From: Hyalangium gracile
Lineage (GTDB): Bacteria > Myxococcota > Myxococcia > Myxococcales > Myxococcaceae
Assembly (NCBI RefSeq): GCF_020103725.1
Contig: NZ_JAHXBG010000042.1
Span: 1-64,000, forward strand
Reading direction: 5' to 3'
Length of the DNA: 64,000 bases
How positions within the stretch are numbered: position 1 is the first letter of the stretch; each line of letters starts with the position of its first letter. The position numbers and the translations under genes are program-made. This document shows, piece by piece, positions 1 to 64,000 of this stretch. The notes below the pieces were generated by a model. The model worked only from the letters and a program-made list of their open reading frames with translations. It had not been told where the DNA came from and searched no databases.

Positions 1-90
1 CGCGCCCACAAGTACATGCGCTCCTCCCAGTCCCTGCTGGACTTCTCACTCACCCAGCTCTACCGCGTCGCGGAGAGATACCGGGGCTGA
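1..90 (+). CDS. C-terminal fragment of an unidentified protein
   Basis: An open frame runs in from the window edge and ends at a TGA at 88-90, giving a 29-residue tail ending in TQLYRVAERYRG. Codon use is G/C-rich at third positions, as in its neighbours, so this is probably the end of a real gene whose start lies outside the window. Nothing in the tail allows a family assignment. The next gene on the same strand starts about 110 bases later. Confidence 0.5.
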   Translation, partial: RAHKYMRSSQSLLDFSLTQLYRVAERYRG

Positions 91-200
91 CGCCGCTCAG
101 GCTCGGCAGCCCTGGAGGCTGGCGGCTGTCCACAGCTGGAAAGGCGTCACGCGGCACACGCACCACGGCAGTCATCTGGGCTACCTTGCCTCTCCGCCCC

Positions 201-1220
201 ATGCCCCTGCCCTCTCGCCTCCTGCGTCTCGGCGCCGTGCTGCTGCTCCTCGGTGCCACCGGCTGTGACGACGACTCCACTCCCCCCACGGCCCCGGACG
301 CGGGACCTCCGACCGGCGGAGGCTATCCCCCCATCGTGGACCGCACCTCGTGCTCCGGCCTCACCGTGGGGCCCGGCAACTACACGTGGACCGTGGACCA
401 CCAGAGCCGGACCCGGACCTACAACGTCCACGTCCCGCCAGGCTATGACGCCACGAAGCCCACCCCCACCGTGGTGGCCTTCCATGGCTTCTCCTCCACC
501 GCCCAGGAGCAGGAGGGCCTCAGCAAGATGTCCCAGGTGGCCGACGAGGAGGGCTTCATCGTCGTCTACCCCCAGGGCCTCAACTACCCGGAGGCCCTGC
601 GCCGCACGGACCCGGAGAACGCCGACACCCAGAGCTGGAACGCCGGAGGATGCTGCGGCCCGGCGCAGATCTACGACGTGAACGACGTGGACTTCGTGGA
701 GGCCGTCTTCAAGGACCTGGACACGCGCGTGTGCGTGGACACCCGCCGCACCTACGCCACCGGCATGTCCAATGGTGCCTTCTTCTCCTACCGGCTGGCC
801 TGCGAGCGCGCCGAGCGCTTCGCCGCCATCGCTCCCGTGGCCGGCATGGAGAACGTCATCAACTGCACGCCGCGCCGCCCGGTGCCCGTGATGCACTTCC
901 ACGGCACGGCCGACACCACCATCACCTATGACGGAGGCACCATCCCCTTCGGCCGTCCCTACCCCTCCGCACCCGCCACCGTGGCGAAGTGGGCCGAGCG
1001 CAACGGCTGCACCGGCACGCTCCAGGAGACGTTCCGCCAGGGCGACAGCACCTGCGTCACCCACACCGGCTGCGCCGCCCCCGCCACGCTCTGCACCGTC
1101 CAGGGCGGTGGCCACACCTGGCCCGGCGGCCTCATTCCGCCCAGCTACGGCCACACGACCCAGGACCTGGACGCCACTCGCGAGATGTGGCGCTTCTTCG
1201 AGAACCACCCCCGTCCCTGA
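201..1220 (+). CDS. lipoprotein esterase of the PHB depolymerase/LpqC family
   Basis: Predicted surface or periplasmic serine hydrolase of the poly(3-hydroxybutyrate) depolymerase / feruloyl esterase-like family. A lipoprotein signal peptide ends in GATGC with the cysteine at residue 22, followed by a Thr/Pro/Asp-rich linker. The alpha/beta-hydrolase part shows VVAFHGFSS (oxyanion region), SWNAGGCCG, the nucleophile motif GMSNG, and late MHFHGTAD and GGGHTWPGG segments carrying likely acid and histidine. Many cysteines suggest an exported, disulfide-bonded enzyme. I chose the ATG at 201 over an in-frame TTG at 186 because it gives a normal 21-residue signal. The following deacetylase gene starts 9 bases after the stop, so the two are probably co-transcribed. 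Substrate cannot be read from sequence. Confidence 0.85.
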   Translation: MPLPSRLLRLGAVLLLLGATGCDDDSTPPTAPDAGPPTGGGYPPIVDRTSCSGLTVGPGNYTWTVDHQSRTRTYNVHVPPGYDATKPTPTVVAFHGFSSTAQEQEGLSKMSQVADEEGFIVVYPQGLNYPEALRRTDPENADTQSWNAGGCCGPAQIYDVNDVDFVEAVFKDLDTRVCVDTRRTYATGMSNGAFFSYRLACERAERFAAIAPVAGMENVINCTPRRPVPVMHFHGTADTTITYDGGTIPFGRPYPSAPATVAKWAERNGCTGTLQETFRQGDSTCVTHTGCAAPATLCTVQGGGHTWPGGLIPPSYGHTTQDLDATREMWRFFENHPRP

Positions 1221-1229
1221 GAGAGCCCC

Positions 1230-1976
1230 GTGAGCCCCCGCGCCCTCATCATCAACGCCGACGATCTCGGGTACGACCCGGCCGTCACCCGCGGCATCCT
1301 CCGCGCGATGCGCGAGGGCGTCGTCTCCTCGGCCACCTTCATGGTGAACACGCCCTACTCCGAGCAGGCGGCTCGCGAGGCGCAGGGACTGTCCATCGGC
1401 CTGCACCTCAACCTCGCCCGGGGCACCCCCGCGTGGCAGGGCTTCCCGAGGGACTTCCTGGAGAACGGCGCCTTCTCCGAGGCCCGCGCGCCCACCCTGC
1501 CCGCCGAGGCGGTGGAGGCCGAGGCCCGCGCCCAGCTCGAGCGGCTCGCCACGCTGCTCGGCCGCCCCGCCACCCACGTGGACGTGCACAAGCACCTGCA
1601 CCGCCACCCGAGCGTGCTCACCGGCCTGGCGCGCGCCGCCCGTGCCGCCGGCCTGCCCGTGCGCTCCATCGACGAGGCCATGCGGCGCGAGCTCCAGGCC
1701 CACGGCGTGGCCACCAACGCGCACTTCGTGGGAGACGCCGGAGCCGAGGCCTACTGGACGCTGGAGCGCTTCGAGGCCGAGGTGACCGCGCTGCCCGCCT
1801 CCGGCGTCATCGAACTCATGTGCCACCCCGGCTACACCCCCGAGGCGGTGAAGAGCGGCTACGCGGCGCAGCGAGAGGTGGAGCTGGCCACCTTCCTCCA
1901 CCCGAAGGCCCGAGAGACGCTGGCACGCGCGGGGCTCAGCCCCACCGGCTTCGGCGTCCTCACATCCGGACGTTGA
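1230..1976 (+). CDS. YdjC/ChbG-family carbohydrate deacetylase
   Basis: A 248-residue protein of the YdjC (ChbG/HpnK-like) family, metal-dependent deacetylases acting on N-acetylated sugars such as chitooligosaccharides. Diagnostic segments are the N-terminal INADDLGY (metal-binding aspartates), GLHLNL, HVDVHKHLHRHP (metal histidines) and ELMCHPGY near the end. Translation starts at a GTG preceded by GAGAGAG, 9 bases after the esterase stop, which suggests coupling. The last 17 bases overlap the end of the convergent histidine kinase gene. Family is clear; the specific sugar substrate is not. Confidence 0.88.
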   Translation: MSPRALIINADDLGYDPAVTRGILRAMREGVVSSATFMVNTPYSEQAAREAQGLSIGLHLNLARGTPAWQGFPRDFLENGAFSEARAPTLPAEAVEAEARAQLERLATLLGRPATHVDVHKHLHRHPSVLTGLARAARAAGLPVRSIDEAMRRELQAHGVATNAHFVGDAGAEAYWTLERFEAEVTALPASGVIELMCHPGYTPEAVKSGYAAQREVELATFLHPKARETLARAGLSPTGFGVLTSGR

Positions 1977-3855
1977 GCTCTTCCGCCACGGGCCAGCCGG
2001 GCTCAGGCGTCAGCGCCAGCGTGTTGCGCACGCGGGCAATCAGCTCGTCCGCGCGGTAGGGCCGCGAGCACAGCACCGTGCCCTCCCAGGCCCACGCCGG
2101 CCTGCGCGAGCCCGCCAGGAGAATTGGCACCGGCCGCGCGCGCGGCAGCGTGGCGAACGTCTCCAGGAAGATGCCCACCTCCTGCTGCGAGGCGCTCGCG
2201 GAGAGCAGAATCAGATCCACCGGAGAGGCCGCCGCGTTGCGCAGCGCATCGTCGCCGTTGCGCACGGTGAGCACCTCGAAGCCCTCGCCGCGCAGCACGC
2301 GCTCGGCCTCGGCCTCCTGGCTGCGGTCCTCGTCCAGCAGCAGCACGCGCGGCGGCAGCAGCCGCACCTCGCGCGAGGCCATGCGCGGCATCGTCACCGT
2401 GAAGGTGGAGCCCAGCCCCTCGGCGCTCGACAGCGAGAGGTTGCCCCCATGCAGCTTGCAGATGGAGTGGCTGATGAAGAGCCCCAGCCCCAGCCCGCCG
2501 AAGTTGCGGTGGGACACGTTGCGCGCCCGGTAGAAGCGCTGGAACACCTGCGCCTGGTCCGCGCCGGGAATGCCGATGCCCTTGTCCTTCACGTGGATGC
2601 GGACCTCGTCATCCCCCTCCTGCACCTCGACGAGGATGAGCTCGCCGGCGGGGCTGTACTTGTGCGCGTTCTCCAGCAGGTTCACCAGCACCTGCTCCAG
2701 CCTGTCGCGGTCTCCCTGCACCCACACGCGCTGGCGCGGCACCTCCACGGTGAAGGGCCGGTCGAACGCGTGGCGGAACTGGTCCACCACCTCCGCCACC
2801 AACTGGCCCACCTCGAGCGGCGCCTTGCTCAGCTCCAGCTTGCCCAGCTCCAGCCGCGAGGCATCCAGCAGGTCATCCACCAGCCCCGCGAGCCGATCCA
2901 CCTGCCGCTTGGACTTGAGCACGCTGGAGAGCTCCACCGGCTGCCCGGTGGTGATGCGCCGCTCCATCGTGAAGAGGCTGAGCTTGAGCGGGGTGAGCGG
3001 CGTCTTCAGCTCGTGCGAGGCGATGGACATGAACTCCTCGCGCACTCGCAGCGCCGCCTGCGCCTCGCGCAGCAGCCGCGCGTTCTCCACCGCCACCGCC
3101 AGCTGCCCGGCCGCCGCCGTCCACAGGTCCAGCTCGCGCACCGAGAAGGAAGCGCCCTGCTCCTTATAAAGGAGCAGCAGCCCCACCGTGCGCCGCGGCG
3201 CGCACAGCGGCACGGCGGCGAAGATGGAGCCCATCGCATCCCCGTAGCCGCGCTGCACTCCAATCTGCGCCCGCCGCGTGGAGAGCGCCTGCAGGAAGGG
3301 GTCCGCCGAGGGATCGAACGCATCCTCGGGGGACTCACAGTCGGCCAGGTCGGACAGCGCGGCGCGGCGCAGTCCCCCCTGGCCTCCCTCCTCGCAGAGG
3401 AACACCTCCGCGCGACGCACCCGGGCGCAGCGCACCAGGGCCGTCACCGCGGCGGCGCAGACGTTGTCCACCTCCAGCGTCTCGCCCACCGCGCGGGCAA
3501 TCTCCTGCACCACCTGCGAGAAGGCCCCCTCGTCGTCCAGCCCCGAGGGCTCGAAGAGCAGCCACGCCCCGGGGGGCTCGCCCTCCTTCGCCAGCCGCAC
3601 CTGCACGCGCACCTGACGCATCGCGCTGGTGATGACGTGCCCCTCGTGCTCGCGCCCCTCGCGGATGGCGCGGGACAGCGCATCCCGGCTCCGGCCGTAC
3701 TCCAGGATGTCCAGCAGCCCGCGACCCAACGTAGGCGCTACTCCTACCTTCCGAGCGAAGTCCGGCTCCAGCCACTGGACCTTGAGGTCCGGGCCAACGC
3801 GGAGCGTGGCCTGTGGGAGGTGCGCGAGCACATTCTGGAAATCAGGAGGCAGCAT
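1960..3855 (-). CDS. hybrid histidine kinase (PAS-GAF-HisKA-HATPase) with a pseudo-receiver
   Basis: Cytoplasmic sensor kinase of about 631 residues with no membrane segment. In order: PAS-like region (about 10-100), GAF domain (about 120-265), HisKA with phospho-accepting His in SIASHELKTPL (about 280), HATPase with N-box NLLENAHKYSP, G1 DKGIGIPG and G2 GGLGLGLF, then a receiver-like domain (about 500-625). The receiver retains acidic residues (LLLDEDRS) but the expected phospho-Asp position reads DLILLSASAS, with Ser where Asp is normal, so it probably cannot be phosphorylated. I chose the ATG at 3855 because GGAGGTG stands 6 bases upstream; an in-frame TTG 42 bases earlier lacks such a site. 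It is divergent from queF and has no adjacent regulator gene. Confidence 0.88.
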   Translation of the reverse strand: MLPPDFQNVLAHLPQATLRVGPDLKVQWLEPDFARKVGVAPTLGRGLLDILEYGRSRDALSRAIREGREHEGHVITSAMRQVRVQVRLAKEGEPPGAWLLFEPSGLDDEGAFSQVVQEIARAVGETLEVDNVCAAAVTALVRCARVRRAEVFLCEEGGQGGLRRAALSDLADCESPEDAFDPSADPFLQALSTRRAQIGVQRGYGDAMGSIFAAVPLCAPRRTVGLLLLYKEQGASFSVRELDLWTAAAGQLAVAVENARLLREAQAALRVREEFMSIASHELKTPLTPLKLSLFTMERRITTGQPVELSSVLKSKRQVDRLAGLVDDLLDASRLELGKLELSKAPLEVGQLVAEVVDQFRHAFDRPFTVEVPRQRVWVQGDRDRLEQVLVNLLENAHKYSPAGELILVEVQEGDDEVRIHVKDKGIGIPGADQAQVFQRFYRARNVSHRNFGGLGLGLFISHSICKLHGGNLSLSSAEGLGSTFTVTMPRMASREVRLLPPRVLLLDEDRSQEAEAERVLRGEGFEVLTVRNGDDALRNAAASPVDLILLSASASQQEVGIFLETFATLPRARPVPILLAGSRRPAWAWEGTVLCSRPYRADELIARVRNTLALTPEPGWPVAEELNVRM

Positions 3856-4061
3856 GGGGACACCTCCGAGATAAGGGTGCCCTGCCCTGACCGACAACCC
3901 ACCTCACGGTTTTTCCCGTGAGTTCCGCCCCTGGCCGTTGGGGGCCCGACAGTGTCCGGGGCTGATCTCTTCAAGGCTCAACACCCCACGCCTGGCAGGC
4001 AGGAAGGCGTCCTTCAAGGAACCCATGCAACCGGCCGTCTGTGTGTTAGACGACAGCCGAC

Positions 4062-4424
4062 ATGCCCTCTCAGCCCACCAAGGAACTGCAGACCTTTCCC
4101 AACCCGGCTCCCGAGCGCGACTACGAGATCGCCTTCGACGTGCCCGAGTTCACCTGCCTCTGCCCGCTCACCGGTCAGCCGGACTTCGCGCGCTTCAAGA
4201 TCCGCTACGTGCCGGATCAGCTGTGCGTGGAGCTCAAGAGCCTGAAGCTCTACATGTGGGCGTACCGCAACGAGGGCGCCTTCCACGAGAAGGTCACCAA
4301 CACCATCGCGGACGACATCATCAAGGCCATCCAGCCGCGCAAGCTCACGGTGGAGGGAGACTTCTTCGTGCGCGGCGGCATCGGCACCATCGTCACCGTG
4401 ACGCACGACAAGAAGAAGGGCTAG
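4062..4424 (+). CDS. queF: NADPH-dependent 7-cyano-7-deazaguanine reductase
   Basis: Short (120-residue, unimodular) QueF of the T-fold superfamily. It reduces preQ0 to preQ1, a cytoplasmic step of queuosine tRNA modification. The catalytic cysteine lies in [14 protein letters not shown] and the family signature [10 protein letters not shown] follows about 30 residues later, with the usual FHEKVTN stretch. Length matches the bacterial type I enzyme. It stands alone, facing away from the histidine kinase; no other preQ0 pathway gene is adjacent. A QueA-like gene lies 37 kb away on the other strand. I saw no convincing preQ1 riboswitch in the leader. Confidence 0.93.
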
Positions 4425-4526
4425 CGCCCACCTTGGGGGGGGCGCCTGCCCGTCATCGGCTGAGCGCCACCCGGCGGCTTGCGGGTTCGCAGGGTTCCGC
4501 CGCTGCATCCTCGCGTCTGGCGAACG

Positions 4527-5423
4527 CTAGAGCCTGTCTCGCAGCTGGGACACCGCCTCGAGCTGTCCGTCTCGCTCGCGCAGCAGCATCACCAGGTGTC
4601 CCTGATGGAAGCCGCGCACGGGCGCGTCGGGATCCGGGAAGCCCGCGGGCAGCTTCCAGTCCGGCGCCAGCAGCCGTCCTCGCGGGATGGGGCGCTCGCG
4701 GCGCAGCTCGCCCACCTCCGCGTCCGAGAGCTCGCGGGTGGAGCACCACGGCAGCAGCGCTCGCCCGTGCAGTTCCACGCGCTGCCCCAGGCCGGGATCC
4801 TCCCACGGGCCGATGGCCGCGCGGTGCAGCCGGGACAGGTGCGCGCCACAGCCGAGCACCCGCCCCACATCCCTTGCGAGCGAGCGCACGTAGAAGCCGC
4901 CTCGGCAGGTGAGCTCCAGGCGGCTCAAGCGAGGCAGCTCATGCGAGAGCCAGCGCGCCTCGTGCAGGTAGACGCGCGAGGGAGGCAGCACCACCTCCTC
5001 GCCCCGGTGGGCCTTGCGGTACGCGGGCTCTCCGCCCACCTTCTTCGCGCTGGTGGCCGGAGGCACCTGGTCGTGCCAGCCCAGGAAGCCCGAGAGCGCC
5101 GCGTCCAGCGCCGCCGGGGTGAGGCGCGAGGCATCGCCCTGGTGGACGACGCGGCCCAGCAGATCGCCGTTGTCCGTCTCCGTGCCCCAGATGACCTCGG
5201 CCACGTAGCGCTTGGGGACGGGGTGGATGAGGTCCATCAGCCGCGTGGCCTGCCCCACCAGCAGCAGCAGGAGCCCCTCGGCGAACGGATCCAGCGTGCC
5301 GCCATGGCAGACGGGAACGCGCTTGCCGGGGCGCGCCTGGAGCTCCTCCATGGCGGCGCGCACCAGCGAGAAGCTCGTTTCACCCACCGGCTTGTGCGCC
5401 AGATAGATGCCGGGCTTCAGCAC
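4527..5423 (-). CDS. truB: tRNA pseudouridine(55) synthase
   Basis: 298-residue TruB family enzyme that isomerises U55 in the T-loop of tRNAs. The catalytic motif HGGTLDPFAEG (Asp of LDP), the downstream KRYVAEVIWGTETDNGD segment and FYVRSLARDVG match TruB. The start is a GTG at 5423 with GGAG about 10 bases upstream; it lies 13 bases after the stop of the Ser/Thr kinase on the same strand, so the two are probably one transcript. In many bacteria truB sits with rbfA or infB; here it does not. Confidence 0.9.
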   Translation of the reverse strand: MLKPGIYLAHKPVGETSFSLVRAAMEELQARPGKRVPVCHGGTLDPFAEGLLLLLVGQATRLMDLIHPVPKRYVAEVIWGTETDNGDLLGRVVHQGDASRLTPAALDAALSGFLGWHDQVPPATSAKKVGGEPAYRKAHRGEEVVLPPSRVYLHEARWLSHELPRLSRLELTCRGGFYVRSLARDVGRVLGCGAHLSRLHRAAIGPWEDPGLGQRVELHGRALLPWCSTRELSDAEVGELRRERPIPRGRLLAPDWKLPAGFPDPDAPVRGFHQGHLVMLLRERDGQLEAVSQLRDRL

Positions 5424-5436
5424 CGAGGCCGGCTCC

Positions 5437-6600
<1,164 letters not shown>

Positions 6601-6709
6601 GACGCGCAGGGTAGCGAGTTGTGCGCGGACCGTCGACAGCCCTGGTTGCCCACCTGCTGGAGAAGCATGCAGGCCAGCGCAAACGGCCGACTCTGGGTAG
6701 GCTGGGCGC

Positions 6710-6901
6710 ATGAAACTCCGACTCCTCCTGCCCGTCCTGGCGGCCTTCACGCTGGGAGGCTGCATCATCGTTCGAGACACCACCGTCGTGAAGCCGGCTA
6801 AGAGCAAGACGCGCAAGGACTGCCATCCCAGCGAGTACTGGGATGGCTCGCAGTGCCGGCACAAGGGCAAGGGCCACGGGGCGCGCAAGCACGACCACTG
6901 A
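6710..6901 (+). CDS. small hypothetical lipoprotein
   Basis: 63-residue protein with a clear lipoprotein signal: positively charged start, hydrophobic core and lipobox LGGC with cysteine at residue 18. The mature part is about 45 residues, very basic and hydrophilic, with two further cysteines (DCHPSEYW and SQCRHK) and a His/Lys-rich end. I recognise no family. It is followed 48 bases later by the phospholipase D-like gene on the same strand. The possible 5' end of the divergent kinase gene would overlap it; the good lipobox favours this reading. Confidence 0.65.
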   Translation: MKLRLLLPVLAAFTLGGCIIVRDTTVVKPAKSKTRKDCHPSEYWDGSQCRHKGKGHGARKHDH

Positions 6902-6949
6902 CGGGCTCCTCGTTTCTACCCCAACAGGAAAGTTCCAGGTTCACCCGCC

Positions 6950-8074
6950 GTGAGTACCGAAAGTGCCCTGAAGTCCGCGCAGGCGGCGCTCTCGTTGAAG
7001 GAGAGGGCAGGCGCGCCGGTGACGCTGCTGGACGGCGGGGCCGAGGCCTATCCGCGGATGCTGGCGGCCATCGCGTCGGCCACGCGGCGGGTGCACCTGG
7101 AGGTCTACACCTTCGAGCGGGAGGGAGTGGGCTCGAGCTTCCTGGCGGCGCTGACGGCGGCGGCGCAGCGAGGGGTGGAGGTGAAGGTCATCATCGATGG
7201 CTGGGGGAGCATGGGCGAGAGCGGAGCCATCCAGCGGACGCTGCGGGCGGCGGGGGCGAAGGTGCGGGTGTACAACCCGCTGACGTCGATCTTCACGGGG
7301 CGGGCCTGGCGCAACCACCGGAAGATTCTGCTGGTGGATGAGCGGGTGGCGTTCATCGGCGGCATCAACATCGGAGACGACTACCGGGGCGGGGATGGGG
7401 AGCCGGGCTGGGCGGACCTGGTGCTGGAGCTGGAAGGAGACATCTGCGCGCAGCTGGGCGCGAAGCTGCATGCGGGGCGGGTGGAGCTGGCCTCGGGGCC
7501 GGTGAGGGTGCTGCTGTCGGGGTTTGGAGGGGGGCGGCGGCTGCGGCAGCGCTACCTGGAGGCGATCGCGAAGGCGAAGACGCAGGTGTTCCTGGCGCAT
7601 GCGTACTTCCTGCCGGACCGGGGCTTCATGAGGGCGTTGAACCGGGCGGCGAAGCGGGGCGTGTCGGTGCACCTGCTGCTGGCGGGGCGCAGCGACGTGG
7701 TGTTCGCGCGAGCGGCGACGATGCGGCTGTACCGGTACTTCCTGCGAGGCGGGGTGCATATCCACGAGTGGACGGCGTCCACGCTGCACGCGAAGGCGGC
7801 GGTGGTGGATGGCAGGCGGCTGCTGGTGGGCAGCTTCAACCTGGATCCGCTGTCGCTGGTGAACCTGGAGACGCTGGTGGACGTGGAGGACGACGGGGTG
7901 GCGGCGCAGGCGATGGCGTGGCTGGACAAGCACGTGCGCGGCGCGAGGCCCATCACGTTGGGAGACTGCCAGCGCACGGGGCTGCAGGCGTGGCTGCTGG
8001 ACATCCTGGGGCTGGCCGGAGCGCGGATGGCCGAGGCCTTCGCCAGCTTCATCGGCCGGAAGCGGCTGCGGTAG
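6950..8074 (+). CDS. phospholipase D-like / cardiolipin synthase-type protein
   Basis: 374-residue PLD-superfamily enzyme with two HKD motifs: NHRKILLVDERVAFIGG and LHAKAAVVDGRRLLVGSFN, both with complete H-x-K-x4-D. The arrangement, including EVYTFE near the N-terminus and GGINIGDDY after the first HKD, resembles ClsB/YbhO-type cardiolipin synthases lacking N-terminal membrane spans. Likely role is phosphatidyl transfer at the inner membrane; hydrolysis of other phosphodiesters cannot be excluded. Translation starts at GTG. The gene converges on the predicted immunity gene, ending one base before it. Confidence 0.85.
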   Translation: MSTESALKSAQAALSLKERAGAPVTLLDGGAEAYPRMLAAIASATRRVHLEVYTFEREGVGSSFLAALTAAAQRGVEVKVIIDGWGSMGESGAIQRTLRAAGAKVRVYNPLTSIFTGRAWRNHRKILLVDERVAFIGGINIGDDYRGGDGEPGWADLVLELEGDICAQLGAKLHAGRVELASGPVRVLLSGFGGGRRLRQRYLEAIAKAKTQVFLAHAYFLPDRGFMRALNRAAKRGVSVHLLLAGRSDVVFARAATMRLYRYFLRGGVHIHEWTASTLHAKAAVVDGRRLLVGSFNLDPLSLVNLETLVDVEDDGVAAQAMAWLDKHVRGARPITLGDCQRTGLQAWLLDILGLAGARMAEAFASFIGRKRLR

Positions 8075-8674
8075 TCAGCGGACCACGCCGTCCAGCTTCT
8101 CCACGACGGCCCGGATGGCTTCGGGCGTGGTGCCACAGAACTTCGCGAGTTCTTCGGCTGCGTAAGTCACTGCAACGGTCGATGGTGGGTCGTCCGCGAA
8201 CCCTCTTCCGATGACCGATCCGTATTTCCCGGGCCAGGGGAGAGCACTCAGCTCACGCGAACGATGCACCGGCTCCAGAATCGTGAAGCAGGGCCAGGAC
8301 GGAAAGCGGAGCGTGCGGACATCGCAGCTCAGGAAGCGGCATCCCGTCAGGTGAGCCTGGGAGAAGTCACAATCCGCGATGCTTCCTTCGGAAGGCATGT
8401 CCGGGGAGCTACCGAAGTCGTTCCCGCTCAAGCGGCCCAGGAATCGGCAGCCTTTCAGGTGGGCAGACTCCCATCGGAAGTTCTTCAGCACGCGTTTGAT
8501 TTCAATAGTGCAGTCGATGAGTCGCGTCCGAGAGATGACCAGCGCTTTTGCAGGGACGCTCACCACGAGCGTGCAGTTCCTCAACGTGAGGTTGTGCCCC
8601 AGGTAGTAGACCTCGGTCTTGCTATCGAGAACGAGTCGCTCGTTCACGATTTCCTGGTCGCGGAACTGAATCAT
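8075..8674 (-). CDS. predicted immunity protein, right-handed beta-helix-like
   Basis: 199-residue soluble protein without signal peptide, encoded 21 bases downstream of the toxin-like lipoprotein gene. Residues 25-135 show a loose pentapeptide-like periodicity of C/F-rich rungs (LRNCTLVV, LIDCTIEI, LKGCRFLG, IADCDFSQ, LTGCRFLS) that suggests a right-handed beta-helix; the C-terminal 60 residues look helical. I do not recognise a named family. Function as the cognate immunity protein is inferred from position, small size and cytoplasmic nature, as for SitI proteins of Myxococcus xanthus. Sequence alone does not prove neutralisation. Confidence 0.55.
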   Translation of the reverse strand: MIQFRDQEIVNERLVLDSKTEVYYLGHNLTLRNCTLVVSVPAKALVISRTRLIDCTIEIKRVLKNFRWESAHLKGCRFLGRLSGNDFGSSPDMPSEGSIADCDFSQAHLTGCRFLSCDVRTLRFPSWPCFTILEPVHRSRELSALPWPGKYGSVIGRGFADDPPSTVAVTYAAEELAKFCGTTPEAIRAVVEKLDGVVR

Positions 8675-8695
8675 GGGACCTGGGTCTCCGCCCTC

Positions 8696-10183
8696 TCAGA
8701 ATGTGATCAACCGGAAGAACGCCTCCGCCATCCTCCGCCCGTGCGCCTGCATGTTCCAGTCGGTGCCTGTCAGCACCTCGTATTCAAGCCCCGTTGCCGG
8801 ATCAATCGCGTCAACGCCGGTCCTGTTCCAACGCAACCCCGGAAACTCTCCTCGTAGCCGGGTTTCCACCCATTGTCCCCGGTACATTCGCTCCAGGAGG
8901 TGTGCCCGAAAATACTGCCGCTGCTCCCTGGTTCGCTCGATGGCTCGAGTTTGCTCCTTGGACAGCCTGCTGCGGCTCCATCCCGCAGCTACGCGCTGGG
9001 CCGCCGCTTGGAGTTGGTCCCCTATCGGGTCCTTCGCTGGAACCTCCTTCAGGGACCTGCCTGCTGGCACGTGCCAGCGCTGCTCGTTGATGAGGACCTG
9101 CCTGTTACCTCCCTGGTGGCGGATGATGATCGCGGCGCCCACGCGCGACTCCGCCGCTTCCTCCGCTGCGGCGGCTGCCCTGCCCCCGGGGCGGCGCACC
9201 ATGAGGGTGAAGGTGCTCTCATCGGCTGCGGCCACCGCCTCCACCTCGCCCGCCTCGGCCAGGCTCACTCCCTGTGCCTCGGCTCGAGCCGCCGCCCGCG
9301 CGAAGCCCGGCAGCTTCGGCAGCTTCGCCGCAAACCGTGCCGCGCCCCCCGTCAGCACCGCCGTCACCAGCATCACCACCACTCGCGCGGTGTTCTCCCC
9401 CATCACCTGGCTGAACTTCTGGCCGGCCTCCTCTACCTGCTCATAGGACATAGCCCGATCCACGTCGTGCACCAGGGCCGCCCACCCATCCATCAGGCTC
9501 CACAGCGTGTGCACCGGCAGCCACGCCAGCAGTGCCACCGTCAGGCTCGCCGCCACCGCCTTGGACACGGGCTCGGGCAGTAGCCACAGCGTCAGGTACA
9601 GGCAGCACGTCCACACCAGCAGCCCCACCAGGGCCTGGGGCGACACCATCTCTTTCACCGCCAACCGCGTCTGCTTCAGCACTCCCTTCAACGCCAGAGC
9701 CAGCCCCAAGGTGCGCAAGTCTTCCCGGGTGAGCACGGGACCATCCGTCAGCAGCCCCAGGCAATCTCCCCCGCCGTACTCCTGCTGGCACATGCCCAGG
9801 TATCTGCGCTTCGCCTCCGCTGCTGAAGCGGCCTCCAGCGGGCTGTCGTCCTCCAGCGGCCTCAAGCGCACCACACGCCCTCGCTCCACCTCCGCCAGCA
9901 GGTCGGCTCGCAGCCCTCCCTCCATCAACCAGCGCGCCGTCTCCATGGGGTGCCCGGCTGGTGGGAGTTCCCGCGCCAACTCTCTCAGGGCTCGCTGGAG
10001 ATCCGCTGGCGCCACCTCCACCGACTCAGCCTGACCGGCCCCAGAAGTCAGCACTCGCAGCTCATACCGAGTTGCTGCCAGCTCGGCCTCTTCCGGGTCC
10101 ACAGCCGCGGACGGAGCGCGCGGCACACTGGCGCACGCCGTGAGCCACGCCAGCAGCAAGGCCCCCACCTGGCGCCGTTCCAT
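8696..10183 (-). CDS. Sit-like polymorphic toxin lipoprotein (SitA family, probably SitA5-like)
   Basis: 495-residue lipoprotein: lipobox LTAC with cysteine at residue 17, ATG preceded by GGGAGGAG. Residues 30-180 are a soluble helical region, about 185-240 are strongly hydrophobic (two membrane-like helices), about 265-290 are another hydrophobic stretch. The C-terminal third is Arg-rich and ends in GVDAIDPATGLEYEVLTG followed by GRRMAEAFF. The D...EYE pattern resembles restriction-endonuclease-fold toxin tips, although the usual lysine is absent. SitA proteins of M. xanthus are lipoprotein toxins spread between kin by TraA/TraB outer-membrane exchange and are encoded with an adjacent immunity gene; this gene has the same architecture and partner. 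Family naming is from memory of SitA5-type C-termini. Confidence 0.65.
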   Translation of the reverse strand: MERRQVGALLLAWLTACASVPRAPSAAVDPEEAELAATRYELRVLTSGAGQAESVEVAPADLQRALRELARELPPAGHPMETARWLMEGGLRADLLAEVERGRVVRLRPLEDDSPLEAASAAEAKRRYLGMCQQEYGGGDCLGLLTDGPVLTREDLRTLGLALALKGVLKQTRLAVKEMVSPQALVGLLVWTCCLYLTLWLLPEPVSKAVAASLTVALLAWLPVHTLWSLMDGWAALVHDVDRAMSYEQVEEAGQKFSQVMGENTARVVVMLVTAVLTGGAARFAAKLPKLPGFARAAARAEAQGVSLAEAGEVEAVAAADESTFTLMVRRPGGRAAAAAEEAAESRVGAAIIIRHQGGNRQVLINEQRWHVPAGRSLKEVPAKDPIGDQLQAAAQRVAAGWSRSRLSKEQTRAIERTREQRQYFRAHLLERMYRGQWVETRLRGEFPGLRWNRTGVDAIDPATGLEYEVLTGTDWNMQAHGRRMAEAFFRLITF

Positions 10184-10305
10184 GAAGCTCCTCCCTCGAG
10201 ACAGAGAGGCGCAGGCTACGGAGAGCGCTGCGCGGAAACGATGACCCTCCAGGTCTCATCCCACCGTTCGCCGCGCTCGGCCTGGGAAGGCGCCGTGGCC
10301 CTGGC

Positions 10306-11991
10306 TCACTCCGTCCGCTCGCCTGTCTTCTCCGCGTACCAGTTCGAGGCGTTGAGCACCTGGACGTGCGTCTCGCCAGCGCCTGTCTCCACGCCCACGG
10401 AGAGGATCCCCATCTTCACCAGCAGCACGGCGTGAGGTCCCCCTTCGGCACTCTCCGCCTTTCCACGCAGCTCGAGCCCCTGGCCATTGGCGCGCAGCCC
10501 GCTCAGCTTGATGCCGCCCTCGCCCAGGCTCACGGCTCCGGAGAGCCCCAGGTTGTTGGCGGTGAGCAGGGGCTTCAGCACACCCGGCAGCGCGCCCTTG
10601 TAGGTGAGCAGAGCCACGACCGGGGCCGCATTGGAGAAGTTCCCAGAGAAGCGGCCCTTCGCCGAGAGCGGTGACAGATCGAGGGTGGCCTCTGGAAAGG
10701 TCAGCACGCCCTCCCAGTTACGCTCCTCGTCCTTTCCCGTCCGCACGGAGACATCCTGCAGCCGCACCCGGCTTCCGTGCAGTTCCACCGAGCCACGCTC
10801 CACCGACATCTGTCGCGCGTCGACCTCCACGTGGATGTGCCCGGTCATCTTCGCGCCGCCCCAGGTGGCCTGGAGTGGCTCCGTGTGGAGCTCGAGATGC
10901 GTGTCCGGTGGAGACTCGTCCAGTCTCGGCGCCTTGGCCCCCAACAGGAACGTCACCTCCGATGTCTCCATCGACGGCCACTGTCCGCCTTCCATCCGCG
11001 CCGGCCCCAGGGAGAGCTTCAGGCCCAACCGGTCTCCTCCCTGAGCGGGCGTGTACACGTCCGAGTGAAGCTTCCAGGGAGCTCTCACGCGAAGCGCTCC
11101 CAAGGACACGATGACGGGCTCTCCCGAGCCTTTGATCTGGGTACCCGGCGCGAGACGGCCATCCTTCACGTGGACATCCACGTCCAGCCGCCCTGCGCCC
11201 TCTCGCAGCCCGATGCCGCCGAGCCGGGAGGTGAGCCGGGGCAGCTCATGAAGCGGGGGATGGTGGCCAGAGAACTGGAACCGTCCATCCGTCATGCCGG
11301 CGATGAGATCGAGCCCTACGTCGCCCTCCTGCCGCTGTGCTTCGAGAGAGAACTCCCCCAACCCCTTCTCGACACGCGCCACGGCTTCCTCGCCGTAGAA
11401 GATCTGCCCCTGGCCAAATTGAATCCGTGCGTCCCGGACGGAGACGCGCAGCCGGGGAACGAGCTCCAGGCTCCCGGAGGCTTCCGTGATTCCCATCAGC
11501 CGGACCTCATTCCAGTCCACCTGACGGACGTCGTGGACTCGCACCCCATGCAGGAGCACCTTCCAGGGGTCCTGGGGAGGCGGGCCCTTCGGCTTCTCCG
11601 CGCCCGCTTCCTTCTTCCCGGGGTGGATGCGGACCTGCAGTCCCCAGACCTCCACGAAGCCGCTCTTCAGCTCCCGCTTCAGCAGGGAGAAGAGGGACAG
11701 GTTCACCTTCACGGTCCCCATCTCCAGCTGCCAGAAGGCGCCATTGGCTCCTTCGTGTCGCAGCTTCAGGTCTCGGACGTGGACGTGTCCGGGAATCAGG
11801 CTCCAGGCCCTGCTCCACTCGATGCGTGGGTGCTCCTTGGTGAAGTGGTTGATGACCGTGGCCAGGAACCCGGTCAGCAGGATAAGGTTGTAGAGCAGCT
11901 CCAGGACCAGCAGCCCCCCGAGCCCCCACAAGAGGCGACGGCGCCACCGCGCACGTGGGTGGGAGACTGGCTGGAGGGCGGAGGTCGTCAT
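10306..11991 (-). CDS. AsmA/YdbH-like membrane-anchored protein, function unknown
   Basis: 561 residues with one N-terminal membrane span (LLWGLGGLLVLELLYNLILLTGFL) after a basic start, then a long beta-rich region with no cysteine and alternating hydrophobic residues. The organisation (HVHVRDLKLRHEG near the start, repeated strands such as GRLDVDVHVKDGRL and GHIHVEVDARQM) is that of AsmA-like or DUF748-like proteins, thought to span the periplasm and in some cases move phospholipid between membranes. Exact family assignment is tentative. It stands alone, 122 bases upstream of the toxin gene on the same strand, and need not be functionally linked to it. Confidence 0.55.
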   Translation of the reverse strand: MTTSALQPVSHPRARWRRRLLWGLGGLLVLELLYNLILLTGFLATVINHFTKEHPRIEWSRAWSLIPGHVHVRDLKLRHEGANGAFWQLEMGTVKVNLSLFSLLKRELKSGFVEVWGLQVRIHPGKKEAGAEKPKGPPPQDPWKVLLHGVRVHDVRQVDWNEVRLMGITEASGSLELVPRLRVSVRDARIQFGQGQIFYGEEAVARVEKGLGEFSLEAQRQEGDVGLDLIAGMTDGRFQFSGHHPPLHELPRLTSRLGGIGLREGAGRLDVDVHVKDGRLAPGTQIKGSGEPVIVSLGALRVRAPWKLHSDVYTPAQGGDRLGLKLSLGPARMEGGQWPSMETSEVTFLLGAKAPRLDESPPDTHLELHTEPLQATWGGAKMTGHIHVEVDARQMSVERGSVELHGSRVRLQDVSVRTGKDEERNWEGVLTFPEATLDLSPLSAKGRFSGNFSNAAPVVALLTYKGALPGVLKPLLTANNLGLSGAVSLGEGGIKLSGLRANGQGLELRGKAESAEGGPHAVLLVKMGILSVGVETGAGETHVQVLNASNWYAEKTGERTE

Positions 11992-12137
11992 CGGGCGCTT
12001 GTAGTAAGCGCCATGCTCGCAGTCCGTGAGTGGCCTGCCTCACTCATTGAGGAGCGAGTGTCCTCCGGGCGAAAGATAGGCGCCCTCCGGCGTGGCTCTG
12101 CTCCTACCCTCTCGAACAACGGATTCGTAGAACCTGG

Positions 12138-12683
12138 TCACCCGGCTGGGAGACTCTCGGGACCCGAGTGAAGAGAGAACCTCGATGGAGTACCCATGAC
12201 ATCGAGGTGGACAGCATCCTCCTGCACCCGGAACGACCAGGGAGGCTCCACGAAGGTGCTCCAGAGCTTGCGTCCAGCGGTGTCCCATGCCGCCAAGGTA
12301 AGCTCAGCGGACATGAGCACGACGTCGCCGTGCCTGCTCCACGACCAGAAGCCTGCTTCCACGCTCTCCTCCCACAGCTTCATGGGAGGGCCCACGGAAT
12401 AGGCCGCAGCCCAGTCCCCCGCGCCGATGAAGAGGACCCCGGTCTCCTCAATGAACGCCACTCCAGGCCGGAATCCCGCCTCCGGCCCTGGACTGTACGA
12501 GCGGCGCACCTCGAGAACACGTTGGCCATCATCGGCGCGCTCCACCAGAAGGTGGAGTTGAGAAGCGCTGCCGTGCTCCTCCCCTCCTGAGTCGAGCAAC
12601 AGGGCTCCTCCCCTGGACTGGTGCTTCACGACTCCGACGGGCTGTTGCTGGAAGACATACCTGCCAACCGCAAACGAGAACAT
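12138..12683 (-). CDS. hypothetical protein, beta-rich, possible orphan immunity gene
   Basis: 181-residue soluble protein without signal peptide or membrane segment. It is rich in Trp and beta-prone segments (GVAFIEETGVLFIGAGDWAA, FWSWSRHGDVVLMS, AWDTAGRKLWSTFVEPPWS), suggesting a small beta-propeller-like or beta-sandwich fold. I recognise no named family. The ATG is preceded by GAGGAGA, and that ribosome site begins within the TGA of an upstream frame (12694-13035), the spacing expected inside an operon. The position just downstream of a possibly degraded gene in an accessory zone makes an orphan immunity gene conceivable, but this is inference only. Confidence 0.6.
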   Translation of the reverse strand: MFSFAVGRYVFQQQPVGVVKHQSRGGALLLDSGGEEHGSASQLHLLVERADDGQRVLEVRRSYSPGPEAGFRPGVAFIEETGVLFIGAGDWAAAYSVGPPMKLWEESVEAGFWSWSRHGDVVLMSAELTLAAWDTAGRKLWSTFVEPPWSFRVQEDAVHLDVMGTPSRFSLHSGPESLPAG

Positions 12684-12693
12684 GCGTCTCTCC

Positions 12694-13035
12694 TCAGTGC
12701 TCGCCTTCCATAGGACCTGACCGGTTCGTCATCAGGGCGTAAAGATTTGGTGCGGAGCTCACTGCTTCAGCACCGCGTCTCGCCGCATCCGAGATCCCAG
12801 CGATGGCTGAAGTCGCTGTCCACAGTGCGGAATCCAACGCGCCCCGAATCACCCGGCCTGCGGTAGCGCACCTCTCTCGGCGCGCACAGAGGGCAGCAGA
12901 GCCCGACGCTTCATCTGCGGAGAGTTCTGCCGAGCGGACCTGATAGCCAGGCACGGCTCCGCGGCCGCGAAAGCTGCGAGGACCAGCGGTCTCTTTCCCC
13001 ACCGGGCCAGGCCCCAGACCCAATCCGAGAGTCAA
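12694..13035 (-). pseudogene. probable 3' remnant of a gene upstream of the 181-residue orphan
   Basis: A frame of up to 113 codons, with its last half (alanine-rich, ALWTATSAIAGISDAARRG and then APNLYALMTNRSG) looking protein-like, ends in TGA directly joined to the ribosome-binding site of the next gene (GAGCACTGAGGAGAGACGCATG). Such tight stop/RBS fusion is typical of operons and suggests that a real coding region once ended here. The upstream part has no good start, signal peptide or recognisable domain, and 0.5 kb further up is gene-free. I read it as the tail of a deleted gene; a small intact gene is the alternative. Confidence 0.35.
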
Positions 13036-13552
13036 AGGTCTCCTCGCTCCTCCAGATACTCGGCCAATCCGACCAGGGTCGACTCATTCATTGCGCACTC
13101 ATCATGCTCGGCTCAAGCGGGTGAGGCACGAATTCCCGATGCAGGGACAACACGAGCCCAGGTCGGCAGCCCTGGCTGACGGCCTTTCGAACCAACCTGT
13201 CATACCAGCAGACCAGTTGCGCCAGAGCGCACCGAGAGGGTCCCTCTCGAATCGATTCACGCCCAGGGAGCCGTGTGCCGTGGAAGAGCGGGACGGCCGG
13301 TGCGGGAGGACCCGTCGGCGACGGGGGGACCCGCACCGAGACGAGGGGCCCGCGACCTGTGTCCCCAAGACGGTGGGCCCGTGTTCTACCAGAGATCGGA
13401 GCCACTCCGCCGCATCTGCCGGGACGCACCCTGCCACCGGCCCCGGCGGGGCCCGACCTGCGCTCCAGGACCGGTTGCACCCGGCCGACCACATGTTCAA
13501 GGTCCCGAGTGCACAGGTGGGGGCTTGAGGGCGGCGGGGGGCAGCGGTAGCC
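13036..13552. other. gene-free stretch of about 0.5 kb
   Basis: No frame here has convincing start, ribosome site, codon bias or recognisable motif on either strand. The sequence is uniformly G+C-rich and contains many short open frames with low-complexity Arg/Pro translations. It probably includes the promoter of the NeuD-type gene at its right end and may be decayed coding DNA related to the remnant on its left. Confidence 0.4.
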
Positions 13553-14185
13553 ATGAAATCTCTATTCTTGTTTGGCTCGGGCGGGCATGCGTCCGTGATC
13601 GCGGACGTGGTACGCGCCGAGCGTCGGTACCAGATCATCGGGTTGATTGATGACAACCCGCTCATGACTGGTCGTGAACGCTTCGGATATCGGGTTCTGG
13701 GCGATCGCCATGCGCTCTCGCACGAGCAGGCGGACGCCCTCTTTCTAGGCGTGGGCGACAACCACACGCGCCAGCGCCTCGGCTCGGAGTTCACGGGCTG
13801 GCGGTTTCCCACGTTGATCCATCCGAGCGCCGTCATCGGCGCCAACGTCACCATCGGGGCCGGCACCGTCGTCATGCCCGGCGCCGTCATCGAGCACGGG
13901 GCCACCATCGGTGAGCACTGCATCATCAACACCGGCGCCGTGGTGGGCCACGAGAGCCGCGTCGGCGACTTCTGCCATGTGAGCGGCAACAGTGCACTGG
14001 GCGGAGGCGTCACCCTGGAAGCGTGCGTGTTCGTCGGCATGGGCGCCATCGTGACGCCGGGAATCACCATCGCGCGCAACTGTCTGCTGACGGCGGGCTC
14101 CATGACGTCGAAGGACGTGGCGGAGGGCGCCACCATCCTGGGCAACCCAGGGCGGCCCTTCTTCAACCGGCGCAGCCTGAGCTGA
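13553..14185 (+). CDS. NeuD/PglD-type sugar O- or N-acyltransferase
   Basis: 210-residue acyltransferase of the NeuD/PglD/VioB family. The N-terminal part is a small nucleotide-sugar binding fold (FLFGSGGHASVIADVV, LIDDNP), followed from about residue 85 by a left-handed beta-helix of hexapeptide repeats (LIHPSAVIGANVTIGAG, GAVVGHESRVGDFCHVSG, GAIVTPGITI). The catalytic histidine expected for this family is probably that in GHESRVGD. It uses acetyl-CoA to modify a nucleotide sugar destined for LPS, capsule or glycoprotein. It is solitary, with no polysaccharide cluster around it, and its first 200 bases are less G+C-rich than its neighbours. Confidence 0.85.
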   Translation: MKSLFLFGSGGHASVIADVVRAERRYQIIGLIDDNPLMTGRERFGYRVLGDRHALSHEQADALFLGVGDNHTRQRLGSEFTGWRFPTLIHPSAVIGANVTIGAGTVVMPGAVIEHGATIGEHCIINTGAVVGHESRVGDFCHVSGNSALGGGVTLEACVFVGMGAIVTPGITIARNCLLTAGSMTSKDVAEGATILGNPGRPFFNRRSLS

Positions 14186-14191
14186 CGCAGG

Positions 14192-14238
14192 GAGTCCACC
14201 CTTTGCCCCCTCAATGAGTGGCGGGTGAAAGTGGACTC
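14192..14238 (+). terminator. possible hairpin after the acyltransferase gene
   Basis: GAGTCCAC and GTGGACTC form a perfect 8-base inverted repeat, extendable by three A-T pairs over a two-base bulge, 7 bases after the TGA. There is no T-run behind it, so it may be a Rho-dependent pause or a regulatory structure rather than an intrinsic terminator. Confidence 0.3.
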
Positions 14239-14318
14239 ACTGCGCAACGAACGCAATTCCATGGACACTCCCCTGCCGTGCGTGCTCTGTGCCGAGCCGC
14301 CATCCACAGGGGGGAAAC

Positions 14319-17300
14319 ATGCTTCGAATCAACGCGACAGGTGCATCACCACTCTCCACGCTCCTGATTGCAGCGCTCGTCCTCGTCTTCGGCGCGTGCA
14401 CTCCTTCCCCGGAGCGGGCGCCTGACGACGCTCCTGTCTCCCGTCAGTCCTCACGGCTCGTCGCGGCTCCAAGCTGGAGCGTGTCGGCGTCCATGAACTC
14501 GGCCAGGGGCGGCCACACGGCGACGCTGATGCCCTCGGGCAAGCTGCTCGTGGTGGGCGGAGAAGGCCCCGACGGCATCCTCTCCAGCGCGGAGCAATTG
14601 GACCCGGACACCCGCGCCTGGACCTGGCACGGCTCGCTCATACAGGCCCGCAGGCATCATGCCGCGACGCTGATGACCTCGGGCAAGGTGCTCGTGACGG
14701 GCGGAGAGGGGCCCAACGGCCTGGTGGCGTTCGCCGAGGAATATGACCCGGTCAGAGGCTTCTGGATGATCTCCGACATCCTCCTCAACCCGCGCAAACA
14801 CCACACCATGACGCTGTTGCACTCGGGCCAGGTGATCATCACGGGTGGCGAGGGCTCCAGCGGCCCGCTGGCCAGCACCGAGCTGTATGACCCGGTCACC
14901 GACCTCTGGTACTCCAAGGGCTCGCTCTCGCAGGCCCGCGCATCCTTCACCGCGACGCTGCTGCCCTCCGGCCAGGTGCTCGTGGTGGGCGGCGCGGACT
15001 CGAGCGGCGTCCTCGGCAGCGCCGAGCTGTATGACCCGGCCACCGGCGCCTGGTCCTCCACCGGCTCGCTCGCCCAGCCCCGCAAGGGCCACGTCGCGAT
15101 GCTGCTGCCCTCGGGCAAGGTGCTCGTGGCTGGAGGCCTGGACTCCAGCGGCCCGCTGGCCAGCGCCGAGCTGTATGACCCGGCCACCGGCGCCTGGTCC
15201 TCCACCGGCTCGCTCGCGCAGGCCCGCTCCGACACCACGGCGACGCTGCTGACTTCGGGCAAGGTGCTCGTGACGGGCGGCTCCGGCCTCTACGACGCCA
15301 CGGCCACCGCCGAGGTGTATGACCCGGCCACCGGCGCCTGGTCCACCCAGCTCTCGCTCTCCCAGGTCCGCAGGCAGCACACGGCGACGCTGCTGCCCTC
15401 GGGCAAGGTGCTCCTGGTGGGCGGACTGGGCTCCACCGTGCCCCTGTCCAGCACCGAGCTGTACAACCCGATCACCGGCTCCTGGAGCATCACCCCCTGG
15501 ATCGCCCTGGGCCACTCCCCCACGTCGACGCTGCTGGCCTCCGGCAAGGTGCTCGTCACCAGCGGGGGCACCTCCAGCGGCCACATGTACGTCCCCTCGG
15601 CGCACGAATACGATCCGGTCTCTGGCACCTGGGCCGCCGCCAGCCCGCACAGCCAGACCCGCTACGGCGCTACGGCGACGCTGCTGCTCTCGGGCAAGGT
15701 GCTCCTGACGGGCGGCATGGGCCACAACGGCTCCCTGACCAGCGTCGAGCTGTACGATCCCACCTTGCGCTCCTGGACGCTCACCGGCCCCCTGAACCAG
15801 GCACGTCGCGCTCACACGGCGACACTGCTGCCCTCGGGCAAGGTACTCGTGGTGGGTGGGCTCGGCAGCGGCGCCCTGGCCAGCGCCGAGGTCTACGACC
15901 CCGCCACCGGCACCTGGGCCGCCACCGGCTCGCTCACGCAGGCCCGCTACTCCCACACGGCAGTGCTGCTGCCCTCGGGCAAGGTGCTCGTCGCGGGCGG
16001 GTACGCCAACAACTACCTCACCAGCGCCGAGCTGTATGACCCGGCCACCGGCACCTGGACGGCCACCGGCGCACTGGCGCAGGCCCGCTACCAGCACACG
16101 GCGACGCTGCTGCCCTCGGGCAAGGTGCTCGTCGCGGGCGGCTTCAGCACGAACTACTACACGGCCAGCGCCGAGGTGTACGACCCCAGCACCGGCGCCT
16201 GGACGGCCACCGGCTCGCTCACCCGTGCCCGCGCCATGCACACGGCGACACTGCTTCCTTCGGGCAAGGTGCTCGTGGCCAACGGCGCGGAGGGCGGCTC
16301 CGAGGGAACGAGCGATCTGTATGACCCATACAGCGGCTCCTGGACGGACACGGTCTCCACGACGCGCTCCCGCTCCCACCACGCGGCGTCGCTGCTTCCC
16401 TCGGGCAAGGTGCTCATCACCGGAGACGACGACTTCACCTACGGCGCTCTGTATGACGACACGGGAGCCAGCCCCTCGTGGAGGCCTGGCGGCATCAGCG
16501 TCTCCGCGACCACACCGCTGACGCCGGGCAGTGTCTTCACCGTGAATGGCACGCTGCTGCGGGGTATCTCGGAAGCCAGCGGTGGCAACAGCCGCTCCTC
16601 TCCCACGGACTTCCCCGTGCTGACGCTGCGGGACCTGGAGCGCGGCAGGCAGCTCGTCCTGCCCTCGCAGGGCTTCTCGAGCACGCACGTCACCACCAGC
16701 GTGCCACAGGTGCTCCCCGGGCTGTACCTGCTGTCCGTCACCGTCAACGGGCTGACCTCCTCCACGGGACTCACCATCGCCGCGGGGCCGGACACCACGC
16801 CGCCCACCGTCGGGCTCAACGCACCAGACTCGGGCTCCACGCTGGTGGGGACCGTGAGCATCTCGGCGACGGCGCTCGACAACGTGTCCATCCACCGGGT
16901 CGAGTTCTACGACGGGAACACGCTGCTGGGGCAGGACAGCACCCCGCCCTTCAGCCTCTCGTGGGACACGAGGACCACGACCAATGGAACCCACCTGCTC
17001 ACCGTGAAGGCGTTTGACACCGTGGGGCTGTCCGCCACCTCGAATGGCGTGAGCGTGACGGTGGACAACGACTTCACCCCGCCCGCCGTGGCCCTCACCT
17101 CTCCCGAGCAGGGAGCCATCCTGACGGGCACCGTCACCGCCACCGCGACGGCCACGGACAACCTGGCCATCGCCCGCGTCGAGTTCCACGAAGGCGCCAC
17201 GCTGCTGTGCAGCGACACCTCCGCGCCGTACTCCTGCACCTGGAACACCCGGACGGTCTCCAACGGTGAGCACACGCTCACCGCGAAGGCCTTCGACACC

Positions 17301-19301
17301 TCGGGCAACACGGGCGTGGCCACCGTGACGGTGACGACGAACAACGACTTCACGCCCCCCACGGCGGCGCTCACCTCGCCGGAGGAGGGCGCGACGCTGA
17401 CGGGCACCGTCACCTTCACGGCCACCGCCAGCGACGCCTCGGGCATCTCCCAGGTGGCCTTCTTCGTGGGCGGCTACCTGGTGGGCACCGCCACCTCGGC
17501 GCCCTACGCCGTCAGCTACAACACCCAGCTCCGGCCCAACGGGGCCCAGACCGTCATGGTCAGGGCGTATGACACCCTGGGCAACGTGGGCTCCTCCGCC
17601 CAGCTCAACGTCACCTTCGACAACGACATCCTCCGTCCCACGGTGGAGCTCACCTCGCCCGCCTACGGGGAGACGCTGACCGGCACCGTCACCTTTACGG
17701 CCACCGCCAGCGACGCCTCGGGCATCTCCCGGGTGGCCTTCTTCGTGAACAACACCCAGGTGGGCACCGCCACCTCGGCGCCCTATGCCATCAGCTACAA
17801 CACCCGCAGCCTGGCCAATGGCTTCTGGACGCTCTCGGCCCGGGCCTATGACCCCGCGGGCAACGAGGGGGTCTCGTCCTACGTGTCCGTGAGCTTCGAC
17901 AATGACCTCACGCCGCCCACGGTGACGCTCACCTCGCCGGCCTCGGGGGCAGTCCTGGCGGGGAACGCGACCCTCTCCGCGACGGCCTCCGACAACATCG
18001 CCGTGACCCATGTCGAGTTCTACGATGGAGCCACGCTGCTGGAGACCGTCACCTCCTGGCCCTACAACTACACCTGGAACACGAAGACCGCGGCCAACGG
18101 CGCCCACGTCCTCACCGCCAAGGCCTATGACGCCGCGGGGCAGTCCACCACCTCGGCGGGCGTCAACGTAACGGTGAGCAACGACGACGTGGCGCCCACC
18201 GTGGCCTTCACCGCCCCCTCGGCGGGGACCACCCTGGCGGGCACCGTCATCCTCTCCGCCACGGCCACGGACAATGTCGCCGTCACCCGCGTCGAGTTCT
18301 TCGACGGCGACACCCGCCTGGGCACCGATACCTCCTCGCCCTACTCCTACAGCTGGAGCACGGTCTCCAGCTCCAATGGGGCGCACACGCTCACGGCCAA
18401 GGCATTCGATGCCAAGGGCAACGTCGGCACCGCTCAGGTGACGGTGATGCTCGACAACGACTTCACTCCGCCCACGGTGGCGCTCACCGCGCCCGCGGAG
18501 GGAGACATCCTCAGCGGCACCGTCGTCCTCTCGGCCGTCGCCAGCGACAACAAGGCCGTCACGCGCGTGGCCTTCTACGTCGGCTCCACGCTGGTCTACA
18601 ACGACACCACCGCTCCCTACTCCTACAGCTACAACACCCGCCTGCAGGCCAACGGCCCCAAGGTCCTCACCGCCAGGGCCTATGACGCCGTCAACCAGGT
18701 CACCACCTCGGCCGCCGTCAACGTCACCTTCGACAACGACTTCACCCCGCCCTCGGTGACGCTCACCTCGCCCGGCGAAGGGGAGACGCTCACCGGCACC
18801 ATCACCTTCACCGCCGCCGCCAGCGACGTCTCGGGTGTCTCCCGGGTGGCCTTCTTCATCGGCACCACCCAGGTGGGCAGCGACACCTCCACCCCCTACT
18901 CCTTCAGCTACAACTCGCGCCTGCAGGCCAATGGCGCCAAGGTCCTCACCGCCAAGGCCTATGACGCGTTCAACAACGTGGCCACCTCGGCCGCCGTCAA
19001 CGTCACCTGCGACAACGACCTGACGCCGCCCACCACGTCCATCACCACCCCCTCCAATGGCGCCACCGTCTCGGGCGTGGCGCAGATCGACGCCATCGCC
19101 AGCGATGACCGAGGCACCATCACCAAGGTGGAGTTCTACCGGGGCTCCGTGCTGCTGGGCACCGTCACCTCCGCGCCCTACACCTGGAGCTGGAGCACCG
19201 CCCAGGTCACCGTCGGCAGCCACACCCTGAAGACACGGGCGTGGGATGCCGCCGGCAACTCGGCCTACAGCCCCAACATCACCGTCACGGTGACGCGCTA
19301 G
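14319..19301 (+). CDS. giant kelch-repeat / bacterial Ig-like lipoprotein
   Basis: 1660 residues. The ATG follows AGGGGGG and starts a lipoprotein signal with lipobox FGAC. About residues 45-715 hold 14 kelch-type repeats, each with a core like LLPSGKVLVVGG and AELYDPATGAW, enough for two six- or seven-bladed beta-propellers. A linker domain follows (about 735-820). From about 823 to the end come nine Ig-like (Big-type) repeats of about 93 residues, each opening like DNDFTPPTVALTSP and containing VTRVEFYDG and NGAHTLTAKAYDA. There is no enzyme domain. The layout fits a long surface adhesin or binding protein. A start 30 bases upstream at 14289 would spoil the signal peptide. It converges on the trifunctional kinase gene. 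Confidence 0.9.
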   Translation: MLRINATGASPLSTLLIAALVLVFGACTPSPERAPDDAPVSRQSSRLVAAPSWSVSASMNSARGGHTATLMPSGKLLVVGGEGPDGILSSAEQLDPDTRAWTWHGSLIQARRHHAATLMTSGKVLVTGGEGPNGLVAFAEEYDPVRGFWMISDILLNPRKHHTMTLLHSGQVIITGGEGSSGPLASTELYDPVTDLWYSKGSLSQARASFTATLLPSGQVLVVGGADSSGVLGSAELYDPATGAWSSTGSLAQPRKGHVAMLLPSGKVLVAGGLDSSGPLASAELYDPATGAWSSTGSLAQARSDTTATLLTSGKVLVTGGSGLYDATATAEVYDPATGAWSTQLSLSQVRRQHTATLLPSGKVLLVGGLGSTVPLSSTELYNPITGSWSITPWIALGHSPTSTLLASGKVLVTSGGTSSGHMYVPSAHEYDPVSGTWAAASPHSQTRYGATATLLLSGKVLLTGGMGHNGSLTSVELYDPTLRSWTLTGPLNQARRAHTATLLPSGKVLVVGGLGSGALASAEVYDPATGTWAATGSLTQARYSHTAVLLPSGKVLVAGGYANNYLTSAELYDPATGTWTATGALAQARYQHTATLLPSGKVLVAGGFSTNYYTASAEVYDPSTGAWTATGSLTRARAMHTATLLPSGKVLVANGAEGGSEGTSDLYDPYSGSWTDTVSTTRSRSHHAASLLPSGKVLITGDDDFTYGALYDDTGASPSWRPGGISVSATTPLTPGSVFTVNGTLLRGISEASGGNSRSSPTDFPVLTLRDLERGRQLVLPSQGFSSTHVTTSVPQVLPGLYLLSVTVNGLTSSTGLTIAAGPDTTPPTVGLNAPDSGSTLVGTVSISATALDNVSIHRVEFYDGNTLLGQDSTPPFSLSWDTRTTTNGTHLLTVKAFDTVGLSATSNGVSVTVDNDFTPPAVALTSPEQGAILTGTVTATATATDNLAIARVEFHEGATLLCSDTSAPYSCTWNTRTVSNGEHTLTAKAFDTSGNTGVATVTVTTNNDFTPPTAALTSPEEGATLTGTVTFTATASDASGISQVAFFVGGYLVGTATSAPYAVSYNTQLRPNGAQTVMVRAYDTLGNVGSSAQLNVTFDNDILRPTVELTSPAYGETLTGTVTFTATASDASGISRVAFFVNNTQVGTATSAPYAISYNTRSLANGFWTLSARAYDPAGNEGVSSYVSVSFDNDLTPPTVTLTSPASGAVLAGNATLSATASDNIAVTHVEFYDGATLLETVTSWPYNYTWNTKTAANGAHVLTAKAYDAAGQSTTSAGVNVTVSNDDVAPTVAFTAPSAGTTLAGTVILSATATDNVAVTRVEFFDGDTRLGTDTSSPYSYSWSTVSSSNGAHTLTAKAFDAKGNVGTAQVTVMLDNDFTPPTVALTAPAEGDILSGTVVLSAVASDNKAVTRVAFYVGSTLVYNDTTAPYSYSYNTRLQANGPKVLTARAYDAVNQVTTSAAVNVTFDNDFTPPSVTLTSPGEGETLTGTITFTAAASDVSGVSRVAFFIGTTQVGSDTSTPYSFSYNSRLQANGAKVLTAKAYDAFNNVATSAAVNVTCDNDLTPPTTSITTPSNGATVSGVAQIDAIASDDRGTITKVEFYRGSVLLGTVTSAPYTWSWSTAQVTVGSHTLKTRAWDAAGNSAYSPNITVTVTR

Positions 19302-19335
19302 ACGGAGGCCCCGGGCTCGGGCTGCCGCCGCGTCA

Positions 19336-22300
19336 TCAGTCCCGGATGGACTCCGGGGACAGCGGCAGCTCGAGCGTCGCCGTGGCTCCCTTGCCCGGGC
19401 CCTCGCTCTCCAGCGTCAGGTTGCCGCCCAGGATCTGCGCCGCCAGCACGCTCGAGTGCAGGCCGAAGCCGTGGCCGTCCTTGCGAGTGGTGAAGCCGTG
19501 CGTGAAGAGCTTCTCGCGCACCTCCTGCGCGATGCCCACCCCGACATCCACCACCTGGATGCGCGCCACCCGGCCGTCGGCCACCAGCCGCACGCGCAGG
19601 TGCCGCTGCCCCAGGGGCAGCGGGTCCAGCGCGTACTTCGCGTTGCTGATCAGGTTGATGAGGATCTGCAGCACCTTGTGCTTGTCCACCCTCACCTTGG
19701 GCACCGGGGACAGCTCGTGCTGGACGGACACGCCGTGGCGCTGGAGCGCCCCCGTCTGGATGCGCAGGGCGTCCTGGATGAGCCGGGCCAGGTCGCACTC
19801 CTCCGTCATCAGCGAGTTCCGGGCGTAGGTCTGCTGCACCTGGACGATGGCGCGGATGTGCTCCACGTGCCGCCCCATCATGTCCAGGTCCTCCCGCAGG
19901 CGGGCGTGCTCGTCCATCAGCTCGTCGGCCAGCGCGTCCAGGTACTCCGGCAGGTTGCCGCCCCGCGCCCCCTTGGCCACGAACTCGGCCAGGCGCTCGC
20001 GGTTCTCCAGCAGCAGGCCGGTGGCCTGCTTGAGCCGGCTCACGCGCGAGCCCTCCACGGTCTGCTGCATCACCTCGAGGTTCACGACGGCGCTGGTGAG
20101 CACGTTGCCCACGTTGTGCAGCACGTTGGAGGCCACCTCGGCCATGCCCACCTCGCGCGCGGTGTCCACCAGCCGGGCCTGCGCCTCCTTCAGCTCGCGC
20201 GTGCGCTCCTCCACCCGCTGCTCCAGCTCGTCATTGGCCCGGCGCAGCTCCGCCTTGGCGCGCTGCACGTCCGCGTACAGCCGGGCATTCTCGATGGAGA
20301 TGGCCGCCTGTGAGGCCAGGTGCCCCAGCAGCGCCAGGCGCGCGGGGTTGAAGGCGTTGGTGGCCAGGTTGTTCTCCAGGTACAGCGCTCCGGAGAACTG
20401 ATCCCCGCGCATCAGCGGCAGGCACAGCACCGACCGTGCCCGGCTGCGCGCCAGGTACGCGTCCGAGGCGAACGGGTGGGGCTGGGAGGCATCCGCGATG
20501 AGCACGTGCTCCCGGGTGCGCCGGACATAGGAGAGGATCGTCCACGGCAGCTCGGGGTCTCCATCGTCGCCGGAGGAAACGGGGGGAGTGCTCCGATCCG
20601 CGTTGGAGGTGGCCACCACCGAGAGCGTCTCTCCCTCCGGCAGCAGCAGGGCGCCGCGCTGGGCGCCAGCGTTCTCGATGGCCGCCTGCATCAGCGTCGT
20701 CACGAGCCGGTCCAGGACGATCTCGCTGGAGATGGCCTGCTGGGCCTTCACCACCGTGAGCGCGTCGATCCGGGTCGTGTCCGTGCTGCTGCTGCTGGTC
20801 GAGGCGTCCTCCTGGGACAAGGCGGCCGACAGGTGCGGCCACTGGGAGTCCAGTTGCTGGAGCTTGCCGTGGGCGCCCCAGTGTCGGTAGGCCACTCGGG
20901 CCTCGCGCGCGAAGGTGTGCGCGACGATCGGAGCCCGCCGCGTGCGCCAGAAGTTCGCCGCCAGCTCGCTGGCCACCCCGACGAAGTGGGTGGCGCCGCT
21001 CTCCCGAGCCTCCTGGATGGCCTCCTCGTAAGCGCGCGTCGCCTCCTCGGAGCGTCCCATCAGGCGGGCCAGCTCCGCGGACACCATGAGCTCGGGGGCA
21101 CGGAACGTCGACGGAGAGTGGGTGGCCCACTCCGCCAGCTGCTGCTGGTGGCGCTGGATGTCCCCCAGCCACCGCTGCTGCTCCTCCGGCGAGGCCTTGT
21201 CGAAGAGCGCGGCCAGGGACAGGGCGCGGTAGAGCTGGAGCTCCCGCTCGCGGAGGTTGCCATTGGTGGCCCAGAGCAGCTCGGTGGCCTTGTCCGCCGC
21301 CTCGAGCGCCTCGCGGTACGCGCCGCACATGAAGCGCGACTCCATCTTGAGCGACCAGTACCAGAACCGCATGCTGCTCATGCGGGGGGCGGTCATCCCG
21401 GCCTCGAAGGCAGGCTCGTCGAAGTCGTCCGTGCTCAGCGAGTCGAACGAGTGCGCGCGCCCGCGCAGCTGCTGCGCGTAGGCCCGGAAGACGCGCAGCG
21501 CGTCCCGCGGATCCAGGATGCCGGCCTTCTCCAGGAACTCGCTGTACGTCCCCAGCTCCCGCTGGACGTCCTCGAGGTCGTGCCCCATGGCGAGGCGGGT
21601 GGAGACGATCGACACGCAGCACCAGGTGGCGCCATAGAAGTCGCCCATCTGGAGCCCCTGATGGAGGCCGCTGCGAGCGATCTCCAGGGAGTTCTCCAGG
21701 GGCTGGGTGAAGGTGCTGATGAAGTGCAGGCTCAGCAGCGCGCCCGAGCGATGGGCGGCGACGTTGTGGCGCTCCGCGAAGGCGCGGGCGAGCAGCCCCA
21801 GGGCCAGCCCCTCCTGGTACCGATTGAACGCGGCGCCGGTGAGCACGCCGAACCAGCCCCAGCCCAGCACCGCCGACTCCGTGATGCCGTGACGCAGGGT
21901 GAGGGAGACCAACCGGCTCAGCAGGACGATGAGCAGGTGTCTGTCCGTGACGAAGGCCTTCGGGGTGAGCGAGGCGAGCGCCCCCACCAGCAGCTTCATG
22001 TCCGGGTCGGTCATGAGCGGCAGGTCGATGAGGCTCTCGATGGGGCGGTCTCCCAGAGCGGCCCACGCCTCCTCGTGAGCGGCCCGCGCCTCCTCCCAGG
22101 TGGGGTGCGCGGGGATGCGCGCGCCCAGCATCGCCGTGCACTCCAGCATGCACGCGACGGACGCATCCACGTCACCCAGCGCGATGAGGACGTCGCTCTT
22201 CAGCCAGGTGGCTGTCACCACGTGGGTCGGAGTGCTCACCCGGGTGAGGAGCTCGTCCACCTGCTGGCGCGCCTCGACGGCATTGCCACTCACCAGCTCG

Positions 22301-24687
22301 CAGCGCGCGCGTGCCAGCCGCACCTTGAAGGCGAGCTCCCGGTCCGTGGTCCACGGGTCTCCCGGAATGTGGGCGAAGGCGGCGGAGAAGTAGTGGATGG
22401 CCGGGCGGGTGGCCACCGCGGCCTCGGCCTTCGCGCCCGCCTCGGCGTTCAGCCGGGCGAGGTGGTGGCGCTCCGCGGGGCCATCGATCAGATCGGCCCC
22501 CGCGTTGAGCTGGCTCACCACGTCGAAGATCAGCTCGCGCAGCTGCTCGGCAGACAGGCGCTGGAGCAGCAGCCGGCCGATGCGCAGGTGGGCCTCCTTG
22601 CGCTCCTGCTCCGAGAGGAGGGTGTGGGCCGCCTGCTGGATGCGGTCATGGAGGAAGCGGTACTGCTCCGGGCTGGAGCGCACCAGCATGCCCTCCTGGA
22701 GCGCGGGCTCGAGCCCCTCCGCCACCTCCCCCACGTCCGCCAGCTCGCCCAGGGTGCCCAGCAGCGGGAGCGAGAAGACGTTGCCCACGCACGCCGCCAG
22801 CCGCAGCAGGTGCTGCGTCCCGGAGGGAAACTGGCGCAGCTTGTCCACCATGAAGTCGACGACGTTGTCCGAGTAGCCCCTGGCCCGGACGCCCTCGGCA
22901 TCCCACCGCCAGCCGATTCCGGGGACGTGCACCAGCAGGCCGTCCTGGTTCAGCGTCACCATGAACTGGAGGAGGAAGAAGGGGTTGCCGCCCGTCTTCT
23001 CGCGCAGCAGCGCCGCCAGGGGGAGGACCACCTCCTCGGGCGCGCCCGAGAGCGTGTCGGCCACGAGCCGGGCGACCTGCTCCGGGCTGAGGGGCTCCAG
23101 CCGAATTTCACTCATCCGCGCGCCGGCCTTGCGCGCCTCCTCCAGCACCGGCATCAGCGGGTGAGAGGGGCTCACCTCGTTGTCGCGGTAGGCGCCAATC
23201 CACAGCACCGGCGGCGTCTCCGGCTGGGAGAGCATCTGCTGGATGAACTTCAGGCTGGCCAGGTCCGCCCACTGCAGGTCATCCAGGAACACCACCAGCG
23301 GGTGCTCGGTGGTGGCGAACACCTGCAGGAACCGGCGGACCACCTGATGGAAGCGGTGCTGGGCCTCGTGGGGGGGCAGCTCCGCGAGCGGGGGCTGCTT
23401 GCCCACCAGCATCTCCACCTGGGGCACCAGGTCCACGAGCACCTGTCCCTGGCCCTCCCAGGCCTGGTTCACCCGCTCGCGCCAGCGGGCCACCTCCTCG
23501 TCCCTGCCCGCGAGCAGCTGCTGCACCAGGCCGCCGATGGCCTGCGCGAGGGTGGCGTAGGGAACGTCCCGCTGGAACTGGTCGAACTTGCCGCTGAGGA
23601 AGAAGCCGCGCCGCTTCACCACCGGCTTGTGCAGCTCGTGCACCACCGAGGACTTGCCGATGCCCGAGTAGCCGCTCACCAGGAACAGCTCCGGCCTCCC
23701 GGTGCGGACGACGCGCTCGAAGCCCTGGAGCAGGCTGGAGACCTGGGCGTCGCGCCCATAGAGCCGCTGCGGCAGCTGGAAGCGGCGGGGCATGTCCTGC
23801 GTGCCCAGCGCGAAGACTTCCCGCGCGTCCTGGACGGGGGCCTCACGGCAGCGCTCCAGGTCCGCCTTCAGCCCCTCGGCGCTCTGGTAGCGCTCCTCGG
23901 CCACCTTGGCCAGCAGCTTCATCACGATGGCGGACAGCGCCGGCGGCATCTCGGCGTTGAGCTCGTGCGGTGGCCTGGGCGTCTGCGCCATGTGCGCGTG
24001 GAACCACTCGAGCGCGTCCCGCCCCTGGAAGGGCCGCCTTCCCGTGAGCAGCTCGTACAGCGTGACGCCCAGCGAGTAGAAGTCGGTGCGGTAGTCCACC
24101 GCCCGGTTCATCCGCCCCGTCTGCTCGGGCGACATGTACGCCAGCGTGCCTTCCACCAGGTGCGTGGGGGCCGCGTCCAGGTGCTCCACCTTCTGGAGCG
24201 TGGCGACGCCGAAGTCGATGAGGCGCGCCTCTCCCGAGGGCTCGAAGATGATGTTGGAGGGCTTGATGTCCTTGTGGATGACGTTGCGGGAGTGGATCTG
24301 CGCGAGCGTGGAGGCCAGGGAGGTGGCCAGGCTCAGGAACCGAGGGAGCTCCAGGGGCCGGCTCACCGACTCGGACAGGGGCTCGCCCTGCACCCGCTCC
24401 AGCAGCAGCACGGGCCGCTCGCGGATGCGCTCGTAGGAGTAGGGCCGGACCACGCCATGCACGTCCCGGAGCCGCTCCAGGATTCCGAACTCCCGACGGT
24501 AGCGCTCGCTCTCACTGGCCCCAGGCGAGGGCGTCATCGGCGTCTTGATGATGACGGGCAGGCCATCGGCCTCTCGCACCGCGTGGAAGAGCACGTTCGA
24601 GCCGGTGGCGCGCAGCGTGCCCAGAACTCTGAAGCCCGGGATGTCCAGCATGGAAGTGAGCAGTCCCCCTGAGCGAGGGGCCTCCAT
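19336..24687 (-). CDS. trifunctional Ser/Thr kinase - ATPase - sensor histidine kinase
   Basis: 1783-residue cytoplasmic signalling protein. Order: Ser/Thr kinase domain (about 15-275) with HKDIKPSNI and LIDFGVA; P-loop ATPase (Walker A GYSGIGKSS at about 340, LVVFLDDLQWADL as Walker B); a long helical TPR-like region (about 700-1290); GAF domain (about 1312-1480); coiled-coil; and a histidine kinase with H-box VLHNVGNVL (His about 1524), N-box NLISNAKYAL and G-box GHGFGLHSS. The Gly-rich loop of the kinase is weak (RATGSNVLF) and the loop is HKD rather than HRD, as usual in this family. The start could also be the ATG 36 bases inside. The family is common in myxobacteria and cyanobacteria; the signal is unknown. 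No partner regulator is adjacent. Confidence 0.92.
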   Translation of the reverse strand: MEAPRSGGLLTSMLDIPGFRVLGTLRATGSNVLFHAVREADGLPVIIKTPMTPSPGASESERYRREFGILERLRDVHGVVRPYSYERIRERPVLLLERVQGEPLSESVSRPLELPRFLSLATSLASTLAQIHSRNVIHKDIKPSNIIFEPSGEARLIDFGVATLQKVEHLDAAPTHLVEGTLAYMSPEQTGRMNRAVDYRTDFYSLGVTLYELLTGRRPFQGRDALEWFHAHMAQTPRPPHELNAEMPPALSAIVMKLLAKVAEERYQSAEGLKADLERCREAPVQDAREVFALGTQDMPRRFQLPQRLYGRDAQVSSLLQGFERVVRTGRPELFLVSGYSGIGKSSVVHELHKPVVKRRGFFLSGKFDQFQRDVPYATLAQAIGGLVQQLLAGRDEEVARWRERVNQAWEGQGQVLVDLVPQVEMLVGKQPPLAELPPHEAQHRFHQVVRRFLQVFATTEHPLVVFLDDLQWADLASLKFIQQMLSQPETPPVLWIGAYRDNEVSPSHPLMPVLEEARKAGARMSEIRLEPLSPEQVARLVADTLSGAPEEVVLPLAALLREKTGGNPFFLLQFMVTLNQDGLLVHVPGIGWRWDAEGVRARGYSDNVVDFMVDKLRQFPSGTQHLLRLAACVGNVFSLPLLGTLGELADVGEVAEGLEPALQEGMLVRSSPEQYRFLHDRIQQAAHTLLSEQERKEAHLRIGRLLLQRLSAEQLRELIFDVVSQLNAGADLIDGPAERHHLARLNAEAGAKAEAAVATRPAIHYFSAAFAHIPGDPWTTDRELAFKVRLARARCELVSGNAVEARQQVDELLTRVSTPTHVVTATWLKSDVLIALGDVDASVACMLECTAMLGARIPAHPTWEEARAAHEEAWAALGDRPIESLIDLPLMTDPDMKLLVGALASLTPKAFVTDRHLLIVLLSRLVSLTLRHGITESAVLGWGWFGVLTGAAFNRYQEGLALGLLARAFAERHNVAAHRSGALLSLHFISTFTQPLENSLEIARSGLHQGLQMGDFYGATWCCVSIVSTRLAMGHDLEDVQRELGTYSEFLEKAGILDPRDALRVFRAYAQQLRGRAHSFDSLSTDDFDEPAFEAGMTAPRMSSMRFWYWSLKMESRFMCGAYREALEAADKATELLWATNGNLRERELQLYRALSLAALFDKASPEEQQRWLGDIQRHQQQLAEWATHSPSTFRAPELMVSAELARLMGRSEEATRAYEEAIQEARESGATHFVGVASELAANFWRTRRAPIVAHTFAREARVAYRHWGAHGKLQQLDSQWPHLSAALSQEDASTSSSSTDTTRIDALTVVKAQQAISSEIVLDRLVTTLMQAAIENAGAQRGALLLPEGETLSVVATSNADRSTPPVSSGDDGDPELPWTILSYVRRTREHVLIADASQPHPFASDAYLARSRARSVLCLPLMRGDQFSGALYLENNLATNAFNPARLALLGHLASQAAISIENARLYADVQRAKAELRRANDELEQRVEERTRELKEAQARLVDTAREVGMAEVASNVLHNVGNVLTSAVVNLEVMQQTVEGSRVSRLKQATGLLLENRERLAEFVAKGARGGNLPEYLDALADELMDEHARLREDLDMMGRHVEHIRAIVQVQQTYARNSLMTEECDLARLIQDALRIQTGALQRHGVSVQHELSPVPKVRVDKHKVLQILINLISNAKYALDPLPLGQRHLRVRLVADGRVARIQVVDVGVGIAQEVREKLFTHGFTTRKDGHGFGLHSSVLAAQILGGNLTLESEGPGKGATATLELPLSPESIRD

Positions 24688-24907
24688 GACCGCCTCGGCT
24701 CAACACGCGGGAGCGTACACGCTCATCGGGGACGATGCCCGCCAGGCAACACTTTTGGACAGGCCCTCGGTGCCTTGGAGAGGGAGGCGGGCCCAGGGTT
24801 GCCAGGGGAAGCACGGCCAGAGGAGCGGCCGACTCCGGGAGGGGTTCGGCCGAATCCTCGCCGGGTCCTCCCAGCCCCAGGGCCCGGAGGTGCCTGGCGG
24901 GCTCGCG

Positions 24908-26698
24908 CTAGGGGCCGACCTTGAACTCGTGGACGGGGTGGGACTGGAAGGACAAGCCCACCATGATGCCGAGCACATATCGGCCGGGCTTGTCCGGGGC
25001 CTGGAGGAAGAGGCTCACCTTGCCCTTGGACTGGATGTGCTTGGAGCCGAGGCGCTCCGCCTTCACGCCGCCATTCTTCTGGAAGTCCTCGGCCTCCATG
25101 ATGATGACGCGTCCCGCGCCCGCCTTGCCGTTCGGGTCGAAGTCGTCCGGGGTGCGCACCGTGAACGAGATGCCATCCCCGGGCTTGTACGTGGACCCCA
25201 GGCCGCTGAACTCGAAGGAGTAGCGCCTGACAGGCGGGGCAGCGCCGAACGGGATGGCGGGCCCCTTGTAGATCTGCTCCTTCAAGTCCTTCGGAGCGAT
25301 GGCCGGTCCCGTATGCGAGGAGTCTGGCGAGACGGCGGTCGGCCCCCTGCCGGCGAGCGCCTCGAGCAGGGCCTTGATGCCCTCCTTGATGCCCTCCCCC
25401 ACTCCGCTGGCGATGGCGTCGTCGAGCTTCTTCTTCGCCTCGTCGTTGGGGAGGAAGGGCTGGATCTTCACCACGAGATCCCTCAGCTCTCGCACGAGCG
25501 GATCCCGCTTCACCGCATCTCCCGCGGCGGGGATGAGCTCGGCCAATTCGTTGAGCCGCCGGGTCATCGCGGGCGGCACGGAGCCGAGCGCCGGGGCGGG
25601 CGCTGCTTCCTTCTTGGGAGGAAGCGCGGGCCCCTGCTGAGGAGGAGGCGTGCTCGGCGATGGCATGGGAGGAGGAGGCGCGACCGTGGCGCTCGCCCTC
25701 TGGATGTGGACCTCGACGCGTCGGTTGAACCGGTTCTCGCTCGGGGTGTCGACCGCCAGCGCCGACTTCCCCAGGCTCACGGCCTTCACCTGCCCCTGCG
25801 CCTGGGCGGGGAGCTTGGACAGCAGCTTCTGCCGGACGCTCTCCGCCCTCGCCTGTCCGAGGGCCAGGTTGCGCTCCGGGCTGTCGACGGCATCCGTGTG
25901 CCCCACGAGGAGGATGGAACCGCCGGAGCCGAGCGGGTTCGCGGCCAGCTCCGCCACCAGCGCATCGATCTGCTTCTCGTGCTCGGGGGTGAGCGAGGAG
26001 CCGCCGAAGGCGAAGCTGTCCAGGGTGTACTGGCCCTTGGCCGCGGGAATCTTCGCGTCGGGCTCGGCCGCCGGCGCCTTCTTCTCGTCCTCGCGCTGGA
26101 TGGCCAGGGAGGGCGGCGAACCGGCATGGCCCAGGGAGGCATCCAGCACCGCCTCGCTCGACTCTCCGCGCACCACCTTGTCCGCGACCGCGTCCGCGTG
26201 GTGCTCGTGGCGATCTCCCGACTGCCCCACTCCGCCAGCGGGAACCACGCCGGCCCGCTGCTGGAGCGCGTGCGCCGCCTCGTGCGCCGCGGTGTGGAGG
26301 CTCGGCGCTCCGGCGAACGCGACGTGGTGGCCCATCGTGAACGCCTTCGCGCCCATCGCCCGCGAGCCCTGCTCCGCCGCCGCGCCGGTGTGGGCCACGA
26401 CGCCGGACACGTCATGCCTTCCGAACGACTTCTGGATCTGCTCGAAGTAGGGCAGCCCTCCGCCCGCTCCGCTCGTGCCGAGCCTCGCCGCCTGATGAAC
26501 CGCCGCGCTGTCCCGGGCTTCCGGAGCGTGGGCTGGTGACACGGACTCCGAGGCGCTGGCCCTCTTGGCCTGCACGCGACTCGCCCCGTAGATCCATTGC
26601 TCGTGGAGCGCGCCGGGTGACGACGAGCGGGAGCGCTCGTGCGCTACGGGCCTCTGGCCCCCTGCCATCGGTTCAGGACGTCCTTTCCGATCGAACAT
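24908..26698 (-). CDS. DUF4157 (eCIS-core metallopeptidase-like) fused to an OmpA domain
   Basis: 596 residues without signal peptide; ATG preceded by GAGGTG. About residues 75-165 form a DUF4157 domain with HTAAHEAAHALQQRAG, which contains an H-E-x-x-H zinc-protease motif; the region ends in SGDRHEHHADAVAD, another DUF4157 hallmark. Residues about 220-335 are an OmpA-like peptidoglycan-binding domain (LVGHTDAVDSPERNLALGQARAESV and ENRFNRRVEVHI). A Pro-rich linker (about 338-375), a helical part and a beta-rich C-terminal domain (about 480-596) follow. DUF4157 is strongly associated with extracellular contractile injection systems and their cargo; no such system is in this window. It lies 38 bases after the DUF6285 gene on the same strand and may share its transcript. 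Confidence 0.8.
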   Translation of the reverse strand: MFDRKGRPEPMAGGQRPVAHERSRSSSPGALHEQWIYGASRVQAKRASASESVSPAHAPEARDSAAVHQAARLGTSGAGGGLPYFEQIQKSFGRHDVSGVVAHTGAAAEQGSRAMGAKAFTMGHHVAFAGAPSLHTAAHEAAHALQQRAGVVPAGGVGQSGDRHEHHADAVADKVVRGESSEAVLDASLGHAGSPPSLAIQREDEKKAPAAEPDAKIPAAKGQYTLDSFAFGGSSLTPEHEKQIDALVAELAANPLGSGGSILLVGHTDAVDSPERNLALGQARAESVRQKLLSKLPAQAQGQVKAVSLGKSALAVDTPSENRFNRRVEVHIQRASATVAPPPPMPSPSTPPPQQGPALPPKKEAAPAPALGSVPPAMTRRLNELAELIPAAGDAVKRDPLVRELRDLVVKIQPFLPNDEAKKKLDDAIASGVGEGIKEGIKALLEALAGRGPTAVSPDSSHTGPAIAPKDLKEQIYKGPAIPFGAAPPVRRYSFEFSGLGSTYKPGDGISFTVRTPDDFDPNGKAGAGRVIIMEAEDFQKNGGVKAERLGSKHIQSKGKVSLFLQAPDKPGRYVLGIMVGLSFQSHPVHEFKVGP

Positions 26699-26736
26699 GC
26701 GCGCACCTCGGAGTACCCCGCCATCATAACTTCAGC

Positions 26737-27111
26737 TCACTCCGTGCGCTCTCTGAGTGCCTTCGGACTGCTCTCCGCGGCCTTGGCGCGGGTGGTCGCC
26801 CACAGGTGGGCGAAGACCGCAGCCCGGTCGGCCGAGCCTGGATCGAAGCGCCCGGCCCGGATGTCCGAGGCCAGCCGTCGCTCCAGGACGGACAGCTCGC
26901 TTCCGTCATCGCCATAGAGGGCGGCGAGTCGGTGCCGCGCGGCCTCGAGCGGCGCCTGGCCAGCCGCGGCCTGCCGTGCGGCGATGCCGATGGCATTCAG
27001 CACCATGCGCGCCTGGTAGGTCAGCTCCTGGGGCAGGGCCGGCAGCAGCGTGTCGGAGAGCACCGCCTGGGCGGCCTCCAGCAGCTCGTGGGCGATGGGC
27101 CTGTCACGCAT
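26737..27111 (-). CDS. DUF6285 protein, probable partner of the APH-like kinase (LvaB-like)
   Basis: 124-residue helical protein with the DUF6285 pattern: start RDRPIAHELLEAAQAVL, middle YQARMVLNAIGIAARQ, later RRLASDIRAGRFDPG. Its ATG overlaps the stop of the preceding APH-fold kinase gene (ATGCGTGA, 8-base overlap), indicating translational coupling. In the Pseudomonas lva pathway a small protein, LvaB, is needed for activity of the APH-like kinase LvaA; the size, order and overlap here fit that role. Identity with LvaB is inferred from context, not from alignment. Confidence 0.75.
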   Translation of the reverse strand: MRDRPIAHELLEAAQAVLSDTLLPALPQELTYQARMVLNAIGIAARQAAAGQAPLEAARHRLAALYGDDGSELSVLERRLASDIRAGRFDPGSADRAAVFAHLWATTRAKAAESSPKALRERTE

Positions 27112-28123
27112 GCTCGTGCTCCCGTGTCATCTCCAGGAGGTCCAGCTCCAGCGCCGGCAGGATGTGCGCCGTCAGCGCCAGCTCCAGGTTGCTCTCCCCA
27201 CCCGAGACGTGCCGCTCGGCTTGTTGGAGGGCGATGATCGCCCAGCGCATGGTCGCCATGGCCTCCCAGTAGGGAACCCGGGCACGGTCGATGGTGGCTC
27301 CGCTCTCGCGCTCGTAGCCGCGATAGAAGTCCTCGCGCGCGCCGAGCCCTCCCGCCTCTCGCTCCAGGGCGCCGAAGCGCCAGCACGGAGCGCAGAACCA
27401 TCCGATGTCGGCCAGCGGGTCGCCCCAGCCGGCGAACTCCCAGTCGAGGATTCCGGTCACGCCCCGCGCGTCGACCATGATGTTGCCGGTGCGAAAGTCA
27501 TTGTGGCAGAGGGTCGGCCGAGGCGTGTCGGACGCGTGGCGCTCCAGCCAGCGCAGGCCCCACTCGAGCGCGGGGTGCGCCGCCTCGTGCCGGTCGAGCC
27601 AGCCACGAAAGTCGGCGATCCACCGACGCGCCAGGCTGACCGGCGGCGCTCCCAGGAAGGCCAGCTCCGCGCGCGGCGGACGGATGGAGTGGATGCGCGC
27701 CAGCTCCCGCCCCAGCCTCTCGGTCAGTGCCACCCGTCCTCCTCCAGCGGCCGCGTCCTTCACCAGCCGATGCCCCGCGGCGGTGCCGCTGACGCGACGC
27801 ATGACGAGGAGCGGCTTGCCGAGCACGACGCCTTGCGCGTCCTGCCACAGCGGCTCGGGCACCGTCACTCCGGCGGCGAAGGCGGCCTGGAACAGGGCGA
27901 ACTCCTGGGGCCGCCCCATGCTGACCGCCACCCCCGAGGGCGCGTCGGTGCGCACGACCAGCGCCTGACGGCCGTCCAGCGGCCCGCCCGTGAAGGCCAC
28001 CTCCAGTGCCCAGTTCTCCTGGATGGCTCCACCGGACAGCCGGGAGAGGGAGAGGATCTCCGCGTCCCTCGCCTCGGCCTGGGAGGCGAGCCAGACCGCC
28101 AGTGCCGCGCGCCGGGCCTCCAT
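27104..28123 (-). CDS. APH-fold phosphotransferase, probable 4-hydroxyacyl-CoA kinase (LvaA/ACAD10-11-like)
   Basis: 339-residue protein with the aminoglycoside phosphotransferase fold: ALVVRTD (nucleotide Lys replaced by Arg-containing strand), LLVMRRVSG hinge, catalytic CHNDFRTGNIMV and metal motif GILDWEFAGWGDP. The ATG shares its A with the TGA of the upstream acyl-CoA dehydrogenase gene (TGATG), so translation is coupled. The same pairing is known in animal ACAD10/ACAD11, which fuse an APH domain to an acyl-CoA dehydrogenase, and in lvaA-lvaC of Pseudomonas, where the kinase phosphorylates the 4-hydroxyl of acyl-CoAs. An antibiotic-resistance role is therefore unlikely. Confidence 0.85.
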   Translation of the reverse strand: MEARRAALAVWLASQAEARDAEILSLSRLSGGAIQENWALEVAFTGGPLDGRQALVVRTDAPSGVAVSMGRPQEFALFQAAFAAGVTVPEPLWQDAQGVVLGKPLLVMRRVSGTAAGHRLVKDAAAGGGRVALTERLGRELARIHSIRPPRAELAFLGAPPVSLARRWIADFRGWLDRHEAAHPALEWGLRWLERHASDTPRPTLCHNDFRTGNIMVDARGVTGILDWEFAGWGDPLADIGWFCAPCWRFGALEREAGGLGAREDFYRGYERESGATIDRARVPYWEAMATMRWAIIALQQAERHVSGGESNLELALTAHILPALELDLLEMTREHEHA

Positions 28124-29325
28124 CACACTCCCCAGCTCCAGAAGTCCCTGCCCTCTTTCTGGAGGCTGCGGAACAGGACCATCTTGTGCACCTCCGAGGC
28201 ACCGTCGACCAGCCGGGCCTGACGGGCATAGCGGTACATCCACTCCAGCGGGGTGTCCTTGGAGTAGCCACGGGCGCCGTTGAGCTGGATGGCGGTGTCG
28301 ATGGCCTGGTGCAGAGCGTCGGCGACGACGATCTTGGCCATGCTGACCTCCTTCCGGGCGAAGTCCCCGGCATCGAGCTTCCATGCGGCCTTCATCGTCA
28401 GCAGGCGGCCGATCTCGATCTGGAGCGCGGCGTCGCCCAGCAGGGTCTGCACGCTCTCGTGCTCGGCCAGCGTCTGCCCGAAGGCGAGCCGGTCACGCAC
28501 ATACTCTCCACCGATCTCCAGGGCTCGCCGCGCCAGCCCCAGCCAGCGCATGCAGTGGGTGAGCCGGGCGGTGCCCAGGCGGATCTGCGTTGCCTTCAGG
28601 CCGTCTCCGACGTTCATCAGCCGGTTCGCGTCGGGGACCTCGAGGCCCTCGTAGACCAGCTCGCAGTGTCCGCCGTGCTCCTCTGGCCCCATGATCGGAA
28701 TGCGTCGCTCGATGCGCCAGCCGGGGTCGTCGCGGTGGTGGAGGAAGCAGGTCAGCCCGGTCCGGGGGTCGTCGGAGGTGCGGGCGACCACGATGAAGTG
28801 GGACGCCGCCGCAGCCCCGGTGATGAACCACTTGCGGCCGGTGATGAACCAGGTGTCGCCCTTCTTCTCGGCGCGGGTGAGCATCATGCCTCCCGGGTCG
28901 GAGCCGGAGCCGGGACGGGGCTCTGTCATGGCGAATGAGCTGCGCACCGCGCCATCGACGATGGGCTGCAGCCAGCGCTCCTTCTGCTCGGGGGTGCCCA
29001 CCTTCTCCAGCAGCATCATGTTGCCGTCGTCGGGCGCGGCGGCGTTGAAGCAGACGGGGCCGAAGATGGAGCGGTTCATCTCCTCATAGAGGGCAGCCAT
29101 CCCGACGACGCCGAGCCCCAGGCCACCGCGCGCCCTGGGCATCTGCGGCGCCCAGAGCCCGGCCTCCTTGACCCTGGCGCGGACCGCCCGTAGCGCGTCC
29201 TCGTGGATGTTCTCGTGGTCGTCCCGGGCGGTGGGGTCGCTCTCCAGCGGGATGATGTGGGTCTCGACGAAGGCGCGCACGCGGGCACGCAGAGCGTCGA
29301 CTTCGGGGGACAGGGAAAAGTCCAT
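28123..29325 (-). CDS. acyl-CoA dehydrogenase family protein (LvaC-like)
   Basis: 400-residue flavoenzyme of the acyl-CoA dehydrogenase superfamily. N-terminal helical domain from MDFSLSPEV; middle beta-domain with SFAMTEPRPGSGSDP and WFITGRKWFITGA; C-terminal helices with LAFGQTLAEHESVQ (FAD-binding), QLNGARGYSKDTPLEWMYR and ARQARLVDGASEVHK. I chose the ATG at 29325, preceded by GAGGAG and 10 bases after the SDR stop, over an in-frame start 39 bases earlier that would overlap the SDR gene. With the downstream APH-like kinase it probably converts 4-phosphoacyl-CoA to the enoyl/3-hydroxyacyl-CoA, as LvaC and ACAD11 do, rather than performing a simple first beta-oxidation step; that is inference from operon content. 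Confidence 0.88.
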   Translation of the reverse strand: MDFSLSPEVDALRARVRAFVETHIIPLESDPTARDDHENIHEDALRAVRARVKEAGLWAPQMPRARGGLGLGVVGMAALYEEMNRSIFGPVCFNAAAPDDGNMMLLEKVGTPEQKERWLQPIVDGAVRSSFAMTEPRPGSGSDPGGMMLTRAEKKGDTWFITGRKWFITGAAAASHFIVVARTSDDPRTGLTCFLHHRDDPGWRIERRIPIMGPEEHGGHCELVYEGLEVPDANRLMNVGDGLKATQIRLGTARLTHCMRWLGLARRALEIGGEYVRDRLAFGQTLAEHESVQTLLGDAALQIEIGRLLTMKAAWKLDAGDFARKEVSMAKIVVADALHQAIDTAIQLNGARGYSKDTPLEWMYRYARQARLVDGASEVHKMVLFRSLQKEGRDFWSWGV

Positions 29326-29335
29326 GTGCGGCTCC

Positions 29336-30103
29336 TCAGAGGGAACTGACGAGATGGCCGCCATCCACCGCCAGGACCGCGCCGGTCATGTAGGCGGCGG
29401 CGTCCGAGCAGAGCAGCAGCAGCGGCCCATCGAGGTCGGCGAGTTGTCCCAGACGGCGCTGCGGGATGCGCTGGATCAGCGCCTTGCCCGCCTCGGTCTG
29501 GAAGAAGTCACGGTTGAGGTCGGTCTCGATATAGCCGGGGCACAGCGCGTTGACCTGGATGCGGTAGCGAGCCCACTCCAGGGCCAGCGCCTGGGTGAGC
29601 TGGATGAGGCCCGCCTTGGCCGCGGCGTAGTGGGACAGCATCCCGGCGACGCGCAGGCCCAGGATGGAGGCGACGTTGACGATGGTGCCGGGGCGCCCGG
29701 CGGCCTTCAGGCGCCGCGCCGCCTGCTGGGCCACGGTGAAGCAGCCGGTGAGGTTGGTGTCGAGGACGCGGCTCCACTCGTCGTGCGAGATGTCGAGGGC
29801 CGGGGCGGTGCTGGTGACTCCGGCGTTGTTGATGACCACGTCAATGACTCCGGCGGCGCTCGCGGCGGCGTCGAACGCCGCGGAGACCGAGGCGGGGTCG
29901 CGCACATCGAGGGCCACCGCATGCGCGCTCATGCCCCGTGCGCGCAGGTCGGCCACGGTGTCCTGCAACAACGACTCACGCCGGGCGGCCAGCACCACGG
30001 TGGCGCCAGCGGCTCCCAGCGTCGAGGCGAAGTGCCGCCCCAGGCCGCTGGAGGCGCCCGTGATGAGCACGTTCCTGCCGTGCAGCGAGCATGTCAGGCC
30101 CAT
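29336..30103 (-). CDS. SDR-family oxidoreductase (LvaD-like position)
   Basis: 255-residue classical short-chain dehydrogenase: cofactor motif TGASSGLG, NNAGVT, catalytic Ser in VNVASILG, YAAAK (Tyr/Lys), and C-terminal GAVLAVDGGH. First gene of the operon, starting at the ATG at 30103 behind a GGAAGGGG ribosome site; upstream in-frame codons would run through the operator. In an lva-type pathway it would interconvert 4-oxo- and 4-hydroxyacyl-CoA. It could instead be a general 3-oxoacyl reductase. It is probably repressed by the divergent TetR protein through the palindrome at 30133-30146. Confidence 0.87.
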   Translation of the reverse strand: MGLTCSLHGRNVLITGASSGLGRHFASTLGAAGATVVLAARRESLLQDTVADLRARGMSAHAVALDVRDPASVSAAFDAAASAAGVIDVVINNAGVTSTAPALDISHDEWSRVLDTNLTGCFTVAQQAARRLKAAGRPGTIVNVASILGLRVAGMLSHYAAAKAGLIQLTQALALEWARYRIQVNALCPGYIETDLNRDFFQTEAGKALIQRIPQRRLGQLADLDGPLLLLCSDAAAYMTGAVLAVDGGHLVSSL

Positions 30104-30132
30104 GACGCACCCCTTCCTGTCCGGGGAATCCG

Positions 30133-30146
30133 AACGAACGTTCGTT
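30133..30146. promoter_or_regulatory. perfect 14-base palindrome, probable TetR operator
   Basis: AACGAACGTTCGTT is its own reverse complement and sits between the divergent SDR operon and TetR gene, 30 bases upstream of the SDR start codon. The form matches operators of TetR-type regulators of fatty-acid and acyl-CoA catabolism, which use GAACG/CGTTC-like arms. It lies where it could block both promoters. Confidence 0.75.
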
Positions 30147-30213
30147 ATTATCGGGGTTGACGGGCCAGTGCTGGCAAGTCTCTTCTGAAGGAAACGTCCT
30201 CCCCCGAGCTTCC

Positions 30214-30981
30214 ATGGCGGCACGCGCGCCCACGCCCACACAAGAAGACGCCTTCGCCAGGGAGCACGGGCTCACCCTGGACGAGATCTGCGAGCGCCTG
30301 TACCAGCGGCACCGGGAGCGGATGGAGGTGAAGAAGCCCCGCACGGCGGTGGTGAACCTGGCCCGCGTGCTGCCGGCGACGCTCCGCCTGTCCGAGCAGC
30401 AGGGCTTCCACGAGATGAGCATGCGCGACCTCAGCCGGGCCTCGGGCGTGAGCCTGGGGGCGCTCTACAGCTACATCCGGGACAAGGACACCCTGCTGGA
30501 GCTGATGCTCGATGTGGTCTCCGACGCGGTGGAGCGGGTGCTGGTCACCGTGCCGGAGGAAGTACGCGCCGATCCGCGCGCCCATCTGCGGTGGATCATC
30601 CACCGCCACATCCAGCTGACCGAGGCGCTGCCCGCCTGGTTCCGGTTCGCGTATCTGGAAGCCAAGGGCTTCGGACCCTCGGCACGGAAGCGGGCCCGCC
30701 AGGAGGAATTGGCCACCGAGCGCCTCATCCACGAAGCCCTGGAGTCGGGCGTGCGGCAGGGTGTGTTCCGGAGGATGGACATCGATATGACGGCGGCGCT
30801 GATCAAGCCGCTGCTTCAGGAGTGGTATCTGAAGCGCTGGAAGTACCGCCAGCGCGACGTCTCTCCCGAGGCCTATACCGACGCCGTCATGAACCTGCTG
30901 GAGGGCAGCCTGCTCGCCGATGAGCGCCCGGACAGCGCCACCCGAGCGAAGAAGGCGCGTGCTCGAGCGAGCACGAAGTAG
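30214..30981 (+). CDS. TetR-family transcriptional regulator
   Basis: 255 residues. The N-terminal region (about 50-100) holds a TetR helix-turn-helix, RDLSRASGVSLGALYSYIRDKDTLLELML; the C-terminal part is a helical ligand domain (WIIHRHIQLTEALPAWFRFAYLE). It carries an unusual N-terminal extension of about 35 residues (EHGLTLDEICERLYQRHRERM) before the DNA-binding domain and a basic Ala/Lys tail. An in-frame TTG at 30157 exists but I prefer the ATG at 30214. Divergent from the acyl-CoA operon, with a perfect palindrome between them, it most likely represses that operon until an acyl-CoA is bound. Confidence 0.85.
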   Translation: MAARAPTPTQEDAFAREHGLTLDEICERLYQRHRERMEVKKPRTAVVNLARVLPATLRLSEQQGFHEMSMRDLSRASGVSLGALYSYIRDKDTLLELMLDVVSDAVERVLVTVPEEVRADPRAHLRWIIHRHIQLTEALPAWFRFAYLEAKGFGPSARKRARQEELATERLIHEALESGVRQGVFRRMDIDMTAALIKPLLQEWYLKRWKYRQRDVSPEAYTDAVMNLLEGSLLADERPDSATRAKKARARASTK

Positions 30982-31002
30982 GCGACGGACGTCCAGCCCT
31001 GC

Positions 31003-32055
31003 TCACCCCTGCTTGAGCGTCGCGATGTCGATCACGAAGCGGTAGCGCACGTCGTTGCGCATCATGCGCTCGTAGGCCTCGTTGATCTTCTGGATGGGGA
31101 TGAGCTCGATGTCCGAGACGATCTTGTGCTTCGCGCAGTAGTCGAGCATCTCCTGCGTCTCGGCGATGCCCCCGATGTTCGAGCCCACCAGCCGCTTGTT
31201 CCCGTTGATGAGCGAGAAGGCGCCCACGGGGGCAGGCTCCGGCGGAACGCCCACGAGCACCATCGTGCCCAGCGGGCGCAGCATGCGGAGGTACTTGTTG
31301 TAGTCGTGGGGCGCCGAGATGGTGTCGATGAGCAGATCGAAGCGGTTGGCCAGCTTGCGGAAGGTGCCCTCGTCCTTGGTGTTCTCGAACGCCTGAGCCC
31401 CCAGCCGGCGCGCATCCGCCTCCTTCGAGCTGGAGGTGCTGAGCATCGTCACCTCGGCGCCCATGGCCACGGCGAACTTGACCGCCATGTGGCCCAGCCC
31501 GCCCAGCCCCACCACGCCCACCCGGTCGCCCTTCTTGCAGTTCCACTGCTTGAGCGGCGAGTACGTGGTGATGCCCGCGCACAGCAGCGGCGCGGCGCCC
31601 GCGGGCTCCAGCCCTTCCGGCACCTTCAGCGCGAAGTGCTCGGTCACGACGACCTGCGAGGAGTAGCCACCGTACGTCGGCGTCTTCCGGTCCAGCTCCG
31701 TGCTGTTGTACGTGAACGCGACACCCTTCTCGCAGAACTGCTCGAGCTGTCGGCGGCACGGATCGCAGTCCCGACACGAGTCGACCATGCAGCCCACGCC
31801 CGCCATGTCGCCGACCTTGAGCTTCGTCACCTTCGGGCCGACCTGCTTGACCCTGCCGATGATCTCGTGGCCCGGCACCATGGGGAAGCGAGCGCCACCC
31901 CACTCGTCGCGGGCCTGGTGGATGTCGGAGTGGCAGACGCCGCAGTAGAGGATGTCGATGAGCACGTCATGCGGGCCGGGCTCGCGGCGCTCCAGCGTGA
32001 AGGGGGCCAGCGGGGAGCTGGCGGTCGCCGCCGCATACGAGAGAGTCTTCAGCAT
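31003..32055 (-). CDS. zinc-dependent NAD(P)H alcohol dehydrogenase (YahK/CAD type)
   Basis: 350-residue medium-chain dehydrogenase close to YahK and cinnamyl-alcohol-dehydrogenase-like aldehyde reductases. Catalytic zinc ligands are in CGVCHSD and GHEIIG; the structural zinc site is the cysteine cluster around DSCRDCDPCRRQLEQFC; the Rossmann motif is GLGGLGHMA, followed by STSSSKEADA, the NADP-preferring pattern. It starts at an ATG preceded by GGAAGGAA. It is convergent with the TetR gene and separated by about 200 bases from ppk upstream. Likely reduces diverse aldehydes in the cytoplasm. Confidence 0.9.
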   Translation of the reverse strand: MLKTLSYAAATASSPLAPFTLERREPGPHDVLIDILYCGVCHSDIHQARDEWGGARFPMVPGHEIIGRVKQVGPKVTKLKVGDMAGVGCMVDSCRDCDPCRRQLEQFCEKGVAFTYNSTELDRKTPTYGGYSSQVVVTEHFALKVPEGLEPAGAAPLLCAGITTYSPLKQWNCKKGDRVGVVGLGGLGHMAVKFAVAMGAEVTMLSTSSSKEADARRLGAQAFENTKDEGTFRKLANRFDLLIDTISAPHDYNKYLRMLRPLGTMVLVGVPPEPAPVGAFSLINGNKRLVGSNIGGIAETQEMLDYCAKHKIVSDIELIPIQKINEAYERMMRNDVRYRFVIDIATLKQG

Positions 32056-32254
32056 CGAGTCGTTCCTTCCTGGATCGAGTCAGGTGAGTCCAAATCTGCG
32101 CCCGGCAGCCATCTCGCGAAACAGAACATCCCGACGAGCTGGGTCGGCGGGCGCCTGTTCGAGCAGGCAAGACCCGCCGTCAACCGGGCGCCCGAGCCGC
32201 TGGAGGCCGCGCCTTCGTGGACACGGCCCATGAGGTGATGGCGAGAGCCTCTCG

Positions 32255-34447
32255 CTAGGTGGCCGGAGGCACCACCGGGGCCGCGGGCGAGCGCAGTGGC
32301 TCGGCGGGCAGCTCCGGCGCCGCGACGTGCCGGATGAGCGACTCCAGCGGCTTCGGGTCCGCCATGCGCCTGGCCAGCTCCAGCAGCACCATCTGGCTGC
32401 GCACCTGGGAGCCATCCTGCCCCACCGGCGCATACGTCCCGTCCCGCTGCAGCCGCCGCGCCTTCACGTTGTCCTTGAGCGCCACCCCCAGCACCTCGTC
32501 CAGCAGCCGCTGGCGCAGGGCCGGCTCCTCCACCGGGAACATCGTCTCGATGCGGCGCAGGAAGTTGCGCGGCATCCAGTCCGCGCTCGACATCCACACC
32601 TCCGCCTGGGGCCCCTCGCCGAAGGCGAACACCCGGCTGTGCTCCAGGAAGCGGTCCACCACGCTCGTCACGCGGATGTTCTCGCTCACCCCCGGCACGC
32701 CCGGCCGCAGGCAGCAGATGCCGCGCACCAGCAGGTCGATCTTCACCCCCGCCTGGCTCGCCGCGTACAGCGCCTTGATGACGCTGGAGTCCACCAGCGA
32801 GTTCATCTTCGCGATGATGCGCGCCGCGTCCCCCTTCTTCGCCTTCTCCGTCTCTCGGTGGATGAGCGCCAGCACCTTCTCCTGCAGGCCCATGGGCGCC
32901 ACCACCAGCCGCTTCCACTGCGGCGCCGTGGAGTAGCCCGTCAGCATGTTGAAGAGCGCCGTCACGTCCTCGGCGATCTCCTGCCGCGCCGTGAACAGCG
33001 ACAGGTCCGTGTACTGCCGCGCCGTCGTCGGGTTGTAGTTACCCGTGCCCAGGTGCACGTACCGACGGATGCCGTTGCCCTCGCGGCGCACCACCAGCGC
33101 CACCTTGCAGTGCGTCTTCAGGCCGATCAGCCCGTAGACGACGTGCACCCCGTTCTCCTCCATCCGCCGCGCCCAGGCGATGTTGTTGGCCTCGTCCAGC
33201 CGGGCCTTGATCTCCACCAGCACCGCCACCTGCTTGCCGTTCTCCACCGCCCGCGTCAGCGCCCGGGCGATCGGGCTGTCGCCGCTGGTGCGGTACAGCG
33301 TCTGTTTGATGGCCAGGACGTTCGGGTCCTCCGCCGCCTCCTCCAGGAAGCGCACCACCGGATCGAACGACTCGTAGGGGTGGTGCAGCAGGATGTCCCG
33401 CTTGGCGATGATGCTCATCACCGGCTCTTCATCCCTCAGCACCGGCGGCACCGCCGGCACCAGCGGCTCCACGCGCAGCTCGGGCCGCACGTCCAGGTCC
33501 GTCAGCATCATCAGGTCCGACGGCTGAAGCGGACCCTGCAGGCGGTAGACGTCCGGCGTGCCCAGCTTCAGCGCCGCCGTGAGCGACGTCTCCAGCTCTG
33601 CGCTGGCCGCCGCGTCCAGCTCCAGCCGCACCGCGGCGCCCCTGTCCCGCCGGCGCAGCTCCTCCTGGATGGTGGAGAGCAGGTCCGCGCTCTCCTCCTC
33701 GTCCACGTTGAGGTCCCAGTTGCGAGTGACGCGGAAGGCCGCCGTCTGCTCCACCGCGTAGCCCGGGAACAGCTCCCCGGCGGACAGCGCGATGAGTTCC
33801 TCCAGGGGCAGCACCGCCAGCGTGGTGCCCTGCGGCGGCGGCAGCGACACCAGACGGCTGAGCACGCTGGGCACCTGCACCACCGCCAGCGACGTCTCGC
33901 GCATGTTGCGCTTGCGCTTGGGGCCCTCTCGCCGCAGCAGCACCGCCACGTTCAGCGACTTGTTGCGCAGGTGCGGGAACGGGTGGCCCGGGTCCACCGC
34001 CAGCGGCGTGAGCGCCGGGAACACCGACGAGGTGAAGTACGACTTCGCCGCCGCCTTCTGCTCCGCGGTGAGCTTGTCCCGCGTCAGCACCGCCACCCCG
34101 TGCGAGGCCAGCTTCGGCAGCAATTCCTCGCGCCAGAGCCGGTACACCTCGTCCACCATCGCGTGCACGTGCTCGCTGATGGCCGCCAGCTGGTCCGCCG
34201 GCAGCATGCCGTCAGCCGCCGTCTCCGCCACCCCGCTGGCCAGCTGCTGCTTCAGGCCCGCCACCCGCACCATGAAGAACTCGTCCAGGTTCGAGGACGT
34301 GATGGCGAAGAACTTCAGCCGCTCGTAGATGGGCAGGCTCGCCTCTCGCACGTCCGCGAGCACCCGCTCGTTGAATGCAATCCACGACAGCTCGCGGTTG
34401 ATGAACAGCTGGGGGTCGTTGAGATCCACGATGCGAGACTCTTGCAC
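32255..34447 (-). CDS. ppk: polyphosphate kinase 1
   Basis: 730-residue PPK1, which reversibly polymerises ATP gamma-phosphate into polyphosphate. N-terminal FINRELSWIAFNERVL and TSSNLDEFFMVRV, middle HHPYESFDPVVRFLEEAA, the catalytic histidine in GLKTHCKVALVVRREG and the ATP-binding HLGTGNYNP are all present, as is YSTAPQWKRLVVAP. I prefer the GTG at 34447, directly behind GGGGGAG; an in-frame GTG 12 bases upstream has no ribosome site. It is divergent from ppx with about 100 bases between, an arrangement that couples synthesis and breakdown of polyphosphate. Confidence 0.95.
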   Translation of the reverse strand: MQESRIVDLNDPQLFINRELSWIAFNERVLADVREASLPIYERLKFFAITSSNLDEFFMVRVAGLKQQLASGVAETAADGMLPADQLAAISEHVHAMVDEVYRLWREELLPKLASHGVAVLTRDKLTAEQKAAAKSYFTSSVFPALTPLAVDPGHPFPHLRNKSLNVAVLLRREGPKRKRNMRETSLAVVQVPSVLSRLVSLPPPQGTTLAVLPLEELIALSAGELFPGYAVEQTAAFRVTRNWDLNVDEEESADLLSTIQEELRRRDRGAAVRLELDAAASAELETSLTAALKLGTPDVYRLQGPLQPSDLMMLTDLDVRPELRVEPLVPAVPPVLRDEEPVMSIIAKRDILLHHPYESFDPVVRFLEEAAEDPNVLAIKQTLYRTSGDSPIARALTRAVENGKQVAVLVEIKARLDEANNIAWARRMEENGVHVVYGLIGLKTHCKVALVVRREGNGIRRYVHLGTGNYNPTTARQYTDLSLFTARQEIAEDVTALFNMLTGYSTAPQWKRLVVAPMGLQEKVLALIHRETEKAKKGDAARIIAKMNSLVDSSVIKALYAASQAGVKIDLLVRGICCLRPGVPGVSENIRVTSVVDRFLEHSRVFAFGEGPQAEVWMSSADWMPRNFLRRIETMFPVEEPALRQRLLDEVLGVALKDNVKARRLQRDGTYAPVGQDGSQVRSQMVLLELARRMADPKPLESLIRHVAAPELPAEPLRSPAAPVVPPAT

Positions 34448-34548
34448 GATCTCCCCCACGTCACGTCACGGGGATGTCACAGTACACCTACCCCCGGCAT
34501 GATTCCTTACATCGAACGTTGAACCGTTAGACTGCCGGTCCTCTGTAT

Positions 34549-36051
34549 ATGCCCACTTCGACGACCCAGCCTGTTCTTGCCGCCATTGACGTGGGAACCA
34601 ACGCTGTGCGGCTGGAGCTCGCCCGCCCGGATCCCGATGGGGCGCTCGAGACCCTCCACCAGGAGAGAGATCCCATCCGGCCGGGCGAGGGGGTGTTCGC
34701 CACCGGCTCCATGCCCCGGGAGACGGCGGACCGGCTGCTCTCCACGCTGCGCCGCTATGCCGCGCTGTGCCGTCGCCACAAGGCCCGGGTGCGCGCCGTG
34801 GCCACCAGCGCGCTGCGCGAGGCTCGCAACCGCGCCGAGATCGTCCGCCGCGTGCGCGACGAGGCGGGGCTGGATCTCGAGGTGGTGAGCGGCAAGGAGG
34901 AGGCGCGCCTCATCTGCCTGGGCGTGCTGCACCGCAAGCCGCCCGGCGCCCGCTCTCTCTTGGTGGACATCGGCGGAGGCTCCACCGAGGTGGCCACCGC
35001 CACGGGCGAGAAGCCGGACAACCTGTGGAGCCTGGCACTAGGCGCGGTGCGGCTCACGGAGGTGTTCAACGCCTCCAAGGCCGTGACGCCCAAGCAGCTG
35101 CGGCTCATGCGCAGCTTCGTGGCGGAGGTGGTGCGCAAGACGCTGCCGGAGAAGCTCTCGCGGCTGCCCCGGGTGGCGCTGGGCTCGTCCGGCACCATCA
35201 ACGCGGTGGTGTCCTTCGCCTCCGGCGACAGCGGCAGCAACGCCTCCGTGCGCCAGCTCACCCAGGCGGTGGAGACCCTGGCGGACATGCCTCCGGAGCG
35301 GCGGCGCAAGCGCTTCGATCCGCGGCGCGCGGACATCATCGTCTCCGGGGCCATCATCCTCGAGGGCGTGGCGAAGCACCTGGGCGTGGAGTCCGTGACG
35401 GCCGTCAACCGCGGCCTGCGCGACGGGCTGCTGGTGGATCTGCTCTACCGGCAGGACGCCTCGCGCGATGACACCAGCCTGGCGGACGCGGCCATCGCCA
35501 TCGGCCGGCGCTTCTTCTTCGACGAGAAGCACTCGCAGCAGGTGGCGCGGCTGGCCCTGGCCCTGTTCGATCAGCTCGCGGCGCTGCACCACCTGCCGCT
35601 GTCCACCCGGCCCTACCTGGAGGTGGCGGCGCTGCTGCACGACATCGGCACGGCGGTGAACTACGAGCGCCACCACAAGCACACCTATTACCTCATCCAC
35701 CACGCGGACCTGCCCGGCCTGGCCGACCGCGAGCGCGAGCTGGTGGCGCGGGTGGCCCGCTACCACCGCCGCAGCCCGCCGGATGTGAAGCACTCGGGGA
35801 TGGTGGGCCTGCTGCCTTCCGAGGCACGCACGGTGCGCAAGCTCGCCACCCTGCTGCGCCTGGCCAACGCGCTGGACTGCAGCCACCAGCAGCTCATCAA
35901 GTCCATCAAGGCCTCCGTCAGCCGCGATGGCGTGGCGCTGCACCTGCGCACGCGCCAGCCGCTGGACCTGGAGCTGTGGACCGTGGAGCGCGAGGTGGCC
36001 TCCTTCCGGGGCGTCTACGGCAAGCGGCTGTCCTTCCACGTCGCCCGCTAG
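34549..36051 (+). CDS. ppx: Ppx/GppA exopolyphosphatase with C-terminal HD domain
   Basis: 500 residues. The N-terminal half (about 8-300) is the Ppx/GppA sugar-kinase-like fold with AAIDVGTNAVRLEL, AVATSALREARN, SLLVDIGGGSTEVA and LGSSGTINAVV. The C-terminal half (about 310-500) is an HD-type domain with VAALLHDIGTAVNYERHHKHTYYLI. It hydrolyses polyphosphate end groups and possibly pppGpp. The overall length equals that of two-domain Ppx/GppA enzymes. It is divergent from ppk; both promoters must lie in the short gap between them. Confidence 0.92.
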   Translation: MPTSTTQPVLAAIDVGTNAVRLELARPDPDGALETLHQERDPIRPGEGVFATGSMPRETADRLLSTLRRYAALCRRHKARVRAVATSALREARNRAEIVRRVRDEAGLDLEVVSGKEEARLICLGVLHRKPPGARSLLVDIGGGSTEVATATGEKPDNLWSLALGAVRLTEVFNASKAVTPKQLRLMRSFVAEVVRKTLPEKLSRLPRVALGSSGTINAVVSFASGDSGSNASVRQLTQAVETLADMPPERRRKRFDPRRADIIVSGAIILEGVAKHLGVESVTAVNRGLRDGLLVDLLYRQDASRDDTSLADAAIAIGRRFFFDEKHSQQVARLALALFDQLAALHHLPLSTRPYLEVAALLHDIGTAVNYERHHKHTYYLIHHADLPGLADRERELVARVARYHRRSPPDVKHSGMVGLLPSEARTVRKLATLLRLANALDCSHQQLIKSIKASVSRDGVALHLRTRQPLDLELWTVEREVASFRGVYGKRLSFHVAR

Positions 36052-36197
36052 CGCTCGCCCGCTCCCCTGCGCTCCGGAGAGGCAGGCCGCGTGCTTTGCC
36101 CCTCCCAAGGGGGATGGCCACCTCCAAGGCGCGGACTCGCCGTGCGGGCGGGCTCCGCGCCAGCCACAGCGCCCCCTGGGGGAAGGAGTCGCGCGCG

Positions 36198-37418
36198 ATG
36201 AAAGCCGTCGTTTTTCATGGAATCGGAGACATCCGGCTCGATGACGTCGAGGAGCCGAGGATCGAGAAGCCCACGGACGCCATCGTGCGCCTGAACGCCA
36301 GCGCCATCTGTGGCACGGACCTGCACATGGTGCGCGGGACGATGCCGGGGATGCGCCCCGGAACCATCCTCGGCCACGAGGGCGTGGGCTTCATCGAGGA
36401 GCTGGGCGAGGACGTGCGCAACTTCAACGTGGGCGACCGCGTCGTCATCTGCTCCACCATCGCCTGCGGCAGCTGCGTGTACTGCCGCGCGGGCTACTAC
36501 TCCCAATGCAACGAGGCCAACCCCAACGGGCCACTGGCGGGCACGGCCTTCTTCGGCGGGCCGGAGATGACCGGGCCCTTCCACGGCATGCAGGCCGAGA
36601 AGGTGCGCGTGCCGTTCGCGCACGTGGGCATGGTGCGGGTGCCGGAGGGCATCACGGACGAGCAGGCCATCCTCGTCTCGGACATCTTCCCCACCGGCTA
36701 CTTCGGCGCGGAGCTGGCGGAGATCAAACCCGGGGACACCGTGGCGGTATTCGGCGCGGGCCCCGTGGGGCAGTTCGCCATCGTGAGCGCCAAGCTGCTG
36801 GGCGCCGGGCGGGTGTTCGCCATCGACTGCCATGAGGACCGGCTGGACATGGCCCGCGCCCAGGGCGCCGAGATCATCAACTTCGATCAGGAGGATCCGG
36901 TGGAGACGCTGCGCCGGCTCACCAACGGCATCGGCGTGGACCGGGCCATCGACGCGGTGGGCGTGGACTCCATGCACGCGCACCACGGGCCGGCGGCGAA
37001 GGCGGCCAAGAAGGAGGCCGCCGAGTTCAAGCGCGAGCTGAAGGAGGTGGCGCCCAAGACGAACCCGGACGGCGGCAACTGGGTGCCCGGGGATGCGCCG
37101 GCGCAGGCGCTCATGTGGGCGGTGCAAGCCCTGGCCAAGGCGGGCACGCTGTCCATCATCGGCGTCTACCCGCAGACGGCGCGCACCTTCCCCATCGGCG
37201 AGGCGATGAACAAGAACCTCACGCTGAAGATGGGCAACTGCGACCACCGCAAGTACATCCCCAAGCTGCTGGAGCTGGTGCGCACCGGCGTGGTGGACCC
37301 CACCGCCATCCTCTCGCGCGTGGAGTCGATGACGAGCGCCATCGACGCCTACCGCAACTTCGACCTGCGCAAGCCGGGCTGGCTCAAGGTGGAGCTCGAG
37401 CCGCCCATGCTCACCTGA
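36198..37418 (+). CDS. zinc-dependent alcohol/formaldehyde dehydrogenase-like protein
   Basis: 406-residue medium-chain dehydrogenase, longer than usual, resembling glutathione-independent formaldehyde dehydrogenases and related zinc alcohol dehydrogenases. Catalytic zinc: CGTDLH and GHEGVG; structural zinc: CGSCVYCRAGYYSQC; Rossmann motif GAGPVGQFA followed by IDCHEDRL (Asp favours NAD). An insertion (about residues 255-300, MHAHHGPAAKAAKKEAAEFKRELK) is Lys/Ala-rich and matches this subfamily. The ATG follows GGAAGGAG. It is 146 bases downstream of ppx and probably has its own promoter. A hairpin terminator follows. Confidence 0.87.
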   Translation: MKAVVFHGIGDIRLDDVEEPRIEKPTDAIVRLNASAICGTDLHMVRGTMPGMRPGTILGHEGVGFIEELGEDVRNFNVGDRVVICSTIACGSCVYCRAGYYSQCNEANPNGPLAGTAFFGGPEMTGPFHGMQAEKVRVPFAHVGMVRVPEGITDEQAILVSDIFPTGYFGAELAEIKPGDTVAVFGAGPVGQFAIVSAKLLGAGRVFAIDCHEDRLDMARAQGAEIINFDQEDPVETLRRLTNGIGVDRAIDAVGVDSMHAHHGPAAKAAKKEAAEFKRELKEVAPKTNPDGGNWVPGDAPAQALMWAVQALAKAGTLSIIGVYPQTARTFPIGEAMNKNLTLKMGNCDHRKYIPKLLELVRTGVVDPTAILSRVESMTSAIDAYRNFDLRKPGWLKVELEPPMLT

Positions 37419-37464
37419 GCCCTGGCGCCGGGCCACCAGGCCTGGACTTCAGGCCCCGGACATG

Positions 37465-37502
37465 GAGGAACCCGGCAACCCAGGGGGGATTGCCGGGTCC
37501 TC
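37465..37502 (+). terminator. hairpin terminator after the zinc dehydrogenase
   Basis: GAGGAACCCGGCAA pairs with TTGCCGGGTCCTC around an 11-base loop, leaving a single bulged base. The stem begins 46 bases after the stop codon and lies between two convergent genes. No long T-run follows in either direction, so termination strength is uncertain. Confidence 0.6.
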
Positions 37503-37580
37503 GTTGTGGCTCGGGCGGCTGGGGGTGGGGCCCGCCCGAGCAACAGCTCGTCCAGGGCTCGCGCCAGGCGAGCGACCTGA

Positions 37581-40500
37581 CTACCAGTTCGGGGCGTTCA
37601 CCGTGTAGCCGGCGGCCGCGCCGTTATCGACGACGTTGCGGTCACCCTGGTCGTGCGGCACCGCGAACTTGCAGGTGGCCGTCTGCACCGCGCCGGAGCT
37701 GTCCGTCACCTTGAAGCGGATGCCGTACACGCGGCCGTTGCCCTTGCCCTGGCGCTCCGCGCGGAGCTTGAAGCTGCTGGGGCCGGTGATGACGATGTCG
37801 TCGTCCGTGTTGCCGTCACCGTTGCCGGTCGCATCCTCCACCTCGTCGCTGTAGATGGAGAGGATGGTGCCCATCTCGTTGATGTCCGCGTCGTCGCCGT
37901 GGCAGCCGCCGCCCGAGCCGCACGAGCTGGTCACCGAGGCGCAGTGGGAGAGGCGGAAGGACTGGTAGCTGTGGTTCGGCGGCCAGATCTGCTGCACCGG
38001 CTTCACGTTGATCTCCGTGTCGCAGGCCTCCTCCACCTTCACGAAGCGCGTCACCGTGGAGCTCAGGCCCGCGCCGTCCGTCACCGTGTAGCGCAGCGTG
38101 TAGGTACCCACCACCGAGCTGTTCACGGAGCCCGTCTTCACGATGGCGCTCGTGAGGTTGCCGGAGCAGCTGTCCGCCGCCGTGGCGCCCGGATCCGTGA
38201 AGGGGGTGCCGCGGTCGATCGTCATGTTCGCCGAGCCCACCAGGGTGATGACGGGGGCCTTGGTGTCCGTCACGTTCACCGTGCGCAGCAGCGTGGCCGT
38301 GTTGCCGGAGGCGTCCGCCACGCTGTAGGTCTTCCGGTAGGTGCCGCGAGCCGCCGTGTTCACCGTGCCGCTGATGGCCACCTTGGCGCTCAGGTTGCCG
38401 GCGCACACGTCCGTGGCCGTCGCACCGGCCTCCGTGTACTGGCCCACGCCGCACTCCAGCGTCAGCGTGGAGGCGCCGTTGAGGGCGAGGCTCGGGGCCA
38501 GGGTGTCCGCCACCTGCACCGTGCGCACCGCCGAGGTGCTCAGGCCCGCCGCGTCCGCCACCCGGTAGCTCACCGCGTAGCTGCCCACCACCGCCGTGTT
38601 CACCGCGCCGCTGGTGGTGATGGCCGACGTCAGGTTGCCGGCGCACGCATCCACCGCCGTGGCGCCGGGGTTGGTGAAGCTGTCCACGCCGCACTCCAGC
38701 TTCATCGTCGCGGAGCCCACCAGGGCCAGCGTCGGGGCCAGCGTGTCGTTCACGCTCACCGTGCGCACCGCCGAGGCCGCGTTGCCAGCGGCGTCCGCCA
38801 CGCTGTAGGTCTTCTGGTAGGAGCCGCGGGCCGCCGTGTTCACCGTGCCGCTGATGGCCACCTTGGCGCTCAGGTCCCCGGCGCACACGTCCGTGGCCGT
38901 CACACCGGCCTCCGTGTACTGGCCCACGCCGCACTCCAGGGCCAGCGAGCTGGCGCCCTTCAGCGAGATGCTCGGGGCCAGGGTGTCCTCCACCTGCACC
39001 GTGCGCACCGCCGAGGCGCTCAGGTTGGCCGCGTCCTTCACCTCGTAGCGGACCGGGTAGCTGCCCACCGCCGCCGTGTTCACCGCGCCGCTGATGGCCA
39101 CCTTGGCGCTCAGGTCACCCGAGCACGCGTCGGAGGCCGTGGCGCCGGGGTTGGTGAAGCTGTCCCGGCCGCACTCCAGCTTCATCGTCTGCGCGCCCAG
39201 CAGCGAGATGCTGGGGGCCAGGGTGTCGTTCACGCTCACCGCGCGCACCGCCGAGGCCGTGTTGCCAGCGGCATCCGCCACGCTGTAGGTCACCGCGTAG
39301 GAGCCGCGGGCCGCCGGATCCACCGAGCCGCTGATGGCCACCTTGGCGCTCAGGTCCCCGGCGCACGTGTCCGTGGCCGTGGCGCCCTCCTCCTTGTACT
39401 GGCCCACGCCGCACTCCAGCGCCACCGAGCCCGCGCCCTCGAGCGCCAGGCTCGGAGCCAGCGTGTCCACCATCTTCACCGTGGTGGAGCACGACGCCTC
39501 GTTCTCGCCGTCGCTCGCCGTCCACGTCACCTGGCGCTCGGCGCCCAGCGCGAAGCCCTCGCCCGCCATGGCGTGCTTCAGGGTCGGCGCCGTGCAGTTG
39601 TCCTGCGCCTCGGCCGGGGTCAGCTGCGCGCTGCCGACGCCGCACTCGAAGGTGCTCGCCTCCGGGCAGGAGATGGTCGGGGCGATGTCATCCACCACCG
39701 TGACGGAGCTCGAGCACGAGGCCGACAGCCCCTTGGTGTCCGTGCACGTCAGCGACACCGTCGTCAGGCCCGCCTCGAAGGTCGTCACGCTCTGCTCGCA
39801 GCCCACCAGGTTCCCATCCGGATCGCTCGAGCCGTTGTTGATGGAGGCGCCCACGCCACCGCAGGTGGGGCCCGCGCTCAGCGTCACGTTGCGGCACAGG
39901 GCCAGGGGCGGGCGGTTGGACGGGGGCGGCGCGGGCAGGACGCGGCAGGACCGGGGGCAGGCGCTCACGCTGGTGCCGTTGCGCCAGCCCTCGTCGCAGT
40001 CCTCGCCCTCGTCCAGCACGCCGTTGCCGCACCAGTTGAACTGGCACGTGGCCGAGCACGACTGGTTCGCCAGGCCGTTGCTCTCGTTGCCGTGGTCGCA
40101 CGCCTCGCCGATGTCCTGGTCGTAGTTGCCGCAGCCCTGCAGCACCGCGCCGCGGGCCAGGATGTAGGGAGCCCCGAAGGCGCCGTCGTAGAACTCCCTC
40201 ACGCCCGGGCTCGCCCCACGCGCGCCGGTCGGGTAGGTCGCGATGGACCACGGGGCGAAGTCCGCCGCCGGGAAGCTGTCGAACTGCGCGTTCACCGAGC
40301 ACGGCCAGTTGGACATCGTCTCGTCCTGGAGCGCGCTGAGGTCCGGATCATCCGAGACGATGTGCACCGTGTCGTGGCAGGCGCCGCTCTGCACGGCGAA
40401 GTCGCCGAACGGCTCCAGCAGCTCCACGTGCGTGTTCGGAGCGGCGTCCTGGTAGTAGCAGCTCAGGGAGATGTAGAGGCCCGTCATGCCGGACAGGCTG

Positions 40501-40952
40501 GAGGCGAACCGGACCGCCCTCTGCGTCACCAGCTCCGGGGCGCCGTTGGCCACCGGAGCCGTGCCCGCGATGAAGACGTTGCCGTTGACGGCCCGGCCCC
40601 ACACGTGGCGGTTGGCCACCGCGGCCGACACCGCATCCAGGTTGGCGCACGAGGCGTCACCCAGGATGATGACCCGGTACGTGGCGAAGTCCGCGGCGGA
40701 CATCGTCCCCCACTCGGCATCGTCCACCACCTTCACCTGCATGCCGAACTGCTGGGCCGCCTGCGCCTCGACGCTGTTCTCCCCGCCCGTGACGGTGCGC
40801 GCCAGGATGAGCGCCTTGTGCTGCGAGATGGCGTCCTGACGGGAGCCCAGGGTGCTCTCCGGCTGGGACGCGGGGGTGTCTTCCTGCCCACATGCAGCGG
40901 CGGTCAGGCCGACCATCAGCAGCGACGCTCTCCACAGATTTGCGCGGTTCAT
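37581..40952 (-). CDS. large lipoprotein with ThuA-like N-domain, Cys-rich repeat and six Ig-like (DUF5011) repeats
   Basis: 1123 residues; lipobox AAAC after a 20-residue signal. About 45-250 is an alpha/beta domain (HKALILARTVTGG, YRVIILGDASC) reminiscent of class I amidotransferase/ThuA folds but without a catalytic Cys-His pair that I can identify. About 285-335 is a Myxococcus-type cysteine-rich repeat (CGNGVLDEGEDCDEGW). HYR-like domains follow (about 345-490), then six 80-residue DUF5011-type units (about 494-974), each opening with DTLAPS or similar. Units alternate between two subtypes (ECGVGQY and ECGxDSF). The last 150 residues contain NVKPVQQIWPPNHSYQSF and seven cysteines. Probably a cell-surface structural or binding protein. 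Confidence 0.85.
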   Translation of the reverse strand: MNRANLWRASLLMVGLTAAACGQEDTPASQPESTLGSRQDAISQHKALILARTVTGGENSVEAQAAQQFGMQVKVVDDAEWGTMSAADFATYRVIILGDASCANLDAVSAAVANRHVWGRAVNGNVFIAGTAPVANGAPELVTQRAVRFASSLSGMTGLYISLSCYYQDAAPNTHVELLEPFGDFAVQSGACHDTVHIVSDDPDLSALQDETMSNWPCSVNAQFDSFPAADFAPWSIATYPTGARGASPGVREFYDGAFGAPYILARGAVLQGCGNYDQDIGEACDHGNESNGLANQSCSATCQFNWCGNGVLDEGEDCDEGWRNGTSVSACPRSCRVLPAPPPSNRPPLALCRNVTLSAGPTCGGVGASINNGSSDPDGNLVGCEQSVTTFEAGLTTVSLTCTDTKGLSASCSSSVTVVDDIAPTISCPEASTFECGVGSAQLTPAEAQDNCTAPTLKHAMAGEGFALGAERQVTWTASDGENEASCSTTVKMVDTLAPSLALEGAGSVALECGVGQYKEEGATATDTCAGDLSAKVAISGSVDPAARGSYAVTYSVADAAGNTASAVRAVSVNDTLAPSISLLGAQTMKLECGRDSFTNPGATASDACSGDLSAKVAISGAVNTAAVGSYPVRYEVKDAANLSASAVRTVQVEDTLAPSISLKGASSLALECGVGQYTEAGVTATDVCAGDLSAKVAISGTVNTAARGSYQKTYSVADAAGNAASAVRTVSVNDTLAPTLALVGSATMKLECGVDSFTNPGATAVDACAGNLTSAITTSGAVNTAVVGSYAVSYRVADAAGLSTSAVRTVQVADTLAPSLALNGASTLTLECGVGQYTEAGATATDVCAGNLSAKVAISGTVNTAARGTYRKTYSVADASGNTATLLRTVNVTDTKAPVITLVGSANMTIDRGTPFTDPGATAADSCSGNLTSAIVKTGSVNSSVVGTYTLRYTVTDGAGLSSTVTRFVKVEEACDTEINVKPVQQIWPPNHSYQSFRLSHCASVTSSCGSGGGCHGDDADINEMGTILSIYSDEVEDATGNGDGNTDDDIVITGPSSFKLRAERQGKGNGRVYGIRFKVTDSSGAVQTATCKFAVPHDQGDRNVVDNGAAAGYTVNAPNW

Positions 40953-41193
40953 TGCGACACTCCGGGCTGATGTAGGCAGCGGGAGGAGGGGGGAGAATTC
41001 CAGCTGCCCGGGAAATTTCCTCTATTTATGAAGTAAACGAGAATTCCCGTCAAGCGCCGCTGAACTTTTACAGTAGGGCAACCCTAGAACTCGGGGGTTC
41101 CAGGCCGCTCGCCTCCTCCCCACGGAGTGATTTCAAGGGGTTGGCTCTCCGAACTGGCCGGCTAGGGGGCTCCCCGAAGCTGGAATTCCAGCC
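40953..41193. promoter_or_regulatory. leader of the repeat lipoprotein gene, with palindromes
   Basis: This gap between two genes on the minus strand is richer in A+T than its surroundings. It holds the 10-base palindrome GGAAATTTCC at 41011-41020 and the 14-base palindrome GCTGGAATTCCAGC at 41179-41192, the latter just behind the QueA-like gene's stop. The first is placed like an upstream promoter element of the lipoprotein gene, the second like a transcript-end hairpin. Confidence 0.4.
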
Positions 41194-42219
41194 TCAGGGA
41201 CTGAGGATGAGCGACGAATCCCCGAATTCGTGCCCCAGGTATCCGAGTTTTTCCGCAATCTGCGAGGCCTCGCGGAGCAGTGGGAGCGGAGCGAAGGCCT
41301 GGAGGAGCATGTAGTGGCTGGTCGTGGGGTCATGTACGCCGGTGAGCAACCCGTTCACCACACGCGGCACGAAGCCCGGGCCCATGAGCAGGTCCGTCAC
41401 GCCCTCGCCGGGGGTGAGGGTACCGCCGGACTGGAGCGCACGTCCCTCGAGCGCGCGCACCACCGTGGTGCCCACGGCCACCACCCGGCCTCCCGCGGCG
41501 CGCGTGGCGTGGAGGGCCTCCACCGTGGAGGCGGGGATGTCGAAGCGCTCCGGGCGAGGCAGCGCGGCGTCGAGCGCGGCATCACCGGTGGAGGACAGCC
41601 CGGCGGCGTGGGTGAGCGAGGCGAAGCGCACACCTCGGCGTCGGAGCTCGAGGAGCACCGCCCACGTCAGGGGCAGGCCCGCGGAGGGCGCCTCGGCGGC
41701 CCAGGGTCTCGCCGAGTACACGGTCTGGATGTGCCAGAGCTCGAGCGGGCCCGAGAGGTACGAGTACTGGACGGGTCGGCCGGAGCGGTACAGTCCGGCC
41801 CACAGCGCGGCGCCCTGGGCGTCGAAGGCCACGCGGAGCAGTCGCGGAGACGGCGGCAGCACCTCCACCACCCGCGCCGTGAGCGAGCCGAGCAGCAGCC
41901 GCGCGCCTTCCTTCGGCGAGGGCGGAGCGGGCCGATCCTCGGTGCGCATCCGCCAGTCCCCCGCGCCGAAGAGGACCGCGGTCCAGGTGCCCTGCTCCTC
42001 CCGGGCGAGCAGCCGCAGCTCGATGGGCGCGCCCTCCTCCGTGCGGCCTTGCAGGGAGCCCGGGAGCGTGGCCGCGTCGTTCACGACGAGCAGATCCCCT
42101 TCGCGCAGCAGCTCCGGGAGGTGCTCCACCCGCCGGTCCGAGATGCGGCCAGTGCTCGGGGCGATGTGCAGCAGCCTGCCTGTCTCGGGGTGCTCACGGG
42201 GCCAGCGTGCGGCGTTCAT
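41194..42219 (-). CDS. divergent QueA-like S-adenosylmethionine:tRNA ribosyltransferase-isomerase
   Basis: 341-residue member of the QueA family, which transfers ribosyl from SAM to preQ1-modified tRNA. Recognisable parts are LREGDLLVVNDAATLPGSL, IQTVYSARPWAAEAPSAGLP, GGRVVAVGTTVVRALEG and GLLTGVHDPTTSHYMLLQAF. The invariant APTAGLHFT motif of true QueA reads APSAGLPLT, so the histidine is lost, and the C-terminal SSLLML motif is changed. It may be a diverged paralogue with another substrate. The ATG overlaps the SDR stop by four bases (ATGA), so both are translated together; this is unusual company for queA. Confidence 0.75.
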   Translation of the reverse strand: MNAARWPREHPETGRLLHIAPSTGRISDRRVEHLPELLREGDLLVVNDAATLPGSLQGRTEEGAPIELRLLAREEQGTWTAVLFGAGDWRMRTEDRPAPPSPKEGARLLLGSLTARVVEVLPPSPRLLRVAFDAQGAALWAGLYRSGRPVQYSYLSGPLELWHIQTVYSARPWAAEAPSAGLPLTWAVLLELRRRGVRFASLTHAAGLSSTGDAALDAALPRPERFDIPASTVEALHATRAAGGRVVAVGTTVVRALEGRALQSGGTLTPGEGVTDLLMGPGFVPRVVNGLLTGVHDPTTSHYMLLQAFAPLPLLREASQIAEKLGYLGHEFGDSSLILSP

Positions 42220-42941
42220 GCGGCCTCCAGTCGCGCGGCTTCGAGGCGGCTGCCCGAGGGCACCCCCTCCGCGCGCTCCAGCAGGGTGACGATACGAGCG
42301 GCCACGGCCTCCGGGCGCAGGAGCGTGGCGGGGTCCGCGTCCGGCATGGCGTCGCTGTGCATCTTCGTGTCCATCTCACCGGGGTCGACGTTGAAGAAGC
42401 GCACGCCAGTGCCCTCCAGCTCCGCGGCCCAGATGCGGCCCAGGTGCTCCAGCGCCACCTTGGACACGCTGTAGGCGCCCCAGCGCGGGTAGGCGGACAC
42501 GGCCGCGTCCGAGGTGAGGTGCACCACCACGCCGCCGCCGCGCATCGCCATGGCGCCGGCCACGGCCTTGGTGAGCCGGAAGGGCCCCACCAGGTTCACC
42601 TCCAGCACGCGAGCGAGGTCCTCGCACGCGGTGTCGAGCAGCAGGGGCAGCGGCGTGGGGCCCAGAATGCTGGCGTTGTGCACCAGCACGTCGATGGGAC
42701 CCACCAGCGCGGACGCCGCGCCGGCCAGCGGGTAGATGGCCTCCTTGTCCCCCACGTCATACGCGAGCGCATGCGCCACATGCCCCTGGGCGCGCAGGGC
42801 CGCCGCCACGGCCTCCATCTCCTGGGCGTTGCGCGAAACGCCCACCACCCGAGCGCCCTTGCGGGCCAGGTCCTTCATGAGCGCCTCGCCCAGTCCGCGG
42901 CTTGCGCCCGTCACCAGTACCGCCTTGCCTTCGAGCTTCAT
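42216..42941 (-). CDS. SDR-family oxidoreductase
   Basis: 241-residue short-chain dehydrogenase with cofactor motif TGASRGLGEA, VHNASILG, catalytic Ser in HLTSDAAV and YSVSK (Tyr/Lys). The Arg after the Gly motif and SRN suggest NADP preference. ATG behind GGAGGAG. It overlaps the QueA-like gene by four bases. Upstream lies a 12-base palindrome at 43001-43012 shared with the divergent thioredoxin-domain gene. Substrate unknown. Confidence 0.85.
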   Translation of the reverse strand: MKLEGKAVLVTGASRGLGEALMKDLARKGARVVGVSRNAQEMEAVAAALRAQGHVAHALAYDVGDKEAIYPLAGAASALVGPIDVLVHNASILGPTPLPLLLDTACEDLARVLEVNLVGPFRLTKAVAGAMAMRGGGVVVHLTSDAAVSAYPRWGAYSVSKVALEHLGRIWAAELEGTGVRFFNVDPGEMDTKMHSDAMPDADPATLLRPEAVAARIVTLLERAEGVPSGSRLEAARLEAA

Positions 42942-43000
42942 CGTGTCTCCTCCTGTGCCTCAAGGAGTACACGGCCCTGGCCAGCCCATTGGCCTGGATG

Positions 43001-43012
43001 CCAATGCATTGG
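43001..43012. promoter_or_regulatory. 12-base palindrome between divergent genes, possible operator
   Basis: CCAATGCATTGG is perfectly self-complementary, and an extra CATTGG half-site occurs 20 bases to its left (42987-42992), about two helical turns. It sits 60 bases upstream of the SDR start and close to the start of the thioredoxin-domain gene, a natural place for a regulator. No regulator gene is adjacent. Confidence 0.45.
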
Positions 43013-43119
43013 CGGAATGTTCTTCCGTGAGCGCGAGGACAGAGCGGGCAGGGGAACGGCCGCTCTCGTCGGGCCCCCTGCCTCGAAGGTGCCTCCTGGC
43101 TGTTAAGCTCCGCCCTGAC

Positions 43120-44679
43120 TTGTCACTCGCTCGCCTGCTCGCACTGACCGCTGCCCTCCTGGCCTCCCAGGCCTTCGCGGAGCGTGCTCCGCCCTTCGAC
43201 GTGACGGACCTGGAGGGCCGCCGCTACACGCTGGGCGCCCTGTCGGGGAAGATCGTCGTCCTGAACTTCTGGTTCAAGGACTGCCCGCCCTGCCGTCACG
43301 AGCGCAGGGCGCTCAACCGCGTCGTCGCCCGCTACCAGTCCAACCCGGGCGTGGTGTTCCTGGCGCCCGCGCTCGACAAGGCGGACGAGCTGCGGCCGTT
43401 CCTGAGCAGGTACCCGCTCCACTATGCCGTCATCCCCGAGGCCGAGGAGCTGGCGGAGACATACGGCGTCTCGGGCTTCCCGACGCACGTCGTCATCGGG
43501 CGTGACGGGAACATCGTCGAGCGGTGGACGAGCGCCACCGATGCGTTCCTCCGCCTCACCGAGGCCATCGACTCGCAGCTCGAGCCGCCCCAGGCCAGGA
43601 AGGCCCGTGCGCCCACCATCGTCCTGCCTGCCCAGGGCAGTCCGGTATGGGAGTCTCCCCTCCTCGTCAGTCCCGAGCGACCCGTTCGGGGCGGGACGGT
43701 GAAGCTCTACTACGCGCCAGCGTCCCTGCAGCACCCCGCCGAGGCCCTGGTCGCGTGGGACGTGCACGGAGATGGCTCCTTCACCCAGGGCGTGGCGCCC
43801 ATGCGCCCGCGAGGCGTGCTGCTCTCCTACGAGCTGAAGCTCCCCGAGGATGCGACGCTCGTGCACCTGCGCGTGCTCTCGCGTGGGGACAGGCGGTTCA
43901 TCGAGCACACGCTGCCCATCTCCGACGCGCAGGGCCGGCCCGTGCGCAACGCCTTCGTCGACGTGGGCGCCTGTGGCATCCCTCTTCCCATCGAGCGTGA
44001 GCTCGAGCACCACCCTCACAGCCCCTTTGCCCTCCTGGCCCGGCTCGAGGAGCGGCTGGGCCCACCCGCCCATGCCTCGGAGCTGGCTCCCGGGGAGCTG
44101 CGCGAGCTGCTGAAGACCGCCGAGGGCACGGCGCTGGAGCTGCTCGCCATCACCGTGGATGCGCTGCTGCTGGCGCGGGACTTCAAGAACGTGACGCAGG
44201 TGCTCGACCACATGGTGCGACTCGAGCCCGGCGCCTTCCTCACCCGCCGGGCGTTGTCCCGACTGCTGACACAGCCCTATGGGGACGTCTCGCGGCAGTG
44301 GCCTCCCACGCTCCTGCCCTGGGCCTGGCAGGTGCTCGCCGAGCGGGATGATGTCTGGAGCCGCCTCGCCGCGAGCCAGAGCTCCGCCTCGGTGACGGAC
44401 ACCCTCATCGCGGAGCGGATCTGCTCCACCTGGAGGGCCGCCGAGCCCGACAACCCGCTCGCCCATGACTGCCTGGCTCGAGTCCTGGAGCAGCAGGGCC
44501 GCCTTCCAGAAGCGCTCGCCGCGAGCCGCGCCTCGCTCGAGGCCGCGAGCACCGGCAAGCTGCCCCTCTACCACCCTGGAGGCTGGAGCCAGGCGGCCAG
44601 GGCCCAGGAGGAGCTCTGGGCACGCCATGCCGAGCTCTCGCTGGAGAGCAGGGAGCTGGCTGGCGCGCCGGAGCCCTGA
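43120..44679 (+). CDS. exported thioredoxin-domain (TlpA-like) protein with long C-terminal extension
   Basis: About 519 residues. A signal peptide (ARLLALTAALLASQAFA) is followed by a TlpA/AhpC-TSA-like thioredoxin domain (about 20-165) with LNFWFKDCPPCRHER, i.e. a CPPC active site, and the cis-Pro segment SGFPTHVVIG. The remaining 350 residues are a beta-rich region then a helical region with TPR-like character near the end (ARVLEQQGRLPEALAASRASLE). I recognise no family for that part. Start is uncertain: TTG at 43120 gives a normal signal peptide, while a GTG at 43027 would add 31 residues before it. Likely a periplasmic thiol-disulfide protein. It ends one base from the convergent protease gene. 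Confidence 0.75.
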   Translation: MSLARLLALTAALLASQAFAERAPPFDVTDLEGRRYTLGALSGKIVVLNFWFKDCPPCRHERRALNRVVARYQSNPGVVFLAPALDKADELRPFLSRYPLHYAVIPEAEELAETYGVSGFPTHVVIGRDGNIVERWTSATDAFLRLTEAIDSQLEPPQARKARAPTIVLPAQGSPVWESPLLVSPERPVRGGTVKLYYAPASLQHPAEALVAWDVHGDGSFTQGVAPMRPRGVLLSYELKLPEDATLVHLRVLSRGDRRFIEHTLPISDAQGRPVRNAFVDVGACGIPLPIERELEHHPHSPFALLARLEERLGPPAHASELAPGELRELLKTAEGTALELLAITVDALLLARDFKNVTQVLDHMVRLEPGAFLTRRALSRLLTQPYGDVSRQWPPTLLPWAWQVLAERDDVWSRLAASQSSASVTDTLIAERICSTWRAAEPDNPLAHDCLARVLEQQGRLPEALAASRASLEAASTGKLPLYHPGGWSQAARAQEELWARHAELSLESRELAGAPEP

Positions 44680-44680
44680 A

Positions 44681-46246
44681 CTACCAGGACACCTGGCTGC
44701 TCAAGGGCGTGTCCGGAGTGCAGAGCTCGACGGCCAGCCGCCGGAGCGCCATCCTCAGCACGCCCGCGCAGGTCTCCTCATCGCCACAGCCCTCCATCGT
44801 GGCCTGGAGGCGCTCGAAGATCTCCCGGTTGTAGGACTCCGGATGCGGTGAGGCGTGGTCCCGGAGATAGATGAGGTTCGCGGGGTCTCGCAGGCTCATG
44901 CCAGCCTGCTCGAACAGCTCCTCGAAGCGAGGCGTCCACGGCTCACCGCCCTCGGTCTCCTCGAAGCTCGTCCTCGTGGCGATGCGGTGCGCGGTGCCGC
45001 CCTCCTCTTCACCCGAGACACAGAGGCCCGGCACCTCCGGAGGGTCTTCCTCCACGGGGAACGCGGCTACCGCCGGGCGCTCGTGCCAGGAGCCCTCCTC
45101 GCAGGCCAGGAGCCGGTCGAGCACCGCGAGCTCGCTCGGGTCCCCCTTCTCCCGCACGCGAGCCTCCATGCCCAGGTTGATGAGCTCCATCCAGAGGCGC
45201 ATGGCGTAGGCCCACTGCTCCTCCGTCGTCACGACCCTGCGCAGGTTCGGCTCGTTCTGGGCCAGGGACAGGCCTGGCTCGAGCCTCAGGCGTCGCGCGA
45301 GCGACTCGATGACATGGCGCTGCTCCGGGCGCGCTCCCGACAGCATCTCGAGGATGGGGCGGGTGTAGAGCTCGTCCCTCTCCTCGTCCTTCGCCCGACG
45401 CTGCAGCCAGACCTCCGAGGTGGAGACGGGAAGGTCCGAGGTCTGCCCATCCACCTTCGCGAAGGCATGGGCCTCCGCGAAGCTGACGCGCCCATCCTGG
45501 TCATAGTCCGCCGAGTCGACGGGCTGCCCCACGCGGCTGACCCCGCTCAGGCCGGCGAAGAAGCTGGAGCTGTAGTCGCGGTAGTCCGCCTCATCCACCT
45601 CGGGGGTACAGCCCACGGAGGTGCGCTCCTTCACCGTCGCGAAGAAGCCGCAGCGGGCCTGCGCGGCCACGGGTCCCCGCGAATCTCCGCCCTGATAGAT
45701 GAAGTTGGCGAAGGAGCCCGCGTAGCACTGGGACATCACCGCCACCACGGGCGTGTCGGGCGAGAGCTGATCCAGGGCCCGGGACAGGGCGCGCACGCTC
45801 AAGGAGCGCTCTCCCCACAGCACCAGGTAGTTGTTGTTCGAGTTCTCGGGGTTCAGGCCGCCGTGCCCCGTGAAGTAGAGGAAGATGGGCCGCTGGGGCT
45901 TCTCCTGGAGGGTCCGGCGCCACCACTCCTGGAAGCTGGTGCGCGTGGAGGGCCCCTGGAGGTGGGGAATCTCGGGCGCCTTGAACCGCACCTTCCCGTC
46001 CTCACCCAGGTACCGGACGGTCTCCTGCCCGTCGTGGCCGTTGGCGAAGTAGAGGGTGGCGGTGGCCGGATCTCCCCCGAACAGCCGCAGCGTTCGCTGG
46101 AAGTAGAGCGCGTTCTTCTCCAGGGCGATCTCGTTGTGCGCCGGCTCGCCGCCGCCGCCCAGCACCAGGAAGTTGTAGCCGGGCTCGACACCCGCGCCGC
46201 CGAGCACCCAGACTCCCAGCACGCCTGCCACGATGTTGCTGACCAT
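44681..46246 (-). CDS. caspase-like (clan CD) cysteine peptidase with an EF-hand
   Basis: 521 residues. The start looks like a signal peptide or anchor (IVAGVLGVWVLGGAG). The peptidase part has the clan CD pair: His in FLYFTGHGGLNP (about residue 127) and Cys in VAVMSQCYAGSF (about 173), typical of caspase/legumain-like C13 and C14 enzymes. About 35-70 residues further, DYDQDGRVSFAEAHAF (about 246-260) is a textbook EF-hand calcium loop, which suggests calcium control. The C-terminal 220 residues are acidic and helical with no known domain. It is divergent from an XRE-cupin regulator. It ends one base from the thioredoxin-domain gene. Confidence 0.8.
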   Translation of the reverse strand: MVSNIVAGVLGVWVLGGAGVEPGYNFLVLGGGGEPAHNEIALEKNALYFQRTLRLFGGDPATATLYFANGHDGQETVRYLGEDGKVRFKAPEIPHLQGPSTRTSFQEWWRRTLQEKPQRPIFLYFTGHGGLNPENSNNNYLVLWGERSLSVRALSRALDQLSPDTPVVAVMSQCYAGSFANFIYQGGDSRGPVAAQARCGFFATVKERTSVGCTPEVDEADYRDYSSSFFAGLSGVSRVGQPVDSADYDQDGRVSFAEAHAFAKVDGQTSDLPVSTSEVWLQRRAKDEERDELYTRPILEMLSGARPEQRHVIESLARRLRLEPGLSLAQNEPNLRRVVTTEEQWAYAMRLWMELINLGMEARVREKGDPSELAVLDRLLACEEGSWHERPAVAAFPVEEDPPEVPGLCVSGEEEGGTAHRIATRTSFEETEGGEPWTPRFEELFEQAGMSLRDPANLIYLRDHASPHPESYNREIFERLQATMEGCGDEETCAGVLRMALRRLAVELCTPDTPLSSQVSW

Positions 46247-46363
46247 GGAGCCTCACGCCTCTGTCCCGAGCATGCTCCATCCCGCCGCGCTTTCCCAGGG
46301 AGGGGGTGGCGCGGAGGGACGCGAATTGGCGGGTGTGTCGAGCCATTGGCAGAGTGGTCCTCC

Positions 46364-46927
46364 ATGAGTGGGGACGAAGAGCTGGCGGGCTGGCTGGCCC
46401 GCAACATCAAGGGGCTGCGGGAGGCGCGCGGGGCCACGCAGGCGCAGCTGGCGAAGCTGGCGGGGATTCCTCGGGCGACCTGGGCGCACCTGGAGTCCGG
46501 AGCCAGCAATCCGACCCTGGCCGTGCTCCACCGGGTGGCCAATGCGCTCCAGGTGTCCATGGAGGAGCTGGTGGCCCGCCCCCGGGCCAGCGCCCGGCAC
46601 TATCCCCGCGAGAGCCTGCCGGTGCGGCAGCGGGGCGCGGGCATGCTGCGCAAGCTGCTGCCGGATCCGCTGCCGGGGATGGAGTTCGATCGGCTGGAGC
46701 TGCCCCCGCGCGTGCGCATCGCGGGCGTGCCGCACACCCCAGGCACGCGGGAGTACCTGGCGTGCGAGGTGGGGCAGCTCGCGCTGGTGGCCAGCGGCGA
46801 GCGCTTCGAGCTCCAGGCCGGGGACGTGGTCGTGTTCCGTGGGGACCAGAAGCACTCGTACGAGAACCCCGGAGACAGGACCGCGGTGGGCTACTCGGTG
46901 GTGCTGCTGGCGCCTCCGCTGCGGTAA
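46364..46927 (+). CDS. XRE-family regulator with C-terminal cupin domain
   Basis: 187 residues. N-terminal helix-turn-helix (about 10-65: ATQAQLAKLAGIPRATWAHLESG) of the XRE/Cro type; C-terminal cupin (about 100-185) with SGERFELQAGDVVVFRGDQKHSYENPG. Such HTH-cupin proteins bind a small ligand or metal in the cupin and often control metabolic genes. It is divergent from the caspase-like gene with 117 bases between, containing two direct ATTGGC hexamers (46325-46330 and 46344-46349), which could be its sites. Confidence 0.88.
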   Translation: MSGDEELAGWLARNIKGLREARGATQAQLAKLAGIPRATWAHLESGASNPTLAVLHRVANALQVSMEELVARPRASARHYPRESLPVRQRGAGMLRKLLPDPLPGMEFDRLELPPRVRIAGVPHTPGTREYLACEVGQLALVASGERFELQAGDVVVFRGDQKHSYENPGDRTAVGYSVVLLAPPLR

Positions 46928-46928
46928 G

Positions 46929-47783
46929 TCAGGGCTGGCCGCCCGAGGTGCCCGTCACGGCGCGCAGCAGCGCCATGGGCCCCACGGCGCGAACGCGCTC
47001 GAGCTGCTCGCGGTTCTTGACCAGCAGCGAGCCGGCGAAGGCGAGCGCATTGAGCGAGATGGAGTCGAACGTCTCCTGGGTGCGAGGCACCACCAGGGTC
47101 CACTCGCGCGTGGCCAGCAGGTTGTACGGCGTCCCGGCCTGCTCGCAGCCCACCTCGCGCAGCAGGCGCAGATAGGTGGCGTGCGCCTGGTCCGCGTCCT
47201 GGGGCGCAGGCCCCAGCGCATGGCGGAAGGGCAGCCGGCCTCGGGCGATGGCCTCATCCATGGGCGTGCGCAGGCCCGCGGCGGCCAGCGGGACGGGGAC
47301 GAGCTGAAGGTGCTTGTGGGGCTGGCTCGCACCCGCGAGGCGCCCACCATTATAGAAGGCGAGCGAGTCGAACTCGGCCATGCAGGCGAGCAGGGCCTCG
47401 AAGTCGGCGAGGGTGAGGAGCGAGTCCTGCTCTTCGTAGGCCTGGGTGACGAGCAGGGCGTGGTGGTCGAAGACGTTGAACTTGTTCAGCAGGCACGCGT
47501 GCGCGGGGGGCACGAGGGAGACGAACAGGTCCTCCTCATAGGGAGGGATGAACGGGTTCTTGGGCGGCTTCCCGTCGGAGGGGGGCTGCACGGCCCGGGC
47601 CTTGCGCTCCAGGTTGGACACGACCCGGACGAGGAAGGGGACGCCCTCGTCCTGGATGACCTCCACCTCGGTGTGGATGGGCACCAGCGCGCCACTGGCG
47701 AGCGCCCGCGCCGTACGCTCGACGACGGTGCGCCAGAGGGTTCCTCTCTCGAAGTTGGGAGAGCGCTCGACCATGAGTCTCAT
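46929..47783 (-). CDS. ATP adenylyltransferase / Ap4A phosphorylase-like protein
   Basis: 284-residue HIT-superfamily protein resembling fungal and bacterial Ap4A phosphorylases, which split Ap4A to ATP and ADP with phosphate. N-terminal domain has PFLVRVVSNLERK and KNPFIPPYEEDLFVS; the HIT motif is GASQPHKHLQLVP; the C-terminal domain has PYNLLATREWTLVVPR. I chose the ATG at 47783; an in-frame start at 47840 would overlap the upstream gene. It follows the 2OG-oxygenase gene by 37 bases and is likely co-transcribed. Confidence 0.82.
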   Translation of the reverse strand: MRLMVERSPNFERGTLWRTVVERTARALASGALVPIHTEVEVIQDEGVPFLVRVVSNLERKARAVQPPSDGKPPKNPFIPPYEEDLFVSLVPPAHACLLNKFNVFDHHALLVTQAYEEQDSLLTLADFEALLACMAEFDSLAFYNGGRLAGASQPHKHLQLVPVPLAAAGLRTPMDEAIARGRLPFRHALGPAPQDADQAHATYLRLLREVGCEQAGTPYNLLATREWTLVVPRTQETFDSISLNALAFAGSLLVKNREQLERVRAVGPMALLRAVTGTSGGQP

Positions 47784-47820
47784 CGTAGTCCCGCTCCATT
47801 CCAGAGGAGCACCGAGAGCG

Positions 47821-48420
47821 TCAAGCGGCGTCCCTGCCATAGTACCAGGCCGTCAGCGCGAGCCGTGGCGCGTACGCGGGGAGGACCTCGTGCTCCAGCC
47901 TCTCACTGAGGAACACCACCACGCGATCCAGAATGGGGGCCACCTCCAGCGTCCCGTCGTCCAGGTAGAGCCGGAGAAGCCCTCCGTGCTCCGGCTGCCA
48001 GTCCGGGTTGGCGTAGTAGATGGCCGTCACGCGGCGGTTCGACTGTCCGGGGAAGGCGTCGCGGTGGCGCACGTAGCGCGCTCCGCCGCCCGGATAGTGG
48101 GCGAGCTGCAGGTCGAAGCGGCCGAGCCCCAGGTAGGCCCCGGTGGAGAGGGCCTCGCCCAGCTCGGCGAAGGACTGCCAGAGCGAGCCCAGGGCGGTGT
48201 CCGGCCCGGGCACGACCCAGGTGATGAAGTCTCCGCGCACGGTGGTGTCCTCGGTCCGGTCCGCGCCGCGGCGGATGCCCGCGGGCTTGAGGCCTCCTGT
48301 CTGCGCGCGCTGCCGGGCCTCGGCGTGGACGGAGCTCGCCCGCTCCCTTCCCAGGAAGGTGTCCCGAACGAAGAAGCCCTTCGTGCCCAGCGCCGCGATC
48401 TCGTCGTCCCGAAGCTCCAT
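47821..48420 (-). CDS. 2-oxoglutarate/Fe(II) oxygenase (prolyl 4-hydroxylase-like)
   Basis: 199-residue double-stranded beta-helix dioxygenase of the prolyl 4-hydroxylase family. Iron ligands: H and D in ARYVRHRDAFPG, distal His probably in ERLEHEVLPAY; 2OG-binding Arg likely in PRLALTAWYYG. Segment YYANPDWQPEHGGLLRLY is typical. The ATG at 48420 has GGGGTG upstream; a GTG 15 bases earlier is possible. First gene of a two-gene unit with the Ap4A phosphorylase-like gene. Substrate not evident. Confidence 0.85.
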   Translation of the reverse strand: MELRDDEIAALGTKGFFVRDTFLGRERASSVHAEARQRAQTGGLKPAGIRRGADRTEDTTVRGDFITWVVPGPDTALGSLWQSFAELGEALSTGAYLGLGRFDLQLAHYPGGGARYVRHRDAFPGQSNRRVTAIYYANPDWQPEHGGLLRLYLDDGTLEVAPILDRVVVFLSERLEHEVLPAYAPRLALTAWYYGRDAA

Positions 48421-48480
48421 GTGTTCACCCCGCACCGTGCCTCAGAGCGAGGGCGCTGTCAGCCAGGGTAGAATGGGTCC

Positions 48481-49095
48481 ATGGGGAACGTCCTGCGCAT
48501 CCTGGTCTTCATTGGAGCCGTGGCGCTCGGTGCGCTCGGCGCGTTCATCGTCCTGCGGCCCCAGGCGCGGCCCTTGCCCGACCCGCCGGCGCTCGTGCTC
48601 CAGATGCGCGAGGTGACGCGGCTGGAGACGCTCGATGTCTCCCTCTACAAGAAGGTGACGTTCAGCCCGGAGCCGGTGGCCTCGGACGCGCTCTGGAAGG
48701 ACGTCATCAACTGGGCGGCGTACTCCATCCACACGCCCCGGGGCCGGGCCATCGTCTTCGCGGACGTGCACCTGGGCTATGACTTCCAGCGCATCGACAC
48801 CTCGAATCTCCGGGTGACGGGCTCGCGGGTGGATGTCGTGCTTCCGCCGCTGGAGGTGAAGGTGGAGCTGCGTCCGGGGGAGACGGAGATCATCGACTCG
48901 AACCTGAACAGCGAGCAGACCGCGCATCTGCTGGAGAAGGCCCGTCTCGCCTTCGAGCGCGAGGCGAGCAATGACCAGCGGCTGAAGGAGCGCGCGCGTC
49001 AGTCCGCCGAGCGCTCGTTGCGAGGCCTGTTCCTGTCGCTGGGTTTCAACGAGGTGCGCTTCGTGGACCAGCTGCCGAAGGCCTCGGCGGGCTGA
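48481..49095 (+). CDS. DUF4230 membrane-anchored protein
   Basis: 204 residues: one N-terminal membrane helix (LRILVFIGAVALGALGAFIVL), then a DUF4230-type domain with REVTRLETLDVSLYKKVTF and VDVVLPPLEVKVELRPGETEIID, ending in a helical stretch. The family is widespread but without a known function. It probably faces the periplasm. It is divergent from the oxygenase gene with about 60 bases between. Confidence 0.82.
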   Translation: MGNVLRILVFIGAVALGALGAFIVLRPQARPLPDPPALVLQMREVTRLETLDVSLYKKVTFSPEPVASDALWKDVINWAAYSIHTPRGRAIVFADVHLGYDFQRIDTSNLRVTGSRVDVVLPPLEVKVELRPGETEIIDSNLNSEQTAHLLEKARLAFEREASNDQRLKERARQSAERSLRGLFLSLGFNEVRFVDQLPKASAG

Positions 49096-49106
49096 AGCGG
49101 GCCGAG

Positions 49107-50030
49107 CTACTGAGCCGTGGGCCCCAGGACATCCGAGAGTTGCGTGGCCTTGAGGGCCAGATCGAACCACCGATCGAGGGTAGTGAGGTCCGTGCAGGAC
49201 AGGATGAGCTTCCGGGACTCCACGTCGACCTGTACGCCCCGCGCCGCGAGAATCCGGAGCACGTCCTCCGCTCTCCCCTCCGCTCTCCCCTCCGCTCTCC
49301 CTTCAGCCTGGCCCTTCTGCCGTCCTCTCTCGAAGTGCTCTTCACCCCAGCCCAGCATCAGCTCCTCCATTCGCTGAGTACCCACGATGGATTTTAGCAT
49401 TCCCACTGTGGCGTCTCGTGCGCCCTCGTGCCCCACAAGCAACAAATAGTGGAAGACCACACTCAATTCCTCGATGCCATTGGATGTGGCCTGCACCTGG
49501 ATGAACAGCTCCCTCCAGCCCGGGAGCTGCTCGGCGAGTTCTTCGGAACGTCCATAGCGCAGCGCCAGCAGCGCCAACCGGGCCTGCGGAGGACCCGGTC
49601 GCGCCATGAGCGCCTCCGCGCGCTCGGTTGTCAGGTCATCCAACAAATACTCGAATCGCGGCGCGAGCGTCCTCCACAGTTCCACCTGCTCGCCCTCAAC
49701 CGGCACATCGAAGAGTTCTTCCACCCGACGGGGAGCGCTCCAGGCGCCACCCGGCCCGTGGCGCAGCGCCATCCATCGATCCACCGAGGACTGGTGCTCC
49801 AGCAGCAAGTAGAGCAACACCGGCCGTCCCCCGGACGAACGGGCTGAAAAGAGCAGATCGGTCTCGGTCTCCCGCAGCTCCGGGTCGACGACCGAGCCCG
49901 ACTCTCTCCGCAAGCTCGACCAGTCCACCTGAGCCACCACATGTAAAGGCAAGGCCGCGCGGAGCTCAGCAGCGGCCCGCTCGGGGTGCTCGAAGGTGAA
50001 GCGAATGAAGAGGTCGTGCGGACCGGACAT
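49107..50030 (-). CDS. Rpn/PD-(D/E)xK-type putative transposase-nuclease
   Basis: 307-residue protein of the recombination-promoting nuclease (Rpn, YhgA-like, transposase_31) family. N-terminal HDLFIRFTFEHPERAAAELR, then ETETDLLFSA and LLYLLLEHQSSVDRWMALR, the D...EHQ pattern of the PD-(D/E)xK nuclease core. The C-terminal part contains a charged repeat (AEGRAEGRAEGRAE) and a final helical segment. Rpn proteins are DNA endonucleases with phase-variable linkers in E. coli; they are not true transposases. No inverted repeats or target duplications surround it, so nothing shows a mobile element. Confidence 0.82.
   Translation of the reverse strand: MSGPHDLFIRFTFEHPERAAAELRAALPLHVVAQVDWSSLRRESGSVVDPELRETETDLLFSARSSGGRPVLLYLLLEHQSSVDRWMALRHGPGGAWSAPRRVEELFDVPVEGEQVELWRTLAPRFEYLLDDLTTERAEALMARPGPPQARLALLALRYGRSEELAEQLPGWRELFIQVQATSNGIEELSVVFHYLLLVGHEGARDATVGMLKSIVGTQRMEELMLGWGEEHFERGRQKGQAEGRAEGRAEGRAEDVLRILAARGVQVDVESRKLILSCTDLTTLDRWFDLALKATQLSDVLGPTAQ
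49265..49300. repeat. three perfect 12-base tandem repeats inside the Rpn-type gene
   Basis: CCTCCGCTCTCC occurs three times in a row on the plus strand and encodes the charged AEGR units of the nuclease homologue. The unit is a multiple of three, so copy-number change would alter linker length without a frameshift. Confidence 0.8.
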
Positions 50031-50162
50031 GGCTCGCAGCGCCAGAGCACAAAGCGGGCCAGCGACTCCTCGCAGGGAACACCCCGGCCTCCGCGTCCAC
50101 TGCGCGCGACTACCGTCTCATCCGGGAGACACCTCCCCTGGCGCTGAGACGCAGCCCCTGAC

Positions 50163-51410
50163 TCAGAGCAGGGTCAGTCCCTCGGCGGTGAGGCGGAACA
50201 GGCCCGGGATTCCATCCGGTGCATGTCCCAGCTTCGCCAGCGTCTCGCACTCCGCCGCGTCCGACTCACGGCACACGAGCGCGAACTCGCGCCAGCCCAG
50301 GCTCACCCGCAGCGGCCCCTCTCCCGCCTGGAGCGCCAGCCGCCGCCGCTGCTCGGCCGTGAGCAGCCGCGCCCCGTCGTGTCCGTCCCCCTCTGCCACC
50401 GCCCAGAGCCCGCTGAACGTCTCCGCCAGCCGCACCACGCCTCGGTCCACCACCACCGGACGCACCGGCGCCGGCTTCGCCTCCAGGTTGCGCCAGGCCG
50501 CCCTGTCCACCGTGTCCACCGTCAGCCCCGTGGCCGCCAGCGCCGACTCGGGCAGGTAGCGCACGTACTCCGCGTCCTCCAGCACGTAGAACACCTCGAG
50601 CCCCGCCGGGCCCGAGCGGTGCACCGCCCCCACCGCCTGCGCCTCGAAGCCCGCTGGCCGCAGCACTGGGCGCACCCCACGCTCCAACGCCGTCACGTCC
50701 TCGCCCAGCCCCGCCCTCATCCCACCGAGCTGCGCGGCCAGCTTCTCCACATGGGCCGCCAGCCCCCGCTTGCCGCCGCGATAGGCGCCGTAGAGCGAGC
50801 CCACGTTCACCCTCGCCACCTCGCCTCCAGCCAGCTTCACCAGCACGTCTCGCCCCTGCAGGCGGAACTTCACCCCCGCTCGCCGCAGCGCCGCCGCCAG
50901 CGCCGCGTTGAACTCCGGGCGCAGCACCTGCTCCTCCGCCAGCGCCTCCGCCGGGAGCTCCACCGCCTCCAGCTCCTCCTTCAGGAGCCGCGCCTCCGCG
51001 TCGAACGGATCCCTCTCGAGCACGTCCCGCACGTACTGCTGCGCCCGCCCCTTCTCGCCCCGGCGCAGCGCCAGCACCGCCAGCACCTTGACCGCCTCGG
51101 GGTCTCCCGGGCTGAGCACCAGCGCCTCGCGCAGCACCTCCTCCGCGTCCCCGTGCCGCTCCAGCCCCAGCAGCGCACGCGCCAGTCCCAGTCGGACCTG
51201 CAGCTCCTTCGGAAAGTCCCTCCGCAGCCGCTCCATCAGCGGCAGCGCCTCGCGCTCCGCTCCCGCGTTGACGAGCGCATGCGCCACCGTCAGCCACAGC
51301 GTGGGCCCCGCGCTCCCCGCCGCGGCCTCACGCAGCGCGGACAGCTCCGAGTCACTCAGGACCTCGCCCGCCTCCACCTTGCGACGGAGGCTCTCCAGGT
51401 TGGCGCTCAC
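50163..51410 (-). CDS. TPR protein with DUF1444-like C-terminal region
   Basis: 415 residues, no signal peptide. Residues about 25-150 are tetratricopeptide repeats (ALVNAGAEREALPLMERL, ARALLGLERHGDAEEVLREAL, LALRRGEKGRAQQYVRDVL). From about residue 165 comes an alpha/beta region with RRAGVKFRLQGRDVLVKL and a second half rich in Val/Ala that recalls DUF1444 (YtpQ) proteins; that assignment is tentative. It begins at a GTG 9 bases after the stop of the hybrid kinase gene, so both are one transcript, and it may be part of the same signalling unit. Confidence 0.7.
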   Translation of the reverse strand: MSANLESLRRKVEAGEVLSDSELSALREAAAGSAGPTLWLTVAHALVNAGAEREALPLMERLRRDFPKELQVRLGLARALLGLERHGDAEEVLREALVLSPGDPEAVKVLAVLALRRGEKGRAQQYVRDVLERDPFDAEARLLKEELEAVELPAEALAEEQVLRPEFNAALAAALRRAGVKFRLQGRDVLVKLAGGEVARVNVGSLYGAYRGGKRGLAAHVEKLAAQLGGMRAGLGEDVTALERGVRPVLRPAGFEAQAVGAVHRSGPAGLEVFYVLEDAEYVRYLPESALAATGLTVDTVDRAAWRNLEAKPAPVRPVVVDRGVVRLAETFSGLWAVAEGDGHDGARLLTAEQRRRLALQAGEGPLRVSLGWREFALVCRESDAAECETLAKLGHAPDGIPGLFRLTAEGLTLL

Positions 51411-51419
51411 ACCGCGACT

Positions 51420-53471
51420 CTAGTGGGTCAGCCCGTCCGCCCCAACCTTCTCCCCATCCGATGGAGACTCGGCAGGCGTGGGCTCGGCCGTGGGCGTCTC
51501 GGACTGGCTGAGGAACTCATCCAGCGCCCCCACGTCGATGGGCTTGCGGAACACGGCGTCCACCAGCGCCAGGTTGGCGCGGTTCTGCCCGCGCACGTCC
51601 ATGCCCGTGACGATGGCCAGCAGCGCCTCGGGCGTGCGCTTGCGCAGCTCGCGCGCCAGCTCCCAGCCGGAGATGTCCGGCATCAGCGCGTCCAGCAGGG
51701 CCGCGTCGTAGCGCCGACGCTCCCACAGCTGCAGCGCCACCTCCGCGCTCTGGGCCATCTGCACGTCATAGCCCTCGTCCCCCAGCACCTCCGCCAGCAT
51801 CCGCGCGTTGTCGATGTCGTCGTCCACCACCAGCACCCGGCGCGTCTGCTGGAAGCGGCGCGGGCCGGTCGGGCTCACCTCGGCGCGCGCCTCCGCCTCA
51901 TGGACCTCTCGCGCACGCGGCAGCCGCACCACGAAGGCGCCACCCTTGCCGCCCTGCGCGTTCTCCACCGTCAGCTCGCCGCCCCAGCGCTGCACCTGGG
52001 CCCGCACCACCGCCAGCTGCAGCGCCGCCTGAGGCGCCCCAGCATCCCGGTTGAGCGGATCGAACATCCGCGACAGCTCCTCCATAGCGTACGTCGGGCC
52101 CTGATCCTGGATGCGCAGCGCCAGCCGGTCCGTCCCCTCGGCCTGGGTGGTCAGCTCCAGCCGCCCGCCCTGCTCCATGCGGTCCCTCGCCGACAGCAGC
52201 AGGCTCACCACCAGCTCGCGCAGGAACCCGGCATCGGCCCGCACCGCTCCCGGGTTCCCCAGGTGCAGCTCCACCCCCACCGGGCGCGCTCCCCGCTCCA
52301 GCTCGCCGCGCGCCAGCTCCATCGCCTCGCGCACCACCGTGTCCAGCGACACGTCCGTGAGCACCTCCTCGGTGCGCTGCACGTTGAACTCCTGCAGCCG
52401 GCCCACCAGGTCGCCAATCTGCCCCACCGTCTTGTCCAGCGCGTCCAGGTGCTCGGGCTTGAACTCGCGCCGCAGCAGGGTGATGCGCAGGCGCAGCACG
52501 TTGAGGAAGTTGTTGAGCGCGTGCGCCGCCCCACTGGCCAGCTGCCCCAGCGCCTGCGCCCGCGTGCGCTGCAACAGCCGCCCCTGCAGCCGCCGCAGCT
52601 CGTCGTGGGCGTTCATCAGCTCCTTCGTCTTCGTGGCCGCCTCGGTCCGATCCGTCAGCGTCTGGATGACGCCGGCCAGCTCGCCGCCCTCCTCCCAGAT
52701 GGGCGTGGCGCTCATCTCCAGCGAGGCCTCGCCACCGCCAGGGCGCTCCACCACCATCATCACCCCGCGCACCGGCCCGCGCTCCTTGATGGCGCGCATG
52801 AACGGCATGTCCGTCACGCGGAAGGCCTCTCCCGACGGGTGGCGCGCATGCACCTGGGCCAGCACCGGCGCCAGCGAGTTCAGGGCGCGGGCCCCCACCA
52901 CCGAGCGCATGGGCACCCCCATGAGGCGGCTGACCGGCGGCGTGGCGAAGGAGACGCTCCCGTCCTCCTCCGCCAGCAGGATGCCCACATCCATGTGGTA
53001 GAGGATGGACTCCATCACCGCGGCCTCGCGGAAGCGCACCTCCTCCGTCCTCAGCACGCGCGCATACGAGGCCTGGGCCGACGCGTTCGCCTCCCCCACC
53101 AGCTCGGTGACGAACTCCGCCACCTCCGGCTCCAGCTCTCCCCCATGCCGACGGGTATAGACGCGGAGCAGCACCTCCTCGAGCGCCTTGAACTCGCGCA
53201 CGAGATCCTCGGGCTCGAAGCGCTGATCGTACCGGAAGGCCCCATGGGGCCTGACCACCTCCGGCCAGAGCCGCAGCACGTCGTCGGGCCGATCGCTGAG
53301 CAGGCGAGCCAGCTCATCCAGCAGCCGGCGCAGCGGTGCGCGCAGGTCCCTGCCAGGCAGGTCCAGCTCGTACAATTCCTCCCGGAGGCGCTTGGCCCAC
53401 AGGCGCGCGATGCGCTCGCGCTCCTCCTGGACCAGGCCGGCCAGGGCTTCGATGGTCTCGTCGGGCTTCAC
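51420..53471 (-). CDS. hybrid histidine kinase with degenerate ATP-binding domain
   Basis: 683 residues, soluble. Order: helical N-terminal domain resembling RsbRD_N (about 5-140), PAS domain (about 150-280), dimerisation helix with His in LGQLASGAAHALNNFLN (about 314), HATPase-like region (about 370-520), receiver (about 545-660) with VLVVDDDIDNARML and phospho-Asp in ALLDALMPD, ending in an acidic tail. In the HATPase the N-box Asn is missing (VSLLLSARDRM), the G1 box reads DQGPTYA instead of DxGxG, and no GxGxG G2 box is seen. ATP binding is therefore doubtful, while phospho-His and receiver Asp are intact. It could act as a phosphotransfer protein. Confidence 0.85.
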   Translation of the reverse strand: MKPDETIEALAGLVQEERERIARLWAKRLREELYELDLPGRDLRAPLRRLLDELARLLSDRPDDVLRLWPEVVRPHGAFRYDQRFEPEDLVREFKALEEVLLRVYTRRHGGELEPEVAEFVTELVGEANASAQASYARVLRTEEVRFREAAVMESILYHMDVGILLAEEDGSVSFATPPVSRLMGVPMRSVVGARALNSLAPVLAQVHARHPSGEAFRVTDMPFMRAIKERGPVRGVMMVVERPGGGEASLEMSATPIWEEGGELAGVIQTLTDRTEAATKTKELMNAHDELRRLQGRLLQRTRAQALGQLASGAAHALNNFLNVLRLRITLLRREFKPEHLDALDKTVGQIGDLVGRLQEFNVQRTEEVLTDVSLDTVVREAMELARGELERGARPVGVELHLGNPGAVRADAGFLRELVVSLLLSARDRMEQGGRLELTTQAEGTDRLALRIQDQGPTYAMEELSRMFDPLNRDAGAPQAALQLAVVRAQVQRWGGELTVENAQGGKGGAFVVRLPRAREVHEAEARAEVSPTGPRRFQQTRRVLVVDDDIDNARMLAEVLGDEGYDVQMAQSAEVALQLWERRRYDAALLDALMPDISGWELARELRKRTPEALLAIVTGMDVRGQNRANLALVDAVFRKPIDVGALDEFLSQSETPTAEPTPAESPSDGEKVGADGLTH

Positions 53472-53594
53472 GTCAAGGCAGCAAGGTGGACACGGCAGGC
53501 AGCCATGACCAGTCCGGGCAGGCAGGCAGGCGAGCTGCCTGGAACCCCTGGCCTCCGCAAGGCTCCAGGGGCTCCTTAACGTTGAGCGTCAGGG

Positions 53595-54386
53595 ATGCGA
53601 GTCAACAACCGGGACAAGAACGGGCTCGAGACGCTCACGCTCTCCGACACGGCCATGGCCCAGCTCTACCGTGGCGAGCTGGGCCGCTCGGACAAGTGGC
53701 GCACCCGCCTGGACACGACGACCAACTGGGCGCTGACGACCACGGCCGCCGTCATCTCCTTCGGCTTCGCCAACCAGAGCAGCCCCCACGTGACGTTCCT
53801 GGTGGGCATCTGGATGGTCATCTCGTTCCTGCTCATCGAGGCGCGCCGCTACCGGTACTACGACTTGTGGAACCGGCGGGTGCGCCTGCTCGAGGACGGG
53901 TACTGGGCCCCCATCCTCCGCCACGAGCCGGTGGACCCGGACGCCCTGCGCGAGCTGGCCGCGGAGATGTCCCGGCCGCAGATCCACCTCTCCCTGTTCT
54001 CGGCCATCTCCACGCGCCTCAACCGCGCCTACGGGCCCATCCTCATCGTCCTGCTGCTCAGCTGGTTCGTGAAGGTGTACAGCCACCCGCAGCCCCCGGA
54101 CTCCTTCGGCGAGTTCGTGGAGCGGGCCCACGTGGGCCCGGTGAGCGGTGGCGTCGTGATGGGCATCGTGGCCGTGCTGTCCCTGCTGGCGGCCTATCTG
54201 TTCATCTCCTCATACTTCGTCCGCGCGCCACTGGGCGAGTTGCGGCCCCGCCACCGCTCCCGCCGCTCGGCGCTGCTGGAGTCGTTCTACCGGCCCTACG
54301 CGGTGCGCCGGCCGCGCCGCAGCCGGACGCCCCAGGCCTCCCGCCCGCCGGACAGCACGCCGCCGATCATCCCCCCGCCCCACTGA
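53595..54386 (+). CDS. DUF2270 integral membrane protein
   Basis: 263 residues of the DUF2270 family, recognised by TAMAQLYRGELGRSDKWRTRLDTTTNW near the start. Four membrane helices: two after residue 45 (TTAAVISFGFA and FLVGIWMVISFLLIEA), one at about 150 (PILIVLLLSWFVKVY) and one at about 190 (VVMGIVAVLSLLAAYLFI). The C-terminus is basic and Pro-rich. Function unknown; the family is common in bacteria and archaea. It is divergent from the hybrid kinase. Confidence 0.85.
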   Translation: MRVNNRDKNGLETLTLSDTAMAQLYRGELGRSDKWRTRLDTTTNWALTTTAAVISFGFANQSSPHVTFLVGIWMVISFLLIEARRYRYYDLWNRRVRLLEDGYWAPILRHEPVDPDALRELAAEMSRPQIHLSLFSAISTRLNRAYGPILIVLLLSWFVKVYSHPQPPDSFGEFVERAHVGPVSGGVVMGIVAVLSLLAAYLFISSYFVRAPLGELRPRHRSRRSALLESFYRPYAVRRPRRSRTPQASRPPDSTPPIIPPPH

Positions 54387-54525
54387 GGTCGACGGGTACC
54401 CAGCCGGCGGAGCCGCCCCTGGGCTCGCCGGGACGAGGGCACCTTGTGGCTCCCATCAGTCCGAGCGCGAGGACAGGCGTTTCCTCCTTCCGGGGCCCGG
54501 ACTTTTGTGGCTTGAATCCACGCCC

Positions 54526-55527
54526 ATGGCGAACCGCACTGTCACGATCATCAATGGCGACGGCATCGGCCCCGAAGTGATGGCGGCCACCATCCGGGTC
54601 CTCGAGGCCCTCAAGCTCCCGCTCGACTACGAGTACAAGGACGCGGGAACGGAAGTCATCGCCAAGTACGGCACCAACCTCCCGCACGAGACGGTGGAGG
54701 CGGTGCTGCGCAGCGGCGTGGCCCTCAAGGGCCCCACCGGCACCGTGGTGGGCGGCGGCATGCCGTCGGCCAACGTGGGCCTGCGCAAGCGGCTGGACCT
54801 GTACTCCTCGCTGCGCCCCGTCAAGAGCGTGCCCAGCGTGAAGACGCGCTACGAGAACGTGGACCTCATCGTGGTGCGCGAGAACACCGAGAGCCTCTAC
54901 GCCGGCCTGGAGCACATCATCGTCCCGGGCGTCGTCGAGTCGCTGAAGATCATCACCGAGAAGGCCTCCACCCGCATCGCCCGCTTCGCCTTCGAGTACG
55001 CCAAGAAGAACGGCCGCAAGAAGGTGACCTCCGTCCACAAGGCCAACATCATGAAGCTGTCGGACGGCCTCTTCCTGGACTGCACCCGCAAGGTGGGCCG
55101 CGAGTTCCCGGAGATCCAGTACGAGGAGGTCATCATCGACAACCTCTGCATGCAGCTGGTGAAGGATCCGACGCGCTTCGACGTGCTGGTGCTGGAGAAC
55201 CTCTACGGCGACATCGTCAGTGACTTGTGCGCCGGCCTGGTGGGCGGCCTGGGCGTGGTACCGGGCGCCAACATCGGCGAGCGCACCGCGGTGTTCGAGG
55301 CGGTGCACGGCACGGCCCCCGACATCGCCGGCAAGGGCATCGCCAACCCCACGGCGCTGATGATGTCTGCGGTAATGATGCTGGACTGGCTGGGCCTGCG
55401 CGACGAGTCCAAGCGCATGGAGAACGCCATCCAGAAGGTCTACACCGAGGGCAAGGTGCGCACCGGCGACCTGGGCGGCAGCGCCAACACGCGCGAGTTC
55501 ACCGACGCCATCATCGCCGCGCTTTAA
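54526..55527 (+). CDS. NAD-dependent isocitrate/isopropylmalate dehydrogenase family protein, probable isocitrate dehydrogenase
   Basis: 333-residue beta-decarboxylating dehydrogenase. Signature parts: TIINGDGIGPEVM, substrate loop SLRPVKSVPSVKTRYENVDL, VRENTESLYAGLEH, catalytic Lys in TSVHKANIMKLSDGLF, metal Asp in YGDIVSDL and NAD-binding GTAPDIAGKGIANP. The VRENTE-LYAGLEH form and Val-rich substrate loop fit the NAD-type isocitrate or homoisocitrate group better than LeuB. No leucine genes are nearby. It stands alone with an ATG at 54526. Confidence 0.9.
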   Translation: MANRTVTIINGDGIGPEVMAATIRVLEALKLPLDYEYKDAGTEVIAKYGTNLPHETVEAVLRSGVALKGPTGTVVGGGMPSANVGLRKRLDLYSSLRPVKSVPSVKTRYENVDLIVVRENTESLYAGLEHIIVPGVVESLKIITEKASTRIARFAFEYAKKNGRKKVTSVHKANIMKLSDGLFLDCTRKVGREFPEIQYEEVIIDNLCMQLVKDPTRFDVLVLENLYGDIVSDLCAGLVGGLGVVPGANIGERTAVFEAVHGTAPDIAGKGIANPTALMMSAVMMLDWLGLRDESKRMENAIQKVYTEGKVRTGDLGGSANTREFTDAIIAAL

Positions 55528-55569
55528 TTCCCGCGGAAACGCGGCGCCGGCTCGGACGTCTCCAGGGGC

Positions 55570-56112
55570 ATGCAAAAGCTCACTGTGCTGTTCACCCTCG
55601 CGGCGGTCACCCTCGGAACCGCCGCCCTCGCGGAGCCTGTCATGTCCTTCTTTGAGCTGAAGACGAACCGCCTCAACGGCAAGTCGGAGAACCTCGCGGA
55701 CTACAAGGGCAAGGTGCTCCTGGTGGTGAACACCGCCTCCGAGTGCGGCTACACGCCCCAGTACGCCGGGCTGGAGAAGCTCTGGGGCTCCTACAAGGAC
55801 AAGGGCGTGGTGGTGCTCGGCTTCCCCTCCAATGACTTTGGCGGGCAGGAGCCGGGCTCCTCGCAGGAGATCGCCAGGTTCTGCGAGCTGCGCTTCAAGG
55901 TCTCCTTCCCCATGTTCGAGAAGGTGAAGACCAAGGGCGAGGGCCAGTCCCCCGTGTACGAGTTCCTCGCGCGCAAGCACGGCGCGCCCAAGTGGAACTT
56001 CCACAAGTACGTGGTGGGCAAGGATGGCCAGGTGAAGGCCGCCTTCCCCAGCTCCGTCGAGCCCGAGAGCCCCGAGCTGAAGAAGGCCCTCGACAGCGCC
56101 CTGGCGGAGTGA
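55570..56112 (+). CDS. exported glutathione peroxidase-like thiol peroxidase
   Basis: 180-residue GPx family protein that starts with a signal peptide (LTVLFTLAAVTLGTAALA), so it probably works in the periplasm. Catalytic Cys in NTASECGYTPQY, Gln in NDFGGQEPG, Trp/Asn in KWNFHKYVV. Cys replaces selenocysteine, and such enzymes usually use thioredoxin rather than glutathione. The TGA overlaps the ATG of the downstream thioredoxin-like gene (TGATG), suggesting that the next protein supplies its electrons. Confidence 0.9.
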   Translation: MQKLTVLFTLAAVTLGTAALAEPVMSFFELKTNRLNGKSENLADYKGKVLLVVNTASECGYTPQYAGLEKLWGSYKDKGVVVLGFPSNDFGGQEPGSSQEIARFCELRFKVSFPMFEKVKTKGEGQSPVYEFLARKHGAPKWNFHKYVVGKDGQVKAAFPSSVEPESPELKKALDSALAE

Positions 56113-56669
56113 TGGCAGGGCTGCGCGAGCGGCTCGCGAGGGCGAGGGACGCCTGGTACCGGGCCCGCCAGCGGTGGTGGATTCGCTGGGGCGTGGACCT
56201 GGCCGTGGCGGCCCTCCTCTTCATGGCGGTGATGGCCTGGCAGACGCGCAACCTGCCCGGCGCCGGCACGCTCGCGCCCGACTTCCAGCTGCGCACCCTG
56301 GCCGGTGAGCAGGTCCGCCTGTCGGACCTGCGCGGCAAGCCGGTGCTGCTCGCCTTCTGGGCGCCCTGGTGCGGGGTGTGCAAGGTGGAGTCCTCCACGC
56401 TGTCCGCGGTGCGGCGCACGGTGGGGGACCGGGCCCATGTGCTCACCGTGGCCGTGGCCTACGAGGACGAGGCCGACGTGCGGCGCTTCGTCCAGGAGCA
56501 GGGCGCGGACTACCCGGTGCTGCTCGGCGAGTCCGGCCTGTCGCGCTCGTTCCGCGTGGACCGCTTCCCCACCACCTTCATCCTCTCTCCGGACGGCCGC
56601 ATCGAGCAGGCGACCGTGGGCTACACCACGCGGCTGGGGCTGCTGTGGCGGCTGTGGCGCGCCTCCTGA
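56112..56669 (+). CDS. membrane-anchored TlpA/ScsD-like thioredoxin
   Basis: 185 residues: one N-terminal membrane helix (WGVDLAVAALLFMAVMAW), then a thioredoxin domain with LAPDFQLRTLAGEQVRL, active site FWAPWCGVCKVE, and cis-Pro in VDRFPTTFILS. The CGVC dithiol faces the periplasm. Overlap with the glutathione peroxidase gene by one base suggests the pair forms a thiol peroxidase and reductase system for the envelope. Confidence 0.9.
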   Translation: MAGLRERLARARDAWYRARQRWWIRWGVDLAVAALLFMAVMAWQTRNLPGAGTLAPDFQLRTLAGEQVRLSDLRGKPVLLAFWAPWCGVCKVESSTLSAVRRTVGDRAHVLTVAVAYEDEADVRRFVQEQGADYPVLLGESGLSRSFRVDRFPTTFILSPDGRIEQATVGYTTRLGLLWRLWRAS

Positions 56670-56786
56670 GCAGCCGGCCCGCCAGCCCATGACGGACGGG
56701 CCAACACGCGGGCGTTTGTCTCGTGCGTTGGAGATCGCGATCGTGCTTTCCTCCCACGAGCAGTCGAACCCCAGAGGTGATGGACG

Positions 56787-57482
56787 ATGCGCGCGGTGGT
56801 CTTCGAGCACGATGAGGATGCGGGCGTAGCCCTGCTCGGACCGGTGTTGCAGCAGGCGGGTTTCACCCTCGTGAAGCGCTTCCGGACGACGCGCCGCGAG
56901 GACGTGGACGCCGAGCTGGTGGTGGTGATGGGCGGCCACATGGGCGTCTACGAGGCCGACCAGCACCCCTTCCTGCGCGAGGAGATCGCCCTGCTCTCCG
57001 AGCGGCTCGCCAACGAGCGGCCCTGCCTGGGCATCTGCCTGGGCGCCCAGATGCTCGCGGCGGCGGCCGGCTCGGAGGTGTTTTTGGGCAAGAACGGCTT
57101 CGAGGTGGGCGCCCTGCCCGTCCGGTGGACCCAGGACGGACTGAAGGACCCCGTGATTGCCGGCGTCAAGCCCAAGACGGTGGTGGCCCACTGGCACCAG
57201 GACTCCTACAAGCCCGTACCGGGCGCCACGCTCCTGGCCTCCACGGACCGGTACACGCAGCAGGCCTTCCGGCTCGGCAAGTCCTACGGCTTCCAGTTCC
57301 ACATGGAGCTGGGCGCCGCGGACCTGGAGCGCTGGCTCACCACGGGGAACGACTCGCTCACCCAGCGCGTCAAGAATGTCCAGGAACTGCGCACGCAGCT
57401 TCCCAAGCTGAAGGCCGCCGAGGCGGAGATCATCGAGCTGCAGCACCGCCTCGCGAACCACTTCGCCAAGGCGGTGCGCTGA
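56787..57482 (+). CDS. class I glutamine amidotransferase domain protein
   Basis: 231 residues; triad Cys in CLGICLGAQMLAAA, and His/Glu in YGFQFHMEL. VVVMGGHMGVYEADQHPFL is the usual GGP-like loop. This stand-alone amidase resembles GuaA-like amidotransferases of unknown acceptor (YfeJ-type). The C-terminal 45 residues are helical. Good ribosome site AGAGGTG. It may be transcribed with the following secreted orphan, whose start lies 13 bases after this stop. Confidence 0.85.
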   Translation: MRAVVFEHDEDAGVALLGPVLQQAGFTLVKRFRTTRREDVDAELVVVMGGHMGVYEADQHPFLREEIALLSERLANERPCLGICLGAQMLAAAAGSEVFLGKNGFEVGALPVRWTQDGLKDPVIAGVKPKTVVAHWHQDSYKPVPGATLLASTDRYTQQAFRLGKSYGFQFHMELGAADLERWLTTGNDSLTQRVKNVQELRTQLPKLKAAEAEIIELQHRLANHFAKAVR

Positions 57483-57495
57483 AAGGAGCTGCAAC

Positions 57496-58512
57496 ATGGT
57501 GACAGGCTGGCTGGGAGCACTCGGCATGGGGCTCACGTTGGTGACGGCGGCCACTCCGCCGAGCATCCAGCTCCCGAAGGCGGTCTGCACCCTGCGCGGG
57601 GCCTGCATCACCCTCCCGGAGGAGGAGCGGATGGAAGGCAGCGTCTCCCTGCTCCACATGGAGGAGAAGCTGCCTCGGCGGATCGCGGCGGACGGCGCCT
57701 TCGGGCTGTGGCTCGCCTGGCCCATGGCGGCCGAGCAGCGGACCCAGTTCGTCCATCGCTCGATCGACTTCGGGCTCACGCAGAGCACGCCCGCGGGCCA
57801 CTTCGAGCTCTTCGTCCCTTCGTTGACCCTCGTGCGCCGCGAGGCGGGTGAGGAGCCCGCGCTGCTCGCCCATGTCTCCTTCGATCCGACCGTGAAGGCG
57901 CCCCTGGCGGCAGCGGTGAGCGAGTTGGTCGCCGACGCCCAGGCGCGTGGCCTGCTCACCTCGGAGCAACAGCAGGTCCTCACGGCCCGCCAGAAGGCGC
58001 TCGAGGGACGTCTGCCGGAGCTGATACGCGCGCTGGACGCCTTCCGCGCGAAGCCAGCCGACCCCAAGGCGCGAGCCACCTTCCTCTCCACCCTGGCCGC
58101 CTTCCCCGGCGAGGAGATGGACCTGGGCGCGCGAGCCATCGCCCCCGAGACCTTCCTCACCCCGGCGCAGCGCACCGAGCTGCGCAAGGCCGGCCATGAG
58201 GTGCAGGGCAGGCGCTGGCTGGAGTACTCCGGGCCGCCGTCACGCGCGTACCGGCTCCACGTCCAGGCCTGCTCGGTGGAGCAACTCGTGCGGGAGTGGA
58301 ACGCCGGCCTGCGCGGTCCGAGCACGGGCATCGAGGCTCTCCCCCGCCCCGCGCTGGACTTCGATCGAGCCCATCGTCACGACGACGTCAGCTTCACCCT
58401 GGACGTGCGCAATGACGAGGGCATCACGCGGATGGATCAGGTGCTCCAGCGTCTGCTCGAGCTGCCGGGGGTACGACGAGCTCCGGGCCCTGCCCTGCCT
58501 CCGCCGCGCTGA
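57496..58512 (+). CDS. hypothetical exported protein
   Basis: 338 residues with a probable signal peptide (LGALGMGLTLVTAA) and an AAAGGAGCT ribosome site. The mature protein has a beta-rich first half (LPKAVCTLRGACITL, FGLWLAWPM) and a helical second half, with few cysteines. I recognise no family. Its last 89 bases overlap the 3' end of the convergent cyclase-like gene; both frames look coding there, which is unusual, and one of the two ends might differ from that shown. Confidence 0.65.
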   Translation: MVTGWLGALGMGLTLVTAATPPSIQLPKAVCTLRGACITLPEEERMEGSVSLLHMEEKLPRRIAADGAFGLWLAWPMAAEQRTQFVHRSIDFGLTQSTPAGHFELFVPSLTLVRREAGEEPALLAHVSFDPTVKAPLAAAVSELVADAQARGLLTSEQQQVLTARQKALEGRLPELIRALDAFRAKPADPKARATFLSTLAAFPGEEMDLGARAIAPETFLTPAQRTELRKAGHEVQGRRWLEYSGPPSRAYRLHVQACSVEQLVREWNAGLRGPSTGIEALPRPALDFDRAHRHDDVSFTLDVRNDEGITRMDQVLQRLLELPGVRRAPGPALPPPR

Positions 58513-61495
58513 AGGGGGCACGGCCCGAGAGGCTCGCCTCCGCCGCCGCGCGCAGCCGCGTGACGAGCTGGCGGAGCAGCGGGTTGGCGCGGACCTCGGG
58601 CTCCTCCTCCAGCGCCACGAAGCTGGCCAGCGCCGTCTCCTGGTCTCCCAGGCTCGCCTCCACCTCCGCCCGGTGCGCGGCGAACCGGAGCGCATGCCAC
58701 CGCGCCACCTCCCGCAGCGCGGAGACGGCCTCCGCCAGCCAGTGTCTCGCCTCCGCCAGCCGCCCCAGGGCCTGCTCGGCGCGGCCCAGCTCGCCCATCG
58801 CCTTGCCCTCCAGGCCGCGCACGCCGAGCTGTCTGCCCATACGCACGCACACCAGCAGGTGCTCGCGCGCATCCAGGGCGCGGCCCTCCTCGAGCAGGAA
58901 GCAGCCGAGGTGCAGCCGCGCGAGCGTGTGGCCCGCCTGATCGCCCACGCTGGCGGCGCGAGTCATCGCCTCCGTCACCTGCGCCACCGCCTCGGCCATG
59001 CGCCCGGCTTCCGAGAGCGCCACGGCGCAGTGCGTGGAGAAGCCCACCTCCAGCGTCATGTCTCCCACGGCGCGGAACAGCTCCCGCGCGGCCGTCAGGT
59101 GGGGGAGGGCCGCCTCCGCTCCCGCGCGGACCTGCTCCAGCAACCCGAAGTGGCCTCGCGCGTAGGCCTCCAGCCATCGGTCGGCTCCCGACGACAGCCG
59201 CTGCGCCTGCTGGATGAACTCCCAGGCCGCCGCCACCTCTCCCTGGTGGCGTGCCACGATGGACAGGTCCACCAGCACCCGCTTCTCCCCGGCCACGTCT
59301 CCGCCTTCACGCAGCAGGGCGCGGGCCTGCTCCAGATCGGCTCGCGCGGACTCGGGATGGCCCGCCTCCAGGTGGAGCCGGCCACGGACCGCGAGGATGG
59401 CGGCCAGGCGCCCCGAGGCCACCGCCACGGAGTCGGCCAGCCCGATGGCCCGCTCCAGCCGACCGAGCAGCAGGCTGATGGGCCCCCGGACGAGGATGTC
59501 CGGCTCCAGCGCCTCCAGCGCCTCCAGCGCCAGCTCCACGGAGCGCGGAGTGGCCGGCACCACGGCGAGGGCGCTGTCACAGGCGGCCAGCAGGTTCTCC
59601 CGCTCCAGCGCGAGCCGGCGCAGCGCCTCCGCGCCTCCCGTGCCGCGCACCCGCTCCCGCAGGCCTCGCGCGAGCGCCACGTGCCACTCGGCATGCCGGG
59701 ACACCAGCTCGGCCTCGCCCCCGAGCGCCTGGAGCCGCTCCGCCGCGTACTGGCGAATGCTCTCGTACATCGCCAGGCGTCCCTCTCCGCCAGGCCCTTC
59801 TTCCTCCTGGGCTCGCAGGAGCGACCGGGCGCGCAGCGACTGGAGCACCGCCCTCACCTCGGCCGAGCCCGCGGGCAGCATGAGCACCGCCTCGGCGGCC
59901 TCCAGCGTGAAGCCTCCGCGAAACACCGAGCACTGGGCCAGCGCGGCCCGCTCGGCCGGCTCCAGCAGATTCCAGGACCAGTCGATGGCGCCGCGCAGCG
60001 TGGCCTGGCGCGCCGAGGCATCCCGCCGCCCGCTGCGCAGCAGCTCGAAGCGGCGCGACAGCCGCTCGCGCAGCTGCCCCACGCCCAGCACGCCCGTGCG
60101 CGCCGCCGCCAGCTCGATGGCCAGGGCAATGCCGTCGAGCCGACGGACGATGTCCACCACGTGCGGCGCCTCCTCGGCCGTCAGCGCGAAGCTGCCTCGC
60201 ACCTCCCGGGCGCGCTGGACGAACAGGCGCACCGCCTCCGAGCGGGCAATCACCTCCAGCCGTGTCTCCCCCGCCGCCGGCAGCGCCAGCGGGCCCAGGT
60301 CCAGCAGGCGCTCCTCGGGCAGCCCCAGCTCCTGTCGCGAGGTGACCAGGAAGCGCGCGCGAGGCGCCAGCGCGAGCCACCGCGCGAGGATCCGCGCCCC
60401 ATCCCGGGTGGCCTGCTCCAGGTTGTCGAGGATGATCAGCACCCGCCCACAGTCGTTGAGCGCCAGGCCCAGCTGCTCCACCGCATCTCCCGCCGCCTCA
60501 TCCCGCCCGGGAGAGATGCCGAGCGCCTGGCGAACGGTATGACAGAGCGCCTCCGCGCTCCTGGCCTGCTCCAGCTCGCACAGCCACACCCCGCCGTCCC
60601 AGGCGCAGGACTCCAGCTCCAGCCCGCCGAAGTGGGTGGCCAGCCGCGTCTTCCCCATCCCCCCCGGGCCCAGGAGGGTGACGAGCCGATGCCCTGCGCG
60701 GAACCACCGCCGCAGCGTCTCCAGCTCCGAGCTCCGGCCGATGAGGTCGGACTGCACGGCCGGCACGTTGCCCTGCCGCTCGCGCGCCGCCAGCGGCATC
60801 CCGAACCGCCTGTCCGACAGCGAGGCGGGGAGGACCTCCACCAGCGCGACGGGGCTCTCGATGCCCCTCAGGCGGAACGCTCCCAGCGGACGAGCCGAGT
60901 GCAGCCCCAGCTCCTCCTCCGAAATCCGAGCCCAGGCCGTGCCGCTCACCAGCACCTGCCCGCCGTGCCCCGCCGCCACCACGCGCGCCGCCGTGTTGAC
61001 CACGGGGCCCAGGTAGTCCACCCGCCCGGTCCGCGCATCGACGCGCGGCTCCGGCTGGCCGAGGTGCACGCCCATGCGGACCCTCAGCCCCCGGTGCAGG
61101 AAGCCTCGAAGGCCCAATTCCTCCGCCGCCTCGGGCTGCGCGAGGAGCTCCTGGGGCCACGGCGCCTCGAACAGCGCCTCCTGCGCATCCAGGCACCAGC
61201 GCACCGCCTCCACCGGAGACGCGAACGCGAGCATGAAGGAGCCGCTCTGTGTCTTCACCTCATAGCCGGAGTGCCGCTCCAGCACGCCTCGCAGCACCTC
61301 TTCCTGAAGCTCGAGCGCGGCCCGCATCGCCTCCGGGCACCGCTCCCAGAGCCGGGAGGCGCTCGGTACGTCGGTGAAGACCAGCGCCACCGTCCCGCTC
61401 GGTGGCTCGCAGCGCGAGGCCCCCACCGCTCGCGTGAGGCTGGCCCGGCCGTCCCCCGACGCGGCCAACTCCTGTGCTGGAGACACCTCACCCAT
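58424..61495 (-). CDS. degenerate class III cyclase-like / NB-ARC-type ATPase / TPR regulator
   Basis: 1023 residues, soluble. An N-terminal cyclase homology domain (about 30-215) has VALVFTDVPSASRLWE and YLGPVVNTAARVVAAG, but the usual GDGF metal motif reads QSGSFMLAF, so the second metal Asp is missing. Next is a signal-transduction ATPase (Walker A LLGPGGMGKTRLA at about 275, LIILDNLEQ as Walker B, SRQELGLPEERLLDL), then a winged-helix-like part (ASARQATLRGAIDWSWNLL) and helical TPR-like repeats to the end. The ATG at 61495 gives a compact start. Such proteins are common one-component regulators in actinobacteria and myxobacteria. No effector domain such as LuxR was recognised. Confidence 0.85.
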   Translation of the reverse strand: MGEVSPAQELAASGDGRASLTRAVGASRCEPPSGTVALVFTDVPSASRLWERCPEAMRAALELQEEVLRGVLERHSGYEVKTQSGSFMLAFASPVEAVRWCLDAQEALFEAPWPQELLAQPEAAEELGLRGFLHRGLRVRMGVHLGQPEPRVDARTGRVDYLGPVVNTAARVVAAGHGGQVLVSGTAWARISEEELGLHSARPLGAFRLRGIESPVALVEVLPASLSDRRFGMPLAARERQGNVPAVQSDLIGRSSELETLRRWFRAGHRLVTLLGPGGMGKTRLATHFGGLELESCAWDGGVWLCELEQARSAEALCHTVRQALGISPGRDEAAGDAVEQLGLALNDCGRVLIILDNLEQATRDGARILARWLALAPRARFLVTSRQELGLPEERLLDLGPLALPAAGETRLEVIARSEAVRLFVQRAREVRGSFALTAEEAPHVVDIVRRLDGIALAIELAAARTGVLGVGQLRERLSRRFELLRSGRRDASARQATLRGAIDWSWNLLEPAERAALAQCSVFRGGFTLEAAEAVLMLPAGSAEVRAVLQSLRARSLLRAQEEEGPGGEGRLAMYESIRQYAAERLQALGGEAELVSRHAEWHVALARGLRERVRGTGGAEALRRLALERENLLAACDSALAVVPATPRSVELALEALEALEPDILVRGPISLLLGRLERAIGLADSVAVASGRLAAILAVRGRLHLEAGHPESARADLEQARALLREGGDVAGEKRVLVDLSIVARHQGEVAAAWEFIQQAQRLSSGADRWLEAYARGHFGLLEQVRAGAEAALPHLTAARELFRAVGDMTLEVGFSTHCAVALSEAGRMAEAVAQVTEAMTRAASVGDQAGHTLARLHLGCFLLEEGRALDAREHLLVCVRMGRQLGVRGLEGKAMGELGRAEQALGRLAEARHWLAEAVSALREVARWHALRFAAHRAEVEASLGDQETALASFVALEEEPEVRANPLLRQLVTRLRAAAEASLSGRAPFSAAEAGQGPELVVPPAARADAGAPDPSA

Positions 61496-61846
61496 CGCCC
61501 GCCCCCACCTGTCACCCGACAGGAGAGGTACTGCCTGGGAGCACCTTGCGCACCTCCCACACCACACGAACCGTTGAAAGTGATCACACTTCGGCGCACA
61601 CCGTCCCCTCGGGCCGGGACAATTCCCCAGTCATGGCTCGGACCTGGCGCATCCAGCAGTCAACGGTGGCGCTGCCCGAGCCTCAACACTGCTGGAGAGG
61701 ACTGTCGCCTGGCCGGAAGACGCCCCGGGTCCGCCGGCGGCGGGAGCCTCTCAGAGCCGCCTCCGGGCCACACGTTTCTCTCAGAAGACGAGAGCCCCTC
61801 GGCCTGCGCGACTTCCTCACACATGAACACGAAGAGGGAAACTCAC
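61496..61846. promoter_or_regulatory. divergent promoter region with a palindromic site
   Basis: No gene is visible in this 351-base gap. At 61578-61591 AAGTGATCACACTT has AAGTG/CACTT arms around a central TGATCA, a possible operator for either the cyclase-like gene or the first NGLS lipoprotein gene. The rest is G+C-rich and without recognisable elements. Confidence 0.35.
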
Positions 61847-62761
61847 ATGACACCGAGCCATCAGCTCCACCTGCTGCTTGCGGCCCTGGTGCTCGGCGGC
61901 TGCAGTCCCATCTCCGAGCCCTCCGAGCTCGTGTCCCATGAGCTTCAGAGCCGCGAGCTCCAGAGCCCCAACGGCCTGTCCGCCAACGGCCTGTCCGCCA
62001 ACGGCCTGTCCGCCAACGGCCTGTCCGCCAACGGCCTGTCCGCCAATGGCCTGTCCGCGGCGGACTTCCAGGCCTGGTTCCAGAGCAACCCGACGGTGGC
62101 CGAGAGCGTGATGCGCTACCTGGTCCTCTGCGCGGCGCCCGCCGGCCAGACGCTCTCGTACACGGACGCGACCACCGGGCAGGGCTACTCCTGGAGCGGC
62201 CGGCTGGGCCTGGCTCCGGGCTGGAGCAGCGGTCAGCCCGCCACCGTCTCCGAGCAGCAGGTCATCTCCGCGTGCCTGGCCGCCCACGTCAACAAGTACG
62301 GCGTCCACATCCCCCTGTCCGTGCTGGGAAGGAGCGCCCAGGGTCAGCCCATCCCCTTCACGCTTCCGGAGCTGGTGACCTTCTCCCAGCGCGAGGCGTG
62401 CTTCTTCGGCAACCTCTTCACCCACCAGGGCATCTACGTCGGCAGCGACCGGGGCAACCTCAGCGCACGCGAGAGCTCGGCCCGGGCCTGCTCCATCTCG
62501 AGCAACGCGGGCAACGCGCGCACCACCGACTGCGCGCCCCTCATGTACGCCGGCACCTGCACCACCTTCTGCACGCTGGACGCCTCGAAGACGTACTACA
62601 CCTCCTGCACCTACAATGGCGTCACGTACCGACCCATCACGACACGCCTGCGCCCGGACGACATCTACCTGTGTGGCGACGGGGTGTGTCAGATCTCCGA
62701 GAGCTGTGGGACTTCCACCCAGTACAACAACTGCCTGTTGGACTGTGGCGCCTGCCCGTGA
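61847..62761 (+). CDS. NGLS-repeat lipoprotein, first of a tandem pair
   Basis: 304-residue lipoprotein with lipobox LGGC. Immediately after a short linker come six pentapeptides NGLSA (about residues 42-71). A globular domain follows with YLVLCAAPAGQTLSYTDAT, YSWSGRLGLAPGW, SACLAAHVNKYGVHIPLSV and REACFFGNLF. The last 40 residues form a cysteine-rich module (CGDGVCQISESCG and DCGACP), similar to metal- or calcium-binding Cys-rich repeats of myxobacterial surface proteins. The ATG at 61847 follows AGAGGGAA; an ATG 24 bases earlier lacks this. Function unknown. A close paralogue follows 306 bases later. Confidence 0.8.
   Translation: MTPSHQLHLLLAALVLGGCSPISEPSELVSHELQSRELQSPNGLSANGLSANGLSANGLSANGLSANGLSAADFQAWFQSNPTVAESVMRYLVLCAAPAGQTLSYTDATTGQGYSWSGRLGLAPGWSSGQPATVSEQQVISACLAAHVNKYGVHIPLSVLGRSAQGQPIPFTLPELVTFSQREACFFGNLFTHQGIYVGSDRGNLSARESSARACSISSNAGNARTTDCAPLMYAGTCTTFCTLDASKTYYTSCTYNGVTYRPITTRLRPDDIYLCGDGVCQISESCGTSTQYNNCLLDCGACP
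61970..62059. repeat. six 15-base tandem repeats encoding NGLSA
   Basis: The unit AACGGCCTGTCCGCC is repeated six times; the last copy carries two changes. Five copies are identical at the DNA level, which suggests recent duplication or conversion. The unit keeps frame and adds five residues per copy. Confidence 0.9.
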
Positions 62762-63067
62762 GCCTCCGCTCCGGGAGCATCCCCTAAGCCCTTGAAACCT
62801 CGGTGCTGAGCGCCAGCAGGCGCGCCTCCCGGCGAGCCGTCTCGCTGGAGCCGTGCCCACCGTGGGCCAACCCCCACGCGCTGTCGCCTACCCGAAACCC
62901 GGGTTGTTCACGACCCAACTGGTGCACGGATTATCCATGCATGACTAGCTTTCTCAGTTTTTGATTATTAACCTGGTTCGCGGCAATAACGAGCATTCCT
63001 GTTCTTGCCGGATTCGAAGGGCTTCACGGCTGCTCCTCACTTCGACTCACCCAGCACGGGGGGACAC
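62762..63067. other. gap between paralogues with an A+T-rich promoter-like island
   Basis: 306 bases without a gene. About 62931-62999 is strikingly A+T-rich for this genome (around CAGTTTTTGATTATTAACC) and is likely the promoter of the second NGLS gene, whose start follows about 70-130 bases later. I saw no perfect long palindrome and no terminator with a T-run. Confidence 0.45.
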
Positions 63068-64000
63068 ATGCAGACCACTCGGACGACCCAGGGACACCTC
63101 TCCACGAGCCAGGCGCACACCCACGAAGGGCAGGTAGTCCCCCCGCTGATGGTGCTCCTGGTGTCGCTGGCCGCCGGCTGCGGGATGCCGGAGGAGTCCA
63201 CCGACACCTCCTGGCAGCCCGAGCAGCAGCTGCAGGAGGTGGAGGGTGACAACGGCCTGTCCGTCAATGGCCTGTCCGTCAATGGCCTGTCCGTCAATGG
63301 CCTGTCCGTCAATGGCCTGTCCGTCAACGGCCTGTCGGCCACCAGCTTCCAGTCGTGGTTCCAGGGAGCCCCGGCGCAGGCCAACAGCGTGATGAGCTAC
63401 GTGGTCCTCTGCGCCGCGCCCGCGGGCCAGACGTTCACGTACACGGACGCGACCACCGGGCAGGGCTACTCCTGGAGCGGCAAGCTGGGCCTGGCGCCCG
63501 GCTGGGCCAGCGGTCTGCCCGCCACCGTCGCCGAGCAGCAGGTCGTCTCCGCGTGCCTGGCCGCCCACGTCAACAAGTACGGCGTCCACGTCTCCATCTC
63601 CATGCTGGGGCGCAACGGCGACGGCCAGACCATCCCCTACAGCTCGCTGGAGCTGTCCACCCACGCGCGCCGCGAGGCCTGCCTCTTCGGCAACCTCTTC
63701 ACGGGCCAGGGCATCTACGTGGGCAATGACGGGCCGGCGCTCAGCTCCACCCAGAGCTCCTCGCGGGCCTGCACGCTCGCGGACGGGGTGAACTCCGCGC
63801 GCGCCGCCGAGTGCTCGCCGCTCACGCCGGTCGGCTCCTGCGACAGCTACTGCACCCTGGATCCGTCGGGCACCTTCTACACCTCGTGCACGTACAATGG
63901 CGTCACCTACCAGCCCCTCACCACCCGGCTGCGCAGCCAGGACATCTACGAGTGCGGTGACGGCATCTGCCAGGTGACCGAGAGCTGCGGCACGTCCAAC
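63068..64000 (+). CDS. NGLS-repeat lipoprotein, second of a tandem pair (3' end outside the window)
   Basis: 311 residues are visible. A 37-residue N-terminal segment, with hydrophobic core PPLMVLLVSLAAGC, is a lipoprotein signal with an extended basic start. Six NGLSV/A pentapeptides occupy about residues 62-91. The domain that follows copies that of the first gene almost line by line (YVVLCAAPAGQTFTYTDAT, SACLAAHVNKYGVHVSIS, REACLFGNLF) and the cysteine-rich tail starts (ECGDGICQVTESCG) before the window ends in frame. A GGGGGGG run stands 5 bases before the ATG as ribosome site. The two are tandem duplicates that have diverged outside the domain core. Confidence 0.8.
   Translation, partial: MQTTRTTQGHLSTSQAHTHEGQVVPPLMVLLVSLAAGCGMPEESTDTSWQPEQQLQEVEGDNGLSVNGLSVNGLSVNGLSVNGLSVNGLSATSFQSWFQGAPAQANSVMSYVVLCAAPAGQTFTYTDATTGQGYSWSGKLGLAPGWASGLPATVAEQQVVSACLAAHVNKYGVHVSISMLGRNGDGQTIPYSSLELSTHARREACLFGNLFTGQGIYVGNDGPALSSTQSSSRACTLADGVNSARAAECSPLTPVGSCDSYCTLDPSGTFYTSCTYNGVTYQPLTTRLRSQDIYECGDGICQVTESCGTSN
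63251..63340. repeat. six 15-base tandem repeats encoding NGLSV/A
   Basis: Unit AAYGGCCTGTCCGTC six times, the last ending in GCC. The copy number equals that in the first paralogue, but the fifth residue differs (Val instead of Ala) and the wobble base of Asn differs, so each array has been homogenised separately. Confidence 0.9.

Follow-up and report, generated by a model that had tools for sequence, protein, structure and literature searches.

Locus organization

The window analysed here is a stretch of 64 kb from the soil myxobacterium Hyalangium, in which genes for an SDR, an acyl-CoA dehydrogenase (ACAD), a kinase and a DUF6285 protein lie closely packed on the minus strand, with a TetR gene diverging from them on the plus strand. 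The SDR and ACAD genes are spaced by 10 bases, the ACAD and kinase genes overlap by 1 base (TGATG), and the kinase and DUF6285 genes overlap by 8 bases (ATGCGTGA). Each of the five proteins scores above the curated cut-off of its Pfam family, and the tight coupling of four genes opposite a TetR gene, proposed in the preliminary description, is borne out.

29336-30103, minus strand: SDR oxidoreductase, LvaD-like, predicted 4-oxoacyl-CoA reductase (255 aa; PF13561/PF00106; 54% identity to the protein in the LvaD position)
28123-29325, minus strand: ACAD of the phosphate-eliminating ACAD10/11/LvaC kind, from a separate subfamily (400 aa; PF00441/02770/02771)
27104-28123, minus strand: LvaA-type APH-fold kinase, predicted 4-hydroxyacyl-CoA kinase (339 aa; PF01636, 129 bits; 49% identity to LvaA)
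26737-27111, minus strand: DUF6285 protein, LvaB-type kinase partner (124 aa; PF19802, 81 bits, cut-off 28.1)
30214-30981 if the start is ATG, plus strand: divergent TetR-family regulator (PF00440, PF17932)
30131-30146, no strand: putative TetR operator, the 14-mer CGAACGAACGTTCG (30131-30144) overlapping the palindrome AACGAACGTTCGTT (30133-30146)

The same-strand gene directly downstream of DUF6285 (24908-26698) was rejected as a fifth member, having no match in 106 related loci.

The DUF6285 protein belongs to the LvaB family

The lva operon of the P. aeruginosa plasmid p12939-PER (NZ_MF344569.1) was used as a stand-in for the P. putida KT2440 proteins; NCBI names only LvaB in it, and the letters LvaA, LvaC and LvaD were assigned from gene order and homology. 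Judged by their sequences, the Hyalangium genes are homologues of lvaD, lvaC, lvaA and lvaB in one block (54, 44, 49 and 45% identity to this operon, respectively). The suspicion that DUF6285 is LvaB-like holds in particular, as the NCBI-named LvaB scores 85 bits on PF19802: by this assignment the two are members of one Pfam family rather than proteins with a mere resemblance. According to PMC6692424, Rand 2017 found LvaB in a pull-down with LvaA.

The structure model of the DUF6285 protein has six helices (pLDDT 93). A search for a solved relative gave two chance-level matches by sequence (E 0.46 and 0.9) and three by Foldseek (best E 5.3). When the model was compared with six chains, one exceeded Z 5 (Cas12m2, Z 5.2, rmsd 9.9, 93 aligned); since such a Z means nothing for a helical protein, we make no claim as to whether the fold is known or new. 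R46 and R85 are near-invariant. Aligning the fusions jointly with kinases and DUF6285 proteins put the DUF6285 rows on the kinase, and the result was set aside.

The kinase is LvaA-type

The catalytic residues H207, D209, N214 and D227 are intact in the Hyalangium kinase and invariant across 37 LvaA-type rows, and the protein is 49-64% identical to LvaA-type kinases. No grouping with true aminoglycoside kinases, which the preliminary description had held to count against its own reading, was found: the NCBIfam antibiotic-kinase models touched gave at most 26 bits against cut-offs of at least 205 (APH_3p 26/205, MphC 21/550, MphF 18/650). The best PDB sequence matches were 9o56, 9fsg (25-hydroxy steroid kinase, 25-HSK) and ACAD11, with a hygromycin-B kinase appearing only at E 4e-4. 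An antibiotic-kinase reading is rejected by these scores and matches, with the caveat that the deposited names of 9o56 and 3dxp include aminoglycoside phosphotransferase. 9o56, deposited as 'Aminoglycoside phosphotransferase', scores 152 bits against the Pseudosulfitobacter kinase, which is of the ACAD11 type; the ACAD11 chain itself gives 239 bits with that kinase and 46 bits with the Hyalangium one.

The kinase model (pLDDT 94) has its best Z scores to 3dxp, 25-HSK and Rv3168, and Foldseek places 25-HSK structures on top, tied with 3dxp by Z (about 22% identity to 25-HSK in the structure alignment). As 25-HSK takes part in dehydrating a tertiary alcohol with the use of ATP (PMC8449060), the same phosphorylate-and-eliminate chemistry might be directed at another hydroxylated substrate, free or bound to CoA, for example a branched, cyclic or steroid side-chain alcohol. 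We consider this unlikely: the kinase is far nearer to LvaA-type kinases than to 25-HSK (49.5 bits by sequence), an ACAD with Asp and HCMR (see below) points to acyl-CoA substrates, and the DUF6285 protein and SDR are those of lva.

Distribution of the unit and its link to kinase type

The four-gene block recurs in Paroceanicella, Azospirillum, Corallococcus and other myxobacteria, and the pattern extends over alpha-, beta- and gammaproteobacteria as well as myxobacteria. Among 80 related loci, and leaving out kinases cut by contig ends, DUF6285 adjoins or is fused to all 47 LvaA-type kinases (46 when one weak case is dropped) and accompanies none of the 14 ACAD11-type kinases found in the same setting. 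One kinase-DUF6285 fusion is clear and one borderline, a natural fusion being that of Kushneria (L111). The presence of DUF6285 goes with the type of kinase rather than with the operon, in a uniform pattern with few independent switches. The raw table (47:0 versus 0:14) gives a Fisher probability of 4e-14, in which the shared ancestry of the loci is not accounted for. On the tree there are at least four changes of kinase label, and the association is seen in 3/3 of the independent well-supported pairs, the only three available (sign test, p 0.25).

The same ACAD occurs with no kinase match within the fetched stretch at 16 of the 80 loci, so that some such ACADs may be served by a kinase encoded far away or function without one. 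Among 30 myxobacterial DUF6285 loci, one (L025, identical in position to L142) includes the ACAD and no kinase match.

An arginine beside the alpha-C glutamate distinguishes the two types, being present in 18/18 ACAD11-type and 1/51 LvaA-type rows, and in 1/16 further myxobacterial LvaA-like rows. The ACAD11 paper names its first modelled CoA-contact arginine R86 (PMC12440821); the identity of this residue is uncertain because in the chain as printed the arginine beside the glutamate is residue 83, whereas the offset for D220 and R176 is one. At the second modelled contact, ACAD11 R176, arginine is found in 18/18 ACAD11-type rows, in 8/51 LvaA-type rows, the Hyalangium kinase among them, and in 7/16 of the further myxobacterial rows. 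The idea that the types differ in CoA binding is thus partially supported.

These patterns would fit a model in which LvaB/DUF6285 is an obligate subunit of LvaA-type kinases, those without the arginine next to alpha-C, and possibly completes CoA binding through R46 and R85, while ACAD11-type kinases work alone, the two types being interchangeable and having replaced each other on more than one occasion around a common SDR-ACAD-TetR core. We hold the chances of this model to be evenly balanced.

The ACAD retains residues for phosphate elimination

R249, H257-C-M-R260 and D374 of the Hyalangium ACAD correspond to R626, HCMR (634-637) and D753 of ACAD11 (pattern R-x7-HCMR), an Asp replacing the usual catalytic Glu. 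According to PMC12440821, mutation shows that the corresponding ACAD11 residues matter for 4-phosphoacyl-CoA turnover.

The protein is 44% identical to LvaC, 82% to its Paroceanicella relative, and scores much like LvaC against ACAD11 (209 and 198 bits, respectively); its substrate may therefore differ. In a quick tree search without bootstrap, rooted on the LvaC pair, a long branch parts that pair from the other 87 rows, by which a plain LvaC orthologue is rejected. The lva-like reading given earlier was accordingly right for the most part, with four homologues and the ACAD residues kept; it did not foresee an ACAD of a separate subfamily instead of a close LvaC orthologue, a DUF6285 tied to kinase type, or the wide taxonomic spread. 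The Hyalangium ACAD nests among alphaproteobacterial relatives, suggesting transfer.

The Pfam labels alone (APH, ACAD, SDR, DUF) would also be compatible with an ordinary beta-oxidation ACAD and SDR next to two unrelated proteins, an APH-type kinase that may modify drugs and a small protein, and the names under which the PDB relatives 9o56 and 3dxp were deposited lean the same way. Such a chance assembly is scarcely credible given that the four genes are found together in distantly related bacteria, that the kinase misses the antibiotic-kinase models touched by a wide margin, and that the ACAD has Asp for the usual catalytic Glu.

Regulator and putative operator

The TetR protein is 50% identical to a TetR of Aminobacter and 47% to one of Pseudosulfitobacter, both of which adjoin the same SDR-ACAD pair. 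The perfect palindrome AACGAACGTTCGTT is the sole match in the 64 kb at up to two mismatches (mean of 0.03 expected by chance), and the overlapping 14-mer CGAACGAACGTTCG forms the conserved core of the putative operator, which lies 27 bases upstream of the SDR start codon. Matches to the motif CGARCGNTCGYTCG with no more than one mismatch number 18 in the 80 related loci; 12 of these fall in the roughly 300 bases before the first gene, and the motif is a putative operator shared by the upstream regions of related Pseudomonadota units. The TetR-type regulator with a perfect palindrome noted previously is confirmed, the palindrome overlapping CGARCGNTCGYTCG.

Proposed function

Homology, diagnostic residues and gene context together indicate that the locus very probably serves the inducible catabolism of CoA thioesters of 4-oxo- or 4-hydroxy-fatty acids, by phosphorylation and phosphate elimination. 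The SDR would reduce 4-oxoacyl-CoA to 4-hydroxyacyl-CoA, whose 4-OH the LvaA-type kinase, complexed with DUF6285/LvaB, would phosphorylate; the ACAD, using FAD without net oxidation, would then eliminate phosphate to give a 2-enoyl-CoA that could enter ordinary beta-oxidation. TetR, bound at the putative operator that immediately precedes the SDR gene, would repress transcription of the unit until released by an acyl-CoA-like ligand.

Whether the SDR reduces is a sub-question within this explanation, and both answers are compatible with it. The enzyme may instead oxidise the alcohol or invert its stereochemistry, the natural substrate being a 4-hydroxy acid or gamma-lactone rather than a 4-oxo acid (levulinate). 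Sequence cannot tell the direction, and the kinase of ACAD10 has a preference for (R)-4-hydroxyhexanoyl-CoA (PMC11342911); reduction is nevertheless the better candidate, and oxidation or inversion the less probable one, as LvaD, the closest relative to which a role has been ascribed, reduces levulinyl-CoA (PMC6692424).

The absence of an acyl-CoA ligase and the presence of TetR in place of a sigma-54 regulator, both remarked upon earlier, agree with the Pfam assignment and with an LvaE profile search, which found no ligase in the open frames of the window. Several nearly full-length LvaE relatives (34-37% identity) are encoded elsewhere in the Hyalangium genome. The absence of a ligase from the cluster is no obstacle, because, in the findings of Rand 2017 that PMC6692424 relates, growth of P. 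putida on levulinate is lost in lvaA, lvaB and lvaC mutants and kept in an lvaE mutant.

Implications and comparison with known systems

A family labelled as a domain of unknown function thus gains a partner and a likely role, that of LvaB, a known but poorly understood kinase partner, tied to one kinase type only. Why LvaA has LvaB while ACAD10/11 have no such partner becomes directly testable by swapping kinase types or by using a natural fusion. By inference, phosphorylation-based breakdown of 4-hydroxy acids reaches the myxobacteria, and the conserved pair of TetR and putative operator could serve as a sensor.

The nearest relatives are alphaproteobacterial ACAD-kinase-DUF6285 units, those of Paroceanicella profunda (68, 82, 64 and 51% identity for SDR, ACAD, kinase and DUF6285), Azospirillum sp. 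B510, which has an extra histidine phosphatase gene, and Skermanella stibiiresistens (L050), which has the TetR gene and operator motif and no SDR match beside the ACAD. With the lva operon, the Hyalangium unit shares homologous forms of all four proteins (44-54%), the kinase, LvaB/DUF6285, an ACAD with HCMR and Asp, and the SDR. It differs in gene order (D-C-A-B versus A-B-C-D-E), in its ACAD subfamily, in having a divergent TetR and a palindromic putative operator where lva has LvaR, a PrpR-type (sigma-54) regulator, and in lacking the ligase, DUF485 protein and acetate symporter found alongside lva.

In common with 25-HSK, whose substrate is a steroid, the unit has an APH-fold kinase that would activate an alcohol for elimination. 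With ACAD10 and ACAD11 of mammalian 4-hydroxy acid catabolism it shares ACAD residues and probably the same two-step chemistry; however, kinase and ACAD are separate proteins in Hyalangium and one polypeptide in ACAD10/11, and the Hyalangium kinase is of the other type, LvaA rather than ACAD11.

Gene layout of the unit

All five genes that the preliminary description proposed as a TetR-controlled unit for 4-hydroxyacyl-CoA breakdown were recovered, with the same 10-base gap and two overlaps:

26737-27111, minus strand: DUF6285 protein (Pfam PF19802)
27104-28123, minus strand: kinase; 8-base overlap with the DUF6285 gene
28123-29325, minus strand: acyl-CoA dehydrogenase (ACAD); 1-base overlap with the kinase gene
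29336-30103, minus strand: SDR oxidoreductase; 10-base gap to the ACAD gene
from 30214, plus strand: TetR regulator

The Hyalangium gracile genome comprises about 11.7 Mb in 81 contigs, and a matching unit occurs in Hyalangium versicolor, with an ACAD 93% identical to that of the window. A protein with eCIS_core (42 bits) and OmpA (47 bits) domains, encoded at 24908-26698, likewise on the minus strand, starts 38 bases past the stop codon of the DUF6285 gene and could share its transcript; it has no match among 106 related loci, and therefore lies outside the conserved unit.

The DUF6285 protein corresponds to LvaB

A tblastn search of 72,556 plasmid records with the window DUF6285 protein matched seven records. 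Two of these, both P. aeruginosa plasmids, annotate the matching protein (45% identity) as 'lvaB: 4-hydroxypentanoyl-CoA kinase subunit LvaB', and it scores 85 bits on PF19802 itself. The genes around it make up an operon of lva type, with a PrpR-type regulator, kinase, LvaB, ACAD, SDR, ligase, DUF485 protein and symporter. Judged by sequence, DUF6285 is LvaB, which agrees with the LvaB-like role first suggested for it. According to a second-hand report in passages of PMC6692424, LvaB is a 12 kDa protein pulled down with LvaA and required for growth on levulinate. The predicted model of the window protein has six helices (pLDDT 93, pTM 0.75), and R46 and R85 are the sole charged residues among positions conserved at ≥90% in 40 rows.

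The kinase and ACAD

The window kinase is of the LvaA type. It widely misses the NCBIfam antibiotic-kinase models, which speaks against the true aminoglycoside kinase considered initially as a refuting case. Its leading PDB sequence matches are 9o56 (deposited as 'Aminoglycoside phosphotransferase'), 9fsg (25-hydroxy steroid kinase, 25-HSK) and ACAD11. Its predicted model (37 rows; pLDDT 94, pTM 0.92) aligned with 3dxp (Z 27.1, rmsd 3.0, 312 aligned), 25-HSK (Z 26.5, rmsd 3.6, 321 aligned) and Rv3168 (Z 25.7, rmsd 3.9, 320 aligned), followed by choline, homoserine and drug kinases at Z 23 and below; the ACAD11 chain is absent from the 50 structure matches listed, which says nothing either way. 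The label of a second kinase type, ACAD11-type, is supported by one such kinase scoring 239 bits against the ACAD11 chain, versus 46 and 60 bits for LvaA-type kinases.

The diagnostic residues of ACAD11, as given in passages of PMC12440821, are R626, H634 and R637 (HCMR region) and the catalytic D753. The window ACAD, whose top PDB sequence matches are 4hr3 and ACAD11, carries R249, HCMR (257-260) and D374, none of which varies across a nine-row alignment including the LvaC position. Arginine, HCMR and aspartate are kept in 101/101 related frames scanned (L130 repeating locus L049), HCM being partly preselected, and R and D not, as 80 frames were fetched with two patterns, one containing THCM. 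These residues indicate an ACAD of the phosphate-eliminating kind.

DUF6285 follows one of two kinase types

An ACAD alignment search of 84,980 species genomes yielded 577 candidate loci, of which the best 80, the nearest clade only, were analysed. Two profiles, made from the sequences of five LvaA-type and four ACAD11-type kinases that had in turn been taken from loci with and without DUF6285, assigned 50 loci to the LvaA type and 14 to the ACAD11 type; 16 had no kinase match. DUF6285 accompanied the LvaA-type kinase in 47 of 50 loci, the remaining three having a contig end inside the kinase, and was found in 0/14 ACAD11-type and 0/16 kinase-less loci. These counts use our own profile at 15 bits, the weakest match being the fused protein of locus L083 (19 bits) and the next 34; a Pfam scan at E 0.01 found PF19802 in 40/40 proteins (39 of the 44 unfused ones and the window protein). 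All 44 unfused genes lie directly downstream of the kinase on the same strand. In a second sample, PF19802 was present in 38 of 195 Myxococcota genomes, with an LvaA-type kinase beside it in 29 of 30 loci, the window's included (30 of the 38 genomes). DUF6285 thus follows the LvaA-type kinase.

The 16 loci with the same ACAD and no kinase match in the fetched stretch, some stretches being short (L069, L071, L077, L086, L089, L097, L100, L101, L106, L108, L110, L114, L122, L123, L124, L128), may have either a distant kinase or another alcohol-activating route.

In units from Azospirillum, Azoarcus and Stutzerimonas (L033, L037, L149), the gene immediately after DUF6285 encodes a histidine phosphatase; the Stutzerimonas unit, on S. 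stutzeri plasmid NZ_CP078510.1, reads kinase, DUF6285, histidine phosphatase, ACAD, SDR, ligase. Passages of a 2019 paper describe a P. citronellolis LA18T cluster with a histidine phosphatase and without lvaB (PMC6692424); by the kinase-type rule this cluster should contain a DUF6285 gene, which may have escaped notice.

Fusions, kinase exchange and origin

By our profile, kinase and DUF6285 share one open frame in three loci. Pfam confirmed the fusion in Kushneria avicenniae (L111; 40.3 bits, cut-off 28.1), scored that of an Alcaligenaceae MAG (L075) just under the cut-off (27.1 bits), and did not report DUF6285 in L083. Fusion of otherwise neighbouring genes supports a kinase-DUF6285 complex.

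The 89-row ACAD tree requires four or more switches of kinase label, and DUF6285 switches together with the label in 3/3 independent supported pairs, too few for significance. The accompanying SDR and ACAD are of the same kind whichever kinase type is present, and several loci share the TetR as well; LvaA plus LvaB therefore seems functionally equivalent to an ACAD11-type kinase on its own. The window genome also encodes a second ACAD with HCMR and DGPDEVH motifs like those of ACAD11 (L129, G000:C1:314139-315347) and, on another contig, an ACAD11-type kinase (L147, G000:C37:45466-46488), a possible second, unlinked 4-hydroxyacyl-CoA route.

On the tree, the window ACAD is joined first by H. 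versicolor and then by Paroceanicella, both starred, within a starred five-row set including Skermanella and Fodinicurvata and apart from the Corallococcus ACAD. This placement suggests transfer between alphaproteobacteria and Hyalangium.

TetR and putative operator

The palindrome noted earlier, AACGAACGTTCGTT at 30133-30146, held up as the sole window match within two mismatches (0.03 expected). The Pseudosulfitobacter and Aminobacter units, which carry ACAD11-type kinases, each have a window-like TetR protein (47-50% identical) next to the SDR. The common putative operator site, CGARCGNTCGYTCG, drawn by eye from nine intergenic regions, has a window copy at 30131-30144 overlapping the palindrome. 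With ≤1 mismatch, 12 of its 18 matches in the 80 loci fall within about 300 bases before the first gene (24.5 of 820 kb); four (L049, L065, L116, L118) come from motif-drawing sequences, one (L050) was inspected during drawing at the wrong place, and seven are new. A TetR of the window's family occurs in 8/80 loci, so at some loci the stretch retrieved holds the site but no gene for the regulator.

Comparison with known systems

By analogy with the lva and ACAD10/11 pathways, as described in passages of PMC11342911 and PMC12440821, the SDR would convert 4-oxo- to 4-hydroxyacyl-CoA, the kinase with DUF6285 would form 4-phosphoacyl-CoA, and the ACAD would yield 2-enoyl-CoA without net oxidation. 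The literature searched (titles, starts of abstracts and passages, with subscription papers including Rand 2017 outside it) mentioned no myxobacterial unit and did not contain the name DUF6285; the identity of DUF6285, the kinase-type rule, the fusions and the TetR site were unmentioned in it, though some of these points may already be published. This kind of pathway is already known: passages of PMC6692424 report lvaABCD homologues in alpha-, beta- and gammaproteobacteria, and some DUF6285 proteins are already named LvaB in NCBI annotation. Between the window and the plasmid lva operon, identity is 49% for the kinase, 45% for DUF6285, 44% for the ACAD and 54% for the SDR.
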